Position numbers and translations under genes: made by a program. The notes under the pieces were generated by a model. That model saw only the letters and a program-made list of their open reading frames with translations, was not told the DNA's origin and did not search any database. A stretch of 64,000 nucleotides of DNA from Hydnum rufescens UP504 (lineage: Eukaryota > Basidiomycota > Agaricomycetes > Cantharellales > Hydnaceae), in contig MU128919.1 of the NCBI GenBank assembly GCA_014904985.1, positions 391,879 to 455,878 of the forward strand. The letters run 5' to 3'. Of this stretch, positions 1 through 64,000 are shown one piece after another (the stretch's first letter is position 1; each line of letters starts with the position of its first letter).

Positions 1-7
1 ATCACTC

Positions 8-809
8 ATGGCAAGCGCTCACGGATTCTTCATCCCCGATGTAGGCTGTCTGGTCGGTCTCCCTGGTCTCACAATCTATTTGGGCAAAAAAATTGTACTA
101 CGAAACGAGTACCTCTACTGCAATGGTCGTGCGCACGAATTTCGCCCTCTACACGTGGTGACGAAACATACGATAAATAAAATCCATTGCAAACTCGTGT
201 GCGAGACCGAGAAGGATCGTCTCAAAATCTCAGGTTTCTACGATTTCACATCGTATCCAATCGCATCGTTCAAATCCAGCAGTCGTCGATCAACGAAACG
301 AGGGGTGCGTACTTCCACCGCGCCTGGCGAAGGATCATCCGATATGGGCGCAACAGAGGATGACGAGTGGGAGGACAAGGGTGATGAGAACGTGACAGTG
401 CAAGACGGGGAGTCCATCTACGATGTCGAATCCGACGATGAGGAAGAAATTCTCGAGGGTACCCTGACGTATGGTGACTCGCCTTTCGAGCTGGTTCTTC
501 CATCTGGAACGCAGATAGGCCATCGAAGCATGCGGCGCTACTACAAACAACCTTCTGTGGTCCCCCTGGCCCCACCCGCATTGGATCCCACACGAGGAGC
601 CGGTCCAGTACACCGATTACTAGAAGATAAAATTCGGCCTTTGTGCCTAGAAAGGCGGTTTTGGCGCCTTCGTGGAGGGAGTATGACGGTCAAGCCAAGA
701 ATCGAGGAGAAGCAAGAGAGGCTGGACGCCGTATTCGGGATCAGAAGTGGGAGAATTTCAAGACCGCCGTGGGAATCACCAAAAGCACTATCGTGATCCC
801 CTGCTACAG
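8..809 (+). pseudogene. REI1/ZNF622-like 60S biogenesis factor, decayed copy
   Basis: The first 260 codons resemble the C-terminal half of Rei1/ZNF622, a cytoplasmic zinc-finger factor that recycles export factors from pre-60S subunits. Landmarks are FFIPDVGCLVGLPGL, a C2H2-like stretch YLYCNGRAHEF...HCK, an acidic linker, and LVLPSGTQIGHRSMRRYY. The reading frame then breaks. The next family block (AKNRGEAREAGR) is in a different frame near 676-745, and the terminal block NHQKHYRDPLLQ lies in a third frame at 774-809. Key positions in the zinc-finger segment look altered, for example HVVTKHTINK where the family has a V-R-K-H helix. The N-terminal half is outside the window or absent. At least two frame changes without an intron between them argue for a pseudogene. 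Confidence 0.72.
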
Positions 810-1214
810 GTTCGTTCTGACGTTTTTTTTCTTGCTCTCAGACTACTCATCGTAGATGCAATATCACAGTAAGGTGGAACACACGTATCGTTGCGTCTTT
901 GTCGCCATCAGAGTCATCACGTCAATGATGGTAAACGAGATATAGATAGGGATCAAATTGTGGTGGCAGAGTGCGAAGCGGGGATGCTGTCCCGGACCAT
1001 TCCCGCTGTACAATCTATCAAGAACATTCCTCTGAGAATGTGCGTGAGTAAGACGCCGCTATGGCTCTCCCTGCCGCCCAACCGGTACAGCGGTGCTAGT
1101 TTCATAAATATGAGCCGAAGGCCGTGAACGCTTTCATTTTTTGGACCAATCCACCTAATACCTTAACTGATTTTCAGCGAGAGGCGAGATCATCTTCAGA
1201 ATCATGGTCAGAAC

Positions 1215-2560
1215 ACGGCTCGATTATGATGACACTCCTACATATAAACAATGCGCCGCAGGGGCCATACTACACGCTGACATCTATGAGCAATGACTAT
1301 ACTACGGCATAAGGCAATTATTTCCACTCGGCACTGGGATACATTCGCGTAATTACCCAAGGCTGTTTTCAGGGCCATCAAAAAAACCCGTGGCGCAACC
1401 GAAATAATAGACCAATGCAAGTATCTGGTATGGCACCTCTCCCGCATTCAATTAACGGTTCCGATGGATTCACCCGCCAACACATGGGTGTCGGTTTCTT
1501 GTAATGTTATGACTGGCGAACTCAGCGGTGTCAAGAATGTCAGTAGTCAACAGAATTTTCGGTGATCAAACAGTCACTGTAATTATTCATAAGGCCTATT
1601 GTGGGCACAGTATTCAAGGAATGTGTCTTCAATCAGAACCCAAAACAAATTAAAGCTGCCGGAATACAGTACTGGCTGGAATTCATTAATCTCCGAGGGA
1701 CAGCCACAGGACAGATCCCATAAGTTCAGCTCCCAGCATGCTTACGTAGATAGGGGCTGGGCGCCTAAAGTGGCGCTTGCCCTCGACCACAGCCATGTGG
1801 GTGAAAGGAATAAGACAAATCTGGGTAAATTTTGGGCGGAATGCCGAAAATCCCGTTACATAAGTCAACTGTTTTGAGGAACAAAGGCGGAAGAATGACA
1901 AATTTCCATATCCCCACTGGGCAACGATCGCAGCATGGTACCACATTCCTGTAAGCCTGTGTGAGTCTGGAACACCACCTGAATTTTGATTCTCTATTCA
2001 CTTGGTGGATCGTGATATTCCCTGAGCTTGCGGAGCACAATATCACAAGGATCAAGGGTCAAGGATCAACTATGTGATGGACTTAGAAGGTGCGTGCTTG
2101 TAGCTTCTGGTACATTCTTGTTCCGCCAACCTTTGATTCCACGGGCCCGGTGTTGTTCTCTTTCGGGCCGCGGAGAAGGCCATCCGCGTTGAAGCGTCAA
2201 ATTAGTAGAAACGGGCCTTGCTGGAACTGCGGAATCCCAATGTGAGCATAGCAACCAAAGCGCCTGTCGGCGGATCGGGCCTCGTGTTTATACACATTCA
2301 TTCATTATAATTACCTAGGCGATGAATTGATGGTGCTGAATTAAAGATAACCACTAATCCTGGATGCGGCCCAGGGGTCAGACGACGGTTCGTACGCATT
2401 GACTACGATCAAAATTACTATACACGCGGAGGGGACATGGCCGGTTTCATTCGCGTGACAAGCGTCCTAACGAGATGACTACCGGTGCCTGCATACCCGC
2501 CACCAACTGACTTGGATGACTCCAAAGCCACGAGATGCTGCATGAATTCATGGCAGTGTG
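1215..2560 (+). repeat. Diverged direct duplication, copy 1 (partner 9245-11215)
   Basis: Three blocks recur in the same order and orientation at 9.2-11.2 kb. They are 1225-1390 (shared ATCTATGAGCAATGAC), about 1875-1915 (GAGGAACAAAGG then TTTCCATATCCCCA), and 2165-2560 (shared CTTGTGTTTATACA-like and TACGATCAAAATTACT). By eye the copies match at roughly 70%. This copy lacks the RAX2-derived fragment found inside copy 2. Confidence 0.6.
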
Positions 2561-2744
2561 ACCAAAGGGCAGCGGCCATCGAGAGGTCCCCTCCCACCGG
2601 CACCTCCCTGACCTGGACCTGCTTCTGATTGAGCGTGTTCTGCTTGGAGAGAGGATCTCGAAGCCCCACAACATGAAATAAAAATAAGGGGTGTGAAATA
2701 CATCTCGCTTCAATGTGGACGCGTATGCTAGTTAGGGAAGATTG

Positions 2745-3085
2745 AGCCCTAGAGGCTCTGTATCATAGTCTCTTAGTCTTTTCTTGTGTAAGAGCCTATT
2801 CGAGAGACACCAGATCCATGGGCTAAGATGAGAAAACCCTCCCAGGGATGAGGTGTAAAATGTGCATGAGCGAAGCGAGCCGTGAGACGCTCAAGGCGGC
2901 AGAAGACGGAAGGGAGGAAACGGGCCCGGCATTAGTCGTGCGATGTCCTCATCTTTCCAGGATCCCACAGGTTTCCTAGACTTGAGAAACGAAGGGATCC
3001 CCAGACACAAGTACGGCGCAGCTAACACGTCGGACTGTTTAGGATACTCTCGTACCTGGTTGAGGGCGTCACAACCGACAAGGGG
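2745..3085 (-). repeat. Inverted diverged repeat, copy 1 (partner 5235-5590)
   Basis: Read on the minus strand, this segment matches 5235-5590 on the plus strand. Both contain GCGCCGTACT, a GGGATCC...TTCGTTTTT/TTTCT block and GGATCCTGGAAAGATGAG. Conceptual translations share CDAL...FDVFAAPY..LGI.SF, so the ancestor may have been coding. I do not recognise the protein. Confidence 0.55.
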
Positions 3086-4172
3086 ATTAAGCAATTCACG
3101 ATATTGCTTTTGAATGCGAATGTGCAGGCACGGAAAACCACACCATGACGTTTGAGACAGCGGATTAGACGATAGCGGTGCCCAGACGGTGAAGCCACGG
3201 GATTGGCAGAGAGTGGGTGTGGAGAACATCGACTACAATCATTTTGAAATCTGGCTGGAAATAGCACCGACACTGATTCACAGTGCGGTCGAGAGATCTA
3301 TGAGCCGGCGCTCAAAAATGTCGCGGACTGTACAATATCCGAACAGAGGTCCAGTCAAGGGATGGTTTCAGACGATCTGCTACACATTTATGTACCTTCA
3401 TGTCACGACGCGCATCTGCGATTAGCAAAACAGGATTTTGCACTTGATTTATCGTTGTCGGTGAAGAATAATTCGCCACGCCCTCTGTTCCATGCAATAT
3501 TTGAACGAAAATATACGAAGAAGTCGTTGAGTAAGGAGCCAAAAGTCAGTATCGGGATATTAGCAGGCAACTGAAATGGGTCTGTTCACGCCTGCCATTT
3601 AGTGGAGAACCATGCAACCCTCCACTCTGAAGTTGAAGAACCCGTATGGCTCGGGGCCCATGAGAATACAATGTCTGCACTGGACCCCTAGATGGGGGAG
3701 AATAAAGACAAACGGGGGCCCTGCGGACGGGTATCTTCGCCAGCAGCCACCGCTACGCCCCTGATACAGCCTCTTCTCAACTACCTCACGCAAGATGGCT
3801 GGCACCTTATCGGTATCCTGCACAACGAATAATGAATCCACGGTGCGAATCATACTCGTAATCGTGAGGGAACGGAGTGTACAACAAAAGGAAACAAGAC
3901 GAGGATAGACCGGACGATCAGAACCAATATTAATCTTAGGGTTAAATGGCGCGGAAGCAATAGTTGCCGGCAATCCCCTTGCCTTCCTCTTGAATCAAAA
4001 CCAATGCCCACGACCTATTCCGAGCAATGGGATTGCGACGAGGATCAACTTCTGAGGCTTAGGGGATCGGGTTGGACGACTATCAGGCGAAAGAGACCTC
4101 CCCCTTTCCAAGTCCAAAAATCTAGGTCCCGGTTGCGACTCGGCACGACAGCTCCAGCTGTCGTTCTGACCA

Positions 4173-4349
4173 CTGTTGGAATTGGGGATGAGCGGGCTCT
4201 AACGCTCATCGCTTAGTCAGCGTATCCTTCTAGTTAGTTCGCGGGATGTACCGAAGTTCCCTCAAGCGTTTACTTGAGCTCTGATCAAACGCTCTATCTT
4301 TCCTCTCGTTGTGCGAATCTAAGTGGCTTCGCACCGATTCTTCAACAGC
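4173..4349 (+). repeat. Inverted repeat family element, copy 1 (partner 10495-10655)
   Basis: The segment runs from TGTTGGAATTGGGGATG to CACCGATTCTTCAACA. A near-identical copy lies on the opposite strand at 10495-10655. Inside is a stem-loop: AGCGTTT pairs with AAACGCT, with CTCAAGC/GCTTGAG nested at the centre, perfect in the partner and with one mismatch here. Length, sharp ends and internal palindrome suggest a small non-autonomous element. No target-site duplication was identified. Confidence 0.5.
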
Positions 4350-5234
4350 CACTGTCTTGGAGCAAGCTCCCTAGCTATAGGTTTTTAGCCGTAGTGATCT
4401 TGAGCGCAAATAAAGAATTGGTGAGAGAAGAACTCAAATATCTTATCCTGAACCGTAATGACACGGGGTGTGTACTTTACAGTATGGACATATCCCCACA
4501 AATCATCCTACGCGCGGTACAAGTATTCAATAAGTCCATGCGCTATTAAATACACGCTGCCATGAAGTCTCCTGAGCTTGCTTTAGTCTTTCACCAGAAT
4601 CCATAATCTATCGATGTGCGAGAAGCAGATGTTAGGTTGAGGCCATATCCTAAATGATTCTAGAGACTCACTCGTCTTATATTCTCCCTTACGGCTTTGT
4701 CAGTGAAACAACTCAAAAGACCGCCCTTAGACCTCTGGAGAAGTCTACGAGATTCGTCTCTTTCGCGCTTCCCTACCAACCGACCCAACTCCAGGGGCCA
4801 GAAACCCATCACCTGCTCCATATCGTAGTCTAGATGGAGCAGGGATGACACTACTACCGCCTCCCTGAGGCTGGTTCTGAATGTACAATTCGCCGGATTA
4901 TTCGATACGGAGGATTCAGATCGGGGAAGTGATATGAAGCGGGGTGATTCCTTAATTCACCAATTCATCCTCTCCTTTTTGATGCTAAGCCGATCGACCA
5001 CAGACAGGGATTCATAGAAGCAAGTGTGACGTGCCCAGGCAGACGATAACCACCGTTTGAGGAAACAGTTTGGATTAGACTGTGAATCAGGGATACTATT
5101 GTTCCATCATAATTCTAATCGACGACCTTTACACCCACTCTCAATCAATCCCATGGTCAACGTTTACTGTAGTTGGCTTGTGTTTCTTGCACATTCGGCA
5201 ATACATGCCAAGGATTACTTCCCCCCCCCCATCG

Positions 5235-5590
5235 TTTGTGATGCACTCTACCGAGCACTAGACTATAACGAACGATTCGACGTGTTTGCGGCGCCGTACT
5301 CATCTTTAGGGATCCATTCGTTTTTCCAAGCCCAGGAAACATCATGGATCCTGGAAAGATGAGAACGTCGCACTGAGTGATACCAGATCCGTTTGCCGCC
5401 TTCCGCCTTATCCTGCCGCGTTGACTGTCTCATGGCACCCTCTTCTGGCTCGTACGCCGACACATTTCAAGGCTCACCCTGCATCACTTCCTGTGGAGCT
5501 TTTCGTCGTCTCCTGTGTTATAGTCTCTCGAATCGGTTTCTTTGCGAGGCCAGGACGAGGAGCTACGATACAGCCAAGCCAGTCCTCTAT
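5235..5590 (+). repeat. Inverted diverged repeat, copy 2 (partner 2745-3085)
   Basis: Plus-strand partner of 2745-3085. The similarity runs on past the coding-like core into TAGTCTCTCGAATCGG, matching the end of copy 1. Both copies carry stops in all frames. Confidence 0.55.
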
Positions 5591-6644
5591 TGTTCCTAGA
5601 GAAATGAGAGCTAGCTGCAAGATGTTTTATCGATATCTTGTGGCATATATGCCTAGCAACATAATCTGGCAGCCTGGTCTCTAACCCTCCTTAGTGTGGG
5701 CTCAGAACCGGCCCATAGGTCTCCATCAACTGTTGCTGCGGAAAAGAAGCAAAAATAAGGTTAGTGTATATTCTATGATTCAGAGTATTCGCTAAGAATA
5801 AATATTGATGGACACATGACAGTCGCCTAATAATCACGTCACGTTCGTCAGTGTGGACAGTGATAGTTGATGTTCAAGACCTATCCTCGCTTCAGCTCGA
5901 GAAAGGAGGCATTTCGGGCGTGTTTGTGGCAAATGTAACGCCCGCGGCCGCATTGTCTTTGCGAAGTAGACGGCCTGTGCCTAGACATAGTGTGTGTCCA
6001 AGGTGTTGAAAGGACTCGAAATGGATAATGGGATGTACATGTCTGGACACAGGGCTTGCCTGTGACCCGGGATATTTAGATAGAAATCATAAGCCTAAGA
6101 CCAGCTGCGCTGTCCTGTATGGTTCTTTTGAGGGTTGCTATATTTCTCACCGCGTTCTCTTTCGGATTGGTATGTATGGGCGTTGTTGGATGTGGTTGTT
6201 CTGGCAGGAGTGTTCCAGGGTGGACGCATGATAAGACGCCAGTACAGTAATGCATTCTCCATATCCGAATTTGGCTCGCAAGCCTCGTGGTTGTTATGAT
6301 ACACGCGCACTTGGTGCGGATACGTTTATATTTATGATGTAGGCATAACCAATGCGACCCCTACTTTTTTGTGGCAGGAACAATTGAAGAGCAAATGGAG
6401 GGACGTAATATCCGCCAAAATCAAAATCACTCAGGCAATACACGCAAATTACATACATTCATATTTAATGACACGTATACCGGGGCACCGCAGCGCCAAG
6501 AAAAAGGATAGATGATGAGGGAATGCTTAGAGCAGTTACGAGCTGACAAGGCAAAGTCTACAGTATGGACCGACGCGGAAAACACTCTTAAAAAGACGCA
6601 ATTAAGTGAGCTTCAGGTGCAACGTAGAGTTCCAGTAGAATCGA

Positions 6645-7534
6645 TTACTCACAGCCGCGGAGATGACGTTCGGTGGCCCAACGAGTGGCAATTATTCCAC
6701 GGACCGTCGGACAAAGAGAATTAAAGGCCGAATTCATTGACCCCGAGTGCAGGAACGACCTCGTGAGTGACTCCTGCACCACAGAACAGAAGAACCAGCA
6801 ATTTTCCTACGATATTACGATTCAACAGAGTTTTCAGCTTTGGGACGTTTGAGGAGAATACACCCTGACTTACAGGATATAGGGTATATGTAGTGGATTC
6901 CTGCTCCATGATTCTCAGAAGGGTTGCCAAGTCCCCGAGGCAAGGACTATCTCGTTGAAATGTGACGTGAGAGAGGACCTTCTTCGGTGGCGTGTGCAGA
7001 GGCTCTTCATTGCACGACATAAGGACCTGAAAGATGATATCGTGGTGAACATCTCGGGGCACTAAGAGAGTGGATGCTGAGTCTAGCCCTCACACGGTCG
7101 TTCGGTGGAAACTTAGAGGATACACTCCGGAGTCGGAGCCACAAATTGCGGTCCTGTCCCGCCGCTCGGTCGAGGCGCAGAAAGAATAACTGCCCATGAG
7201 AGGGTTGCACGCCGAGGAGGATGTACGTGTGTTTGATAGTGAAGCGGACTTCCTGGTACATTCCCAGAAAGCAAATTTTATCCACCGCACTGGCAGATGC
7301 ACGCCTCGAGAGGACGTGCTGATAGAACCGAGAAATGGTCATGCTAGATGTTGCCTCTAGATGCCTTGAATTCTGAATGTAGTCGGATAGGGTCTGGGAG
7401 GGGCCATCCATTGTTTCCCCCACGGACGGGTCATCGGGAAGAATATCATCAAATGGAGGAATTGGAAGCAATGGAACGATTGGAAAATGCAAGGGGCGAA
7501 CTTGGGTGGATTTCGCAGCACGTGCAGAAGCCAT
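6645..7534 (-). CDS. Basidiomycete NCWFF-family hypothetical protein
   Basis: The likely start is the ATG at 7534 (protein begins MASARAAKSTQVRPLHF). Exon 1 runs to about 7030-7095. A middle exon read in another frame ends at 6874 (TTYTLYP). A good 67-nt GTAAGT...TAG intron (6873-6807) leads to a last exon 6806-6645 beginning ENCWFFCSVVQESL. Together these give the GMYQEVRF...HTYILLGV...LWLRL...DLATLLRIMEQ...NCWFF layout of an uncharacterised, often multicopy basidiomycete protein family; its function is unknown. The first junction has no comfortable intron (the best GT-AG candidate is only 34 nt), so there may be an indel or the gene may be decaying. A possible GTGAGT donor overlaps the final codons, so the 3' end could extend further. 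Confidence 0.5.
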
Positions 7535-9244
7535 GATAATGTATGAGGTTCGTCTTGTAGGGTGGGGGTATGTGATCCAGACGGTATAACTTGTCTTATA
7601 AAGGGTCCGTATGGCTGACATCCAGGCTAGTACTCGCCCTAGGGCGACGAATTTTCCACGCTTCGAGGCCACGTGAAAGGGCGATGCTACATCCTTGCAC
7701 GGCACACGAGGCAACCACTTTTTTCCATACATTTGGAGTGACAGTTTTGTCAGCGCAGATGCGCGCTTGCATTTTCACCGAGGCATCCGCGGAACGAGTA
7801 AGTGGGCGACTATAGAAGCACGTCTAATCCACCATTATATACCTGCTATTTGTCGCGGGGTGAGGCCAGAGAGTCAACGAAGACACCTCTTGCTGAGAAC
7901 TGACATGGCGAAGTGGCCCAGTCTTTAGCTAAAATGGGCGCGGCGTTGGCCTTCCGCAAGTAATTCCAACGGATGGCTAGATACGCGTTTGACACTGGGC
8001 ACGGGAGTCTTTAACCGAAAAAACCCCGCCGGTCGTGGGCAACCCCGGTCTCAAGTGATGTATGCTGGAGGCGTTGGGGCAGGGCTCCACTGATAAAGGC
8101 CACGAGTACCATAGCATATAATTCGAGATGAGGCCACAGGCGTGGGGGACTTCAACGCCATCAGTACGGGGATGCTGCAGGCTAGCCGAGGGGCGAAAGG
8201 GGGAATGATCTGCCTTGATGAAACAAGGACTTTGACAGGATTCAAGTGAATGGGAAGGGAGAAATTGAAGCGCTGAGTCGAAATTCATCAGGGCATTAAA
8301 AAAGTGTGACCGCATCAGAAAATGTCGGGGAAACATCGCAGTTTTTCTTCAAGACTGTGGCAGCTGTTGCCTCGTGGCTAAAAACACGCCTTGAAAGGAT
8401 ACGGCTCAAATCGGTCAAGGAGATCGCAGGTATATCGGTGTCCCACCACGGCCTTCAACGCATGGAGATGGATAAAGCGCGGCTGGGCAACCGACATCTT
8501 GATGTTTATAATGAATTGCACTGGATTAGAAATTGACTCGTCCGCGTCACTCAGGCATCTCGAGGTGCACATCCAGTGATATCCACACAGGAGGGTGGCT
8601 AGCTCGAATCTTTCCTGTCCCTTGCTGCCTCGACGCATTCAAGCACCACATCTGAATCGGACGCAAGCTCCGTGCTGAAGACCGTCCCAGGCAGTGACCT
8701 CTCGGAGATATGGCGCCCAGTTGTTGTAGCACAACCGGCAATGGCCGAAACTTGTCGCAACTGATAAGCCAGAATCTGCCAGATTCCATATCGGCCCTAC
8801 TGTTGGAGACTCGCAAGCACTGCTCCCTTCCCACGACTCACTATCTTGACAATCCTCTCCCTGTTATAAATAACGGAACGCTGGAAGTCTTCATTTTTAC
8901 TTGTTTATCGTGTATGATGGGTTTCACAATAGCCGAAGACCAATTACCGAATTGACTATCATCCCTATGACATGAAGGCGTGTTCCTATCACCCATTCCC
9001 AATGATTTATTTATCCGTGGCCTTCGGAATTTCCCACCGACGTGTGGCGTCTTTCCATCCAGTAGGCGTCGGGGTGTCCAACAGAGAGCTGCAATTGGCA
9101 TGGCGGATCGCGATGCCACTTGCGAATATTGCATGGTTTTGTTTTCCTTATCTCTCCGCCTCGTTTTCGCTTCTGTGGCTTGTATTTGAAATGCGCAATT
9201 TATTACAGATTGTCAGCCTGGCCGAACCCTCGAGCCAGACGTGA
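7535..9244. other. Intergenic stretch, nothing recognised
   Basis: Only short overlapping frames (up to about 120 codons) are present on both strands, with no recognisable motif or splice continuation. Confidence 0.5.
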
Positions 9245-9427
9245 GATTACAATTATGATTCTCTTACCTGTGAACAATACGTCACAGGGGCTATATTACA
9301 TGCCTAAATCTATGAGCAATGACCACATAAGGCTATTAATATTTCTACTCGGCACCGCTGTAGTTTGATTACTTGACCTTGTTTTCGGGGTCAGTAAAAA
9401 TCAACGAATGTGGCACATGAGGGAACA

Positions 9428-10376
9428 GGACCCAACTCACGCTTACTTCACTGTCAACAACTAGTGGGAACTCGACAACTGTCGGATCTCTTCTTCCCGA
9501 TACCAATGGCTTCGGCTTTTTCGAATGGTCCCTTCAAAACTCACCTTCCCTCAATGCCACAGGCATTATTAGCAACATCTCAGAGACTGCTTTTTCAGAC
9601 TGCTTCAGCGGGGCTTGCACCAGCTCCTGGTTCTTCCTTATCATCCGCTGTTGTCAAGACCATTGTTGCCACCTCCGATAGTGTCGTCTTCCTCGGCGGT
9701 TCATTCTCAGTCACGAATTTTCCAACTTGGTGGCATTCCGGGATGGGGCGGTTGCCCCCTTGTCTGGCAATGGATTGAACGGCGTTGTCAACTCGATGGC
9801 TTCGTGAATGGAACTCTTTTCGTTGGTGGCGCATTCAGTGACACTGTCAGTGGTGGGAGCGGTGGCCTGCATAACATTGCAAAATACAGCGTCGGAAGCG
9901 GGACCTGGACTTCGTTGGGAGGGGGTGTTAATGGAGATGTATTCTCTTTATCGATCTCAAATGGCTGGCTGTCTATTGTTGAGAATTTCACGGAGACATT
10001 CATCAATGGATTTGGATCTCCCGTCGGTGGTGTTACCGTTTGGGATATTGATATTGGGAAATGGATCACCTCAGGCGGCCTATATGTAGGGTCTGCAACA
10101 TTGGCTCTACCTGGATCCGGAGGCTTGGAGTATATTGCAGGAAATCTCGCTGCAGCCATTGGATTCGGGGCCACAGGTTGGGCTACTGTATCCTTCAGGG
10201 GGATAAAAATGGATAACTATTTATTCACGCCACCTTCTACTTCTCTCGACGATAGCACACCCGTGACCGGTGCGTCCACGAATTCCACAGCAGTAAGACG
10301 ACGCGGCAGCAGACCTCATCACACTGATAGTGTCGTTGCGTGGCTCGTTCCGCGCATTAGAGCCGCAGTTTTTCCC
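9428..10376 (+). pseudogene. RAX2 internal fragment, frameshifted duplicate
   Basis: These 949 bases match, in reverse orientation, about 18.13-19.07 kb within the large third exon of the intact RAX2 gene of this window. Identity by eye is about 90-95%. Shared stretches include LLPDTNGFGFFEW, SDSVVFLGGSFSVTN, WTSLGGGVNGDV and AWLVPRIRAAVF. The frame is broken several times; for example, four bases are missing near 9717 and one near 9804, and the surviving frames are staggered. The source exon has no introns in this part, so a processed (RNA-derived) origin cannot be told from a DNA duplication. Homology stops abruptly at both ends. It lies inside duplication copy 2. Confidence 0.9.
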
Positions 10377-10494
10377 AGACGAAGGCATATTATGTCGAGG
10401 AACAAAGGGGAGAGGATGAGAGTTTCCATATCCCCAGCGTTCACCAGGACAATTGTGGCTTTATACTACATTAGATCGGCATGATTCTGGAAAG

Positions 10495-10655
10495 TGTTGA
10501 AGAATCGGTGCGGAGCCATTCGCACAACGAGAAGAACGATAGAGCGTTTGATCAGAGCTCAAGCAAACGCTTGAGGGAACTTCGGTACATCCCGCGAACA
10601 AGGATACGCTGACTAAGCGATGAGCGTTAGAGCTCGCCCATCCCCAATTCCAACA
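10495..10655 (-). repeat. Inverted repeat family element, copy 2 (partner 4173-4349)
   Basis: Minus-strand copy of the 4173-4349 element. The internal palindrome CTCAAGC-AAAC-GCTTGAG is perfect here, inside an AGCGTTTG...CAAACGCT arm pair. It is slightly shorter than copy 1: a TCTAGTTAG stretch is missing. Confidence 0.5.
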
Positions 10656-11215
10656 GAAAGAATGCCTGAGAATTCTGTGACCCTTTCTTTGATGTCGCGG
10701 ATCTTTCCCTGACCTTGTGGCAAGGAACTGACTGCGGGCTTGGGGCTTCTTTGGCTGCTTTCTTGGACCGCCCACTTTTGATTGTCACGCGTCACACTGT
10801 CACACTCGATCCCTCGGGAGAGGCACTCCGCGTTGAAGCATCAAGCCCTTTGGAAACGGGCCTCACTGGAATTGCGGAATCCCCAAAATTTCCCTTTGCG
10901 GGTATAGCAAATGGAATATCTCTCGGTGGCCCTGGTGGATCCGCATGGGTCTCGGACCTTGTGTTTATACAGTAGCACCCCGCGGATGAGCAGTAGGTGC
11001 TGAATTAGAAATGATGTTTGATGTTTGTGCCTAGGGGGGTCAGGTGCCCGGCATGACGGTTTGTACACATTGGTTACGATCAAAATTACTGTAGAAGTGG
11101 AGGGGACACGGCTGATTTCATTTGTTTGTGGCACGCTTCCCATTGAGATGACTACCCGAGCCTGCACCCCCACCACCGAGTGACTTCGATAACTCCGAGG
11201 CTAGACCGAAGATAT

Positions 11216-12337
11216 TCACGGTTCTTAGGATAGAAAATGCGATTCGCAATCATTTCAGGATAGGGCTCGAAGTCGAGCTTTCACTAGCACAGCTAGCCCT
11301 ACCGTACGAGCGAGACCATCCCCAAATAGTATCATCACCTATCAATTTGGCACGGGCCAGACCTATGGGTTCTGAGGGATATGAGGCTTTGTAAGACCCA
11401 GAAGCATCCAGAAAGGAGCAGAACCTTCGGAGGCTATCAGAAATATTTCTACAACAGTGACCGGGAACTCACAGCGGGCGACCGAACTGAGCCATGAATT
11501 CGAGCGAACACACATGGTCCAGTTTGACTTCAGGTGCACCGGGTTCGATCAGGAACTGAGGAGAAAAATGGAAGGGGTTTCCGTTATGGAGGCCTATAGT
11601 ACTTCGGGATTTGCTCGTGCTGTAGACGATCTTGCGAGGGATCCCTTGGGAGCGAGATAGCTGACATTGGAATTTGTTGAGAGATATACGACAAATATGG
11701 GGTAGGGCATAGTGTAGTTGAAGCAAAAGCAAAGCGCATGATATGTATCCTTGTGGCTTGGACCATCCGAAATCGCTCCGAAAGGACGTGGGCTTCATCA
11801 TCAACTTAACTTTACACGATTGCTCGGTACAGCTTTGACTGGCATACGGAGATCATTGATGCATCAGTCGTTCCAATCCATCCTTAGCCATTTGTGACAC
11901 GGCATATAAGAGGGTGGTCCCCTCTGGAAGCGGGTAGTTCTCTTGCCACTGGGCCTGCCCCGCGGAATGAATAAATAGCAGGAAACCATGAATAGAGCAC
12001 TCACCGAGTCACTAGTGTACCGTTTCACGACTTCTCCGTGCGCTCCAGCACGATTTTGATTTTCATCTGTCTCGAAGTGGTCACCCCAGCTCATTGCTAT
12101 CTCTCGGTACACGGGAACTTTGTTAGATTACAGCCTGCCCAATCTGTTGGTAACCTCTCGGAAAAGGTGACCCAGAAAATGCAGGTAGCGTCGTCGAGTT
12201 TGGAAACTCACTGGCAAAGATAGTTAGATAGTTAGGATCCGGAGAGGATGTGGAATCATGAGGAGCGAGAATATGTTAGAGAGGCAAGCGACCTTTGGAT
12301 TCATGATCAAGATACAGGTTGAACGGAAGTGTGAAGA
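11216..12337. other. Intergenic stretch, nothing recognised
   Basis: No supported gene. Open frames are short and overlap on both strands without recognisable motifs. Confidence 0.5.
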
Positions 12338-13052
12338 CTAAGTGTGATTGCACATCAACGATACGCGATTTCCCAGTTCCCGAAGTCTGAATAGCACCCA
12401 CCCCGTTCGAATATCATTCTTGGCGTAAGATGCAATGATGTTGTTTAATAGAGTCTGCTGATGATTGCCCATGTATTTCACGGCCAAACCCTGGAGACCA
12501 CTGGTGTAAGGGATAAGCAAGGTGCCAAAGAATACAGTCAATATTATTACCTTACTCTCCAGATATGATATACGGGTCAGAAAGAAGTGCGGGACACAGG
12601 TAATAACACTCACCGTGAATCTTGACATTGGCTACCTTGGGGAGCCGCGGAGTGGTTGGTGCGGACCGGAGCGCTTGCAAGAATGCTGAGAAATACGTGA
12701 GGGCTCGAGATATGGGAGAATCCTCCTGACGACGAATGGAGAACTCAGGAAGCTCAAGGACCGATCCAAATGTTCCCAACTCGAAAGCAGAGGACAACAA
12801 GTTGAACAGTTCTGGTTTCTCCTGGATCAGGTTTCTAGCCACGACAAACTGGTTGCACCTCTAATCCAGACGACCGGAGGCGTAAAGCACAATCAGATTG
12901 AGAAGAGTGAGAGTTGCCTTTGAAAGAGGGTGATTGGCTCTGACTTCGGCCATCTCATTCAGAATTAAATCATCGAACACGGTGTGTCCGGTGGGGGTCA
13001 CATTGTCAGAAGTGTGTGGTGCAGCAGGGAGGATGTCATTAGAGGGGGACAT
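12338..13052 (-). pseudogene. Unrecognised gene fragment with an in-frame stop
   Basis: From the ATG at 13052 (MSPSNDILPAAPHTSDN) the minus-strand frame is open for 63 codons, meets a TAG near 12862, and continues in the same frame for about 80 more protein-like codons (VVARNLIQEKPELFNLL, FELGTFGSVLELPEF). It ends at a good GTGAGT donor near 12618. Further helical, protein-like sequence follows in another frame (about 12350-12510: GLQGLAVKYMG, WVLFRLRELGN), as expected after an intron. Composition suggests an alpha-helical protein; I could not name the family. The TAG could be a CAG-to-TAG change, so this is either a decaying gene, a missed small intron or a sequencing error. Confidence 0.4.
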
Positions 13053-13336
13053 GGGAGGACTGGCAGAGAAGATTGCTTCGTGTCACTTTGGGGGAAGACG
13101 AAGAAACGTCTCTTAATGGGCCTTGTCCATTGAGTTATAACTTATAACTTGAGCTGGTGTTGCCGCGACTCCACTTGTGCTCAGCTCAGTGACGATCTCA
13201 GGATCCCCACGGCGTAGTTCATGGGTCGGATTCCCACGTCAATTTCGGTACTTCCCGCGTATTTTGACGTGGCCGAATTGTCGGGTCCTTTTATTATGCT
13301 CTTGACACTGTCCTTTGATACGTCCCCGCTGTCGGC

Positions 13337-13600
13337 CAAATAAGGAAAAACAAATTGTTAATTAATGTCCTGGGCCATGCACGGTGGGCTGGGGTTCGGG
13401 GTGCCCCCCACAAGCCCCGCGCAGCAGCCGGGGTCTGCGGGGTGTCCCCGCAATGCCTGGCTTTGTCTACCAAATAAGGAAATAAAATTTATCTGAGTGC
13501 ACTCGGTCCTATTCAGCGGAAAGAGATGCGGGGTGTCCCTACAATAATTCCTAGCAAGCCCCACTTAGCAGAATGGGGTCTGTGGGATGTTCCCACCCTA
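13337..13600. repeat. Two-copy tandem repeat of about 133 bp upstream of uL3
   Basis: Two units follow one another, about 13337-13460 and 13470-13600. Each starts with CCAAATAAGGAAA, continues to a CGGGGTG(T/C)CCC block, then AGCCCC.C..AGCAG..GGGGTCTG.GGG and TGT/TTCCC. The second unit ends about 110 bp before the uL3 start codon, inside the promoter region. The rest of 13053-13712 shows no gene. Confidence 0.6.
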
Positions 13601-13712
13601 CCAAGCTGCTCGTCGACTCCCCATCCCCACGTGAGTACGGCTTTCTCCGAAAAGAGGCCGCGGCAATTCGCGAACTGTACAGTTGTTCTCCACCGTCATT
13701 CCCATTTCCGAC

Positions 13713-15207
13713 ATGAGGTGAGTTCCAACGTTCAGTGCCTGTATATTGTTAGGACTCATTCATCTTCAGTCATCGTAAGGTGAGAGAATTTAGTAGGGGG
13801 GGTCGCGTGTCCCGCGGCTTGACTGGTGATATCTTGTAGTACGAAGCCCCCCGCCATGGTTCCCTGGGTTTCCTTCCCCGAAAACGTGCTGCACGTCATC
13901 GTGGCAAAGTCAAATCTTTTCCTCGGGTGGGCCGTGTTCGCTGTTGTGTTCTTCCTTCGTCTGATGCTTTTTCCCCAGGATAACCCGAAAAAGCGGCCGC
14001 ATTTAACTGCAACGATGGGCTACAAGGCCGGTATGACCCACATTATACGGGATCTCGATCGTCCCGGGTCCAGTACGAGTGTCTCACAAACTCACTGGAG
14101 AATACTCACTGATCCCAACTCTTAGAAATGCACAAGCGCGAGGTGGTGGAGGCCGTCACCATTATTGAGACGCCCCCACTCATCGTTGTCGGTGCTGTCG
14201 GTTACGTCGAAACACCCCGGGGCCTTCGCACTTTGACTACCGTATGGGCCTCGCATCTGTCCGACGAGCTGAAACGTCGGTTCTACAAGAACTGGTACCG
14301 CTCCAAGAAGAAGGCTTTCACTCGCTATGCCAAGAAGCACGCCGAGGAGGGTGGTAAATCCATCGCTCGTGAGCTTGAGCGTATTCGCAAATATTGCACG
14401 GTGGTCCGGGTATTGGCGCACACTCAAATTCGCAAGACGGGCCTCAAACAGAAGAAGGCCCATCTTATGGAAATTCAGATCAACGGAGGCAGCATAGCTG
14501 ATAAGGTCGCTTTCGCCGAGGGATTATTCGAGAAACCAGTCGAGGTTTCGTCTGTATTCGAGCAAGATGAGGTTGTGGATGTGATTGCGGTGACAAAAGG
14601 CCATGGCTTCGAGGGTGTTACCCACCGTTGGGGTACGAAAAAATTGCCTCGCAAGACACACAAGGGACTTCGAAAGGTGGCATGTATTGGAGCGTGGCAT
14701 CCCAGCAAAGTGATGTTCTCTGTTGCGCGCGCAGGTCAAAGTCAGTAGCTCCTATTTTCCCTACCAGATACCGCCCTGATCGCTTCATTTCAGATGGGTA
14801 TCACCACCGGACGGAATTAAATAAAAAAATTTACCGCATCGGGGCTGCTGGCGATGAAGGAAATGCCTCCACAGAGCACGATGCCACGAAGAAAGCTATC
14901 ACCCCTATGGGCGGTTTCCCACACTACGGTATTGTCAAGAACGATTTCCTCATGCTGAAGGGTTCTGTCCCTGGCACCAAAAAGCGAGTCATCACCATTC
15001 GAAAAAGCTTAATGGTGCACACCAGCCGCCGTGATCTTGAGAAGGTCCAGTTGAAGTTCGTCGACACCAGCTCCAAATTTGGTGTAAGTTGTGTAATCCG
15101 TTGTGTCCCATTTCCTGTGTTTCACTCATATCCTTTAATAGCATGGTTCTTTCCAAACCTTCGAGGAGAAGGCCGCGTTTCTTGGCACGCTCAAAGCACG
15201 CACATGA
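13713..15207 (+). CDS. RPL3: 60S ribosomal protein uL3
   Basis: Large-subunit ribosomal protein that helps shape the peptidyl-transferase centre. Seven exons: 13713-13717, 13770-13779, 13840-13926, 13979-14072, 14126-14734, 14794-15083 and 15142-15207. The joined protein begins [20 protein letters not shown], as in all eukaryotic uL3, and continues through [76 protein letters not shown] and [18 protein letters not shown]. It ends [18 protein letters not shown], slightly different from the usual charged tail. The first two exons encode only 5 and 10 nt, an arrangement easily missed by gene finders. All junctions are GT-AG and the frame is intact, so the gene is probably functional. Confidence 0.96.
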
Positions 15208-16162
15208 TACATAGGTTAGATTGTATTTTATGGGTCGCGCTATGCCATGTATGCAATGAGCGATTTCAATTCCATGCCTTTGACGTTGCTCATTTCTGCT
15301 ACCTACGTCATTCGGGCGAGCTGAAGTGTTATATATCACTCCGAAAGCTAACCCTTGGCCTGGCATATGATGCCAACAGGCATTCAGCACATGTGCGCCT
15401 ATCCACTAATATTCGATAGGAGACTTACGGTAACCAGAAAGGAATGAAAAATGGAACTTCACATGAGCTTAGCTCGCGAGGGTCATGGCTCTAGGCATTC
15501 CTCACGAAAATGTCACGGCTATACACGACATGAGGTCAAGGTCAATTCTTCGAGGAGCGAAACGAAACAAGCACTCACACTGGTAGGATAGCACCAGGTA
15601 CAATGCTATGCTACCGTTGCACAAGACACTCTTTCGAGTGTGGACAGCTCACAATTTCCGGGGAGAATCCAGGACTCCGTGAAGGTAGGGGCCACAGCTA
15701 GCTACTATATAGCTTAATTCAAGTCCGAATCGATGACGAATCTGTGGGCAGCGAGTTCCGTTGGCGGAGCATGGCTAGGAAATTGTCAGTGATCATTGAT
15801 AGGTATCCACCACTGTAGGTCGCGTGCAGGAACATGCTTTACAACAGTGTATACTTGGATTAGATATACGCGGACGTCTCGTCGTTTGCCATAGTGAGAA
15901 CAGGGCACATCAGTGATGTAGTGTTCCGTAGCCAGCGCCTTGCTCCGATGCTACATGAGTAATCGTACAGGAACTGACTGACTGAGATGGGCTAAATTTA
16001 GCGTGTACTAGGTGCAATCCTCCAGCAAGTCATCCTTGTATGTTCTCTATCAATTTTTACCTTGAACCAAGTATATATATACATGACAAATCCGAATGGA
16101 TGCAATTAGGATATAGGGGGGAAATAATACGAAGCCACAATAAAGTATCGTGGAAAACAGGA
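15208..16162. other. Convergent intergenic region between uL3 and RAX2
   Basis: Both neighbours end here. No long open frame, repeat or RNA gene was recognised. Confidence 0.5.
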
Positions 16163-19100
16163 TCAGTACAGATAAGCTGCTGGGACAATGCCCTCACGTC
16201 CTGTCCGCTGATCGCGCACATACCACCACCTATCATGTTCACTCAATTCAATATTCAGAATCACTAAATGAGAAGACACTACTCACGCAGCGTCTCGATC
16301 ATCCAAAACAGCTAGCTCGGCACCAGTCTGAAGCGGCAGCTCTCCTTCGCCTTCGCCATCAAACGAATATCGAGCATGAGCCGGGCGACCCTCCTCCTCT
16401 TGCTCGTATGCACCAGTAACGCCACCAGGTCCTACAGCCGGAGTCTCAGAGCGTCGCCAGCCACTCCCATCATGATCCACGTCGGCAGGCAGTCCACCAA
16501 ATTCTTCTGATCCACGCGAACCTGATTGGGTTTCACGGCCAGTTGCTGTTGCCAATGCCCCAGTGCCAACGATCGTCGTGCGAGTGGCGGCATTGATGTG
16601 TTCTAGGAGTGAGGATGGTCGATGGTGTAGACTGCTATCGTCATCTTGTTCCTCCTTGGGGTCTATACTAAGTGATGGCTCTCGTGACAGCAAGGTCCAA
16701 AGAACACCGATTAAGAGCAAGAAGAAAACAATTCCAGCGGAAATTGCAATTGAGATGAGGATAATCACGCCAGCCGCAAGGAAATCTGAAAGTGAACGGT
16801 GTCAATATGATAAGCATCGAATAACCAAGAGTACTCACTGGGCTGGATGAACGAGAATGTTTGGATAGAATTGAACAGGCCAGAAATGACTCCAAAACCC
16901 CCGGATAGGGAAGTAGAACTGAGGTATGGATAAAACGTATTGCCATCATATAATGCAGAAGAGATATTTCCATAGGAGTGAGATGTAAGAGAGCCAGAGA
17001 TCAGCAACATACGGTCTTGCTGGAGGACACCGTTGGCAGAATGTGTGTCTTGAAGCGGTACCATGGCGAGCTGAGATACAGCGGTAGAACCTTGAAACTC
17101 GTCCCCTGAAATGAGCGTTGTCAGGATCAATCTGGCCCCACTCCACTCCATGAGGACCCACCCAAAGAGTTCCAACTAGAACCGTCCCAGTGAAGCATAA
17201 ATGGGGTCGTACCATCTGCTGATCTGTATGGCATGTTCAGTCGTATGGAGAGGTAATATAAAAGGGGGGGACACACCTGCCGGCGACGAAGATACTCCTC
17301 AGGTTCTGATCATTTATTCGGATGGCGCTCACAGGTCCAGGAAGACCTGAACCAATCGGAGACCACGTTGAATTCACAAAGTGGTACTTAGCAACATTAG
17401 CAGGAGTCCCGTCACTTAAGACCAAAGAGCCAGCAACCACAAGAGTGTCAGCGGGGTCCTATGGATGCCCGTAAGAAACGTCATGTCTAGAGTTGATTTC
17501 TCAAACGAACTTTAGCATAGTCAACTGATGTAACCTCGCCCTTTATTCCGTTGCCGAGCGCAGCCCACGTTTGCTTGATACGGTCCCAAGAACAAATGGC
17601 AACGCAAGAAACGGAGCCAGCCGTAGTGAAGGTGCCGGCCACGATGATACTATTGGCATCCGAGGGGGGACTGGATACCGAGCGAACGATCACTCCATTA
17701 GACCCTGCAAGAGTGGGCATATTAAGATGAAATTCAAGCATTCAGAGACGCTCCAAAACAAACCATTCAAAGTTTGCGGAATTGTTTGCCAGTTCTGGCC
17801 CACCAAGTCATATATCACGAAGCCTGATTCGTTTCTGAGTGTAAAATTACCGCCCACAAACAAGTGGTTATTGGAGACGAGGAGAGATAGGACAACGCCA
17901 TTGATCTGATCCCCTTGCAATCCAGAGAGTGCAAAGGAGGTTGGATCGTAAAGCGCCACGGCGTCCGAGCGCGACGATGAATCATTAGCAAAGAATGAGA
18001 AATTTCCACCAAGCACGAATAGCTCGTGAGAGTTGGAAGCATCTTTCCAGAACGCACCAGCGAAGACTGCAGGCGCAGGGGTGGAAGTTGGGAGAGGGAG
18101 AGCAGCTGGAGTGGGACTAGACTGACGGGGAAAAACTGCGGCTCTGATGCGCGGAACGAGCCACGCAACGACACTATCAGTGTGACGAGGTCTGCGCTCG
18201 CCGCGTCGCCTTACTGCTGTGGAATTCGTGGACACACCGGTCACGGGCGTGCTATCGTCGAGAGAGGTAGAAGGCGGCGTGAGTAACGGTTGTCCATTTT
18301 TATCCGCCTGAAGGATAGCCCAGCCTGTGGCCCCGAATCCACTGGCTGCAGCGAGATTTCCTGCAATATACTCCAAGCCTCCGGATCCAGGTAGAGCCAA
18401 TGTTGCAGACCCTACGTATAGACCACCTGAGGTGATCCATTTCCCAATATCAATATCCCAAACAGCAACACCACCGACGGGAGACCCAAAACCATTGACG
18501 AATGTCTCCGTGAAATTTCCAACAATAGACAGGCGGCCTTTTGAGATCGATAAAGAGGATACATCTCCATTAACACCCCCTCCCAACGAAGTCCAGGTCC
18601 CGCTTCCGACGCTGTATTTTGCAATATTATGCAGGCCACTGCTCCCACCACTGACAGTGTCACTGAATGCGCCACCAACGAAAAGAGTTCCATTCGCAAA
18701 AGCCATCGAGTTGACGACGCCGTTCAATCCATTGCCAGACACGGGGGCAACCGCCCCATCCCGGAATGCCACCAAGTTGGAAAAGATGTTCGTAACTGAG
18801 AATGAACCGCCGAGGAAGACCACACTATCGGAGGTGGCAATAATGGTCTTGACAACAGCGGATGATAAGGAGGAACCAAGAGCTGCTGCAAACGCTGCTG
18901 AAGCAGTCTCAAAAGCAGTCTCTGAGATATTGCTAATAACGCCTGTGGCATTGAGGGATGGTGAGTTTTGAAGGGGCCATTCGAAAAAGCCGAAGCCATT
19001 GGTATCGGGAAGAAGAGATCCGACAGTTGTCGAGTTCCCACTAGTTGTATTCAGTGAAGTAAGCGTGAATTGGACCCGATCCGCAATTATGTCGTACTGC

Positions 19101-20865
19101 CCATTCAGGCCTGTGCCTTCGGGGGCATCAGCGAGTCCAAGAGACACAGTGGAAGTGAAAGCGGGGGAGGAAGGTATAACATATCCACTGTAGACAAGGG
19201 TGCGAGTGTCGGTCGTAACCCTTTGGGAAACCGTGGTCACCCGTGGTTGCGCACCGCCTCCCGGGTACACGGCAACTTTGACGGATGTGCGTCGGGCGCA
19301 ATCTTGGAGGTCGTTGCAACCAGGGATGTACAGATATACATCGTACGTTCCGGAAGCTGAAACATACGGGTACCAAGTAAGGGTTGGTGCATCACCCGCG
19401 GCCGTCCCGACATTCACGGTGGCCATGAGAACAGTCTGTGTTGTGGCAGCGATTGACGTGCTAGCCGTGACTACGGACCACTGGCCAGTACTTTTCACGG
19501 ACGAACCAGAGGGAGAATAGCAGGAGATTCCATTATTAGATGGGATGGAGGACGCGAAGGCACCTGTAAATATATTTGTGAGATGTCGCCAAAATACATC
19601 GGATGCATCCAATACACACCGTCAGAGAGGACCTGCAACAGATGGAGCCCAGAACCTGGGCCACTCCATGATAAAAGGGTAATCTGGACGCCCGTAAGCG
19701 TCGTCGATGCGTCAAAGGTGAAATCCTGATATGGAACGGAGGGGTCGGATAGAAGAGGGCACGAATTGGAGCAAGTTAAAGTTGCTTTGGTACTAGGGTC
19801 GATATATGTGAGGGTGAGAATGTTGTTATCGGGAATCGATATCACACTGGGCATAAAAAAGGCACGTATAAAACAACCGTAGTTCCCAGAATATCATGTA
19901 TGAATCACTCACTTGAAAGTTTTAGTGCCACGACCTTGAAGGAAAGTGTTGCCCAAACGAACGCCTCTGGCGGTTGCGTACTTGTTGGTGCGAACGGTAA
20001 TCAAGGTTGGTGTTCCGGCTGTTGAGAACCACGAATTCCCAGGCCCATCACTGCCTGCTGGACATAACACATTTGTAATGTTATTGAAGCCGGACAATGA
20101 TGACGATGGATTTGCGTTGATATCGACAGTTGTCAGGGGAAGGGGGACGAGCGAGGACGAGAAGGGTGACGCTCCACTGGAATACGGTACATTTGGGTTG
20201 TTGGTGCTATTCCCAGCACGAGTGCTAGATCCATATGTGGTGACAAAGGATCCACCAAAATATAAACTTGACCCGGAGGAACTAGGCACGATAGAACGGA
20301 CAGATGGAGAGAACCCTGACAAACCGACAAAGGCGGCAGGGGACCACCGTGATGCGTTTGTGTCGAAGATTGCCACGGAACCGCCATATAACGAGGCGTC
20401 TGCCCCCACTGGCGCATGGAATGTACCTCCTACCCAGACATTCCCGGTCACAACATCACAATATAACGCGTCAACGGTGGCGTCCAACCCTGAGCCCAAG
20501 GCGACAAATTTCCCGGAGGTCGTGTTGTACGATGCAACGTTGGGGAAAGGCACCCCAGATAGACTGGAGAAGTTGCCGGCGACATAAAGGTTATTGTTCA
20601 ACATACAGGCCGCAGTGATGGATCCCCCGACATTGGTTGAGCCTAAAATGATCAGGGTGCCATTGGCTGCGCGGGACACAAGGGCGGAGGTGGAGGGATC
20701 AAAGACTAAAGTGGAATTGTTGAACACGTCGAGCCCAGCAAATGAACCTGTGAGGGCGACCTTGCCCATGCGCCTAAAGTCGACTTTCGGGACGCTAGCA
20801 ACGACAACATTAATGACGAAAACCAAAATGGCAAAGCGAAGGATATAGGAAGCCAAGACAGTCAT
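16163..20865 (-). CDS. RAX2: Rax2-like cortical polarity protein with SH3 tail
   Basis: Rax2 is a single-pass plasma-membrane landmark for polarised growth and septum-site memory. Nine exons (minus strand): 20865-19913, 19846-19620, 19563-17764, 17704-17511, 17458-17277, 17223-17162, 17105-16839, 16785-16287 and 16229-16163. They sum to 4,251 nt, 1,416 residues. Features in order: signal peptide (ILRFAILVFVINVVVASV), a long Ser/Thr/Asn/Gly-rich ectodomain with repeated kelch-like blades (LYVAGNFSSLSGV, VFLGGSFSVTN, LFVGGAFSDTV, LFVGGNFTLRN), a transmembrane helix (GIVFFLLLIGVLWTLL), and a cytoplasmic tail. The tail ends in an SH3 domain: RYSFDGEGEGELPL and AVLDDRDAA are joined by the last intron to WWYVRDQRTGREGIVPAAYLY. 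Without that intron the frame stops falsely at 16283. A broken copy of exon 3 lies at 9428-10376. Confidence 0.93.
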
Positions 20866-22777
20866 GGTAGAGCAAGAAAGTCAGATGGCCTGTGTACCTC
20901 GAGCCAGACGGCGTGGACGAGGTCCTTGACGCGTCACGGATATGGAAATGAACTGGAACAAGGAACGGTTGAGGTTGGGTCAAACAAATTCGGCATCCCC
21001 CGACTCCTAATTTGGTATGATTTACAGCGCTACGGGATTGGTCTTATATCCGTCCTGTAGCTGTGCCTGGATGAGGAGATGGTGGTAACTCCCGGCCCAC
21101 AGCGCACCGCCGTACCTTGACAAACCAGCGGTACCTATGGCAAACGATGCACAGTCGTGCTACTTTCGATGGTTAATAGTGGTTAATGAACATAGAGGAC
21201 CATTCATTCGGCTTCAATAGATCTAGAGTTTCCCAATTGATGCGCTACCGTTTGCTCAAGATATTAGAATTTAGAAACACAAGAGGTTGTACATGTGTGC
21301 ATTAATAAAAGGAGGACAGGATTCTTGTGCCCAGTTGCTGTATGTCAAGCTTAGCCCCCAAATTTTCCCATCTTTCACACTGTTAAATCTTGAATACAGG
21401 TTTGCTGACAGCATGAACTCTCTGTGAGTCGTTCTATTTTTTCGGCGCATTCCAGCTCAGTGATCCTTTGAGCGACCGCCTCTGGGATGCTGTCGCCATA
21501 AGTGATACTGACGGAGTCTCAGGGATGTACGTGGCCATTCGTCTTCTCGATGATTCAGTGAGAAAGAGATCGTGGTCGTCATCGAACGTACCGACAGACT
21601 CGGAGATCACACAAAAACTTACATGGATACTATCTCCAAGACCCTAATATCGACATTGGCATGATATTCTGGAAGAGCCTTTGTCTCTTGATTGAATATA
21701 ACACTGACACTGGCCTCCGCGACCAGACCCCAGGTGACGTATGTCTATTTTCATACGTGTGCCATCTTCCCCACCTTCTCGTCCCCTGATTCTGGTGCTG
21801 GGAGGATACAGTATGCCGAACAGTACATCAATTACCTCTACTTGGAAGGCAGCTTCAATCCCAGTCCCTAGATCTGCTCTTTCCATTTGGAGAATATGTC
21901 GCCAAGTACAACTTCTCAACGCAGTCAACATCTATTACATTGATTGATATATTATCCGTGCCCACCCTCTATGCATCGAAGCTTTTCGGCTCTGGCATTC
22001 TCCATGTCCTCCAGACAGGCTCCTTAGCCGCAGTGAGGGTCAGGAACAGCGAACTGGACGTAAAATCCAAGCCCTTCTACCAAGTGCCTGTGCATTTTTC
22101 CGAAGGATTATCATTATTCGCGCCTGGGGTCCTGAGACAGGAGACAGACCCCCCGAATCATCATATCCATGCCGTCGGTTCTGAAACTCACAACACGCAC
22201 CAGGACTGGACTCACTTAAATCGGCACGCAGATAGAACAGAATCCAGCAGGTAGGAAATCCACGTAATACATACGAATACCATACTGTGGTCAGAACAGT
22301 AGAAAATGGCCTGAGGTTAGATCGTTCGGACCAATTGACACCGGCTTCAGTCAGAGAGGAGGGTTTTGGGATGAAAATATTGCTGCATGTCACCAAATAG
22401 TTTCGCGCAGGACTAAATACGTCCGCATGTACGAGGCCCCATACGAATCGATGAGATCCAGGTTTTGCCGTCCCCATATCAGAGAGATCAATAGATCAAT
22501 CTACAAAACAACAGGGTTCCTTTATGTATCGATGCATATCTAAAGGAGCAAGAACGAGATGCTCGATGGACGGCGTGACCTCTCGAGTCACGGTCCGATT
22601 GTGACCGGTATACTCCGTTGGAACATTACGCCGATAACTAAACAAGGGGTTCAATTCCTGGTACACTAAGTGTACCATGGTGCGTACCCTATTCCAGTTT
22701 TGCCTAGGGGAGCAAACTTAAAGCCCTTGATGTAGTCTCGCCATCGATTTATTAGAAATTTGGATCTCGCAGAAGAG
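20866..22777. other. Long intergenic region upstream of RAX2 and HBS1
   Basis: This is the shared 5' region of the divergent RAX2 and HBS1 genes. Short frames (for example 22040-22477 minus, 145 codons) look partly protein-like but have no recognisable motif. A short palindrome GGTACACTAAGTGTACC lies near 22661-22677. Confidence 0.4.
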
Positions 22778-23995
22778 ATGTCGTCAGACCCCATCTCTTC
22801 TGACGACGATATAGATGACAAGCGTCCACCAGAGAATTATCCAGGGATAACTCCAACGCAGCGCGCCCAAATGGAATCAGGTCTCGTACACGTCCGATCG
22901 CTTCTTGGGGCTAGCAATTCAATTACCGATCGAGATATCCGTGAGTCCCTTTGGGATACATATTTCGATGTCGAGGGCACCGTAGAATGGCTGCTGGAGA
23001 AGCGCGAAGAAGGGGCCGAGGCGGCCCAAAAAGGGAAAATTAAACAAAAAGGTGGGTTTGATGCTGTACATTCTATCGTACACTTCCGACATCTTGGATC
23101 CACACTTTTCATCTTTTTTCTCATTCGTTTCTTGCCATCGTCCGATTGCATTATGTGTTAAACAACACTTCTCCAACGTCTTTATCGATCGAGCATAGAC
23201 CTCCATTCTCAATCTGGAACTGTCGCTACTCCCGCCCCTCTCTCCGCTCTTCAGCGACTCTCGCTTGCCAGCCAGGAAAGTCATAAGACCAAGCGGAAGC
23301 TGCCCTTGTCATCACTTGCTCGAAAGATACAGCCTGCGAATACCGAGGCACTCTCCCCATCACATCAAACGCTATCTACTTCGCAACAAGCATCTCTCCC
23401 GACTCGACCGCACACCCGCATCAATAAGGACACTTCCCAAAAATCACCCCTCGTTGTTCCCACGAACTCCGGCCTTTCCAGCCTCGCCCGTAAAGCCATA
23501 GACCGTAATTCGTCTCAAAGTGAAAGTGGTTCTTTTACAGGCCCCAGAACCTCCAAGCTTGCCCAAAAGATCAAGCTAGCCCAGTCAGCCTCACAAAATA
23601 AAGGGGCAGCTCTTGCTGCAGACGATTCTGTCCAATCATCCCTCCCCCCCCTGCCCCAGGATACTACTGTCCTTGAGAATCCAAAGTCTCTGCCAGATAT
23701 CCTGTTCTCCTTCGGGGCGGCCTCGAGATTGTCGTCGCCCCCAACTACTCGATCAGATATCCCCCCTGCGACCCCTATTGCAGCATCTGCATCGACGTTT
23801 GCATCGATCCTCGTCTCGGCGAAAGATATGTCGTTGCCCCCAGGGACGCGGGTACTTTTGGACAACGAGGGATTCAGATCTACGCACAACCGCGAATCCC
23901 TCTTCACTTTTAACACGCCAAGTCCTGATGATATCGTGCTCGCCAAGCGAGCGGGGACGAGGCTAGCCAAGCAGCGCGCAGGCGGGGCGTTGTAA
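22778..23995 (+). CDS. SKI7: Ski7-like alternative product of the HBS1 locus
   Basis: Ski7-like proteins bridge the Ski complex and the cytoplasmic exosome in 3'-5' mRNA decay. This product uses the same first exon (22778-23051), then the alternative acceptor at 23198 and exon 23199-23995, which ends in its own TAA (1,071 nt, 356 residues). The second exon is Ser/Pro-rich and holds repeated SSLARK/LAQKIK motifs and a conserved-looking end, [17 protein letters not shown], resembling the C-terminal Ski7-like motif of short HBS1 isoforms. Both acceptors are phase-compatible with the one donor. Production of Hbs1 and Ski7 forms from one gene by alternative splicing is known in other fungi, plants and human HBS1L. 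The isoform here is inferred from sequence only. Confidence 0.75.
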
Positions 23996-26320
23996 ATCTG
24001 AGGTGAGCCCCCGAAATTCCAATGACCTCAAGGCCCGTTCTGACGTCTTCGAGCTTATTAGAAACTTTTTCTAATTCATCTACTCATTCTAATTAATTTC
24101 TATTGCTACTCTCCCAACTTTCAAACAACCATCTTTCCCTCGTTTTCGCATTCAAGATGCTAACTCTTTACTTTTCAAATTGTATGTCGATCCTGACAGC
24201 TAAAGCCAACAAGGCGAGGAGTGTACCCGGCACTCCAACAAGGAAGACAGCACCCCAGCCATCTCGCACGGCAATCGAGCGCACCATGCAGCGTGCTGGA
24301 CATTCTGCCCCATCAACCTCAGCCCCCACCCCAGTATCCACCCGTCCTTCGTCCCCTGCCCCTATATCACCAGCCTCCCCTTCCTTCGTGTTGGCCACGG
24401 GGGTTACAGGGATATCATTGTCCCAAGAACTGCCGCCTCCACCTGGAGACGAGCCAGCTATGAGTTATTCGCGCACGAAACTTCTCGAAGAGGCCCGCCG
24501 ATCCCTTACATCTACCGATGGTGGTAAGACGGCTGCCAGTATGGTCGTCATCGGTGCGTTCGATCATTGCTCTTTGTCGCACTCTGGATTATTATATCGT
24601 TTTCATAGGCCATGTTGACGCTGGGAAATCCACTCTCATGGGCCGACTCATGTACGAGCTGGGTCCACTTGATGAAAAACAGCGTGTTGCGAATGAAAGA
24701 GCCAGTGACAAGCTAGGGAAGTCTAGTTTCTCCTGGGCGTGGGGTCTTGATGCTCTAAGCGAGGAGCGAGATCGGTATGTTTGCTTGAAATTCACACTCG
24801 TATATTTCTTTGTCAATCTCATTTTCTGACACCATGGATTGCAGCGGTGTTACGATGGACATCACACAAACTACCCTCCCCCTACCAACGATCACTCTCA
24901 CCATATTGGACGCTCCCGGCCACAAAGACTTCGTCCCAAACTTGATATCTGGAGCCTCACAAGCCGATACGGCCCTCCTCGTCGTGGATGCTAGTGTAGG
25001 CGAATTCGAAGTTGGGTTTCGCGGAGGCGGTCAAACCAGGGAACACATTCTGCTCGTCCGAAGCCTCGGTGTATCCAGTCTCATTATCGCGATAAACAAA
25101 CTAGACATGGTGCATTTTCTGGGGCTCTTGTCTCATGCGTTCCTGACCAGATGTTGTCTAGGTGGAGTGGTCACAAACTCGTTATAATGAGATTTGCGGG
25201 ATTCTTCGCCCCTTCCTAGTTCAGTCTGGGTTTCAACCTTCTCGCCTGTCGTTCGTCCCGTGTGCCGCGATGAAGGGTGTCAATCTGACAACGAACAAGG
25301 ATTCAACGTTGAAGAAGTGGTATTCAGGACCCACTTTGGCCCAGGAACTCGGTATTGTGTTCTGCATCAATGGTAGGGGATGCGCGATTCATGATTCCTT
25401 TTCCAAGATAAAATCGTGCCCCCTTCGCGAGATATAGACAGCCCATTACGCCTACCCGTTTCCAATGTGTTCCGAGGGGGTGCTGGTGGAATTTCTGCTG
25501 GCGTTGGTGTGTCTGGCCGAGTATGCACAGGGTTTCTTCAGGTCGGCGAGAAATTGCGCGTCCTCCCTGGTGATGAGATCGCGACCGTCCGCAGTAAGTT
25601 CTTTCATTTCTTTATTAGTTCGCTAATGTGTTCAATGGTTCGCAGAGGTTGAAATAGATGATCAGTCTGGTTCCTGGGCTGCTGCCGGCGCCAATGTGAC
25701 CCTGTACCTGTCTGGACTCGATTTGGTCAACATCAGGTCAGCACAATGTGACTCGCTAGCTGGAATTGATAAGCAGTTGTATTGAAGCCTTTACTCTCTC
25801 AGTGTCGGTAGTGTTCTTTGTCCCCCCTCGAATGTGGTACAATTAGCCTCGCATTTCGTCGCCCAAATCATTCTCTTCGATTTGACGCTCCCCATCACCT
25901 CGGGTGCCACCGTAAGTAGACTAAGATGTCCCAAAGAAACAGAACTAACCCATCCTGTGACATCATAGATCGAGCTTTTCCATCACTCACGCGACACCCC
26001 CGCCACCATCAGTAAACTTATTGAGACGATCGATAGAGCAACCGGCGTGGTTCTGAAGACCAAGCCCCGTGTTCTCAGCAAGAATACTTCTGCACGAGTT
26101 GAGATTCGGATCAAATCTTCTCCTACCTCTGCGATCAAGGCAGTGTCTATTCCTCTGGAAACATTCACTGTCAATAAGGATATGGGCCGAATAGTCCTAC
26201 GGAGGGGTGGCGAGACCATTGGTGCCGGTATGTTCTGGGGAAGTGCAGTGTAAATGATCTTTCATCCTGACACTGTTCCCCCAAACCCATGCAGGGATTA
26301 TCACGGAAATTATTTCCTAA
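22778..26320 (+). CDS. HBS1: Hbs1-type translational GTPase (ribosome rescue)
   Basis: Hbs1 with Dom34/Pelota splits stalled ribosomes in no-go and non-stop mRNA decay. Ten exons for this isoform: 22778-23051, 24200-24553, 24609-24774, 24845-25109, 25162-25351, 25408-25593, 25646-25736, 25803-25911, 25969-26227 and 26295-26320. They total 1,920 nt, 639 residues, close to yeast Hbs1. The N-terminal HBS1_N domain ([22 protein letters not shown]) is followed by a Ser/Pro linker and an EF-Tu-like GTPase: G1 GHVDAGKST, switch I GVTMDI, G3 DAPGHKDF, G4 INKLDM. Domains II and III follow ([34 protein letters not shown]). The 273-nt exon 1 plus one base ends in phase 1 and joins in frame to the acceptor at 24199, skipping the Ski7-like exon. 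Confidence 0.93.
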
Positions 26321-26605
26321 CTTCCGGTTTCACCTGTTGTAGTCTTGGATGACCATACCCAGTGGAAACCCACAGAATTCCATAGTATATGCTACAATGT
26401 GTAAAATACGGCCAAAGAAAGCAAGATTCTGAAAACAAGAAAATAAGAGAGGAATGGGTGGAAGGAGATAGAAGAGACAAGATATCAAGCTGACAGGTCC
26501 GTAACATTGGAGACATGGAGACAAGGCACAGCAGAGGAGTTAGGGAAACAGGCGCGATGAATATGAATTGGGAACAAGTAAATCGTCGGTTGGAATTGAA
26601 TAAAA

Positions 26606-29600
26606 TCACTTTCCGTGGTGGTGGAAAATACCCTTGACTTCCTTCTTGATCTTTCCGAAGAGACTAAATGCGAGACAAGTGAATACGAAGCCCAAAAGAA
26701 AGCACGAAATAGTTTACCTCAGTCGTTTCTTGCGAGGAGCGTCTTTCAAAACAGTCGGAGTGGAAGTGGCACTTGAATCAGCTGGAGCCACTTCATATTC
26801 ACCAGTTGGTGTCGTAGGAGACTCGGCCTCCTCCTCTGACGTGGCAGGCCCGGTGGACGGGGAAATCGGTACCGACGTTTCAGCGGCAGGTTCAGTTGCG
26901 GGCGCGATAATTTCGTCTGCGGGGGATGGCGAAACGGGGCCCGGTTTTTCAGTGGTGAGGTCAATTCCTCGGGAGACAGTCCCATGTTCGGCCACGTTCT
27001 CAGCGAGGATGGGTTCAGAAGAAGCTGGCAGCTCCGTTTCCGATGGAGCTGCGGATAACGCTGGCGCAGGGGCAGGTATTTCAGCTTCTGGGGACGTCAC
27101 ATCAATAGGTGCTTCTGTTGCTGCAGCTTCAATTCCTGGGGAAGGAATTGCCTCGTCAGTGGATGCGACAACCACTGCCGATTTGTCAGTGGTAACTTCA
27201 CCTGTTGGGACGACCCCCTCATCCTCGATTACAGCCTCAGTGCGACCAGGTTCAGGAGAGGCCAACGGTTCTGTTTCAAGAGAAGCAGCTGACACCACTG
27301 GCGCAGGCGCGGCCATTTCAGGCTCGCGAAAAGTCACATCAGGGGATGCTTCTGTTGCTGCAGATTCAATTGCCTGGGGGACAATCGCATCCTCAGGTGG
27401 TTGCAAAACCGCCACCAATTTTGCAGTGGTATCGTCACTTGTTGGGGCAACAATCCCATCCTCGGCTGCAACCTCAGCGACCTTAGGTGTAGTGGCAGCT
27501 GGCAGTTCTGTTTCCGGTGGAGCTGTTGATAACGTTGGCACAGGCACAGGAGCTTCAGCTTCGGGCGAGGTTACGCCAATGGGTGCTTTCACTGCAGCTT
27601 CACTTGTCGGGGCGACAATTCCATCCTCCACTAAAGTCTCAGCGACGATAGGTTCAGTAGCTGATGGCTCCATTTCTGGCGAAGCCGCTGACACCACAGG
27701 CACAGGCGTTTCAGGTTCGGGCTTCGTCACATCATTGGATGTTGCTGTAGCCATGGGCTCAAGCGGTGCGGTAAGAATCGCGCCCTCAGCGGACGGGGGA
27801 ATCTCCGCCGACTTTTCCGTGCCTGGAACAAGTATTGGGGTGACAGTCTTATCCTCAGCTATGGCTTCAGAGACGGCGGGCTCAGGAGAGGCTGCTAGCT
27901 CTGTTTCTGGTGGAGTTACTGTTAACGCTGGAACAGGCACGGGTGTTTCAGGTTCGGTTGATGTCGCATCAATGGGTGCTCCTGTGCCCATAGGTTCAAG
28001 TGGTGGGACGACAATCGCCTCTTCCGTGGATGGGCGAACCGCTGGCGACCCTTCAGTCGACGGGGCAGTCCCATCCTCGACTACAGTCTCAGCGATAACA
28101 GGTTCAGGAGAGGCTGCTGGTTCTGTTTCCGGTGGGGTCAATAGCGACGCTGGTGCTGGCGCAAGCATGTCAGGTTCGGGCGATGCCAAATTAACGGGTG
28201 CTTCTGTGCCCGTACCTTCAAGTGGTGGGGCGACAATCGCCTCAGTGGATGGGAAAACCACGGCGGACCTTTCAATCGGGTCAATTGTTGGGGCACCAAT
28301 CGCACCCTCGGTTACAGGCTCGGCCACGATAGGTTCAGCCGGAGGTGGTGACCCCATTTCCAGGGGAGCTGCCGACACTGCTAGCGTAGGCACGTGTGTC
28401 TCAGGTTCGGGGGAAGTCGCCTCAGTAAGAGCTCCTGTTGCCGCTGCTTCAGGTGGCGGGGCGCCAATCGGCTCCTCAGTGGATGGGAGAATCGTCGTCG
28501 ACTGTTCCGTTATCGGGTCAATCGTTGGGACAGCAATCCCATCCTTGGTCACAGCTTCGCTGACAATAGGTTCGGGAGAAGGTGGCGACTCTACTTCCAG
28601 AGGTGCTGCTGACAACACCAGCTCGGGCTCAGCTATTTCAGGTTTGCGCGAGGCCACCTCAGTTGGTGCTTCTGTTACCGCTGCCTCAAGCGGTGGGATT
28701 GTAATCGGCTCCTTAGTGGATGGGAGAACCACTGACGACCTTTCAGTTGGCTCAATTGTTGGGACAGCAATCACATCCTCGGTTACAGCTTTGGCGACGG
28801 TAGGTTCAGCGGAAAGTGACGACTCCACTTCCAGAGGAGCTGATGGCAACACTGGCACAGGCACGGGTATTTCAGCCTCAGGTGATGTGGCCTCGACGGG
28901 TGCTTCTGCTTCTGCAGCTTCAAGTGGTGGTGGGACAATCGCATCCTCAGTTACAGCGTCGGCCACGAGAGATTCAGAGGGAGGCAGTGAATCTATTTCT
29001 GGAGGGGCTGCTGACACCACTGGCGTAGGTACGGGTGTTTCAGATTCGGGGAAAGTTGCCTCAATGGGTGCTTCTGCTGCTTCGGGTGGTGGGGCAACAA
29101 TCGGCTCCTCGGCGGATGGGAGTACCGTTACAGACTTTTCAGTGGTCGGATCAATTGTGGGGATAACCCCATCCTTGGTTACGGTTTCGGTCACGATAGG
29201 CTCAGCGGGAGGGGGTGACTCTATTTTCAGAGGAGCTGCTGACACAGCCGGCGCAGGTGCGGGGGTTTCAGATTCAAGGGAAGTCACCTCGGTGGGTGCT
29301 TCTGTTACCGCAGCTTCAACTTGTAAAGTGGCAATCGGCACCTCGGCGGATGGGAGAATCATTGCCCTTGGGTCAATTGTTGCGACGACATCGGCTGCAC
29401 CTTCGGCAACAATAGGTTCAGCGGAGGGTAGCTCTGTTTCTGACAGAGCTGCAAGCACTGGGGGCGCAGGGGTAGCCGAGTCAGGTCCAGGCGACGTCAC
29501 CACAGTGGCTGTTTCTGGCGCCACAGATTCGATTGCTGGGGTGACGATGGCATCTTTGACAAGATCAGCGGAGGATGGTTCTTCTGGTTCTTGTGCAGCT

Positions 29601-32600
29601 GCTGGCGGCCCAGGCACAGGCGCAGCTATCTCAGATTCGGGTAATGTCGCATCGGCCGGTGCTTCTGTCGGGGCAACATTCGCATCCTCAACGGATTGGG
29701 GGATCACTGCCGACTTTTCAGTGCTGGGATCGGTGGTTGGGGCGACAATCACATCCTTGGCTAGAGCTTCGGCGAGGATAGGATCAGCGGAGGGCAGTTC
29801 TGTTTCTGACAAAGCTGTAGGCACAGGTGCAACTATTTCAGGTTCGGGCGACGTGACATCGGCGGGTGTTGTTGTGGCCACGGATTCAATTGCTGGGGCG
29901 ACGATCGCATCCTCTGCTACAGCTTTGACAGGATCAGCGGAGGACGGTCCTTCTGGCTCCTGCGCAGCTGCTGGCGCCACGAACACAGGTACAGCTATTT
30001 CAGATTCGGACAATGTCACATCAGCCGGTGCTTCTGTCGCTATGGGCTCAAGTGGTGGGGCAGCAATGGCATCCTCACCAAACGGGTGAGTCACTGCCGG
30101 CTTTTCCGCGCTGGGATCGATAGTTTGGGGGACAACCACATCCTTGGCCACAGCCTCGGTGAGGACGGGATCAGCGGAGAGTAGAACTGTTTCTGACAAA
30201 GCTGCAGGTGCTGGTGGCACAGGCGCAACTATTTCAGGTTCAGCAGGCGACGTGATATGAGTGGGTGTTTCTGTGACCACCGATTCAATTGCTGGGGCGG
30301 CAAATACACTCTCGGCTATAGCATCGGCGACGATAGGATGAGCGGAGGATAGTGCTTCTGTTTGTTCCGGGGCTGCTAGCACCGCAGACTCAGGTGCAGT
30401 GACTTCAGGTTCGGGCGACGTCACATCAGGTGTTTCCGTAGCCACAGGCTCACGCGATGAGGCGGCAATCGCATCCTCAGCGGATAGCAGAATCTCGGAC
30501 GACTTTTCTGTGCTCGGATCAATTGTTGGAGCGACAATCTCACCCTCGGCTACGGCTTCAGCAATCGTAGGTTCAGTGGAAGCCGATGGTTCTGTTTCTG
30601 GCGGAGGTGCTGGCACCGTAAGCGCAGGCACGGGCGCTTCAGATTCGGGCGACGTCACATCAGGGGCTGCTTCTGTGGACGAGGCTTCGATTGCTGGGGG
30701 GGCAATGGTATCCTCGACATAATCAGTGGAAGATGATATTTCTCTTTCTTCCGGAACTGCTAGCACCGCAGGGGCAGGTGCAGCTATATCAGGTTCAGGT
30801 AACGTCACATCGGTGGGCGTTTCCGTGGCCACGGGCTCAAGTGGTGTAGCAACAATCGCATCCTCAGCAGATGGCAGAATCGCTGCTGACTTTTCCGTGC
30901 TCGGATCAATTGTTGGAGCGACAATCTCATCCTCGACTACGACTTCGGCAGCGATAGGTTCAACGGAAGCTGATGGCTCTGCTTCTGGCAAAGGTGCTGA
31001 CACCGCGGGCGCAGGCGCAGGCGTTTCAGATTCGGACGAAGTCACACCAATGGCTGGTCCTGTGGACAAGGATTCAATTGCTGGAGGGACAATCACATCC
31101 TCGGCTACGGCTTCGGTGACGACATGATCAGCAGAGGGTGATGCCTGTGTTTCCTCTGGAGCCGTTAGCACCGCAGGCACAGGCGCAGCTGTATCGGTGT
31201 CGGGCAACGTCACATCGGTGGGCGTTTCTGTGGCCACGGATTCAAGTGGCGGGGCAACAATCGCATCCTCAGCAGATGGCGGAATCACTCCTGACTTTTC
31301 CGTGCTCGGGTCCATTGTTGGGATAACGATCTCATCCTTGGCTACGGCTTCGGGGGCGATAGATTCTGCGGGAAGTGATGACTCTGTTTCTGGCAAAGCC
31401 GCTGACACCGTAGGCGCAGCTATCGGGGGTTCGGGCGGCGTCACGGCAGCGGTTGTTTCGGATTCAATTGCTGGGACCGCACCCTCGGCGACAGCTTTGG
31501 CGACGATAGGCTCAGCGGAGGGTGGTAACTCTACTTCCTCCGGAGCTGCTGGCACCGCAGGTTCAGGCGCAGCTACTTCGGGTTCGGGTGTTGTCGCATC
31601 AGCGGGAGTCTCTATAGCTACGTGTCCAACTGGTGGGGTGACAATGGCATCCTCAGTGGGTGGAAGAATTACTGCCGACTTCTCCGTGCCGGGACCAATG
31701 GTTGGAGCGACAATCACATCCTCGGCCACGGGTTCTGCGACGATAGGATCAGCGGGAGGTAGCGGCTCCGTTCCTAGCAAAACTGCTGAGACCGAAGGCA
31801 CAGGCGCGAGTATTTCAGCTTTGGGTGACTCCACATTAATGGGTGTTTCCGTGGTCGCAGCTTCAAGAGATGGGATAACAATTACATCCTCCGTGGCTGG
31901 AAGAAGCACTGCCGATTTTTCAACAGCAGTTTCAACGGCTGGGGGGATATTCACGTCATCGGTTGCAGCCTCAGGGGCGATGGATTCACCGAAGGCCGGT
32001 AGGTCTGTTTCCGATAGAGCCACTGGCGCAGGAACAGGTATTTCGCTTTCGCGCGACTTGACACCGGCGAGAGCTTCTGTTGGCCCTAGATCCTCCACTG
32101 AGGGAGTCGGCACGGTCTCGAACGCTGCAGGAGGCTCTAGGACTTCAGAACCCTTCACTGGCACCGCTATGGCCGTAATATCCGAAGGAATGAGGACTGG
32201 TTCAACGTGCACGGGTTCCGGGTCCTCAGGTTCGGGGACGAGGACAAGCTCCGGGATCTTTTCTTCAAATTCTACGGTCATAATGGGCGCAACGTCTTGT
32301 GTGGTGAGTAGCGAATTTAACCGGAGTAATAATAACGAGAAACCAACCTTTATCTGAAGTAACATCGATGGCTCGTACAGCTTCACCCTTGAATTCTGAA
32401 TCGGGAAGCTGGAAAGGATAATGTTCAGTACACACCTGGAAGAAATCGAGGGAAAAATAATGCACATTCTCTGAATTGATCAAATCGATTCCGGTGAAAC
32501 TCTTGATCGCCAAACCGACGTTACTGGCGACGTAGTCAAACATTGATGCCCTATTCCCATTGGGAGAAGCAGCATCAGGGACGGCAGGGGCCTTAGAGAC

Positions 32601-33917
32601 AATCCCTTCGGGGGTAGAAGCAGCAACATCCTGGGGCACCTCATCAGTGGGGCCGACCTCTGACGCAGTCCCAACTGCATCCCCTACAGTGGGGACGGGT
32701 GCGACGTTTATACTATCTAGGCTCGCGGGTACAGGTGCCCTCTCCAGGGCTGTTCCGTCTTCATGAACGTCCACAGGTATATCATGCAAGACATCATTTG
32801 CCTCAGCTCCCGAAGGGCCACTCCCCTCGACCTTGTAAGGTGATGGAGTAAGCTCAAGGGCCTTCGAGGGTTCCGCAATGAACTCTTGCTCGGCTTGCAC
32901 CGCAGGTTCCTCCAACATAACCGTAGGCGGGGCTGGTGTTGCCAGCTCAGGCCCCTCAGTCGTAAATCCATGGGTCGCATTGATTGGGTCTTCGACAGGC
33001 GCTTCTGGTTTACGCGCAACGGATTCAACGGGATCGCTGATGGGCTGACCAGGTTCTAGGACACTATCGGAAGGTGCTAGGCCGTTGACCGAAGTTTCAA
33101 CTGCCCCAACCACGGTGGCAGGATAAGATGAGGAATCCTGATCTATTTGCTTAGTGATGTTATCATTTGACGGTTCCGGAATCGTCGGGCCAACTTGGTT
33201 AGACTTCGGTTCCACCTCTTCAACATTGGGCCCGACATCTGCAGGCACAGTGGAAATCGCAGGGGCACCTGGAATGGCTACATCTGCCGCTGAGGCCTCA
33301 GGTGTGTCAGAAGACTCAGTATTCGCCACCGGCTCGGTGGCGTCTGAGGTTGTGGGGACTTCGGCCTCGGAGACAGTTTCGATGGCAAGTTCAGGGATCG
33401 GTGTAGGGGGACGGGGGGGCTCTGGGGGAGTGTGGATGATGTTGTTCACGATTCCGCTCTCCCATACGCGTGCGGTCGGGAGGTCTGTCCGGAGACGCCA
33501 TTCGCCATCAACGATGAATCTAACCACAATAGACGATAGTAAGGAATCAGAAAGATTTAAATCCCATGCAAACGTCGTACTTGTAGTGAACCGTGGCATT
33601 GTATGGTACTTTAACTGTGGGTCGGTGAGAGCAATCAGCCAAGAATATATCCCATGTTAGGGACAAAGGAAAGCCGAACCAGTAGCAGTAAAAATATCAC
33701 CAATCCGGATGAGATGAATTGTTTTTTTCCACTGAAGGAGAACCATGTAAGTGGAGGATACGTTGATGAGAATACATGATACAAACATGGTCGAAGTCCC
33801 CAGTCACAATAACCGAATTCGCGGCCTGTGACCTGTGCGCAAAACTAGTAAGTTCAGTAAAACGAACGAGACAAAAACAGAACGTCACCAAGTAAACGTT
33901 GCCTCGTACAACGACAT
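26606..33917 (-). CDS. Giant CBM48 (Crp1/Mdg1-like) repeat protein
   Basis: Seven exons: 33917-33889, 33832-33787, 33731-33701, 33614-33581, 33519-32348, 32295-26718 and 26663-26606. They sum to 6,948 nt, 2,315 residues. The first four small exons plus the start of the fifth encode a CBM48/AMPK-type carbohydrate-binding fold (FTWSQAANSVIVTGDFDHW, KVPYNATVHYK, FIVDGEWRLRTD, NNIIHTPPEPP), as in yeast Crp1/Mdg1. The family is usually several hundred residues. Here about 5.5 kb of one exon is a degenerate Pro/Ala/Glu/Thr/Val-rich tandem array. The last exon restores the family's basic tail (LFGKIKKEVKGIFHHHGK), after a GTAAAC donor that overlaps a stop codon. Location and ligand are unknown; cytoplasmic or cell-cortex roles linked to glycogen or signalling are inference. 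All splice phases agree. Confidence 0.85.
26730..32100 (-). repeat. Coding tandem-repeat array in the CBM48 gene
   Basis: The protein repeat is about 70-80 residues, with halves of about 35-40. Its core reads like SAEPIVAEAV.ED.IVAPTID, P.TEKSAVILPSAEDAIVAP and PLE..ATETPTDVTSPEPE. The STEKSA/TTEKS core occurs about 18 times, with further partial units. Units vary by substitution and small in-frame indels, and the array is open throughout. Composition also keeps the opposite strand open for up to 1,151 codons, a by-product. Confidence 0.8.
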
Positions 33918-34923
33918 TTCCCAGAAGTGTCAAACAGACCAACTTGGCAGATAGCGGGGTCTGCCGAATAAATGTGCTGACTAATCAAAGAGGCTTAACA
34001 CCATTCTTGCCCAATCTATGGTTTCCGACATAAACAGTCATTGCTACGGCGTGCAAAGCGTAGGTCCCATCCCCTCCGGACGTGTAATGTATCTAGAAAT
34101 GAAATCCGCTCCAGCGATTCGCGGCTATTGACTTGCCATTGGGCAAGTACGTCGTCGGCTCTACACCCCTCCAGCAAACCATCGAGGCAGCTATTGATAT
34201 ATTGGTGGCTCAAGCCTTAGCAAACGCCATCAACGATGTGGGCCGTCGTCTGGGTTACTCGAGGATCATGCACAGGCGTACTTTTCACTCTTCTCACTAC
34301 CATTGATTCCAAACCAATTTGAAAATCATTAGCGGCCGTGCCTCGTGCCTCCCATAGAAACGAGCGGAGGCTTTTGTCAGCTTTACTTCATCGCGTCTTG
34401 CCGTTCCTAGTCCTTCATTTTTTTGCTAACCTTGATACAAGTCCATTATTGGATATCTGGCTGATTAGAGATTGCAGTTTGCCAGGCAACTTTGAAATTT
34501 CTTGCTTCTTCCCTGTGAACTAAGCACAGCAAAACTTTCGGGATATGATTTGGAGCTCAACTAGCCCCAGACCTGTTTTCAAATCACTCTCAAATCCTTT
34601 TTGAAAAACACCATTATTTGGCAATGATTTGGCCATATTTGGGCTGCATGAAACCCCCTGTTGTCCACTGTATTTTATTACATTTTGAGCCTACTGTAAT
34701 TGTAATTCAGTATTAACTTCCCTGCGTTTTTTTTGAAGTACTACTCTCAGGTAATTTTGTGATCATAGCACTTGGCTAGGTATTTAAGCCCTTTCGCACA
34801 ACTCCAGGAGTCTCCAAGGTCTCTGTCAGAAAAGATTACATTATTCGCTGTCACTGTATATAATAGTTGTAATTTCCTAGTGGCTATTGCAATATGGCAA
34901 ATATTAATTATTTGATGAGCAGG
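33918..34923. other. Intergenic stretch with an AT-rich segment
   Basis: 34.5-34.92 kb is AT-rich with a TATTTAAG box followed by pyrimidine-rich sequence; it is weakly LTR-like but no paired ends were found. 34010-34260 holds short protein-like frames that I could not assign. Confidence 0.35.
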
Positions 34924-34976
34924 TCATTTGCGGAAAGTCAAGACCCCATAGAACACCAGTCGATACACAGCGCATA

Positions 34977-37716
34977 TTATGAGCAATGCGCCCACGTAGA
35001 AGCAGGTGCAAAATCGGGAATATCAAGGGACTGCCCGTGCAAGAGATTACTAGATTAGCAGCTGGTGGGGCTTAGTCAGCGGCGGGTGGCCACCGACCTT
35101 GATAACATCACCCCCTGTGATGGCGCACTGACCCCTCGGAATCAACGAGCTCGGAACACTGCAGTGACAGGACCCGTCCGCTAGAGTAGCACAAGTGAAG
35201 GTTTCGCCCCCAAAGTCGTTCTGCACTAGTAAGCTGAATGCAAAAGTCTTCTTGGGTTTGTTAGGCAGTCCGTCAAGCAAAAAAAAAGTCGTGAAGGACA
35301 TGCCTGATAGTCAATCCAGTGGGCCCAGTAGTACCAGAATGGCGGCAAACTAGACGTCCGGACTATGAAACCCTGAACACACTGGGAAAAAAAAACTATT
35401 GAGATAGTTTCGTTGCCGAAGCTTATTTTCAGTTACGCACCATCCAAAATCCTATAAAGAACCCCACACCAGCTAAAGCACCGACAAAATCCGGTAATAT
35501 AACTGCCACTGCAAGAGCCTTGGGAAAATGGTAAAAGGCGGCTGCCTTTCCAGTGGAGTAGGGTGGCGCACCTGGGCCTCCGCCGCGTATAGGCTAAGAA
35601 AGAGGTAAAATATGAAACGACAGAATGCCCAACCACTGGATTTGAGCCCAATTGCCCAGTAACTACTCGTGGAGCACCATGGTCACCATGAACAGAACAA
35701 GTGCAGAAGAGAAGCACGTACCCGATGCAAGAGTAGAGCAGAGAGCAAACCAATAGATACGGTATGAATATTACCGTGTTCGCAATCGTATATGCACCAG
35801 CACCATACAACCCATTATTGTGCCTTGGTGTAAAGAAGGTGAGATTCAAAACAAGACGCCTTCAAGTTGGCCCACATACTCTCGTATAAACACAGGGCGC
35901 TCCTCCAAATAAAGAGGTACAGCGGCAACACTGAAGAAAGAAAACATGGGGCGGATTGCAACGATCACTTGGCAAGTGATCTCACCTCATCGCACTGAAA
36001 AAAGCGACCGAAAAGTAATGGGCCTGATATAAAATGTCCAATTCTTCGTCCGGACAATGGCATGAGACGATTAACTGACCGATATGCGATCATTGACCCG
36101 AGCATCCGTCTTTTCCATGTGTAACCAAACCGTCGCCATCAATACACTCATCATGCCTTTCCCGAATCATTTAGCCTAGAAATCGGATTGCGGGGGCGAC
36201 CATACACGTACCATACATCCAAACTCGAATCCCAGCGAGTATGACATTGCGACGAATGATCAATGCGCTGCGTTTAGTGAGGATCCAAGTCCTCCTCAAC
36301 TCGCGAACGACTCGATAACTCCAGGACTTCTCGGTACGGATTCGTAATGGTTCAAAGACAGTCTTAAACCCCCCAACTGTTGTACCTGGGCTGTTGGATG
36401 TCATAAGCGTGCTGCTGCGCTCGTCGGATTCAGAGCCAGAGGAAACAAGACTCGATGTATGGGCGATCCATGCGTCCGCGAGTTGTTGCACCCTTTCGTG
36501 ATCCAGGATCCCAGTTTCCTTTGCTACATTAAAATCGGTATTGATGATATTGATTACGTGATCGGCAGGGTTCATATGCAGGGGGCATGGATATCCGATC
36601 TTTGCAAAATACGACACGACACCATCTTGGGAATCCAGCGTGATGTTTAGGCCTCAAAGAAATGGCTGATCAGATAATGGACATACTCGTAGGACCCTGG
36701 TATACGCAATGGCCACCAGCCAGAAAGAGGACCTTATCGAATAGACTAAACGTTTCGAAATTCGGCTGGTGGATGCTGGCAAGAACGACCGTGTTGGTCT
36801 CCTGAGCGAGCCGTTTAACTTTACGGCACGGAGATCAGATCAGCGGGACTCGGACGTTGTGAAATACGGTCTCGAATCGCTCACTTGCACTGGCAACTTG
36901 ATAACCAGTCATACTGTCAAGACCGCTCGTAGGCTCGTCACATAGGAGAATTTGAGGTTGAGTAACAACTGATGATGCGATTGTGACACGCCGTCTTTGA
37001 CCTCCAGAAATTCCTCGCTGGAAGTGGGCTCCAATGCGATTCTTTCGCACGTCGGTGAGGCCTAGAGAACGCAAGGTATTTTTCACCACCCCATCGATCA
37101 CGTTTGCTGGTGTATCGTGAGGCAATCTGCCCAAGAAAATAATGTTATAGAGATGAATACTACACCATTTAACTGAACGCTCACGAGAGCAGAGCCGAAT
37201 ATCGAATATTATCCTTGACAGTAAGGAAGCCATGGAGGGCATCGTCTTGGGCAACATAGGAGCCAATATCCCGCATGCTAAAGTTCTGACCGTCAAATGT
37301 GATCTAAACAGCATCGTTCTTAAACCCCCGCAATAGAAATAGGCCATAATAAACACACCGAAGCGCCAGGATCACTCGAAGATACTCTCTGGCTAACAAC
37401 ATCCAGAAAAGACGTTTTCCCAGCACCTGACGGGCCCATGACTGCACAGAGGATACCCAGTTGAAGGTTTCGACGACACGAGGTTTAACGATTGGATGAA
37501 CACTTACTTGCTAGAAGTTCCCCGGATTTGACTGACCCAGACTGGGAGTAGAGAATCACTTTATCGCTCTTGGGAGCGCGCAAACTGAGGTTTTGCCATT
37601 CCAGAATGTGATCGCTCGGAGGAAAGGCCTATCACAGTGTCCATTAGGTATGCTTGTTATTGAAACCCAACGTCACAAAAACCCACCTCGAGATCAATTT
37701 GCATTTCAGTGACCAT
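34977..37716 (-). CDS. ABCG (White-type) half-transporter
   Basis: Membrane exporter with the reverse nucleotide-binding-then-membrane layout. Sixteen exons: 37716-37687, 37628-37508, 37441-37359, 37303-37185, 37126-36885, 36818-36687, 36625-36206, 36156-36080, 36023-35986, 35930-35880, 35823-35722, 35662-35572, 35518-35441, 35381-35304, 35250-35098 and 35030-34977 (622 codons). Walker A is GPSGAGKTS, the signature is ISGGQRRRVTIASS, Walker B is ILLCDEPTSGLD, then the H-loop SIHQPNFETF and the family's YFAKIGYPCP..NPADH. Six-helix membrane segments follow (MYGTCMMSVLMATVW, YGAGAYTIANTVIFIPYLL, FVGALAGVGFFIGFWM), then a Cys-rich loop (CATLADGSCHCSVPSS). The intron between exons 14 and 15 uses a GC donor. 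In the last exon the frame stops at 34977, but the final helix (VGALLIICAVYRLVFYG) sits one base out of frame to 34924: a sequencing error or a recent truncation. Substrate unknown. Confidence 0.85.
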
Positions 37717-39355
37717 ACTTCAGTCGCAGCAAGAGTAGCACAACGAAGGAAAGGGAAGGTGAAGGGCGAGGACCGGGCCGAGAACCCACGAGACTTGATA
37801 GCACACTATTGAGAGCACGGTGACTGGATCTCTCCTATAAATGGCCAGAAACGGCATTCTGACGTGAAGATTTCTGATCCAAAACGGGCAAACTTTTGGC
37901 CCTGTGCGATTGAAAGAATCTAAACTACCGAAGCTTTGTTCGCGGCGAGCGGGTTACCCAACTGTCTCAACAGGAATCTAGAATTCAGCTAGTACAGCTA
38001 CCGTAATGTTTGAATGCGATCGGCCAGCTGAAGCCGGGGAAAAATAGTCTACCGGCAGAATCCGATTATTCAATTATACTGATCAGTTGTTACGCAAGTG
38101 GCTGCGCCGATTCTTCAACGGCTCTGGAAATGCACAGCAAGCAGGGCGGACCAAAAGACCCGGGGGAATAATTCTCTATCGAGGATTGAAAGTAGTATCA
38201 CCTAGTGAAGGCGAAGGGGTTGAGCCCATGTTGGACAATGAACAACATTCCGGGATTATTGAGGCGAAAGTTGTGAACGGTGTGCAGTATGCGTTGCTAT
38301 AAATGGCGATAGACTACTGTATACGCATATCGAGCTGCATATAGTAGCTCACTGACAATCCCAAGTCTCGGAGTCATTCCGACATGGTTTCGGTCACAGG
38401 TCAGGTTGTCACGCGTCACTCGCTGAAACTAATAACGTTGGAGCTCATCAGCAGTCTCTAATTTTGTGGAATGAAGAACCTCTTGTGTGTCGCGGAGGTA
38501 CAAACCAGTGGGGTATGTACATGGGTACCTACGTTATATATAGTAAAAAAGGGGGCGGCCATAGGATAGGCCGGACAAGCGGAGAGGGTGAGGCCGCAGA
38601 CGAGTGGCACGTGACGTACGCCGTAGCCAATAACCGCCCATTTCAACATCTAACCCATTCAAGCATACATCCTCCCAGTCGCACGAAGATTTTTTACGAA
38701 CATGATCGGCATGGGATCGTAGAGCAACCGTCCCGAAAGTGTATATCTGTGAGCCTCCGTTTCCATGTCAGTATGCTCTTCCATTCAAATTGTTGAGCGA
38801 TTTGGCCACGATTATCGATTGCTCCCCTCTGTCTCACCACAACCGAATTGGGAATTCTCAATGCAGTCCATCAGCTCGCCATTCATGTCCCTCCGTATGT
38901 TAATTCTGACGATAACAGGCACATTCTTGACGCGAATCGTCTGGGACACCGCCACGGCCCTAATTAACGTTAATCGCAAATGTATAGAGTTTAATGCTTT
39001 GCATAGAAGACGGCGCTAGACCTTTGATTCCCCTCCGTGGACTCTCGTCGGATCCCGGGTGGCTTCCACGTGTTGTTCCAATGATACTGTATATCAGAAT
39101 TCTCTCTAGGACATGTCGCATATAGAATTGATGCAGTTGTGTAGTGCTGACCTCCAATACCCCAATGCTAAGTATTGAGTCAACCTTGGAAGTTGAACGA
39201 AAATCCTGGGACCGCGATATCTTCCAAGAATTTAGAGCAATTTCTAGAGGTCTACTTAACGCAGGAAGCACTCTCGAACTGGAGGTCAAGCTTCGCGACG
39301 TACCCCAGGATCGACTACGGGTATATATGATCCGCGAGTACCATAATTCGGTAAT
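37717..39355. other. Intergenic stretch between ABCG gene and YIP1
   Basis: Upstream region of the ABCG gene and downstream region of YIP1. A 72-codon plus-strand frame at 38087-38302 lacks an ATG start and matches nothing I know. No repeat or RNA gene was recognised. Confidence 0.4.
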
Positions 39356-40323
39356 TCATTTTGCAATCACGCCCACATTGAATACACTCAACAACGCAAA
39401 ACAGCCATAGAGCAATCCCACAGGATACGCAACCAGTAATCTCTGGTCAGACATTCGTAGCACTGTTACGAATATCCCTGAAGCTGCATACGTGCACCAT
39501 AAGATTGATACGATGGAGAGAATATATCCCAGCGTCCCCCTCCAAGGAGAACCCCAGCGTTAGTTCAAGAGAGACCGTGATTGAAACATTATGATACATA
39601 CTCCAGAGTGAAGACAACGCTAAACGCGCCGACACCAACCATGGGTAAAAGACAATAGCCAAGGACAGATGCCACTCGATACGCGTCGATTCCAGATTCC
39701 GCCATGAGGTTGAGAAGTATGTAAATAGAGGCAGATCCAAGTAAGGCGACACCATATATATAGCCAAACTGCGGTTTTCCCGACTAGTCATAGCGTAAGT
39801 AAAAATAAGGCATGGTGAATCGCATTCGTACGGAGAACCAACTCACGAATAGAAGGAAAAGAGCAAAACAGAAACAAAATATTATAGGGCCTGCAAGGTC
39901 TGCGTCATCCATGATGTGTTCGTCGATCTTCCGCAGAGGATTTAGAACGGTGAGAGATTTTGAACCAATGTGGCTAAAGTTGATGCCAAGTTCTGGGATT
40001 AAAAGAAAGAAAACACGTCTAAATGGTGAGTCAACAGGTGAGCTGCGGTGATACGAGCCTTGCAATAATGGAGGCTCTCCCTCGAAGCCACCGGTCCCAA
40101 ATGCAGCCCACCATGGTCCCACTGGTTGTATGGATCCACCGAATCCTGGACTTGGCCCATCGCCATTCCCTACGACAACATTCCCTTCTAGGTTTGGCCT
40201 GCTTCCATAGCCATACGTGTCACCGGAGTAGAAGTCAAGGCCTGGCTGCTGTTGGTAGTAGGGCCGCTGCTGGCCTTGTTGAGAAAATGAAGGGTTATAT
40301 GGATTTTGGTTAAAGATGGACAT
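39356..40323 (-). CDS. YIP1: Yip1 Golgi/ER Rab-associated membrane protein
   Basis: Yip1 binds Rab GTPases and works in ER-to-Golgi vesicle formation. Four exons: 40323-40059, 39992-39847, 39783-39602 and 39539-39356 (777 nt, 258 residues). A Gln/Gly/Pro/Tyr-rich cytosolic N-terminus ([16 protein letters not shown]) precedes the family core [33 protein letters not shown] and about five membrane helices, including [29 protein letters not shown] and the C-terminal [16 protein letters not shown]. Intron 1 (40058-39993, 66 nt) has a GC donor, a good pyrimidine tract and CAG. It contains no stop and is a multiple of three, so an unspliced mRNA would still be translated with 22 extra residues. The gene diverges from NSA2 across about 100 bp. 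Confidence 0.93.
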
Positions 40324-40423
40324 CTGCAGCTGTAGGATGGAAGGGAGTGAGTCGCGAGCTCTACGTCGGCAAAAGCCGGCGTTGAATCGTACTTCAATTT
40401 GTTCCGTTTGCGTAGAGCCTGTA
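40324..40423. promoter_or_regulatory. Compact bidirectional promoter of YIP1 and NSA2
   Basis: Only 100 bases separate the two inferred start codons, so the core promoters and 5' leaders of both genes must share or overlap this interval, or extend into each other's transcribed region. No clear TATA box is seen. This depends on the NSA2 start proposed at 40424. Confidence 0.55.
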
Positions 40424-41623
40424 ATGGTATGACCATAAACGCCCTCCTAATGCTTAAGTGCTTATGACGATCCCATTTTCTTCTGTTGAATTTAGCCTCA
40501 GGTTATCACCCCTTGATATTTCTTTATTCCAACTTCTTCTCATACGTTACATCTAGAACGAGTACATCGAAGAGGCCATTAAGCGTCATGGACGAAGATT
40601 AGACCACGAGGAACGAAAGTAAGATCAGAGGAATCATCTCATCGAACTCGGATTGACGCCTCAATTTCAGACGGAAACGGACCGCTCGAGAGGCTCACAA
40701 AGCTTCAGCGGTTGCGCAGAAACTTGTCGGCATAAAGGCTAAAATATTACATGCCAAGCGACATGCTCAAAAGGTTCAGCTTAAAAAGACTTTGAAAGCT
40801 CATGACGAGCGGAACGTCAAGCAGGCCGACACGTCGGCGATACCAGAGGGTGCTCTCCCGACATATCTTCTGGATCGTGAAGGTCAACAAGATGCGAAGG
40901 CCTTGTCCACCGCCGTCAAGCAGAAACGAAAGGAAAAGGCCGCAAAGTATGCCGTGCCCCTGCCAAAAGTCCGCGGTATTGCGGAAGATGAAATGTTCAA
41001 GGTGTTGAAGACGGGCAAATCCAAGTCGAAAAGCTGGAAGCGTATGGTCACCAAAGCCACTTTCGTTGGAGAAGGTTTCACCCGAAAACCCGTGAAGATG
41101 GAACGCTTCGTTCGGCCTATGGCCCTCCGTTACAAGAGAGCGAATGTCACCCATCGTAAGTCACCATCTCATCTCATCGCCTGCGCCCCAATTCCCTATA
41201 TAACGCTCCATCTCCAGCCGATTTGAAGGCAACTTTCCAATTACCCATCATTGGTGTTAAAAAGAACCCCCAATCCCCGATGTATACACAGCTTGGCGTC
41301 ATGACAAAAGGAACAGTGATAGAGGTCAACGTCTCCGAGTTGGGATTGGTCACCACGGGTGGAAAGGCTGTATGGGTGGGTGCATTTCCTCCATTGGCCA
41401 TCGCTTCCTCAGCATTCATCCGGTCTTGCCTTTTCTCATCCAGGGGAAATTTGCCCAGGTCACGAATAATCCCGTAAGTAACAACTGGAAGCCGTGAGGT
41501 GCTTCATTCTCATGTCTTTCAAAAGGAAAACGACGGTTGCATCAATGCGGTTCTTCGTGAGTCCAATTATGGTCAATCTGATCTGTACGACACATTCTCA
41601 CTCGAATTTCCTCAGTCGTGTAA
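40424..41623 (+). CDS. NSA2: Nsa2 pre-60S ribosome assembly factor
   Basis: Nsa2 is a nucleolar eS8-like protein needed for 27S pre-rRNA processing in the 60S pathway. Eight exons: 40424-40426, 40496-40501, 40557-40618, 40671-41155, 41218-41375, 41444-41473, 41526-41556 and 41616-41623 (783 nt, 260 residues, matching the family length). Protein blocks: [20 protein letters not shown], a basic coiled segment ([19 protein letters not shown]), [52 protein letters not shown] and the exact family end [11 protein letters not shown]. The start is unusual: the ATG is an exon of its own, followed by a 6-nt microexon CCTCAG encoding the family's Pro-Gln. The donor GTATGA and acceptor TTTAG support this, and no other start gives the conserved N-terminus. 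Confidence 0.92.
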
Positions 41624-41766
41624 ACTATGTACAACAATATTCCCTGACCGAGAGAGTTCTAGGATATAAACCATGCACATGAATTATAATGTCAATTCTC
41701 GAACCGAAATCCTTCGTGGTTTCACAAGCTTGGCGAATAATGATAATCAATGGCCAAAATCGATGC

Positions 41767-44700
41767 CTACGCATTGTCTCTTTGTACCTCCTTCAGTTGT
41801 TGGATGTAGACCTCCAATAAGGCCTTCATCACCTGTTCGACAGGGGTTGTGGCATATTCGTGAATCCAAGCGGGAAGTGAGTCCCGAATGCTTATGTTCG
41901 TCCATTGCTTGAACGTCTCCAGGTCAGGCGACGCAGCCCCGAGTTGATGTAATTTTGGGGTCTCGATGTTTTGTGAATTGCAGTGGTATGTTAGACCTTG
42001 GATACCGACGTTGACCGGAGATGTGCTAGGTGTCATCGATGGGTTTGTTGTGACAGGAGAGGCAGGCTCATTGCCCTTCGCAAGATAGCCCAGGCCTTCG
42101 ACTGCTGGCTGAACACCTATTTCTGGGATGAGCTCCGATTTAACTGGGGGGATCGACCCTGGGCGCTTCTCCAATCGTCGAACTTCCGACAAAGCTTTCT
42201 CAACCGCGTCCTTGAAGGCATTCTGCATCGCGATGAGCTGTTCATATTTGTGGAAATCGAGGGCAATGTAAAGGGTCTGCAAGCCAGCTTTTGTTTTGGG
42301 CCGGGGAAACGTGCTCCGAAAGTCATAGTCAAGACGCTTGACCTCCGTATGCTCTGTACTTTGCATCGATATGTTCATTTCGGGCATTGTAAACACTTTG
42401 GCGCCTGGATAATAGTCGAGCCACTTGTCCGCAGCCGGCATGTCTCCACCCCGGACCTCGAAAGATTGCAGGGCGAGATTGAGATCGCGGAAGGGAACGT
42501 GCTCTTGCGATCGCACATTTCGGAGAAGATCGGCTTGGACCTCGACCACCTCAAACTGAGTCATCCGAGTGTCCGCTTGATTGAATATCGCAAGACGAAT
42601 TTGCATGACTTTCAGATTCATGTGTTGGATGATAAGGAAGTCTGCCCGATCCGTTTCTCTGAATTTACCCCGTGAGGATCCCAGCATCGCGCTCGCCATA
42701 CTGGACAAGGGATTTGGCCTTTTCAACGTTTGTGTCGCTCGATATGCCTGGGATTCGCGAGCTGCACCCTCCTTCTGACTCCGTATCAGTGTGGACACTT
42801 TCCCCCCCACAAGAATCAACTCAGAGACGGTCATTATTCGTGCACCGGCTCGGATCATACCCCCTTCTACGGCGAAATGTAACTTAACCTGTCGGTCACC
42901 GGGAGTTGCGTCTGTTCGAGTGGGGGCCCAATCATCGTGGACAGTGGCTTCCATAGGATCAGCACTGAACAAACTAGTCACTACGTAATCCTCCAGGTCC
43001 ACAAAGTGGTGCATACCGAAGCAATAATATCCTCTTGCCTTCATACTGAGCTTCCACGTTCAATTCTTCACTTTTTATCGTAAGCTCGAGGACGGTGGAA
43101 TGTGTGGCGTTCTGAACATCATGGCGACGCCGGATCGTCTCGAATGTTAGACGTGGTATGGTAAGCCTGCCCGATATCGCCCGCACAGCATGAAGGTCCA
43201 CATGCTCGCATGAGAATGAGACCTCAGAGAAAGTATCAGTGAGATGACTGCGAAGTACAATAGGCTGAAGTTCGAGAATGAGCTTGGTGATGGCCTGGCC
43301 AAGATCTACCTGGACCTTGAGGGACTCAATCTTCACCAGGACACTGGTCGCAAAGCTCTTCTTTCCAGGCACCGGAACGGATAGTAATGGTGGTGCATCG
43401 GGAACGCTTGAAGGGGCTGGTTTTGACAGTCCCTCGAAGACAGGAATGCGGTCCAACCACACGGCCTTGAAACATAAGATATCTTGGAGACGGCCGAATC
43501 GAACACTGGCTTCGATTTGGGTATTGGCTACGACGGACAGAGTGTTGATCTGATGGTCCATATCTTTCCCGGGACCTGAGAAGGTAATAGCCAGTGTCAG
43601 ATCGCGAGCACTGGCATTAACGCAGTCGTCAACGAGGTATCCGTGGCGAAGACTAGCTGTAATACCCTCCACAGAGCATACAAGAGACGTCTCCTGAGCA
43701 CCCGGAGCAACTCGGAGGAGGAAGCCACCACTCTTCCAATGTAAGCCAGACGAAACATTCACATCTGGCAAACTTGTAAACTCTAGTTCAGATTGGTCGA
43801 TACGAAGACTACACGTCATCTCCATGGCTCGCATCATGCTTGGGGAAGAGAGAGATGTACTGCTTGAAGTCGTACCGACTGGTGTGCGGATCTGTGGAGT
43901 GTTTGGGATCGGCAGTTCCTGAGCGAGGCGATTCTCAACGTGGCGAGTTATTTCAGTGAGAAAGGGAAGAATGGACGGGCTGATAGTATTTTTACTAGAA
44001 TGAATGACGGTGTTAAAAATTAATCGAGAGGGGGTCGATTCGTCAGTAGCAGGGGCTATTTTTCGGGAGGCTGGAGTGGCATGATACTCGAGCCATCCAG
44101 TTACCGTGGGCAGCCTGAACATATCAGTCTCGACAGGTAACCCCTGGGAGAAATCGCGCAATCCTGTGTCAGACACGGTAGCTGGTAGTGTTGTCGAGTT
44201 ATTTGGCATCTCGTGCAACTCATTGGGTCCATGAAATCGCACTTCTCCACTCTGGAATTCGAGGGATAAGCGAACGTCTGAGGTAGGAAGCGCCGAGTAC
44301 GCAGGACTGATCGAAGATGTTGGGCCGGACTGATCGTCTCCAGGTTCATCTCGAGTCAGGGGGACAAAGCGTTCAAAGTGCTCTTTCCCTTCGCGATAGA
44401 CATCGATCAAAGAAAATATATAGCTAGGGAAAGATGGAGCCAGATCCAGCTCGAACCCACTGACGTCCGCACGAATCCACATTCGACGTGAAGTAGCCGA
44501 TGCCCTCGAGTGAACTTCCGCTGACATGTTCGGATATCGCATCCGATTCAATTTATCATGCGCATCACTTTGAAAATGCTGCGGTAGATTTTGATCAAAC
44601 CTACCATTATTGTCAGTACGGGGAAACGTATCACAACAGTAGATATTCACCGAGGAACGAACTGGAATGCAAGCCCGAACATCCGGGCGTTTCCAGTTTC

Positions 44701-47700
44701 ATCACGTTGCGTGACAAAATCTAATGATTGTACAGTCACAAGAAACGCTGGAGCCTTTTCAGCTTCGAGTGAGGCAAATGTTGAAGGGGCCAGAGCAGTG
44801 ATAGTGGTTTTTAAACTGAGAGGAAAGACAATTCCGATGCGCCTTAGAGAGATCGAGATGACTCGATTCCCAAACGGGGACTGCTGTGCTTGCGGCGGAT
44901 TTGAGCTCTCCATACTTCGCATGACATGCTGTGTCTTCTTTTTCATTTCCTGCAGTTCGAGCACTCGCTGTTCTTTGCGTTGAAGCATTTCCGCCTACGA
45001 AGACATTAGATACTGTCTACGACGAGAGAAAGTAGGGTCCAACCTGAACATAATCAACCAGATTTCCAAGCTCGCCGATGGCAGCTGGCATCATTAGGGC
45101 GTGAATCTTGTCAACGCTGACAGTAAGATGACGCATCTCCTGAAGACCAACCGCTTCTTGCGGCGACTCGTTGTGCACCAGGCAATCCATCACCATATAG
45201 GCGGATCTATACTGCTCTCTGTCTGTGGAGCGAGTCCTCGCCACAGATGTATCGTGCACAAGAGATAATGCAAGATTGCTGACTTCGAGTCGCCACTGCA
45301 GCCCGGATGGATTTGTTGATCGGATTCTCCCCCGAATTAACGGGGAATCTAGATACTGGATGCATGTCGGCCCCTGTATACCAATGCTGAATCCATCTAG
45401 TTTGCCGGAAATATGATAAACAAACGGGGTTGATGGGGCTTTGGATGGCGTCTTGCGACGGGTCTGTGTAAAAATATCAACAAGGTCATTGAAGTCCTGG
45501 CCAAACTTTTGCTGGACGACAAGGATATCGTCCATGTATTGCGGCTTCAACATCAATTTGAACTTGTCAATGGTAATGGTCGCTTGGACAGTGGAATACT
45601 GGAGCACTCCGGAAACCCTGAAGGAAGGCAATTCGAGTTTCACGGAGGAGTCCGCCTCGGTTATCACAGACCCCAAACCGTCCGGTTTCGCAGACAACAC
45701 GATAATTTGGGCAGGGATTTCCACACCGCCTGACATTGTCTGTAAATCGGGAGTCTTTCCAAAGAGCATTATGCGGTACAATGTCCAGGAAAGCCATGTG
45801 CCATGCATTATGTGCAGAGAAACATTGACGATCCGCACCGAGGCTTGGAGATCGATGTCTTTCGGAAAGAGTGGTGAAGTCTGGGACTGCAACTCTACAG
45901 GAGCAGGAACCGATTGATCCATCCCAGAGAGAAGTCCCTTAAACATTGTATTGTACGCACTGAAACCATACGGTCAGCAAGTGACCTTGTAAATGGTATG
46001 GCTACATACGGGAGATATTCTGCACTCCATTCTGTGATAAATCGATAGAGTTTTATCGCGCTGCGTGGCACACTGAGCTTGAGGCCTCCTAGGGAGACTG
46101 TGCCTCGAAGTTTACTGCTGTCTAGAATCATGCATGCTTCGCCCCCCAGTGCACTCAGAGAAGCCAACTTTGCTCGTTCCGGGCCGAGGACCGATAGCTC
46201 TTCTGTTGCGTTCGCCTGTAGTGTGAGTTCTCGGCTTCCTGCTTGAACTGAGAGGCTAAAGGGCGTCCCCGTCATGGAAGAATCGGGATCCAACCCCGAA
46301 AATACTATCCCTGTAGTACTAACGCGCAAACCTGTTGCCCTCATACCGAAATTTAGCAGTTGTGCAGAGGCGAGAGCTTCGGCTTCGTCCACTTCAAGGA
46401 AAATCTCCACAACAAGAGACCGAGGTCTCGAGGACACCATGTGAAGGTCCGTGTTGGGGGCCGGCCGATCACTCTTCAGACGCAACAAGGTCCGTAAGAA
46501 AGACAGCGAGGAAGGTAAGATGTTCCACCGTGCTTGCGTGATCGAGCATGAGGCAATAATATGTACAGTTCGGGATCTCTGATCAACAGTTCCGACTGGG
46601 GTTGATGTCCTGCTTGTGTTGGATCCCAACAAAGGGCGTAGGCCTTCGCGTACATGGATCCGCACGGATCCGACTTGAAGCTCCGTCCTGGGAACGAGAG
46701 GATCCCCTAGGCTAAATTTCAACTTGTGAGTTTGCAATGACACCAAGAAAGGTGGAGACTGAGGGTATTGATCGGTCGGCGACGGCGTGGTGGTGTCATC
46801 AGGGAATAGCAGCCTTAACACGGAAAGGTTCGTGACATTTTCGAGATCAATGTCGACAACGTCATGGTCGAAACGTTCCTTCAGTAAGCGAACTACTTCC
46901 GAATAGAGATTCGTGCTTGTCGGCTGATCCATTGACAAGGAAATCTCTCGCAGGTCATGGGGTTCAATCCGTCGAATGCAGCCCCGGAGCATTGCGATCA
47001 TAGCCATTGATGGATCCGACCGCAAGGCTTTGGGACGTCCTGAATTCACCATAAATGAAACTTGTGCCCGTGAGAAGGGATCCGGAACTGCCGCCTTGGG
47101 ATACTGTAACAGCTTCACTATGAGGAGACGGCGAGCCTGCGCAGCCTGCTCTTTATGAGCCTTCATTTCCATCAAGATCGCGGAGGCGCACAACATGTAA
47201 GCGGAAGATATTCCGAGCACAACACTAGGCGAGACATCCGTAATAGTGCACTCGATGTCTCCCAGGACAGGAGACACCGAGATCCCTAATGGCTTCAGGT
47301 TAATATTGATGGAGCTAGAATCGACTGTGATGTGGCCAGAGGGGACGGAGGTAGATTGATGTGGTAATGCTGTGCGGAGGAGGACATCCATCTTCCGAAA
47401 AGCAGCGTGAAGTTGGACAAGGCCATTTGATAATGCGTGACCAGCACAAGACCCTCGGGCAATCTGGACAGCAGCAAGACACAGCGCAGTTGGACTTGAT
47501 AGTCTTGAAGCAGTCCGTGGGTCCTCGTCAACCGATCCACTGTCTTTAACCATTTGCCAACTGGATAGGCGCCATAAATGGAGCCGTGCATCGATCACAT
47601 ACATCCTAGGTATGGGGATCTTGCTACCGGGTCCTGAATCCATATACGCGATGAGAATCTGGTCCAGGCGTTGGTCCATTGTAATCGCCTGGGGCGCATG

Positions 47701-50700
47701 AATATTGATAATGTCTACCTTGGTGACAATGGAAACTCACGATGTTGCTTTGGCCGTGCACGATGCGGTTTATGACGTCGTTGATCAACGGGGTCAAGAG
47801 AAACTCACACTGACGCCGCGACTGGAGACGCATGAGGGTGATGTGCAGGTTATCGCGTGCATCGGTCGCTACAATGGCTGGGTCGTACTTTGAGGGACTT
47901 GTCATCCCCTTGGTATCGATGTCGTCGGCGAAAAGCGGTTGAAAAGGCTTGTTTCCTTGATTCTAATTCTGCATATCAGTAAGATTGAGGGGGGGAACGA
48001 AGGACACCCGCCCTGACCTCGGGAATGAAAGACGAAAGTTGGAAAGGTTCGGCTGAAACCGCTGTTCGGTATCGCCGGAGGATTCGACGATAGGCTGTAG
48101 CATATGTGTCATCTTGATAATTTGGACGTCAATGGATCCAGGACCCCCCGACCTAGTGACAAGTGGGAGGCAACTTACTCCCGTCATCTTGAACCACAGA
48201 TTCCTCGGGATCAGATACCGACCCTAGGCTTGTGTCATCACCACTATCTGACTCGTCACCGCTCGACATATCATCATCTACAAAAGGGTTTATTGGCCGC
48301 CCGGGGTCTCCAGGACCACCCTTCCCCAGAAGTTTTCCCCTGGTCTGACTGGCAACATAGAAAGGGGTAAGGTATTTGCCCGGTTTAGACTTGAACTGTT
48401 TCGACTCACGCAAGCTGTTCGTCTCTGTCCAATAGAGAGATTCCATGGTCGGACGAAGTCGATATCTCTGAAGGTGAAACTTGTGAGGCACCAGATACAC
48501 TTGAAGATTCCGAGAACGATGCTGAATCCGCCTCCTCAGGGTCTGGTGTAGTAATAAAAGGGAGCACTAAAGCATGGTCTCGTTGATATGCTATCGGCTT
48601 TCCCATAAGAGAAGGCAAGGTATAAAAGGGGGGATAACGCTTGACTCACATCCAATGTCAGAAGACTGGCCGCTCTCGTACAGAAAAGGCGCGCGGCGAG
48701 TCGGCGCATCTTGTGCTCTCACAAATAAATTCTGTCGTAGTGCATCTTCACGCCAACCAGGTGGAGCATCATAGAGATCGAGATGAATATCGAATGTAGC
48801 CGCGGCGACCTCTAGCCATTCTTGGGATAATGGTGGCTGGGAAATATTTGACTGGGCCAACAAACACTGGGCTTTGACTAGGGGAATCACCAGGCTCTTT
48901 ACGTGTCGGAATTCCTTGCCGGCGAGGTCATTTGCATCGTAACTAACGCCATTGGGCAAGGCCAGTCGAATGGCAGCGTCATCCATTCGCCACGCTATGT
49001 CCAAAGACTTCAGGCGAGTTTTGAGAAAAGTAACGTCTGGATCGAAAGTGAGGATGAAACCCTCGGAAGGCGAGTTCAGCGGATCGCTAAAGTTGATTCC
49101 AAATGCTGTGGAAGCAGATATCAATGCTGCCAAGAGAACAGGTGATATATTCCCCTGAAGTGCCCCAAGCTCGATTTCCCAAAGGCAAAGGTAGGTCGCA
49201 TTTTGAGGTGGATGACCAAACAAGCGGTTTCCATTGATGTCGATTCCTATGGTGGGGCTCTCATCCAATCTTAGTTTCTGTAGTTTCAAGAAGCCTACCA
49301 TTTAACGATAGAGACGCCCCCTGGGGCCGAGGGACGGAATCAAAATTATGCATTGCAGAACAATCGTCGATTGCGGAGAATTGCAGTGGATGGGTATTTA
49401 ATGTCATCTCTAGCGCTTGCAGTCAGCGAATATAGTGTAGAAAGATAAAGGGATGAGACAGTACCCATGTAATAATCATGCAGGGAAAGTGCAAGTTGTA
49501 GCTCAGGAAGACCCACCCGTACGGCAGCCCGACAGTCATTGATTTCTTGAGGAAGAAGAATAATTATGTCCTGAATATTCAATAGCAGTGACACCTGGAA
49601 CATATTGGACTGTAGAATATGGGATCAGAATGAGCGTAACCCCACAAGGAATATCAGTCTTACTTTCCCTGGCCTATATTTCAGCTTTATCGGATCGCCG
49701 ACTTCGTTAATTTCCTTTTTGGTGAAGTATTCCGCCCGAGTGCTGAAGTTCGTGAAGCCCCCGAAGTAATTATCACGTACGATCATGAAATGTCTGATGG
49801 CCCGGCCCATGGCTTTGAAAACAACCGAGCGGGCCTTGGAAACATACAGTCAGAATAGAGTATGATTCCACACCTGTTATTCATCACCTTAATTTCACAC
49901 CTGAAAACATCAACGCAATCGGACCGTACATCCGCGAAATATGTCAAGGACGAATCTACCCGGATAAGGCCAATATGACCAAGCGATTGTGTACGGGGTG
50001 TGCCAAGTACAGAATGGGTATTCCAGCTTGGATGTGTGAGGGACACGTCCAGACCCGGGGCTTCAATCGCAAAAGGTATGGACGTTGACATAGGCCGATA
50101 TTTCGTCGATGGAATGCTGACTTCAGTGTGTAGGCTGGGGCCCGAAAGCGTGAGTAACGCTGAGAACCGTAGGTCAGGAAAGTACAACGGTAAGCCTGAT
50201 ATCTGCTCACAGTTCTGTTGGTCTACTAGCGGGAAATCAATGACATTATGGTCATTGACATAAAGGTGGAGATGGATATCCTTAAATGCCACTTTCAAGA
50301 TATAGGTGATAGGTACGAATCTGTTGAAATCAGCTGAGGGACCTGTGGACCAGTCCTTGCTAAGGTCGGTGATCAGTGTGACATGGTCACGCAGCAGATG
50401 GATTATCGGGCGAGACATGGAGACATCAAACATCCACTGGCGATCTGTATTCCATTGCAATGGGGATGGCATCTCGCACAGCACCTGATTATACAGGAAA
50501 TAAGGCAATGCAGACATGGCCATGAGGTTAGATTCATTAATCTTAGGATACACCAGCTTACGCGACAGGATTCGGCGGCGAGAAAGCGAGCTTGATTCAC
50601 ACTAGAGAGTACAGAAAGCTGGTCGATGTGTACTTGTAGGATGTTATCGTATCCTTGTTCATGTGCCACCATAGACATGACGTAGTTGACTGAGGAGTTG

Positions 50701-52567
50701 GGACCAATCCTAACATCCAGCCACCCAAAGGGTCGCGTGGTGCGCTTAATGGGGCCAAGGTCATCAATAGCGTCGTACCGCCAATTCTAATGATACACTA
50801 GCGTCAGCTCTAGATCCACGGAAAGGCGGTAAGCACTCACTTTTGAGCTCTCCCGGATTGGAACCCTCAGTGTAATTTCTTCCCGAAGTTCTACAAATAT
50901 TTTGAGAGCCACATGAATACGAGTTTCCCCGGGCCGTCGGACAGCCGTAGGATGTCGCGTTTGGAAAGTACTTGGAAAAAAGGCGTCCTGCAACGCACGC
51001 CTACATTTTCGTCATTAAGGAAATCTACCAAAAAAAAAATAATATTGACTGACCTCTGTCTATCAGCCCAAGGTCCGTAGTTCACTTGTCCTCCGTGAAT
51101 GACAATGTCGATGCCCCACTGGGGTGCGAGGTCGCCATTTCCGACATCCATAGTCTCTAGCCCAGCCATCCCAATGTTTCGAGGGTTCTCTGGGACCTGC
51201 CCTGGGGTTAAATGCGGATAAGTTTGGAACACAATGAAATGTTATCGAATTACCTGCTACATCCGAATAGTAATTAACTTCCAGAATGGGGGTCTCAAGC
51301 AATGTCGATAATCTGGCGTATTCGTGTGAGTGTTCGCGATCATTCACGTCGATCTGGGTATAATATCGAGAGAGACCCTGCCATCGACTGTGGACAGGGG
51401 CCGCACCTCTTTTCCGCAGAGTACCGAACCATCGAGGAGCCAGGTCATGAAAAGTACGAAAGAAAAAGGTGCTAGGCGACACAACGGTAGCAGTTTCCTT
51501 ACGATGGAACTCGGACAAAAGATCTCGACCTCGATCGAGCATCGAGCTTTCGTAGTCACGATTTATCTTGGTATAAATTTTTGCATCTTCGAACTTGAAG
51601 GCATAGAGCTGTTTGTGAAGGTCGTAAACTGATCGGGACTGGAGGGCAGCTTAGTAACAGTACAAGACAGAAAAACAAAGATGTTTACAGGCGAAGTCCC
51701 AACTGTTCCAGTCGCTAGTTTGAAGTCGCCAATCAAGATGGTGGGGGTGGAATCATTCCCGACGACAATCGCCCCGCGAATAATGGCAATACCGATGGGC
51801 AGGAGGTTTCCCCACTCAAGTGAAGGTATTTGAGCGACGAGCCCGACCCCAACGGCATTGATAATGGCAAAGCACCTGCTGACAACTTGAAGTACGGATC
51901 GTGAGACAGTGGCTTGGGGAGGGTGCTCATTGGGAGATGGGGAAGTTCCCTTGTCGTCAGGAGTATCGACAGATGCCAAGCCCTTGTTTTGCGCTGGAGA
52001 GGGTGGCGACTTCTCATCCAAACCAGGCATCATTTGCTTTATTATGTCGTCGTAGGCAGGCGTTCGATTGTAGATAAACCACTCGACCCCTTCCGCTGCC
52101 ACTTTGAACCTGCAGGGAAGCTCTTTAAACTTATCTAACACCAAGAATTAGCATGAAGTCAAAGGTTTGGGGTCCTAGGTGGCTCACGGTTGACATCTTC
52201 CCCCACGAAGTGAATGCGTCCCATGTCCGTTTCTCCTCTCGTTCTCCAGAACCAATAACGCCAAGTAATGTGGCACTTGACAATTCGGATCGACTGATTC
52301 GTAGAATGATAGCGAAACTCTTTGACGAACACTCTGCCGGCAAGGAGGGAAAATTGGATGGCATCTGAGATACAATACTGGTATAAGATGGGCGAAATTA
52401 TATGGCACCATAAATGCATACCAAATTCGATCCAGACATTATTCTTCTTCCAATAAAGCCGTCGTACAATGAACCCCAGGATCCATCCTAGTACCCTATT
52501 CCAATAAAACAGGAAGAACGAAGCAACGATAACAACGACGACGCAAAGGACTATCAAGAGCCTTCAT
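41767..52567 (-). CDS. CSF1: Csf1/BLTP1-family bridge-like lipid transfer protein
   Basis: Csf1 is the fungal member of the Tweek/BLTP1 family: very long groove proteins that carry lipids between membranes at contact sites. About 10.8 kb with many small introns encodes roughly 3,000 residues. An N-terminal membrane anchor (IVLCVVVVIVASFFLFYW, 52.4-52.56 kb) is followed by the family's QFSLLAGRVFVKEFRYHSTN...TWRYWFW and EGVEWFIYNRTPAYDDI blocks. Then come beta-rich repeating segments (for example 49783-50553, 48591-49301, 45895-47679, 45017-45946, 42974-44650), a coiled-coil (MLQRKEQRVLELQEMKKK) and the C-terminal domain to the stop at 41767. Two frame problems need attention. The ATG at 52567 is one base out of frame with the anchor. 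Near 43037 the frame shifts by one base (or hides a 43-nt intron) before GYYCFGMHHFVDLEDYV. Exon boundaries were not all resolved. Confidence 0.88.
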
Positions 52568-52936
52568 ATGAAGATGGTATGAACGTGCATGTCGCGTTCA
52601 AGGTAGCGAGCACAAACCAATTCACGGAACTCTGGACAGTTACCGTCGCGTTCAATGACATCCCGACTGGTCGAGACTCGAGACGCGTCGGGGTACTGAC
52701 GGAAAATGCCGAGCTCTCACGATGGACGAACATTGCATCGGCAAGCGAGCCCTACTATCTATTGCAGATTTACTTCCAAGGATTAGGTCGTTCTGACATT
52801 GATCAGAGGCAGAAATTAGTTCGGGAAATATATATAACCCAGTTAGTTTCGCAGATTCTGACCCGCCAGAAGATTATGTGTTCGAAGTACATTTAGCATA
52901 CAGAATAATGTAATGGGGGCTAGTTTGGAGGGATCA
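52568..52936. other. Intergenic region upstream of CSF1
   Basis: Probable CSF1 promoter and 3' flank of the kinase gene. A plus-strand frame of 105 codons (52579-52896) has no recognisable motif. Confidence 0.4.
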
Positions 52937-55519
52937 CTACATGAGAGTAGCGTCCACTTTGGTAAATGACTTGAGAGAGGACACCCGTTTCTCAATATTT
53001 GTCAACTCTCGAAGCAACCGATCTAAATCGGACTCCAGTATCCCTATGGAAAGATCATTTGTTCCTTCCCGAAGGTCAGGGATCACGTCCGAGCGAGATA
53101 CGTCTGGTCGAAGCCTCATCGCTCGTCGCCGTTGTTGGTCTTCTTGCCAAAACACCGTTCGTCCGATTCGCGAAGTGTTTTCCCCTTTCGAGGATGCAGG
53201 GAGCAGTGTAGTTGTGGTTGTGACATTCGTGCTTGTGGGCTCGAGAATGAATGATGGAACACTGCTCCGAACGAATGGGAATGGAGATGCTGAGCCAGAC
53301 CGCCTAGAAAGGGCAGAGCCTGGACGAGGACTGGGGCTGGGAGGTGCACTTTCATCCAAAGAGAGAGACGTATGAAGCTGTTGGAGTTCCGGTTTGGCTC
53401 TCTTGAGCAGGGGACCCGGGATTTTTGGCCGCTCCAGGTCAGCTAAACCGTTGCTCATCCCAATGGAGAACCGAGGTTTCCGGCCGCTCTCCATAACCTT
53501 TTTCCGAGCGCTGGCGCTAACGAGACTAATCATCTGCCGCAGGGCTTCACGATCTGATACCATGCGCTTATGCCGCTGTGATGTCCCCATAGTCTGAGGA
53601 ATAGTGGTGTTAGGGGTGGGGCGGACTGGAGTAGCAAATCCTGCAGCCGGGTAAGGGCTAGAAGAGCGTCCATCGAGACGTGTCTCTAGCTCTGGGCGAA
53701 AACCGCCTGGTATTTGAAGGTAACGCGATTTGCTTCGCGCACCATCCGAGGGGGTTGAAAGAGGAAACGAAGCGTCGGGGACTGGAATGGCGTTGTCAAA
53801 GGCATCTATGGGAGGGCCCCAGGAGAAACCTAGGAACTCAGACTGGGAGTTTCCTTGCTGTGGAGCCTGCATCGTCGATCTGTCTAGCACAGTCGATCCA
53901 GGGGAAGATTTGAACAAGTGCGAAAAATCGAATGGCGAAGTCAAATTGTCACTAGGGCTGGAAGCCTCACCAAACGAAGTCCCCACATTCGAGCGTGTAA
54001 CGTGGGGCAGGACAAGGGAAGCCGGTGGATGTTCTAATGCTATCGTTAGCTGGCAACAATGATCGACAAGGGTGTTCATCCTCACGTTGAGCCACTGAAG
54101 ACCAGTCCACGAGGGTGAACCATGCATGCTGCCGAATTTTCTGTGCCCCTGTTCGGCCCAGACGATCATTAGGACAGGTGAGAAAGCTGCGAATCGCGTA
54201 TTAGGGGGGTGGATATACAGGGACATACTGGCATACTTACCGACAGACCAAGTCCTTAAACTCTGGAGTTAACTGTACCGATGGGTCAAATCGTAGTTTG
54301 GAACGCTAAGTTATGATGTGATCAGGGCGTTCTCTAAATATTTGAGAAGGAAATGCTCACCTCATGGCCAACTATGAGTGAGTAGGTCCGTTGTATGTCT
54401 GTTGCAAAGAAGGGGGCAACCCCAAGTACAAGCTCATACATGACAATACCCAAGCTCCACCAGTCCGTATCGCATCCGTAGCCCTCCTCATCTTCGCTGA
54501 GGGTACCATCACTTTCGCCACGTAACTCGGCAGCATAAAGAGCATCTTCGTGAGCTTGAAGAATCTCGGGAGATATGTAGTCACAAGTTCCACAGGGCAC
54601 AAGGCAGTATGGCTTTGCAACACACCGGACTCCACTCGAAGGGTCTGCATCAAGCAACGGTGCTGCGCAACCAAAGTCAATGAGCTGTAGACGTGACACC
54701 TGAGTAATAACAAAATTGTGAGGCTTAATATCCCTATGGTACGGTGTTCGTTAGATTGATTATTTCCCTATGAGTCTTTGGAAGGGACGGACCGATGAGC
54801 GAACCCCTGGGAGTGACACCAAGATATTGCCTCCACAGCTTGTGGAACCCACCATCGAAGGTCCGCTTCTGTGATCCTAGAGTCCGTTGCACACTCTAAC
54901 ACATCCCAGAGGGTCCCTCCGTCTGCGTATTGCATAACGAAGGCGAGCTGACTGGGTGCTTGGAGAGCACACAGAAGGTGAGGGACCCAAGGAGTCTTCG
55001 TCAAATGGGCCTTCACCAATATATCCTTTTCAAATAGAACAAAACATTGCTGTCGCCGGCAACCATGCTTGGCAACACTGTGTGTATCCTTTGGAGGTGA
55101 CAGTTTCGTACCTCTCGGAACCTGTCTGCTGTACTCCTCTGTATCGTCTTTCGGGCGTAAACATGGCCATCTAATCTACATTTTACGATATCCACCTGAA
55201 AAAATGGATCAATACATGAGAGAACCCTTGGACCTTCGTACTTACAGTGCCGAATTGACCCTTCTCAAGGGACTTGACGCTGATTAGATCCCGATTGGAG
55301 AATCGCAAGCTCTCTAGATCTGCTCGATAAAAGGACGTCAGGAATTGGGATTGGATGATACGTCTTGACCGGACCTGAATTTGCGGACTTCTTCAGCACA
55401 GCACGCTCTATGGCAATGGCCAGAGCATCTACAGTATTCTCCTTGGACTCGGTCACTCCAAGCAGTTTGACCAATCGCTCTCGACGGTGCCGCCAGGCCT
55501 GCTGCACCGTCAATGCCAT
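52937..55519 (-). CDS. AGC-type Ser/Thr protein kinase
   Basis: Eight exons: 55519-55375, 55319-55246, 55195-55122, 55077-54793, 54733-54361, 54305-54241, 54186-54086 and 54039-52937 (2,220 nt, 739 residues). The kinase domain spans roughly residues 65-390: glycine loop EKGQFGTV, ATP-binding Lys in VYARKTI, hinge FVMQYADGGTLWDVLE, catalytic loop HRDIKPHNF, DFG in LIDFGCAAPL, APE-equivalent GTCDYISPEIL, then WWSLGIVMYELVLGVAPF. An acidic insert (ESDGTLSEDEEGYGCDTD) sits before that last helix. DRLGRTGAQKIRQHAWF fits the AGC C-lobe, nearest to the DMPK/citron-NDR side by memory. The Ser/Pro-rich tail ends in a short coiled-coil (LESDLDRLLRELTNIEKRV). All catalytic residues are present. Role is likely polarity or cytokinesis signalling (inference). 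Exon 3/4 junction is the least certain. Confidence 0.85.
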
Positions 55520-55681
55520 CTACCATGCACAACAAGTTGTTGCCAATGGAAGGTGGTGACCAATGTTTGTTCCACGGCAACAACCGTCAATATAACGCGT
55601 ATTGCATTATTCCGCATTTCATGAGTGTCTACAATAACACAACCGGAAGGTCTATACCTCCAAGCTCCGTCGTGAGCAAGG

Positions 55682-56749
55682 TCACCGTGTTTCCTTTCTT
55701 GATTGCCATCGAAGCTCTGGGGGTAACAGCAACATGCCATCGGCACCCCATGCCCTCTCTTTCTTCGTCGCAAACAACGATTTAGCACTCCCACTGCGAA
55801 TCCCATCTTTTTGAGCTTCCAACTCCCGTTTTAACGCACTTGCTCGCTTACGCGCTTCTGCGTCATCAATCGAGTTACTTAATGAGAGGAGCATTGCCGA
55901 TGATATTGGGTCGGTAGACACCTCCGGGAGACGAAATTGTGGGTAAAGGGCCGCTGCGAGGAACGCATCGTCTAGTGCCGACGATGTCACTGGCGAACGA
56001 GGTTCGACGCTTGCAGACTCCGATGCCGTTGGCGAGGAAGGTCTGGCATGTTGTACAAGCGCATGTAAGAGGGCTCGAGCTGTGCTAAGGGACGATAGAT
56101 CGATGCCGTATTTTGGACGATTCGCGATGAGCATCAGAGCTACTTGAGGGTGCCCGAGATCGATACACTTCGTGATGATGCAGTCTGCCGTATGCAGATC
56201 TACTTGACGTTTTGCTTGCCGCCACCCAATAATGGTATCAACAAATACATCAAGTTCCGCTCTGCTGTGAACAAGGTCAAGAAGTTCAAGGAGAGCGCGA
56301 TGCCGAGGAAGATATCGAGTGCTCGGTTTTTTGCCACAGAAACGCGAGATGGATCCATGGGTCACCAGGAACCGAGCGTGTCGTTCGACAACCGTCTGGG
56401 CTTGTTCTGTATTTTGTGCAGCAAGTGGGTAGGAGGAAATAGAGGGCGCAGGGCTAGGTGATGGAGGTTTTGAAGGCGATGGTTTAGATGTCACTGCTGC
56501 AAATAGATCCACTTCGTCTTGTTCTGATTTCATTGGGCCTTCCTCTTCTTCAAACCTGGGCGTTGTTCGCTTTTTCTTCAGAGCTGCAATTGCCTGATTG
56601 CTTAAGTAGCAAATTCATGAACCGCAATACAAGGACTTGCCCGAAGCAGTGTGATGGATCTCTCTGACCACATTTCCCGGGCCATCCGGGACACGACGTA
56701 CGCTAAGTGTTCGCGTCCTCAGACCTGTCTGAAGCATACGAATGAGCAT
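55682..56749 (-). CDS. Mitochondrion-targeted helical-repeat protein (mS27-like?)
   Basis: The start at 56749 gives an Arg-rich, acid-poor leader (MLIRMLQTGLRTRTLSVRR), typical of a mitochondrial presequence. The main frame runs from about 56600 to the stop at 55682 through a basic patch (KKKRTTP), a Ser/Pro-rich linker and an alpha-helical body with paired-helix, PPR-like spacing (ALLELLDLVHSRAELDVFVD, HTADCIITKCIDLGHPQVAL, STARALLHALVQHA). It ends in a helical charged segment (EARKRASALKRELEAQK). The layout recalls small-subunit mitoribosomal MRP-S27-type proteins, but I cannot confirm the family. The intron joining the leader to the body (near 56590-56640) is unclear; candidates are only about 36 nt. 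Confidence 0.6.
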
Positions 56750-57017
56750 CGCCAAAATGGGCGGGATTTGCCGGCACAATACAGTACATTCAACCAAACG
56801 TGAGTCGAGCTCTAAAATTTTTCTATCTTATCATGTTGTAATGAGGGTGCTCCGGTGATGATGTCCGAGTGGTATCTTTCATTCGAACTGCTCCCGGTTG
56901 AGCTGGTACGAGATGCAGACCTCTGATCGGATACTGCTGAGGGGTCACATTCCGACTGGTGTGGATAATCTATGGGAGAATTATAGACTCACAACACTTT
57001 TGTGCTAGACAGTGACC

Positions 57018-58130
57018 ATGGATCCGCGTCGTTCAGCTGATCCACGTCTCTCTCGGGACCCTCGAAGGGCGCAGGACCCACGTCTGGCGCGGGCGAGTGG
57101 GTATGCCGACCAATCTGGTTCTCCTGCTGCACAAACCCCGACAAATGTCCTTCTTCCCACTTATGCTCCCCAACCGCGAGTTGTTCAGCAACCATCTGTC
57201 CTCATACAGGAACCGCTAGTGAAACAGCGACCATTATTTTGTGTCGTCTGTGCAAGTAATCAGGTACATTCATTATAAATACGTCGTCCGTATCACTCCA
57301 TCGTTATAAACGAAGAATTTACCAAGAACCGCTCAATGGAGGCGCATAGTGTACTAGTGTAAGCCACAAAGTGTTGATTGACTATCCACCCACTAAAGAC
57401 GAAAACCATCAGAAAGTCAGGGTTCGACGTTATCTCCGCAGGGACTGGATCTCTGGTTCGATTACCTGGCCCAGCAGCCGACAAGCCGAATGTGTATCAA
57501 TTCGGCCATCCGTACGAAGATATGTATCAAGAGCTGAAGAACAAAGACGTGAAACTGTAAGACATAGTTTTTGTTCTTTGTTTTTTTTTTTTCTTTCATG
57601 CGTCCAATTGCCTAAGATGATTGCCCTTATAGCTATACTAGTAATGGGCTGCTCCAAATGTTGGATCGCAATCGACAGGTGAAACGGGCTCCAGAGCGAT
57701 GGCAGGACCAGAAACATGTTGCCGATATTGTCATCACTTGCGAAGAACGTTGTTTTGACGCTGTCTGCGAAGGTAGCTTCTGAATCTTCTCTCCTTTTCT
57801 CATGGTCGTCTATGAATCCATTCATGGCTCTCCAATCTCTGTCAACAGATTTGTTGGCCAAAGGCGGGGACGAAAATCGCCCCATACATGTTATTAATGT
57901 GGAAATCAAGGATAACCACGAAGAGGCGACTATTGCAGGGAGGGCGATCGTGGATCTAGCAACTGCGGTGAGATGATCCTTCAGCATTTCGATAATTACT
58001 GGATGCTCACGAATCCCGTCTTCCTCAGATCGACCAGTCAGCCGATATTGATGAGGACATCGAGCTTATCCTCGAACAACAACAACAAAAACACCCACAC
58101 TCCCTTCTCCATGCCATAGCGTATTACTAG
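57018..58130 (+). CDS. SSU72: Ssu72 RNA polymerase II CTD phosphatase
   Basis: Ssu72 removes phosphate from Ser5/Ser7 of the Pol II C-terminal domain and acts in 3'-end processing and gene looping. Six exons: 57018-57263, 57327-57358, 57413-57556, 57633-57772, 57849-57967 and 58029-58130 (783 nt, 260 residues). The catalytic Cys loop [16 protein letters not shown] (C-x5-R) is interrupted by intron 1 exactly after NQ. Then [43 protein letters not shown], the [19 protein letters not shown] aspartate region, [18 protein letters not shown] and the usual end [17 protein letters not shown]. An extra N-terminal Arg/Asp/Pro repeat ([20 protein letters not shown]) is absent from yeast Ssu72. It diverges from the mitochondrial protein gene over 268 bp. 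Confidence 0.95.
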
Positions 58131-58451
58131 ATGTGTCTCGGCACCGAACGTTCCCTCTTGTAATTTTGTAATTTTGTCGTGGTGGCAAGCATATCGTATA
58201 GCCAATATTAGCCATGGCCCACTGTAGAATAAGTGCACCTTGTACCCCTTTTCAGGTCCATTTTTCGTTTCCAACGTCCATGCGCACAAACACATTTCGA
58301 GATTGGGTTCATTCATTCGGTTCTCCCCGATTGAATTTGGTCGAACGGATTTTCCTACGTTAACGCCCGAGTCTAAGAGGTATAAGTATAGACAGTTGTC
58401 ACTGCGTCTTCCGTTCTTACCCGCGGTGGTGGTTTTTCTTGACCTCTTTCC
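58131..58451. other. Intergenic region, SSU72 3' flank and ARG8 promoter
   Basis: About 320 bp. No gene or clear site was recognised. Confidence 0.5.
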
Positions 58452-60015
58452 ATGAACTTGACACGCAAAACCCGCCCAGCATCTTTCCCTCTGTTTCGAC
58501 ACAACTCGTCCAAGGTGTGTTATCATTACATTTGTGGTGCAATCACGGAACGATGGTTCTACAAATATTTGCAGGCTTCCACGCGTTACACCGCAGTAAC
58601 ACATCCTGAAGACCCCAAGACCGTTCTACCCAACGTCTCGGCTAAAATCGATCGTTTCTCCCAGTATCTCCTGAACACTTACGCTCGGCCCCCTTTTATT
58701 CTCTCTCATGGTCGAGGGTCTTGGGTATGGGACACGTCGTCACGGAAATATCTTGATATGAGCGCTGGAATCGCGGTGAACGCACTGGGACATGCCGATC
58801 CCGAGCTGGCACGTATCATGGGCGAACAGGCAACTAAGCTTATGCATACAAGTAATCTCTACCACAATGAATGGGCTGGAGAGCTCGCAGAGCTCCTTGT
58901 CAAGCTCACTCGCCGCGATGGGGGTCTTGGTTGGACCCCTTCATCGGATGGGGACGGTGGTGCAAGAGTTTTCCTCGCTAATTCTGGGACGGAAGCCAAT
59001 GAGGGTGCGTTAAAAATCGCCCGCAAAGTGGGTCGGGATCGCTGGGCGGCTCAAAATCCTGGTCGATCCGCCGAGGAGTCGCCCAAGACGCGTCTTGTGT
59101 GCTTCGAGCACGCATTTCACGGCCGTTCGATGGGCGCATTGAGTGTGACCCCAAACACCAAATATCAAGCCCCGTTCCAGCCGCTTATACCCAATGTTCA
59201 CGCCGGCGCGTTGAACGATATAGAGGCATTGGAGGGCTTAGTAACGGAAGACACATGTGGTGTCATTGTCGAGCCTATTCAGGGCGAAGGAGGGGTTCGG
59301 GCGTGCAGCGAGGAGTTCCTGCGCGCCCTCCGAAAACGATGTGATGCAGTTGGCGCAGTCTTGATTTTCGATGAGATACAGGTGGGTTGTTCGTGTGTAA
59401 TGTGTTCATCAGATAGTGAACACCGAAACAGTGCGGTTTGTATCGAAGCGGGTCGCTCTGGGCCCATTCTTCCATGCCAACGGATTGCCATCCAGATATT
59501 GTAACCATGGCGAAACCAATGGCCAATGGATTCCCTCTGGGTGCAATTCTGACCCGCGACAGTATCGCGGAAGTCATGACAGTTGGTACGCAATTTAGGG
59601 GTTTCCGATATCTAAATAATTCACACTGGGCTCCATAGGATCTCATGGGACTACATTTGGCGGATCAGTGTTAGCCGCTCGTCTGGGCCATCATGTTCTT
59701 TCACGCCTGTCGGAGCCAAGCTTCCTGGCGTCGATGAATGATGTGTCTAAGCATCTGCATAGTCGTCTTTCTGTCCTTCCCACATTGTTCCCGGACGTTT
59801 TGGAACCCCATGTGCGTGGACGGGGGTTCATACTGGGATTGCCATTCAAGAATCGTGAAGATCCAGGGAAGCTTGTAAAGCTGGCTCGCGAGCGCGGTGT
59901 ATTGCTGTTGACGGCGGGCAACGATGCTGTGCGCATCGTCCCGAGCCTGAACGTGACCCGAGTAGAGGTAGACTTGGCTGTGGATGTAACCGAAAGCTCG
60001 TTGGGGTTGTTATAA
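58452..60015 (+). CDS. ARG8: Acetylornithine aminotransferase, mitochondrial
   Basis: Pyridoxal-phosphate enzyme converting N-acetylglutamate semialdehyde to N-acetylornithine in mitochondrial arginine synthesis. Four exons: 58452-58514, 58575-59381, 59432-59585 and 59639-60015 (1,401 nt, 466 residues). The leader MNLTRKTRPASFPLFRHNSSK is Arg-rich, fitting mitochondrial import, and forms exon 1. Class-III aminotransferase landmarks: YLDMSAGIAVNALGHADPEL, FLANSGTEANEGALKIAR, FEHAFHGRSMGALSVTPN, VEPIQGEGGVRACSEEFL, LIFDEIQCGLYRSG, the PLP lysine in TMAKPMANGFPLGA, HGTTFGG and RGRGFILGLPF. The frame is intact and every junction is GT-AG. Confidence 0.95.
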
Positions 60016-60307
60016 TCGCTTCTCCATTCCCAATCTCAAATTACACCTTTGTCATGGATTTTTTTTGACACCACAGTTGATTCAGCGCCAGATTTATCGA
60101 TTCTAGTGCAGCACTCCAAATCAGTGATGTCCTGTTGGGTACCTCAAAGGGTTTTTTCATTCCGCGTGACGTGAAGGTTGATAATGCCCGAAGCTCCGGG
60201 ATTGAGATTCCGATGGTGGAGATAGCCAGCCGAGAAAATAAAATCAGCATTGACCGAGGGAAAAACTCCCCCAGAACAAGCCCCCGTTGTCTACCCCGTA
60301 GGCAACC

Positions 60308-62460
60308 ATGGACAAACTAACCTCTTCGCTCATAAAGTTCAAGTCCTCCTGCCCATACTTGGCCCACACCAAGAACAAAACTTTGCGCTCGCTGTCTACT
60401 TCAGCCTCCAGACGCTATCCCTCCATCTCGCGTCTCACGTACAAAGCTACCAAATGCCCCGTCATGGGCCCTGCCTTGGTCCTCCGTTCCACCCAGCAAG
60501 TGCAGGGCTATGCTAGTGTTGCTCCGAACGCCGAGCTCGATGCTATCCGTAAGAAGGGAAACAATTTGGCCGGATCAGGGGCTGGTGTTTGTCCCCACCA
60601 CACAGCTGATCTTGGCAGCGGTTCCAAAGCTTCTGCCGTCGCCGACGGTAAGAACGCCATGTCAGCCTCTACGGATCCCCCAGCCGTTTGCCCATTCTCC
60701 AAGGCCGTTGCCGGATCCCCTGTGACCAGTTCCGATACCAAAGCCCATCCTCCCCTCTTCGATTATGCTCGGTTCTACAATGCGGAACTCAAGAAGAAGC
60801 ACGAGGACAAGAGCTACCGCTACTTCAATAACATCAATCGTTTGGCTGCTAAGTTTCCTGTTGCCCACACAGCCATCCCCACAGATGAGGTTGATGTGTG
60901 GTGTAGCAATGACTACCTCGGCATGGGTCGCAATCCCGCAGTACTGGATACTATGCAGTAAGTCCAACCCCCCCATCTAGGCTCCTTTGTTTGCCCGAAG
61001 GCGCGTATTTATACGGCCATTTTACAGCCGTACACTGGACCGTTACGGCGCTGGGGCGGGTGGAACCCGAAATATTGCCGGGAACGGTTCGCTGCATCTC
61101 TCGCTCGAAGCAGAATTGGCCAATCTCCACCGTAAGGAAGCGGCACTCGTATTTTCGTCTTGCTATGTCGCGAACGACTCGACTCTCGCAACTCTCGGTT
61201 CCAAGCTCCCCGGTTGTGTCATTTTCTCCGACAGTTTGAACCATGCGTCCATGATCAACGGTATTCGTCACTCGCGCGCGAAAAAGGAAATCTTTGTACA
61301 CAATGATATGAAGGATCTCGAGACCAAGCTCAAGTTGTACCCGAAGGAGATACCCAAGATTATCGCCTTTGAGAGTGTCTATTCCATGTGCGGTAGTGTC
61401 AGCCCGATCAGAGAGATCTGTGATCTTGCGGAGGAATATGGTGCGATCACTTTCAATGACGAGGTTCACGCTGTCGGCATGTATGGCCCTCGCGGTGCTG
61501 GTGTAGCGGAACATCTAGACTTTGAAGCCATCGCCTTCTCGGACAAAGTGGCCAGGCTGCTAAGGGGAGTGCCATGGACCGTTGTGACATTATCACTGGT
61601 GAGCTGCATATCCCTTGATGTATCTATCTAGATTCATTGAACCATGAATATTAGGTACTCTTGGCAAGGCTTTCGGCGTTGTGGGTGGCTACATTGCTGG
61701 ATCCGCAGAGATGATCGATACCGTTCGCTCGTACGCACCTGGATTCATCTTCACGACATCGCTGCCGCCTGCCACTGTTGCTGGTGCACAGACGAGCATT
61801 GCGTATCAGAAAGAATTCATTGGGGATCGGCGTTTGCAGCACATCAACGTTCGGGCGCTCAAGGCTAAATTTGAGTCCATGGACATCCCCGTCGTACCCA
61901 ATCCCTCGCACATCGTTCCTGTGCTTGTCGGCGATGCAGCATTGGCCAAGGCAGCCTCGGATACTCTGTTGACAAAACATGGCATTTACGTTCAAAGCAT
62001 CAATTACCCCACGGTCCCGGTTGGGCAGGAGCGCCTCCGCATCACTCCCACTCCGGGACATACTGTCGAACAGTTTGAGCGCCTCGTCCTGGCCACAGAC
62101 GCGGTTTTCACTGAATTGAGTATCAAGCGCAAGAGCGAGTGTTTGGCGGATAGCACAGCTGAGGTCTCTCGCCTACTCACCGAGGATCAAGACATTGCCC
62201 CGCTCTGGACCGATACCCAGCTTGGATTGGAAGATGGCACGGCTCCCATCCCATTGCATAATGGGGCCTCGAGCCTGTTGGATGGAGAGGCGGCGAGGAT
62301 TGCTGGCACGCGCCTGAGCCATCTTCTGGGGTCCCAGGGTGTGGCCCCCCATCGCCAACAGAGTCCGTTCCCCGGGCCTGGTCGCTCGTTTGCGGGGCAC
62401 CCCAAAGCCAGTACCGCCCCGGAGCTCTTTACTCCGCGCGCGGTGTCTGTGACAGCCTAA
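60308..62460 (+). CDS. HEM1: 5-aminolevulinate synthase, mitochondrial
   Basis: First enzyme of haem synthesis: glycine plus succinyl-CoA to 5-aminolevulinate, PLP-dependent, in the matrix. Three exons: 60308-60957, 61028-61598 and 61655-62460. The presequence is rich in Ser/Lys/Arg. The first about 145 residues carry four Cys-Pro motifs (SCPYL, KCPVM, VCPHH, VCPFS), the form of haem-regulatory motifs. The catalytic domain has [72 protein letters not shown] lysine in [33 protein letters not shown] and [10 protein letters not shown]. Exon 2 is one base short: after HLDFEA (61529) the conserved HR...[15 protein letters not shown] block continues in the next frame, as if one C of a CCC run were missing. 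The gene is normally essential, so a sequence error is most likely. The long Pro/Ser-rich tail ends at 62460. Confidence 0.94.
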
Positions 62461-62829
62461 ACTGGGGATTTCACTTCTGTTGGTTGTGGCCTTAACCATG
62501 TAGTGACCTTGTAGGCAAGTTAGTTACTAGGTCAACGCCACTAGAAGTTCTGTGGCACATAAGGACGCCCAAATATAAGACTTTAGTCACTCTCGCTTGG
62601 TCATACCTATTTCCCTGACTTCACGAGAACTTAAATACAGCACGACAGGATTACAGAGATCCTTCGTGACGCCGCTTGATCCACCCTGACGAGGCTCGAC
62701 AACATTCTCCCCAACGACAACGATTGTTTTCTTGAGAGCGACGACTGTTTTTCTACTGTACACGTGTGACCTAATTTCTGTCCAAAATTACTCATTACCC
62801 CTGTGCACGTCCAGCAACGTTCTAAACTT
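62461..62829. other. Intergenic region, HEM1 3' flank and ARL1 promoter
   Basis: About 370 bp with a TATA-like AATATAAG near 62571. No gene was seen. Confidence 0.4.
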
Positions 62830-63814
62830 ATGGGAGTCACCATCTCGAGTCTGATCTCATCTCTGAGCTCGCTTGCATCCTGGGGGAAGGAGCAGGACGT
62901 ACGGATATTGATGCTGGGACTCGATAGCGCGGGAAAAACCACGATCCTGTACCGGCTCCAGGTTCGTTCTCTCCTTGGCTGGTCGGACGTCTGTATCTCA
63001 TACGATGGTGCCACTCTCGGTGACAGATCGGAGAGGTTGTGTCTACTATTCCCAGTGAGTTTCTTTCGCGGACCAGCCGGTGCTGAGTACGCCTAGTGCC
63101 ACAGAACGATTATTGATCCCTCCCTCCCCTAGCGATTGGGTTTAACATGGAGACTGTGCAGTACAAGACCATAAAATTCCAAGTTTGGGATCTCGGTGGT
63201 GGGTGTTTTTCAGTGCATCTGCGTTGTCCGATGCCATGTTTGATCTATGCCTTTGGTTTCCCGGTCCCCTTTGTAATACATGAACGCCAGGCCAATCAAG
63301 CATACGGTAAATCTCTGATGCACCCGGTGTCAACCTTTAGCCCTTACGTTCTTCCTTCACGCCCACGCCCTATCGCGCAGACCATATTGGCGGTGTTATT
63401 TTGCGAATACGCGTGCGATCGTCTACGTGATCGATAGCTCGGACCACGCACGGTTAAAGACCTCGCGGGCGGAACTCCTCACTCTCCTTGCTGAAGAAGA
63501 ATTGAAAGGCGTCCCAGTGTTGATCTTTTCCAATAAACAGGTACGTTATCTCGAGGGCAAAAAACAAGTCGGATTGAGTTTCTTGTCATCTTAGGATGTA
63601 GAAGGTGCGCTGACGCCGGGAAAGATGAGCGAGGCCCTGGGGTTGGATGGGGAGAAAGGAAGGGAATGGAGCATCCGGGGGAGTTGTGCGATCAAAGGCG
63701 AAGGGTTAGAAGAAGGGCTTGACTGGTAAGATTGACTTCGGGCCTTGGGCCTCTTTCATGACCCCCGACTGACCCTTGTCCACCAGGCTGGTGAATGTGA
63801 TACAAAAGAAGTAG
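62830..63814 (+). CDS. ARL1: Arl1-type ARF-family small GTPase
   Basis: Arl1 recruits GRIP golgins to the trans-Golgi. Seven exons: 62830-62961, 63027-63054, 63133-63198, 63291-63306, 63381-63540, 63595-63725 and 63787-63814 (561 nt, 186 residues). Gly2 in MGVTISS suits N-myristoylation. G motifs: GLDSAGKTT (P-loop), TIGFNMETV (switch I), WDLGGQ (G3, assembled across the third intron), SNKQD (G4) and [10 protein letters not shown] (G5). Exon 4 is a 16-nt microexon encoding GQSSIR residues. [20 protein letters not shown] and the end [12 protein letters not shown] fit the family. Assignment to Arl1 rather than another ARF rests on overall likeness ([20 protein letters not shown]). Confidence 0.92.
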
Positions 63815-64000
63815 AAACGACCCCAACGCCCGCCTTTCCTTACTTCCTCCGTTATTACGATGCTCTGCCACATCACACGCACAACTGCACAATCTGCCCA
63901 TCAGTTTCATTATATACCTTCATTTCAGTGTACCTCTCTCCCTACCCTGCATATTCATTATTTCCTCACTGGACATTTTTGAATGTGGTGGATAGCTACA

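What the first reader, a model, noticed from the sequence alone, without database searches (positions are those of the whole stretch)
22778..26320. One locus built to make both Hbs1 and Ski7 by acceptor choice
A single donor (after 23051, phase 1) can use the acceptor at 23198, giving a 356-residue protein that ends in its own TAA with the Ski7-like motif [17 protein letters not shown]. Or it can use 24199, giving a 639-residue Hbs1 GTPase. Both joins are in frame: G+AC gives Asp, G+CT gives Ala. The principle is known elsewhere, but the architecture here is clean, and automatic annotation would likely split it into two genes or fuse it wrongly.
Basis: partly seen in the sequence, partly recalled or inferred. 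Interest (0 to 1): 0.85.

Follow-up and report, generated by a model that had tools for sequence, protein, structure and literature searches.

The report
Hedgehog mushroom dual HBS1/SKI7 gene
One gene of a hedgehog mushroom appears able to make two different RNA quality-control proteins, a ribosome-rescue enzyme and an adaptor for the RNA-degrading exosome, by using or skipping one exon; this is a further example of an arrangement already described in fungi, animals and plants.

Summary
One donor (23052) can join two acceptors in frame: 23198, giving a Ski7-type protein that stops at TAA 23993-23995, or 24199, giving the Hbs1 GTPase. Two corrections. The start codon lies upstream, at 22677-22679, before a 56-nt intron, so the proteins are 371 and 654 residues. 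And "acceptor choice" is incomplete: a U1-like donor (GAG|GTGAGC, 24003) follows the stop, so the Ski7 exon may be a true cassette exon; without RNA this is open. A deposited protein of Hydnum rufescens UP504 equals the 371-residue form letter for letter; no near-identical Hbs1 GTPase was listed. All 11 Ski7-like hits of a length-limited search end 15-26 residues after SPDD. The only two exon-specific PDB profile matches, both weak, are Ski7 chains. The principle, and a probable GTPase-less basidiomycete version, was published in 2013 for Cryptococcus neoformans and Ustilago maydis. A well-supported new member of a known kind; no transcript evidence was available.

The parts
22677..22679 (+). 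Start codon, last codon of the first exon
   Evidence: ATG|GTGCGT; restores MSRHRFIRNLDL; spliced Ski7 model identical to deposited P0001
22680..22735 (+). Intron 1, 56 nt, shared by both products
   Evidence: GTGCGT...GTAG, phase 0
22736..23051 (+). Shared exon with HBS1 N-terminal domain (PF08938)
   Evidence: Pfam HBS1_N E 1.7e-16
23052..23198 (+). Intron removed for the Ski7 product, 147 nt; donor shared with Hbs1
   Evidence: AAG|GTGGGT ... CATAG|AC; no CTNAY branch motif 12-60 nt upstream of the acceptor
23199..24002 (+). Ski7-specific exon: coding to TAA 23993-23995, then in-frame TGA 23999-24001; 804 nt if it ends at 24002
   Evidence: Open frame; translation ends *I*; length and stops rechecked; no Pfam match
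23786..23815 (+). SKI7-like motif [10 protein letters not shown]
   Evidence: S305 and F307 invariant, L311 nearly invariant in A1; published metazoan consensus A+PShFAahL; coordinates rechecked
23903..23968 (+). Patch-4 (Csl4-binding) type motif [22 protein letters not shown]
   Evidence: PSPDD and RxGTxL in 11 of 11 rows; in register with 5jea_K and 9g8m_E at PSPDDIV/SPDDIV
24003..24008 (+). Candidate donor GAG|GTGAGC; seven bases lie between it and the TAA
   Evidence: 7 of 9 U1 matches, a level reached by 80 of 3628 + strand GT sites; on the nine-intron matrix it is only in the top 9.3% of GTs
24160..24164 (+). Candidate branch point CTAAC for acceptor 24199
   Evidence: Branch A 36 nt before the AG; 1.4% of window AGs have CTAAC 12-60 nt upstream
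23052..24199 (+). 1148-nt intron removed for the Hbs1 product
   Evidence: the nine other introns of the gene are 52-70 nt
24200..26320 (+). Hbs1-specific exons: linker, GTPase and beta-barrel domains; TAA 26318-26320; introns 24554-24608, 24775-24844, 25110-25161, 25352-25407, 25594-25645, 25737-25802, 25912-25968, 26228-26294
   Evidence: Spliced 654-aa model; Pfam GTP_EFTU and GTP-eEF1A_C; best PDB match HBS1L 5lzw_jj, E 1.6e-122, for the 629-aa version

Best explanation
This is the SKI7/HBS1 gene of Hydnum rufescens, the only Ski7-like locus found in its assembly. A pre-mRNA with a shared 5' part is spliced in two ways from one donor. Joining 23051 to 23199 includes the Ski7 exon and gives a 371-residue GTPase-less adaptor whose C-terminal patch would bind the exosome (Csl4) and reach the SKI helicase. 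Joining 23051 to 24200 skips that exon and gives the 654-residue Hbs1 GTPase that works with Dom34/Pelota to release stalled ribosomes. Shown here: reading frames, splice-site sequences, conserved Ski7 motifs and stop position, identity of the Ski7 product to a deposited protein. Inferred: that both mRNAs are made, the biochemical functions, and the way the Ski7 mRNA ends (cassette exon or alternative last exon; see the first two rivals, which are variants of this explanation rather than alternatives to it).
For: Frames and junctions. HBS1_N, GTPase and EF1A C-terminal domains; match to HBS1L over residues 24-627. The 371-aa model equals deposited BS47DRAFT_85531 of H. rufescens UP504. Eleven of 11 Ski7-like hits lack a GTPase and end 15-26 residues after SPDD with RxGTxL kept. 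A profile of them matches four PDB sequences at E up to 10: two in the N-terminal domain and two in the Ski7 part, 5jea_K (Superkiller protein 7, E 0.082) and 9g8m_E (HBS1-like isoform 2, E 0.67). Two R. solani models, P0016 (Hbs1 form, 632 aa) and P0023 (with the Ski7 part, 881 aa), share 95 N-terminal and 536 C-terminal residues and differ by what lies between, after ...AAAAKK. Both matches of the Ski7 query in the own genome lie at this locus. Published EST evidence for the same kind of exon skipping in two basidiomycetes.
Against: No transcript evidence. The PDB matches of the Ski7 part are weak (HMMER marks them '?'), and the single-sequence search with the 356-aa form found only 3mca_A, in the N-terminal domain, at E up to 10. 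Acceptor 23198 has no CTNAY branch motif nearby; acceptor 24199 scores poorly on a nine-intron matrix (78% of window AGs score as well or better), though it has CTAAC. Pelota matches in the genome were two sub-cut-off exons. SKI3, SKI8 and exosome subunits were not searched. The 11 Ski7 hits were found under a length limit that excludes long fused proteins, so 11 of 11 is biased. A Malassezia study lists SKI7 as 'No hits' in M. restricta (passage), so not every basidiomycete search finds a Ski7.
Confidence: 0.87

Rival explanations
1. Variant of the best explanation: cassette exon with its own stop. Ski7 mRNA carries the exon 23199-24002 spliced at 24003 to 24200, so the GTPase exons become a long 3' UTR and the message may be open to nonsense-mediated decay. 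Same proteins, different mRNA end.
For: Donor GAG|GTGAGC with seven bases between it and the TAA, 7 of 9 U1 matches, a level reached by 80 of 3628 window GT sites; AGGTGAG occurs 7 times on the + strand of 64 kb. The exon would be 804 nt, a multiple of three, phase 1 to phase 1.
Against: The intron 24003-24199 would be 197 nt against 52-70 nt for the nine other introns. On the nine-intron matrix the donor is unremarkable (top 9.3% of GTs). One of six GTs in the stretch after the TAA reaching 7 matches is not very rare. Marshall et al. suggest that the matching annotated intron in C. neoformans and U. [quoted passage not shown]
Confidence: 0.3
2. Variant of the best explanation: alternative last exon. 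Ski7 mRNA is cleaved and polyadenylated between 23996 and 24199, as the reader proposed and as human HBS1L exon 5 is described.
For: The stretch is T-rich and low in GC (0.36 T, 0.39 GC), like an intron or UTR. Human ESTs with exon 5 as last exon (legend); the 2013 paper's reading that the matching intron in two basidiomycetes is not a true intron.
Against: No poly(A) signal was tested with a fungal model; base content does not tell UTR from intron; the donor at 24003 is unexplained; the 2013 paper calls the basidiomycete mechanism not entirely clear.
Confidence: 0.6
3. A long Ski7-GTPase fusion of ascomycete type made from the same gene.
For: Fused gene models exist in relatives: 12 of the 131 proteins held carry both the SPDD/SPDE motif and the GTPase, and five of the 12 keep RxGTxL.
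Against: TAA and TGA in frame; from the SPDD codons to the TAA the only phase-1 GT is 23922, 4 of 9 U1 matches, inside the motif. Earlier phase-1 GTs exist in the exon (23280, 23490, 23505, 23520, 23526, 23529; 23505 has the best matrix score, 6.3), but splicing there would drop the patch. Seven of the 12 fused models lack RxGTxL, as if a gene finder had spliced round a stop; three of these seven are Kwoniella proteins (P0123, P0127, P0130) whose motif is divergent anyway.
Confidence: 0.03
4. Two separate genes, a Ski7 gene and a GTPase gene with its own promoter inside the 1148-nt stretch.
For: Many GTPase-only models were listed.
Against: Without the shared exon the GTPase part lacks the HBS1_N domain that full-length models such as P0014 and P0016 have.
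Confidence: 0.05

Closest known systems
SKI7/HBS1 of Cryptococcus neoformans and Ustilago maydis (Marshall et al. 2013, PMC3597508; sections 6, 8, 9, 13 and 26 read)
   Same: Single gene; the Ski7 exon(s) are skipped for Hbs1; inclusion is suggested to give a truncated GTPase-less Ski7.
   Different: There EST support exists and the mechanism is left open; here there is no RNA, but one large exon, a conserved C-terminus and a donor next to the stop can be seen.
Human and zebrafish HBS1L/SKI7 (HBS1L3)
   Same: Shared N-terminal domain, GTPase-less Ski7 ending in the exosome-binding patch; human SKI7 residues 602-616 bind CSL4 and 617-632 reach SKI2 (passages); zebrafish likewise lacks the GTPase (passages).
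   Different: Human SKI7 is longer (to residue 632) with a separate SKI3-binding helix (451-464) that was not identified here.
Ascomycete SKI7/HBS1 (Lachancea kluyveri, Aspergillus nidulans)
   Same: One donor, two acceptors, with Ski7-specific sequence between them.
   Different: There the long isoform continues to the C-terminal GTPase part (96 against 70 kDa in L. kluyveri); here TAA and TGA stop it.
Arabidopsis At5g10630 HBS1/SKI7 (Brunkard and Baker 2018, PMC6143672, passages read)
   Same: A cassette exon carries the SKI7-like motif.
   Different: The plant Ski7 isoform keeps the GTPase domain.

Membership tests
Alternatively spliced SKI7/HBS1 locus | HBS1 N-terminal domain and EF1A-type GTPase encoded in one gene | tested here: met
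   PF08938, PF00009, PF22594 in exons that join in frame
Alternatively spliced SKI7/HBS1 locus | Two in-frame products sharing the first exons | tested here: met
   106 shared residues; 371 and 654 aa
[quoted passage not shown]
   [10 protein letters not shown] and [12 protein letters not shown]; weak but in-register profile matches to 5jea_K and 9g8m_E; consensus; single-sequence search did not find them
Alternatively spliced SKI7/HBS1 locus | No separate Ski7 paralogue in the genome | tested here: met
   Both matches of the 371-aa query at E up to 0.001 lie at this locus; the assembly may be incomplete
Alternatively spliced SKI7/HBS1 locus | Both mRNAs are made | not testable with these tools
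   No RNA data
Alternatively spliced SKI7/HBS1 locus | Products rescue hbs1 and ski7 mutants separately | not testable with these tools
   Needs yeast complementation
GTPase-less (animal and basidiomycete type) Ski7 | Own stop shortly after the patch-4 motif | tested here: met
   TAA 20 residues after SPDD; 11 of 11 hits of a length-limited search end 15-26 residues after it
GTPase-less (animal and basidiomycete type) Ski7 | Ski7 exon is an alternative last exon with its own poly(A) site | not testable with these tools
   Donor at 24003 leaves a cassette reading open
Ascomycete type long Ski7 with GTPase | Ski7 part including the SPDD patch reads in frame into the GTPase | tested here: not met
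   TAA and TGA in frame; only a poor in-frame GT inside the motif precedes them
Working Ski7/Hbs1 pathway | Pelota/Dom34 and a Ski2-type helicase in the genome | tested here: inconclusive
   Pelota: two exon-sized matches below the cut-off; DSHCT domain at two loci over the cut-off, as expected for Ski2 and Mtr4 but not told apart

The most novel reading that the evidence does not exclude
The Ski7 exon is a true cassette exon that carries its own stop just before a functional donor, so every Ski7 message has splice junctions downstream of its stop and is itself open to nonsense-mediated decay: an RNA-decay adaptor whose level is set by RNA decay.
Probability: 0.15. Interest if true: 0.5.

Novelty: new member of a known kind. 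Interest (0 to 1): 0.3.

Why it matters
Marshall et al. (2013) wrote that it was not entirely clear which mechanism basidiomycetes use to make a Ski7-like protein. This locus gives a simple case, one large Ski7 exon with a conserved C-terminus and stop, in which RNA reads across 23996-24200 would decide between an alternative last exon and a stop-bearing cassette exon. It also shows a recurrent annotation problem: gene models of relatives are split or fused.

Tried and rejected
Acceptor 25437 for the intron starting at 25352 (629-aa Hbs1) was rejected because it drops the conserved stretch before SPLRLPV; acceptor 25407 restores [19 protein letters not shown]. Splice-site matrices from nine introns are too small to rank the two acceptors; I report the scores but do not lean on them. 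Rfam gave nothing in the window at gathering scores. The bacterial promoter and terminator scan gave nothing and does not apply to a fungus. DNA of relatives, which could test whether the donor at 24003 is conserved, was not fetched: no metagenome scan was allowed, and states that this genome has no relatives held. The 2018 PNAS paper on Ski7 conservation (PMC6055164) was not held and was not read, so what it says on basidiomycetes is unknown to me; PMC4942675 and PMC5389692 were also not held. Two papers from the search lists were checked by passages: PMC7468201 (Malassezia, lists SKI7 as 'No hits') and PMC2613156 (no mention of alternative splicing, its one basidiomycete passage is about eRF3). 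Searches were further paper searches, used for HBS1L3 and for the genus.

Full report
What is there. The window lies in a 63-Mb, 539-contig assembly. Its Ski7-type product is identical over all 371 residues to hypothetical protein BS47DRAFT_85531 of Hydnum rufescens UP504, a hedgehog mushroom in the Cantharellales; I take the window to be this genome or one nearly identical to it. The gene runs from the start codon at 22677 to the TAA at 26318-26320 on the + strand. The start codon ends its exon: ATG, then a 56-nt intron, then the shared exon 22736-23051.

The two products. From the donor at 23052 (AAG|GTGGGT) the transcript can go to 23198 or to 24199; both joins are phase 1 and in frame. The first gives 371 aa with TAA at 23993-23995, followed after one codon by an in-frame TGA. 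The second gives 654 aa. The shared exon has the HBS1_N domain (E 1.7e-16); the downstream exons have GTP_EFTU and GTP-eEF1A_C domains; the Ski7 exon has no Pfam match. The Hbs1 model (629-aa version) matches HBS1L in the PDB over residues 24-627 (E 1.6e-122). In 2000 first-order Markov resamples of the 1148-nt stretch, 3 had an open frame of 277 codons or more, the mean longest frame being 124.

Is the exon Ski7? The search with the 356-aa form gave 11 proteins at E up to 0.001, of 7997 candidates scored: the deposited Hydnum protein, a protein from a 1285-base contig (source jgi) at 80% BLAST identity, Clavulina sp. PMI_390, Microbotryomycetes sp. JL221, and seven others without organism names. 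Aligned, they keep SxF, PSPDD and RxGTxL in all 11 rows, and all 11 end 15-26 residues after SPDD without a GTPase. The search admits only proteins of 0.55-1.75 times the query length, so long fused proteins could not appear; the count is biased in that way. P0003 ends in GALQI where Hydnum reads GAL*I*, as expected if its stop lies two codons later. A single-sequence PDB search found only an N-terminal match, 3mca_A, at E up to 10. A profile of the 11 rows gave four sequences: 3mca_A and 1ufz_A in the N-terminal domain, and in the Ski7 part 5jea_K (Superkiller protein 7, E 0.082) and 9g8m_E (HBS1-like protein isoform 2, E 0.67), both in register at SxFxS and SPDDI. That these are exosome-bound yeast Ski7 and human SKI7 is recalled. 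The E-values are weak, but these are the only exon-specific matches among 177,635 sequences. In the human complex the matching patch binds CSL4 and the residues after it reach SKI2 (passages).

One gene or two? Both matches of the Ski7 query in the genome are this locus. In Rhizoctonia solani an Hbs1-form model (P0016, 632 aa) and a Ski7-containing model (P0023, 881 aa) share 95 N-terminal and 536 C-terminal residues, as expected if one donor serves two acceptors; these are gene models, not transcripts. Of 131 proteins held, 24 contain SPDD or SPDE; one (P0065) I take as a chance match; 11 are the GTPase-less set; 12 are fused to the GTPase. Seven of those 12 lack RxGTxL, as if gene finders had spliced round a stop, though three of the seven are Kwoniella proteins with a divergent motif; five keep it (P0017, P0022, P0026, P0028, P0125), so a real fusion in some species is not excluded. 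In Hydnum a fusion that keeps the patch is unlikely: from the SPDD codons to the TAA the only phase-1 GT is 23922, a poor donor inside the Ser codon. Earlier phase-1 GTs in the exon, the best by matrix at 23505, would drop the patch.

How it probably works. The nine other introns of this gene are 52-70 nt; the Ski7-path intron is 147 nt, the stretch from 24003 to 24199 is 197 nt, and the Hbs1 path must skip 1148 nt. Acceptor 24199 has a CTAAC branch motif (1.4% of window AGs do) but a poor matrix score (78% of AGs score as well or better); acceptor 23198 has no CTNAY motif but a better score (top 6.5%). Only 5 of the 9 other introns have CTNAY in that range. I draw no preference from this. The donor GAG|GTGAGC at 24003 has 7 of 9 U1 matches, as many as the best of the nine other donors (4-7); 80 of 3628 window GT sites reach that; on the nine-intron matrix it is only in the top 9.3%. 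It allows a cassette reading in which Ski7 messages keep the GTPase exons as a 3' UTR. The other reading, a last exon with its own poly(A) site, resembles the human arrangement and fits the 2013 suggestion that the matching basidiomycete intron is not a true one; I rate it higher. Partners: two DSHCT loci (as in Ski2 and Mtr4) and weak Pelota exon matches are present; SKI3, SKI8 and exosome subunits were not searched.

What is known. Marshall et al. 2013 (PMC3597508; outline and sections 6, 8, 9, 13 and 26 read) reported alternative 3' splice sites in ascomycetes, and exon skipping with a suggested truncated Ski7 in C. neoformans and U. maydis, calling it not entirely clear which mechanism makes the Ski7-like protein. 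Brunkard and Baker 2018 (PMC6143672, passages) extended the subject to plants and invertebrates. For zebrafish see PMC7924785 (passages). In the lists I recognised, from titles and the starts of abstracts, no other paper on basidiomycete Ski7; the Malassezia paper mentions SKI7 in a table as 'No hits'. The 2018 PNAS paper by Marshall et al. is not held.

Annotation. For Hydnum the searches listed the Ski7 product but no near-identical GTPase product: the highest identity among the listed hits was 67% (120 of 7344 hits listed) and 69% (120 of 238 listed). From the 749 bits of 356 identical residues, a Hydnum product overlapping the query by more than roughly 280 residues should have made those lists; a shorter fragment could have been missed. 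Cantharellus anzutake has a 909-aa fusion that breaks off the patch at SPDDI.

Verdict. A correct and careful reading of a real dual-coding locus, with a missed start codon and an open 3' end. A new member of a known kind.

Noticed in passing
window 26714-32479, - strand: Open frame of 1921 codons (stop to stop), Pro/Ala/Glu-rich and repetitive, converging on HBS1, with a 1161-codon open frame on the opposite strand at 26604-30089; no Pfam match; tandem repeats of about 234-237 bp at 28197-28951.
   Followed up: partly
window 19909-20880, - strand: Open frame with Rax2 domain matches (PF12768 just over its cut-off, PF20842 just under), upstream of the gene.
   Followed up: partly
P0012, P0023, P0029, P0068 (proteins of other fungi): Fused gene models that leave the Ski7 patch a few residues after SPDD or SPDE before joining the GTPase, probably wrong splicing round a stop.
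   Followed up: partly
P0002 (protein from a 1285-base contig, source jgi): Reads straight through the stretch that is the 147-nt Ski7-path intron in Hydnum, where the window has a stop; the intron length is a multiple of three.
   Followed up: no
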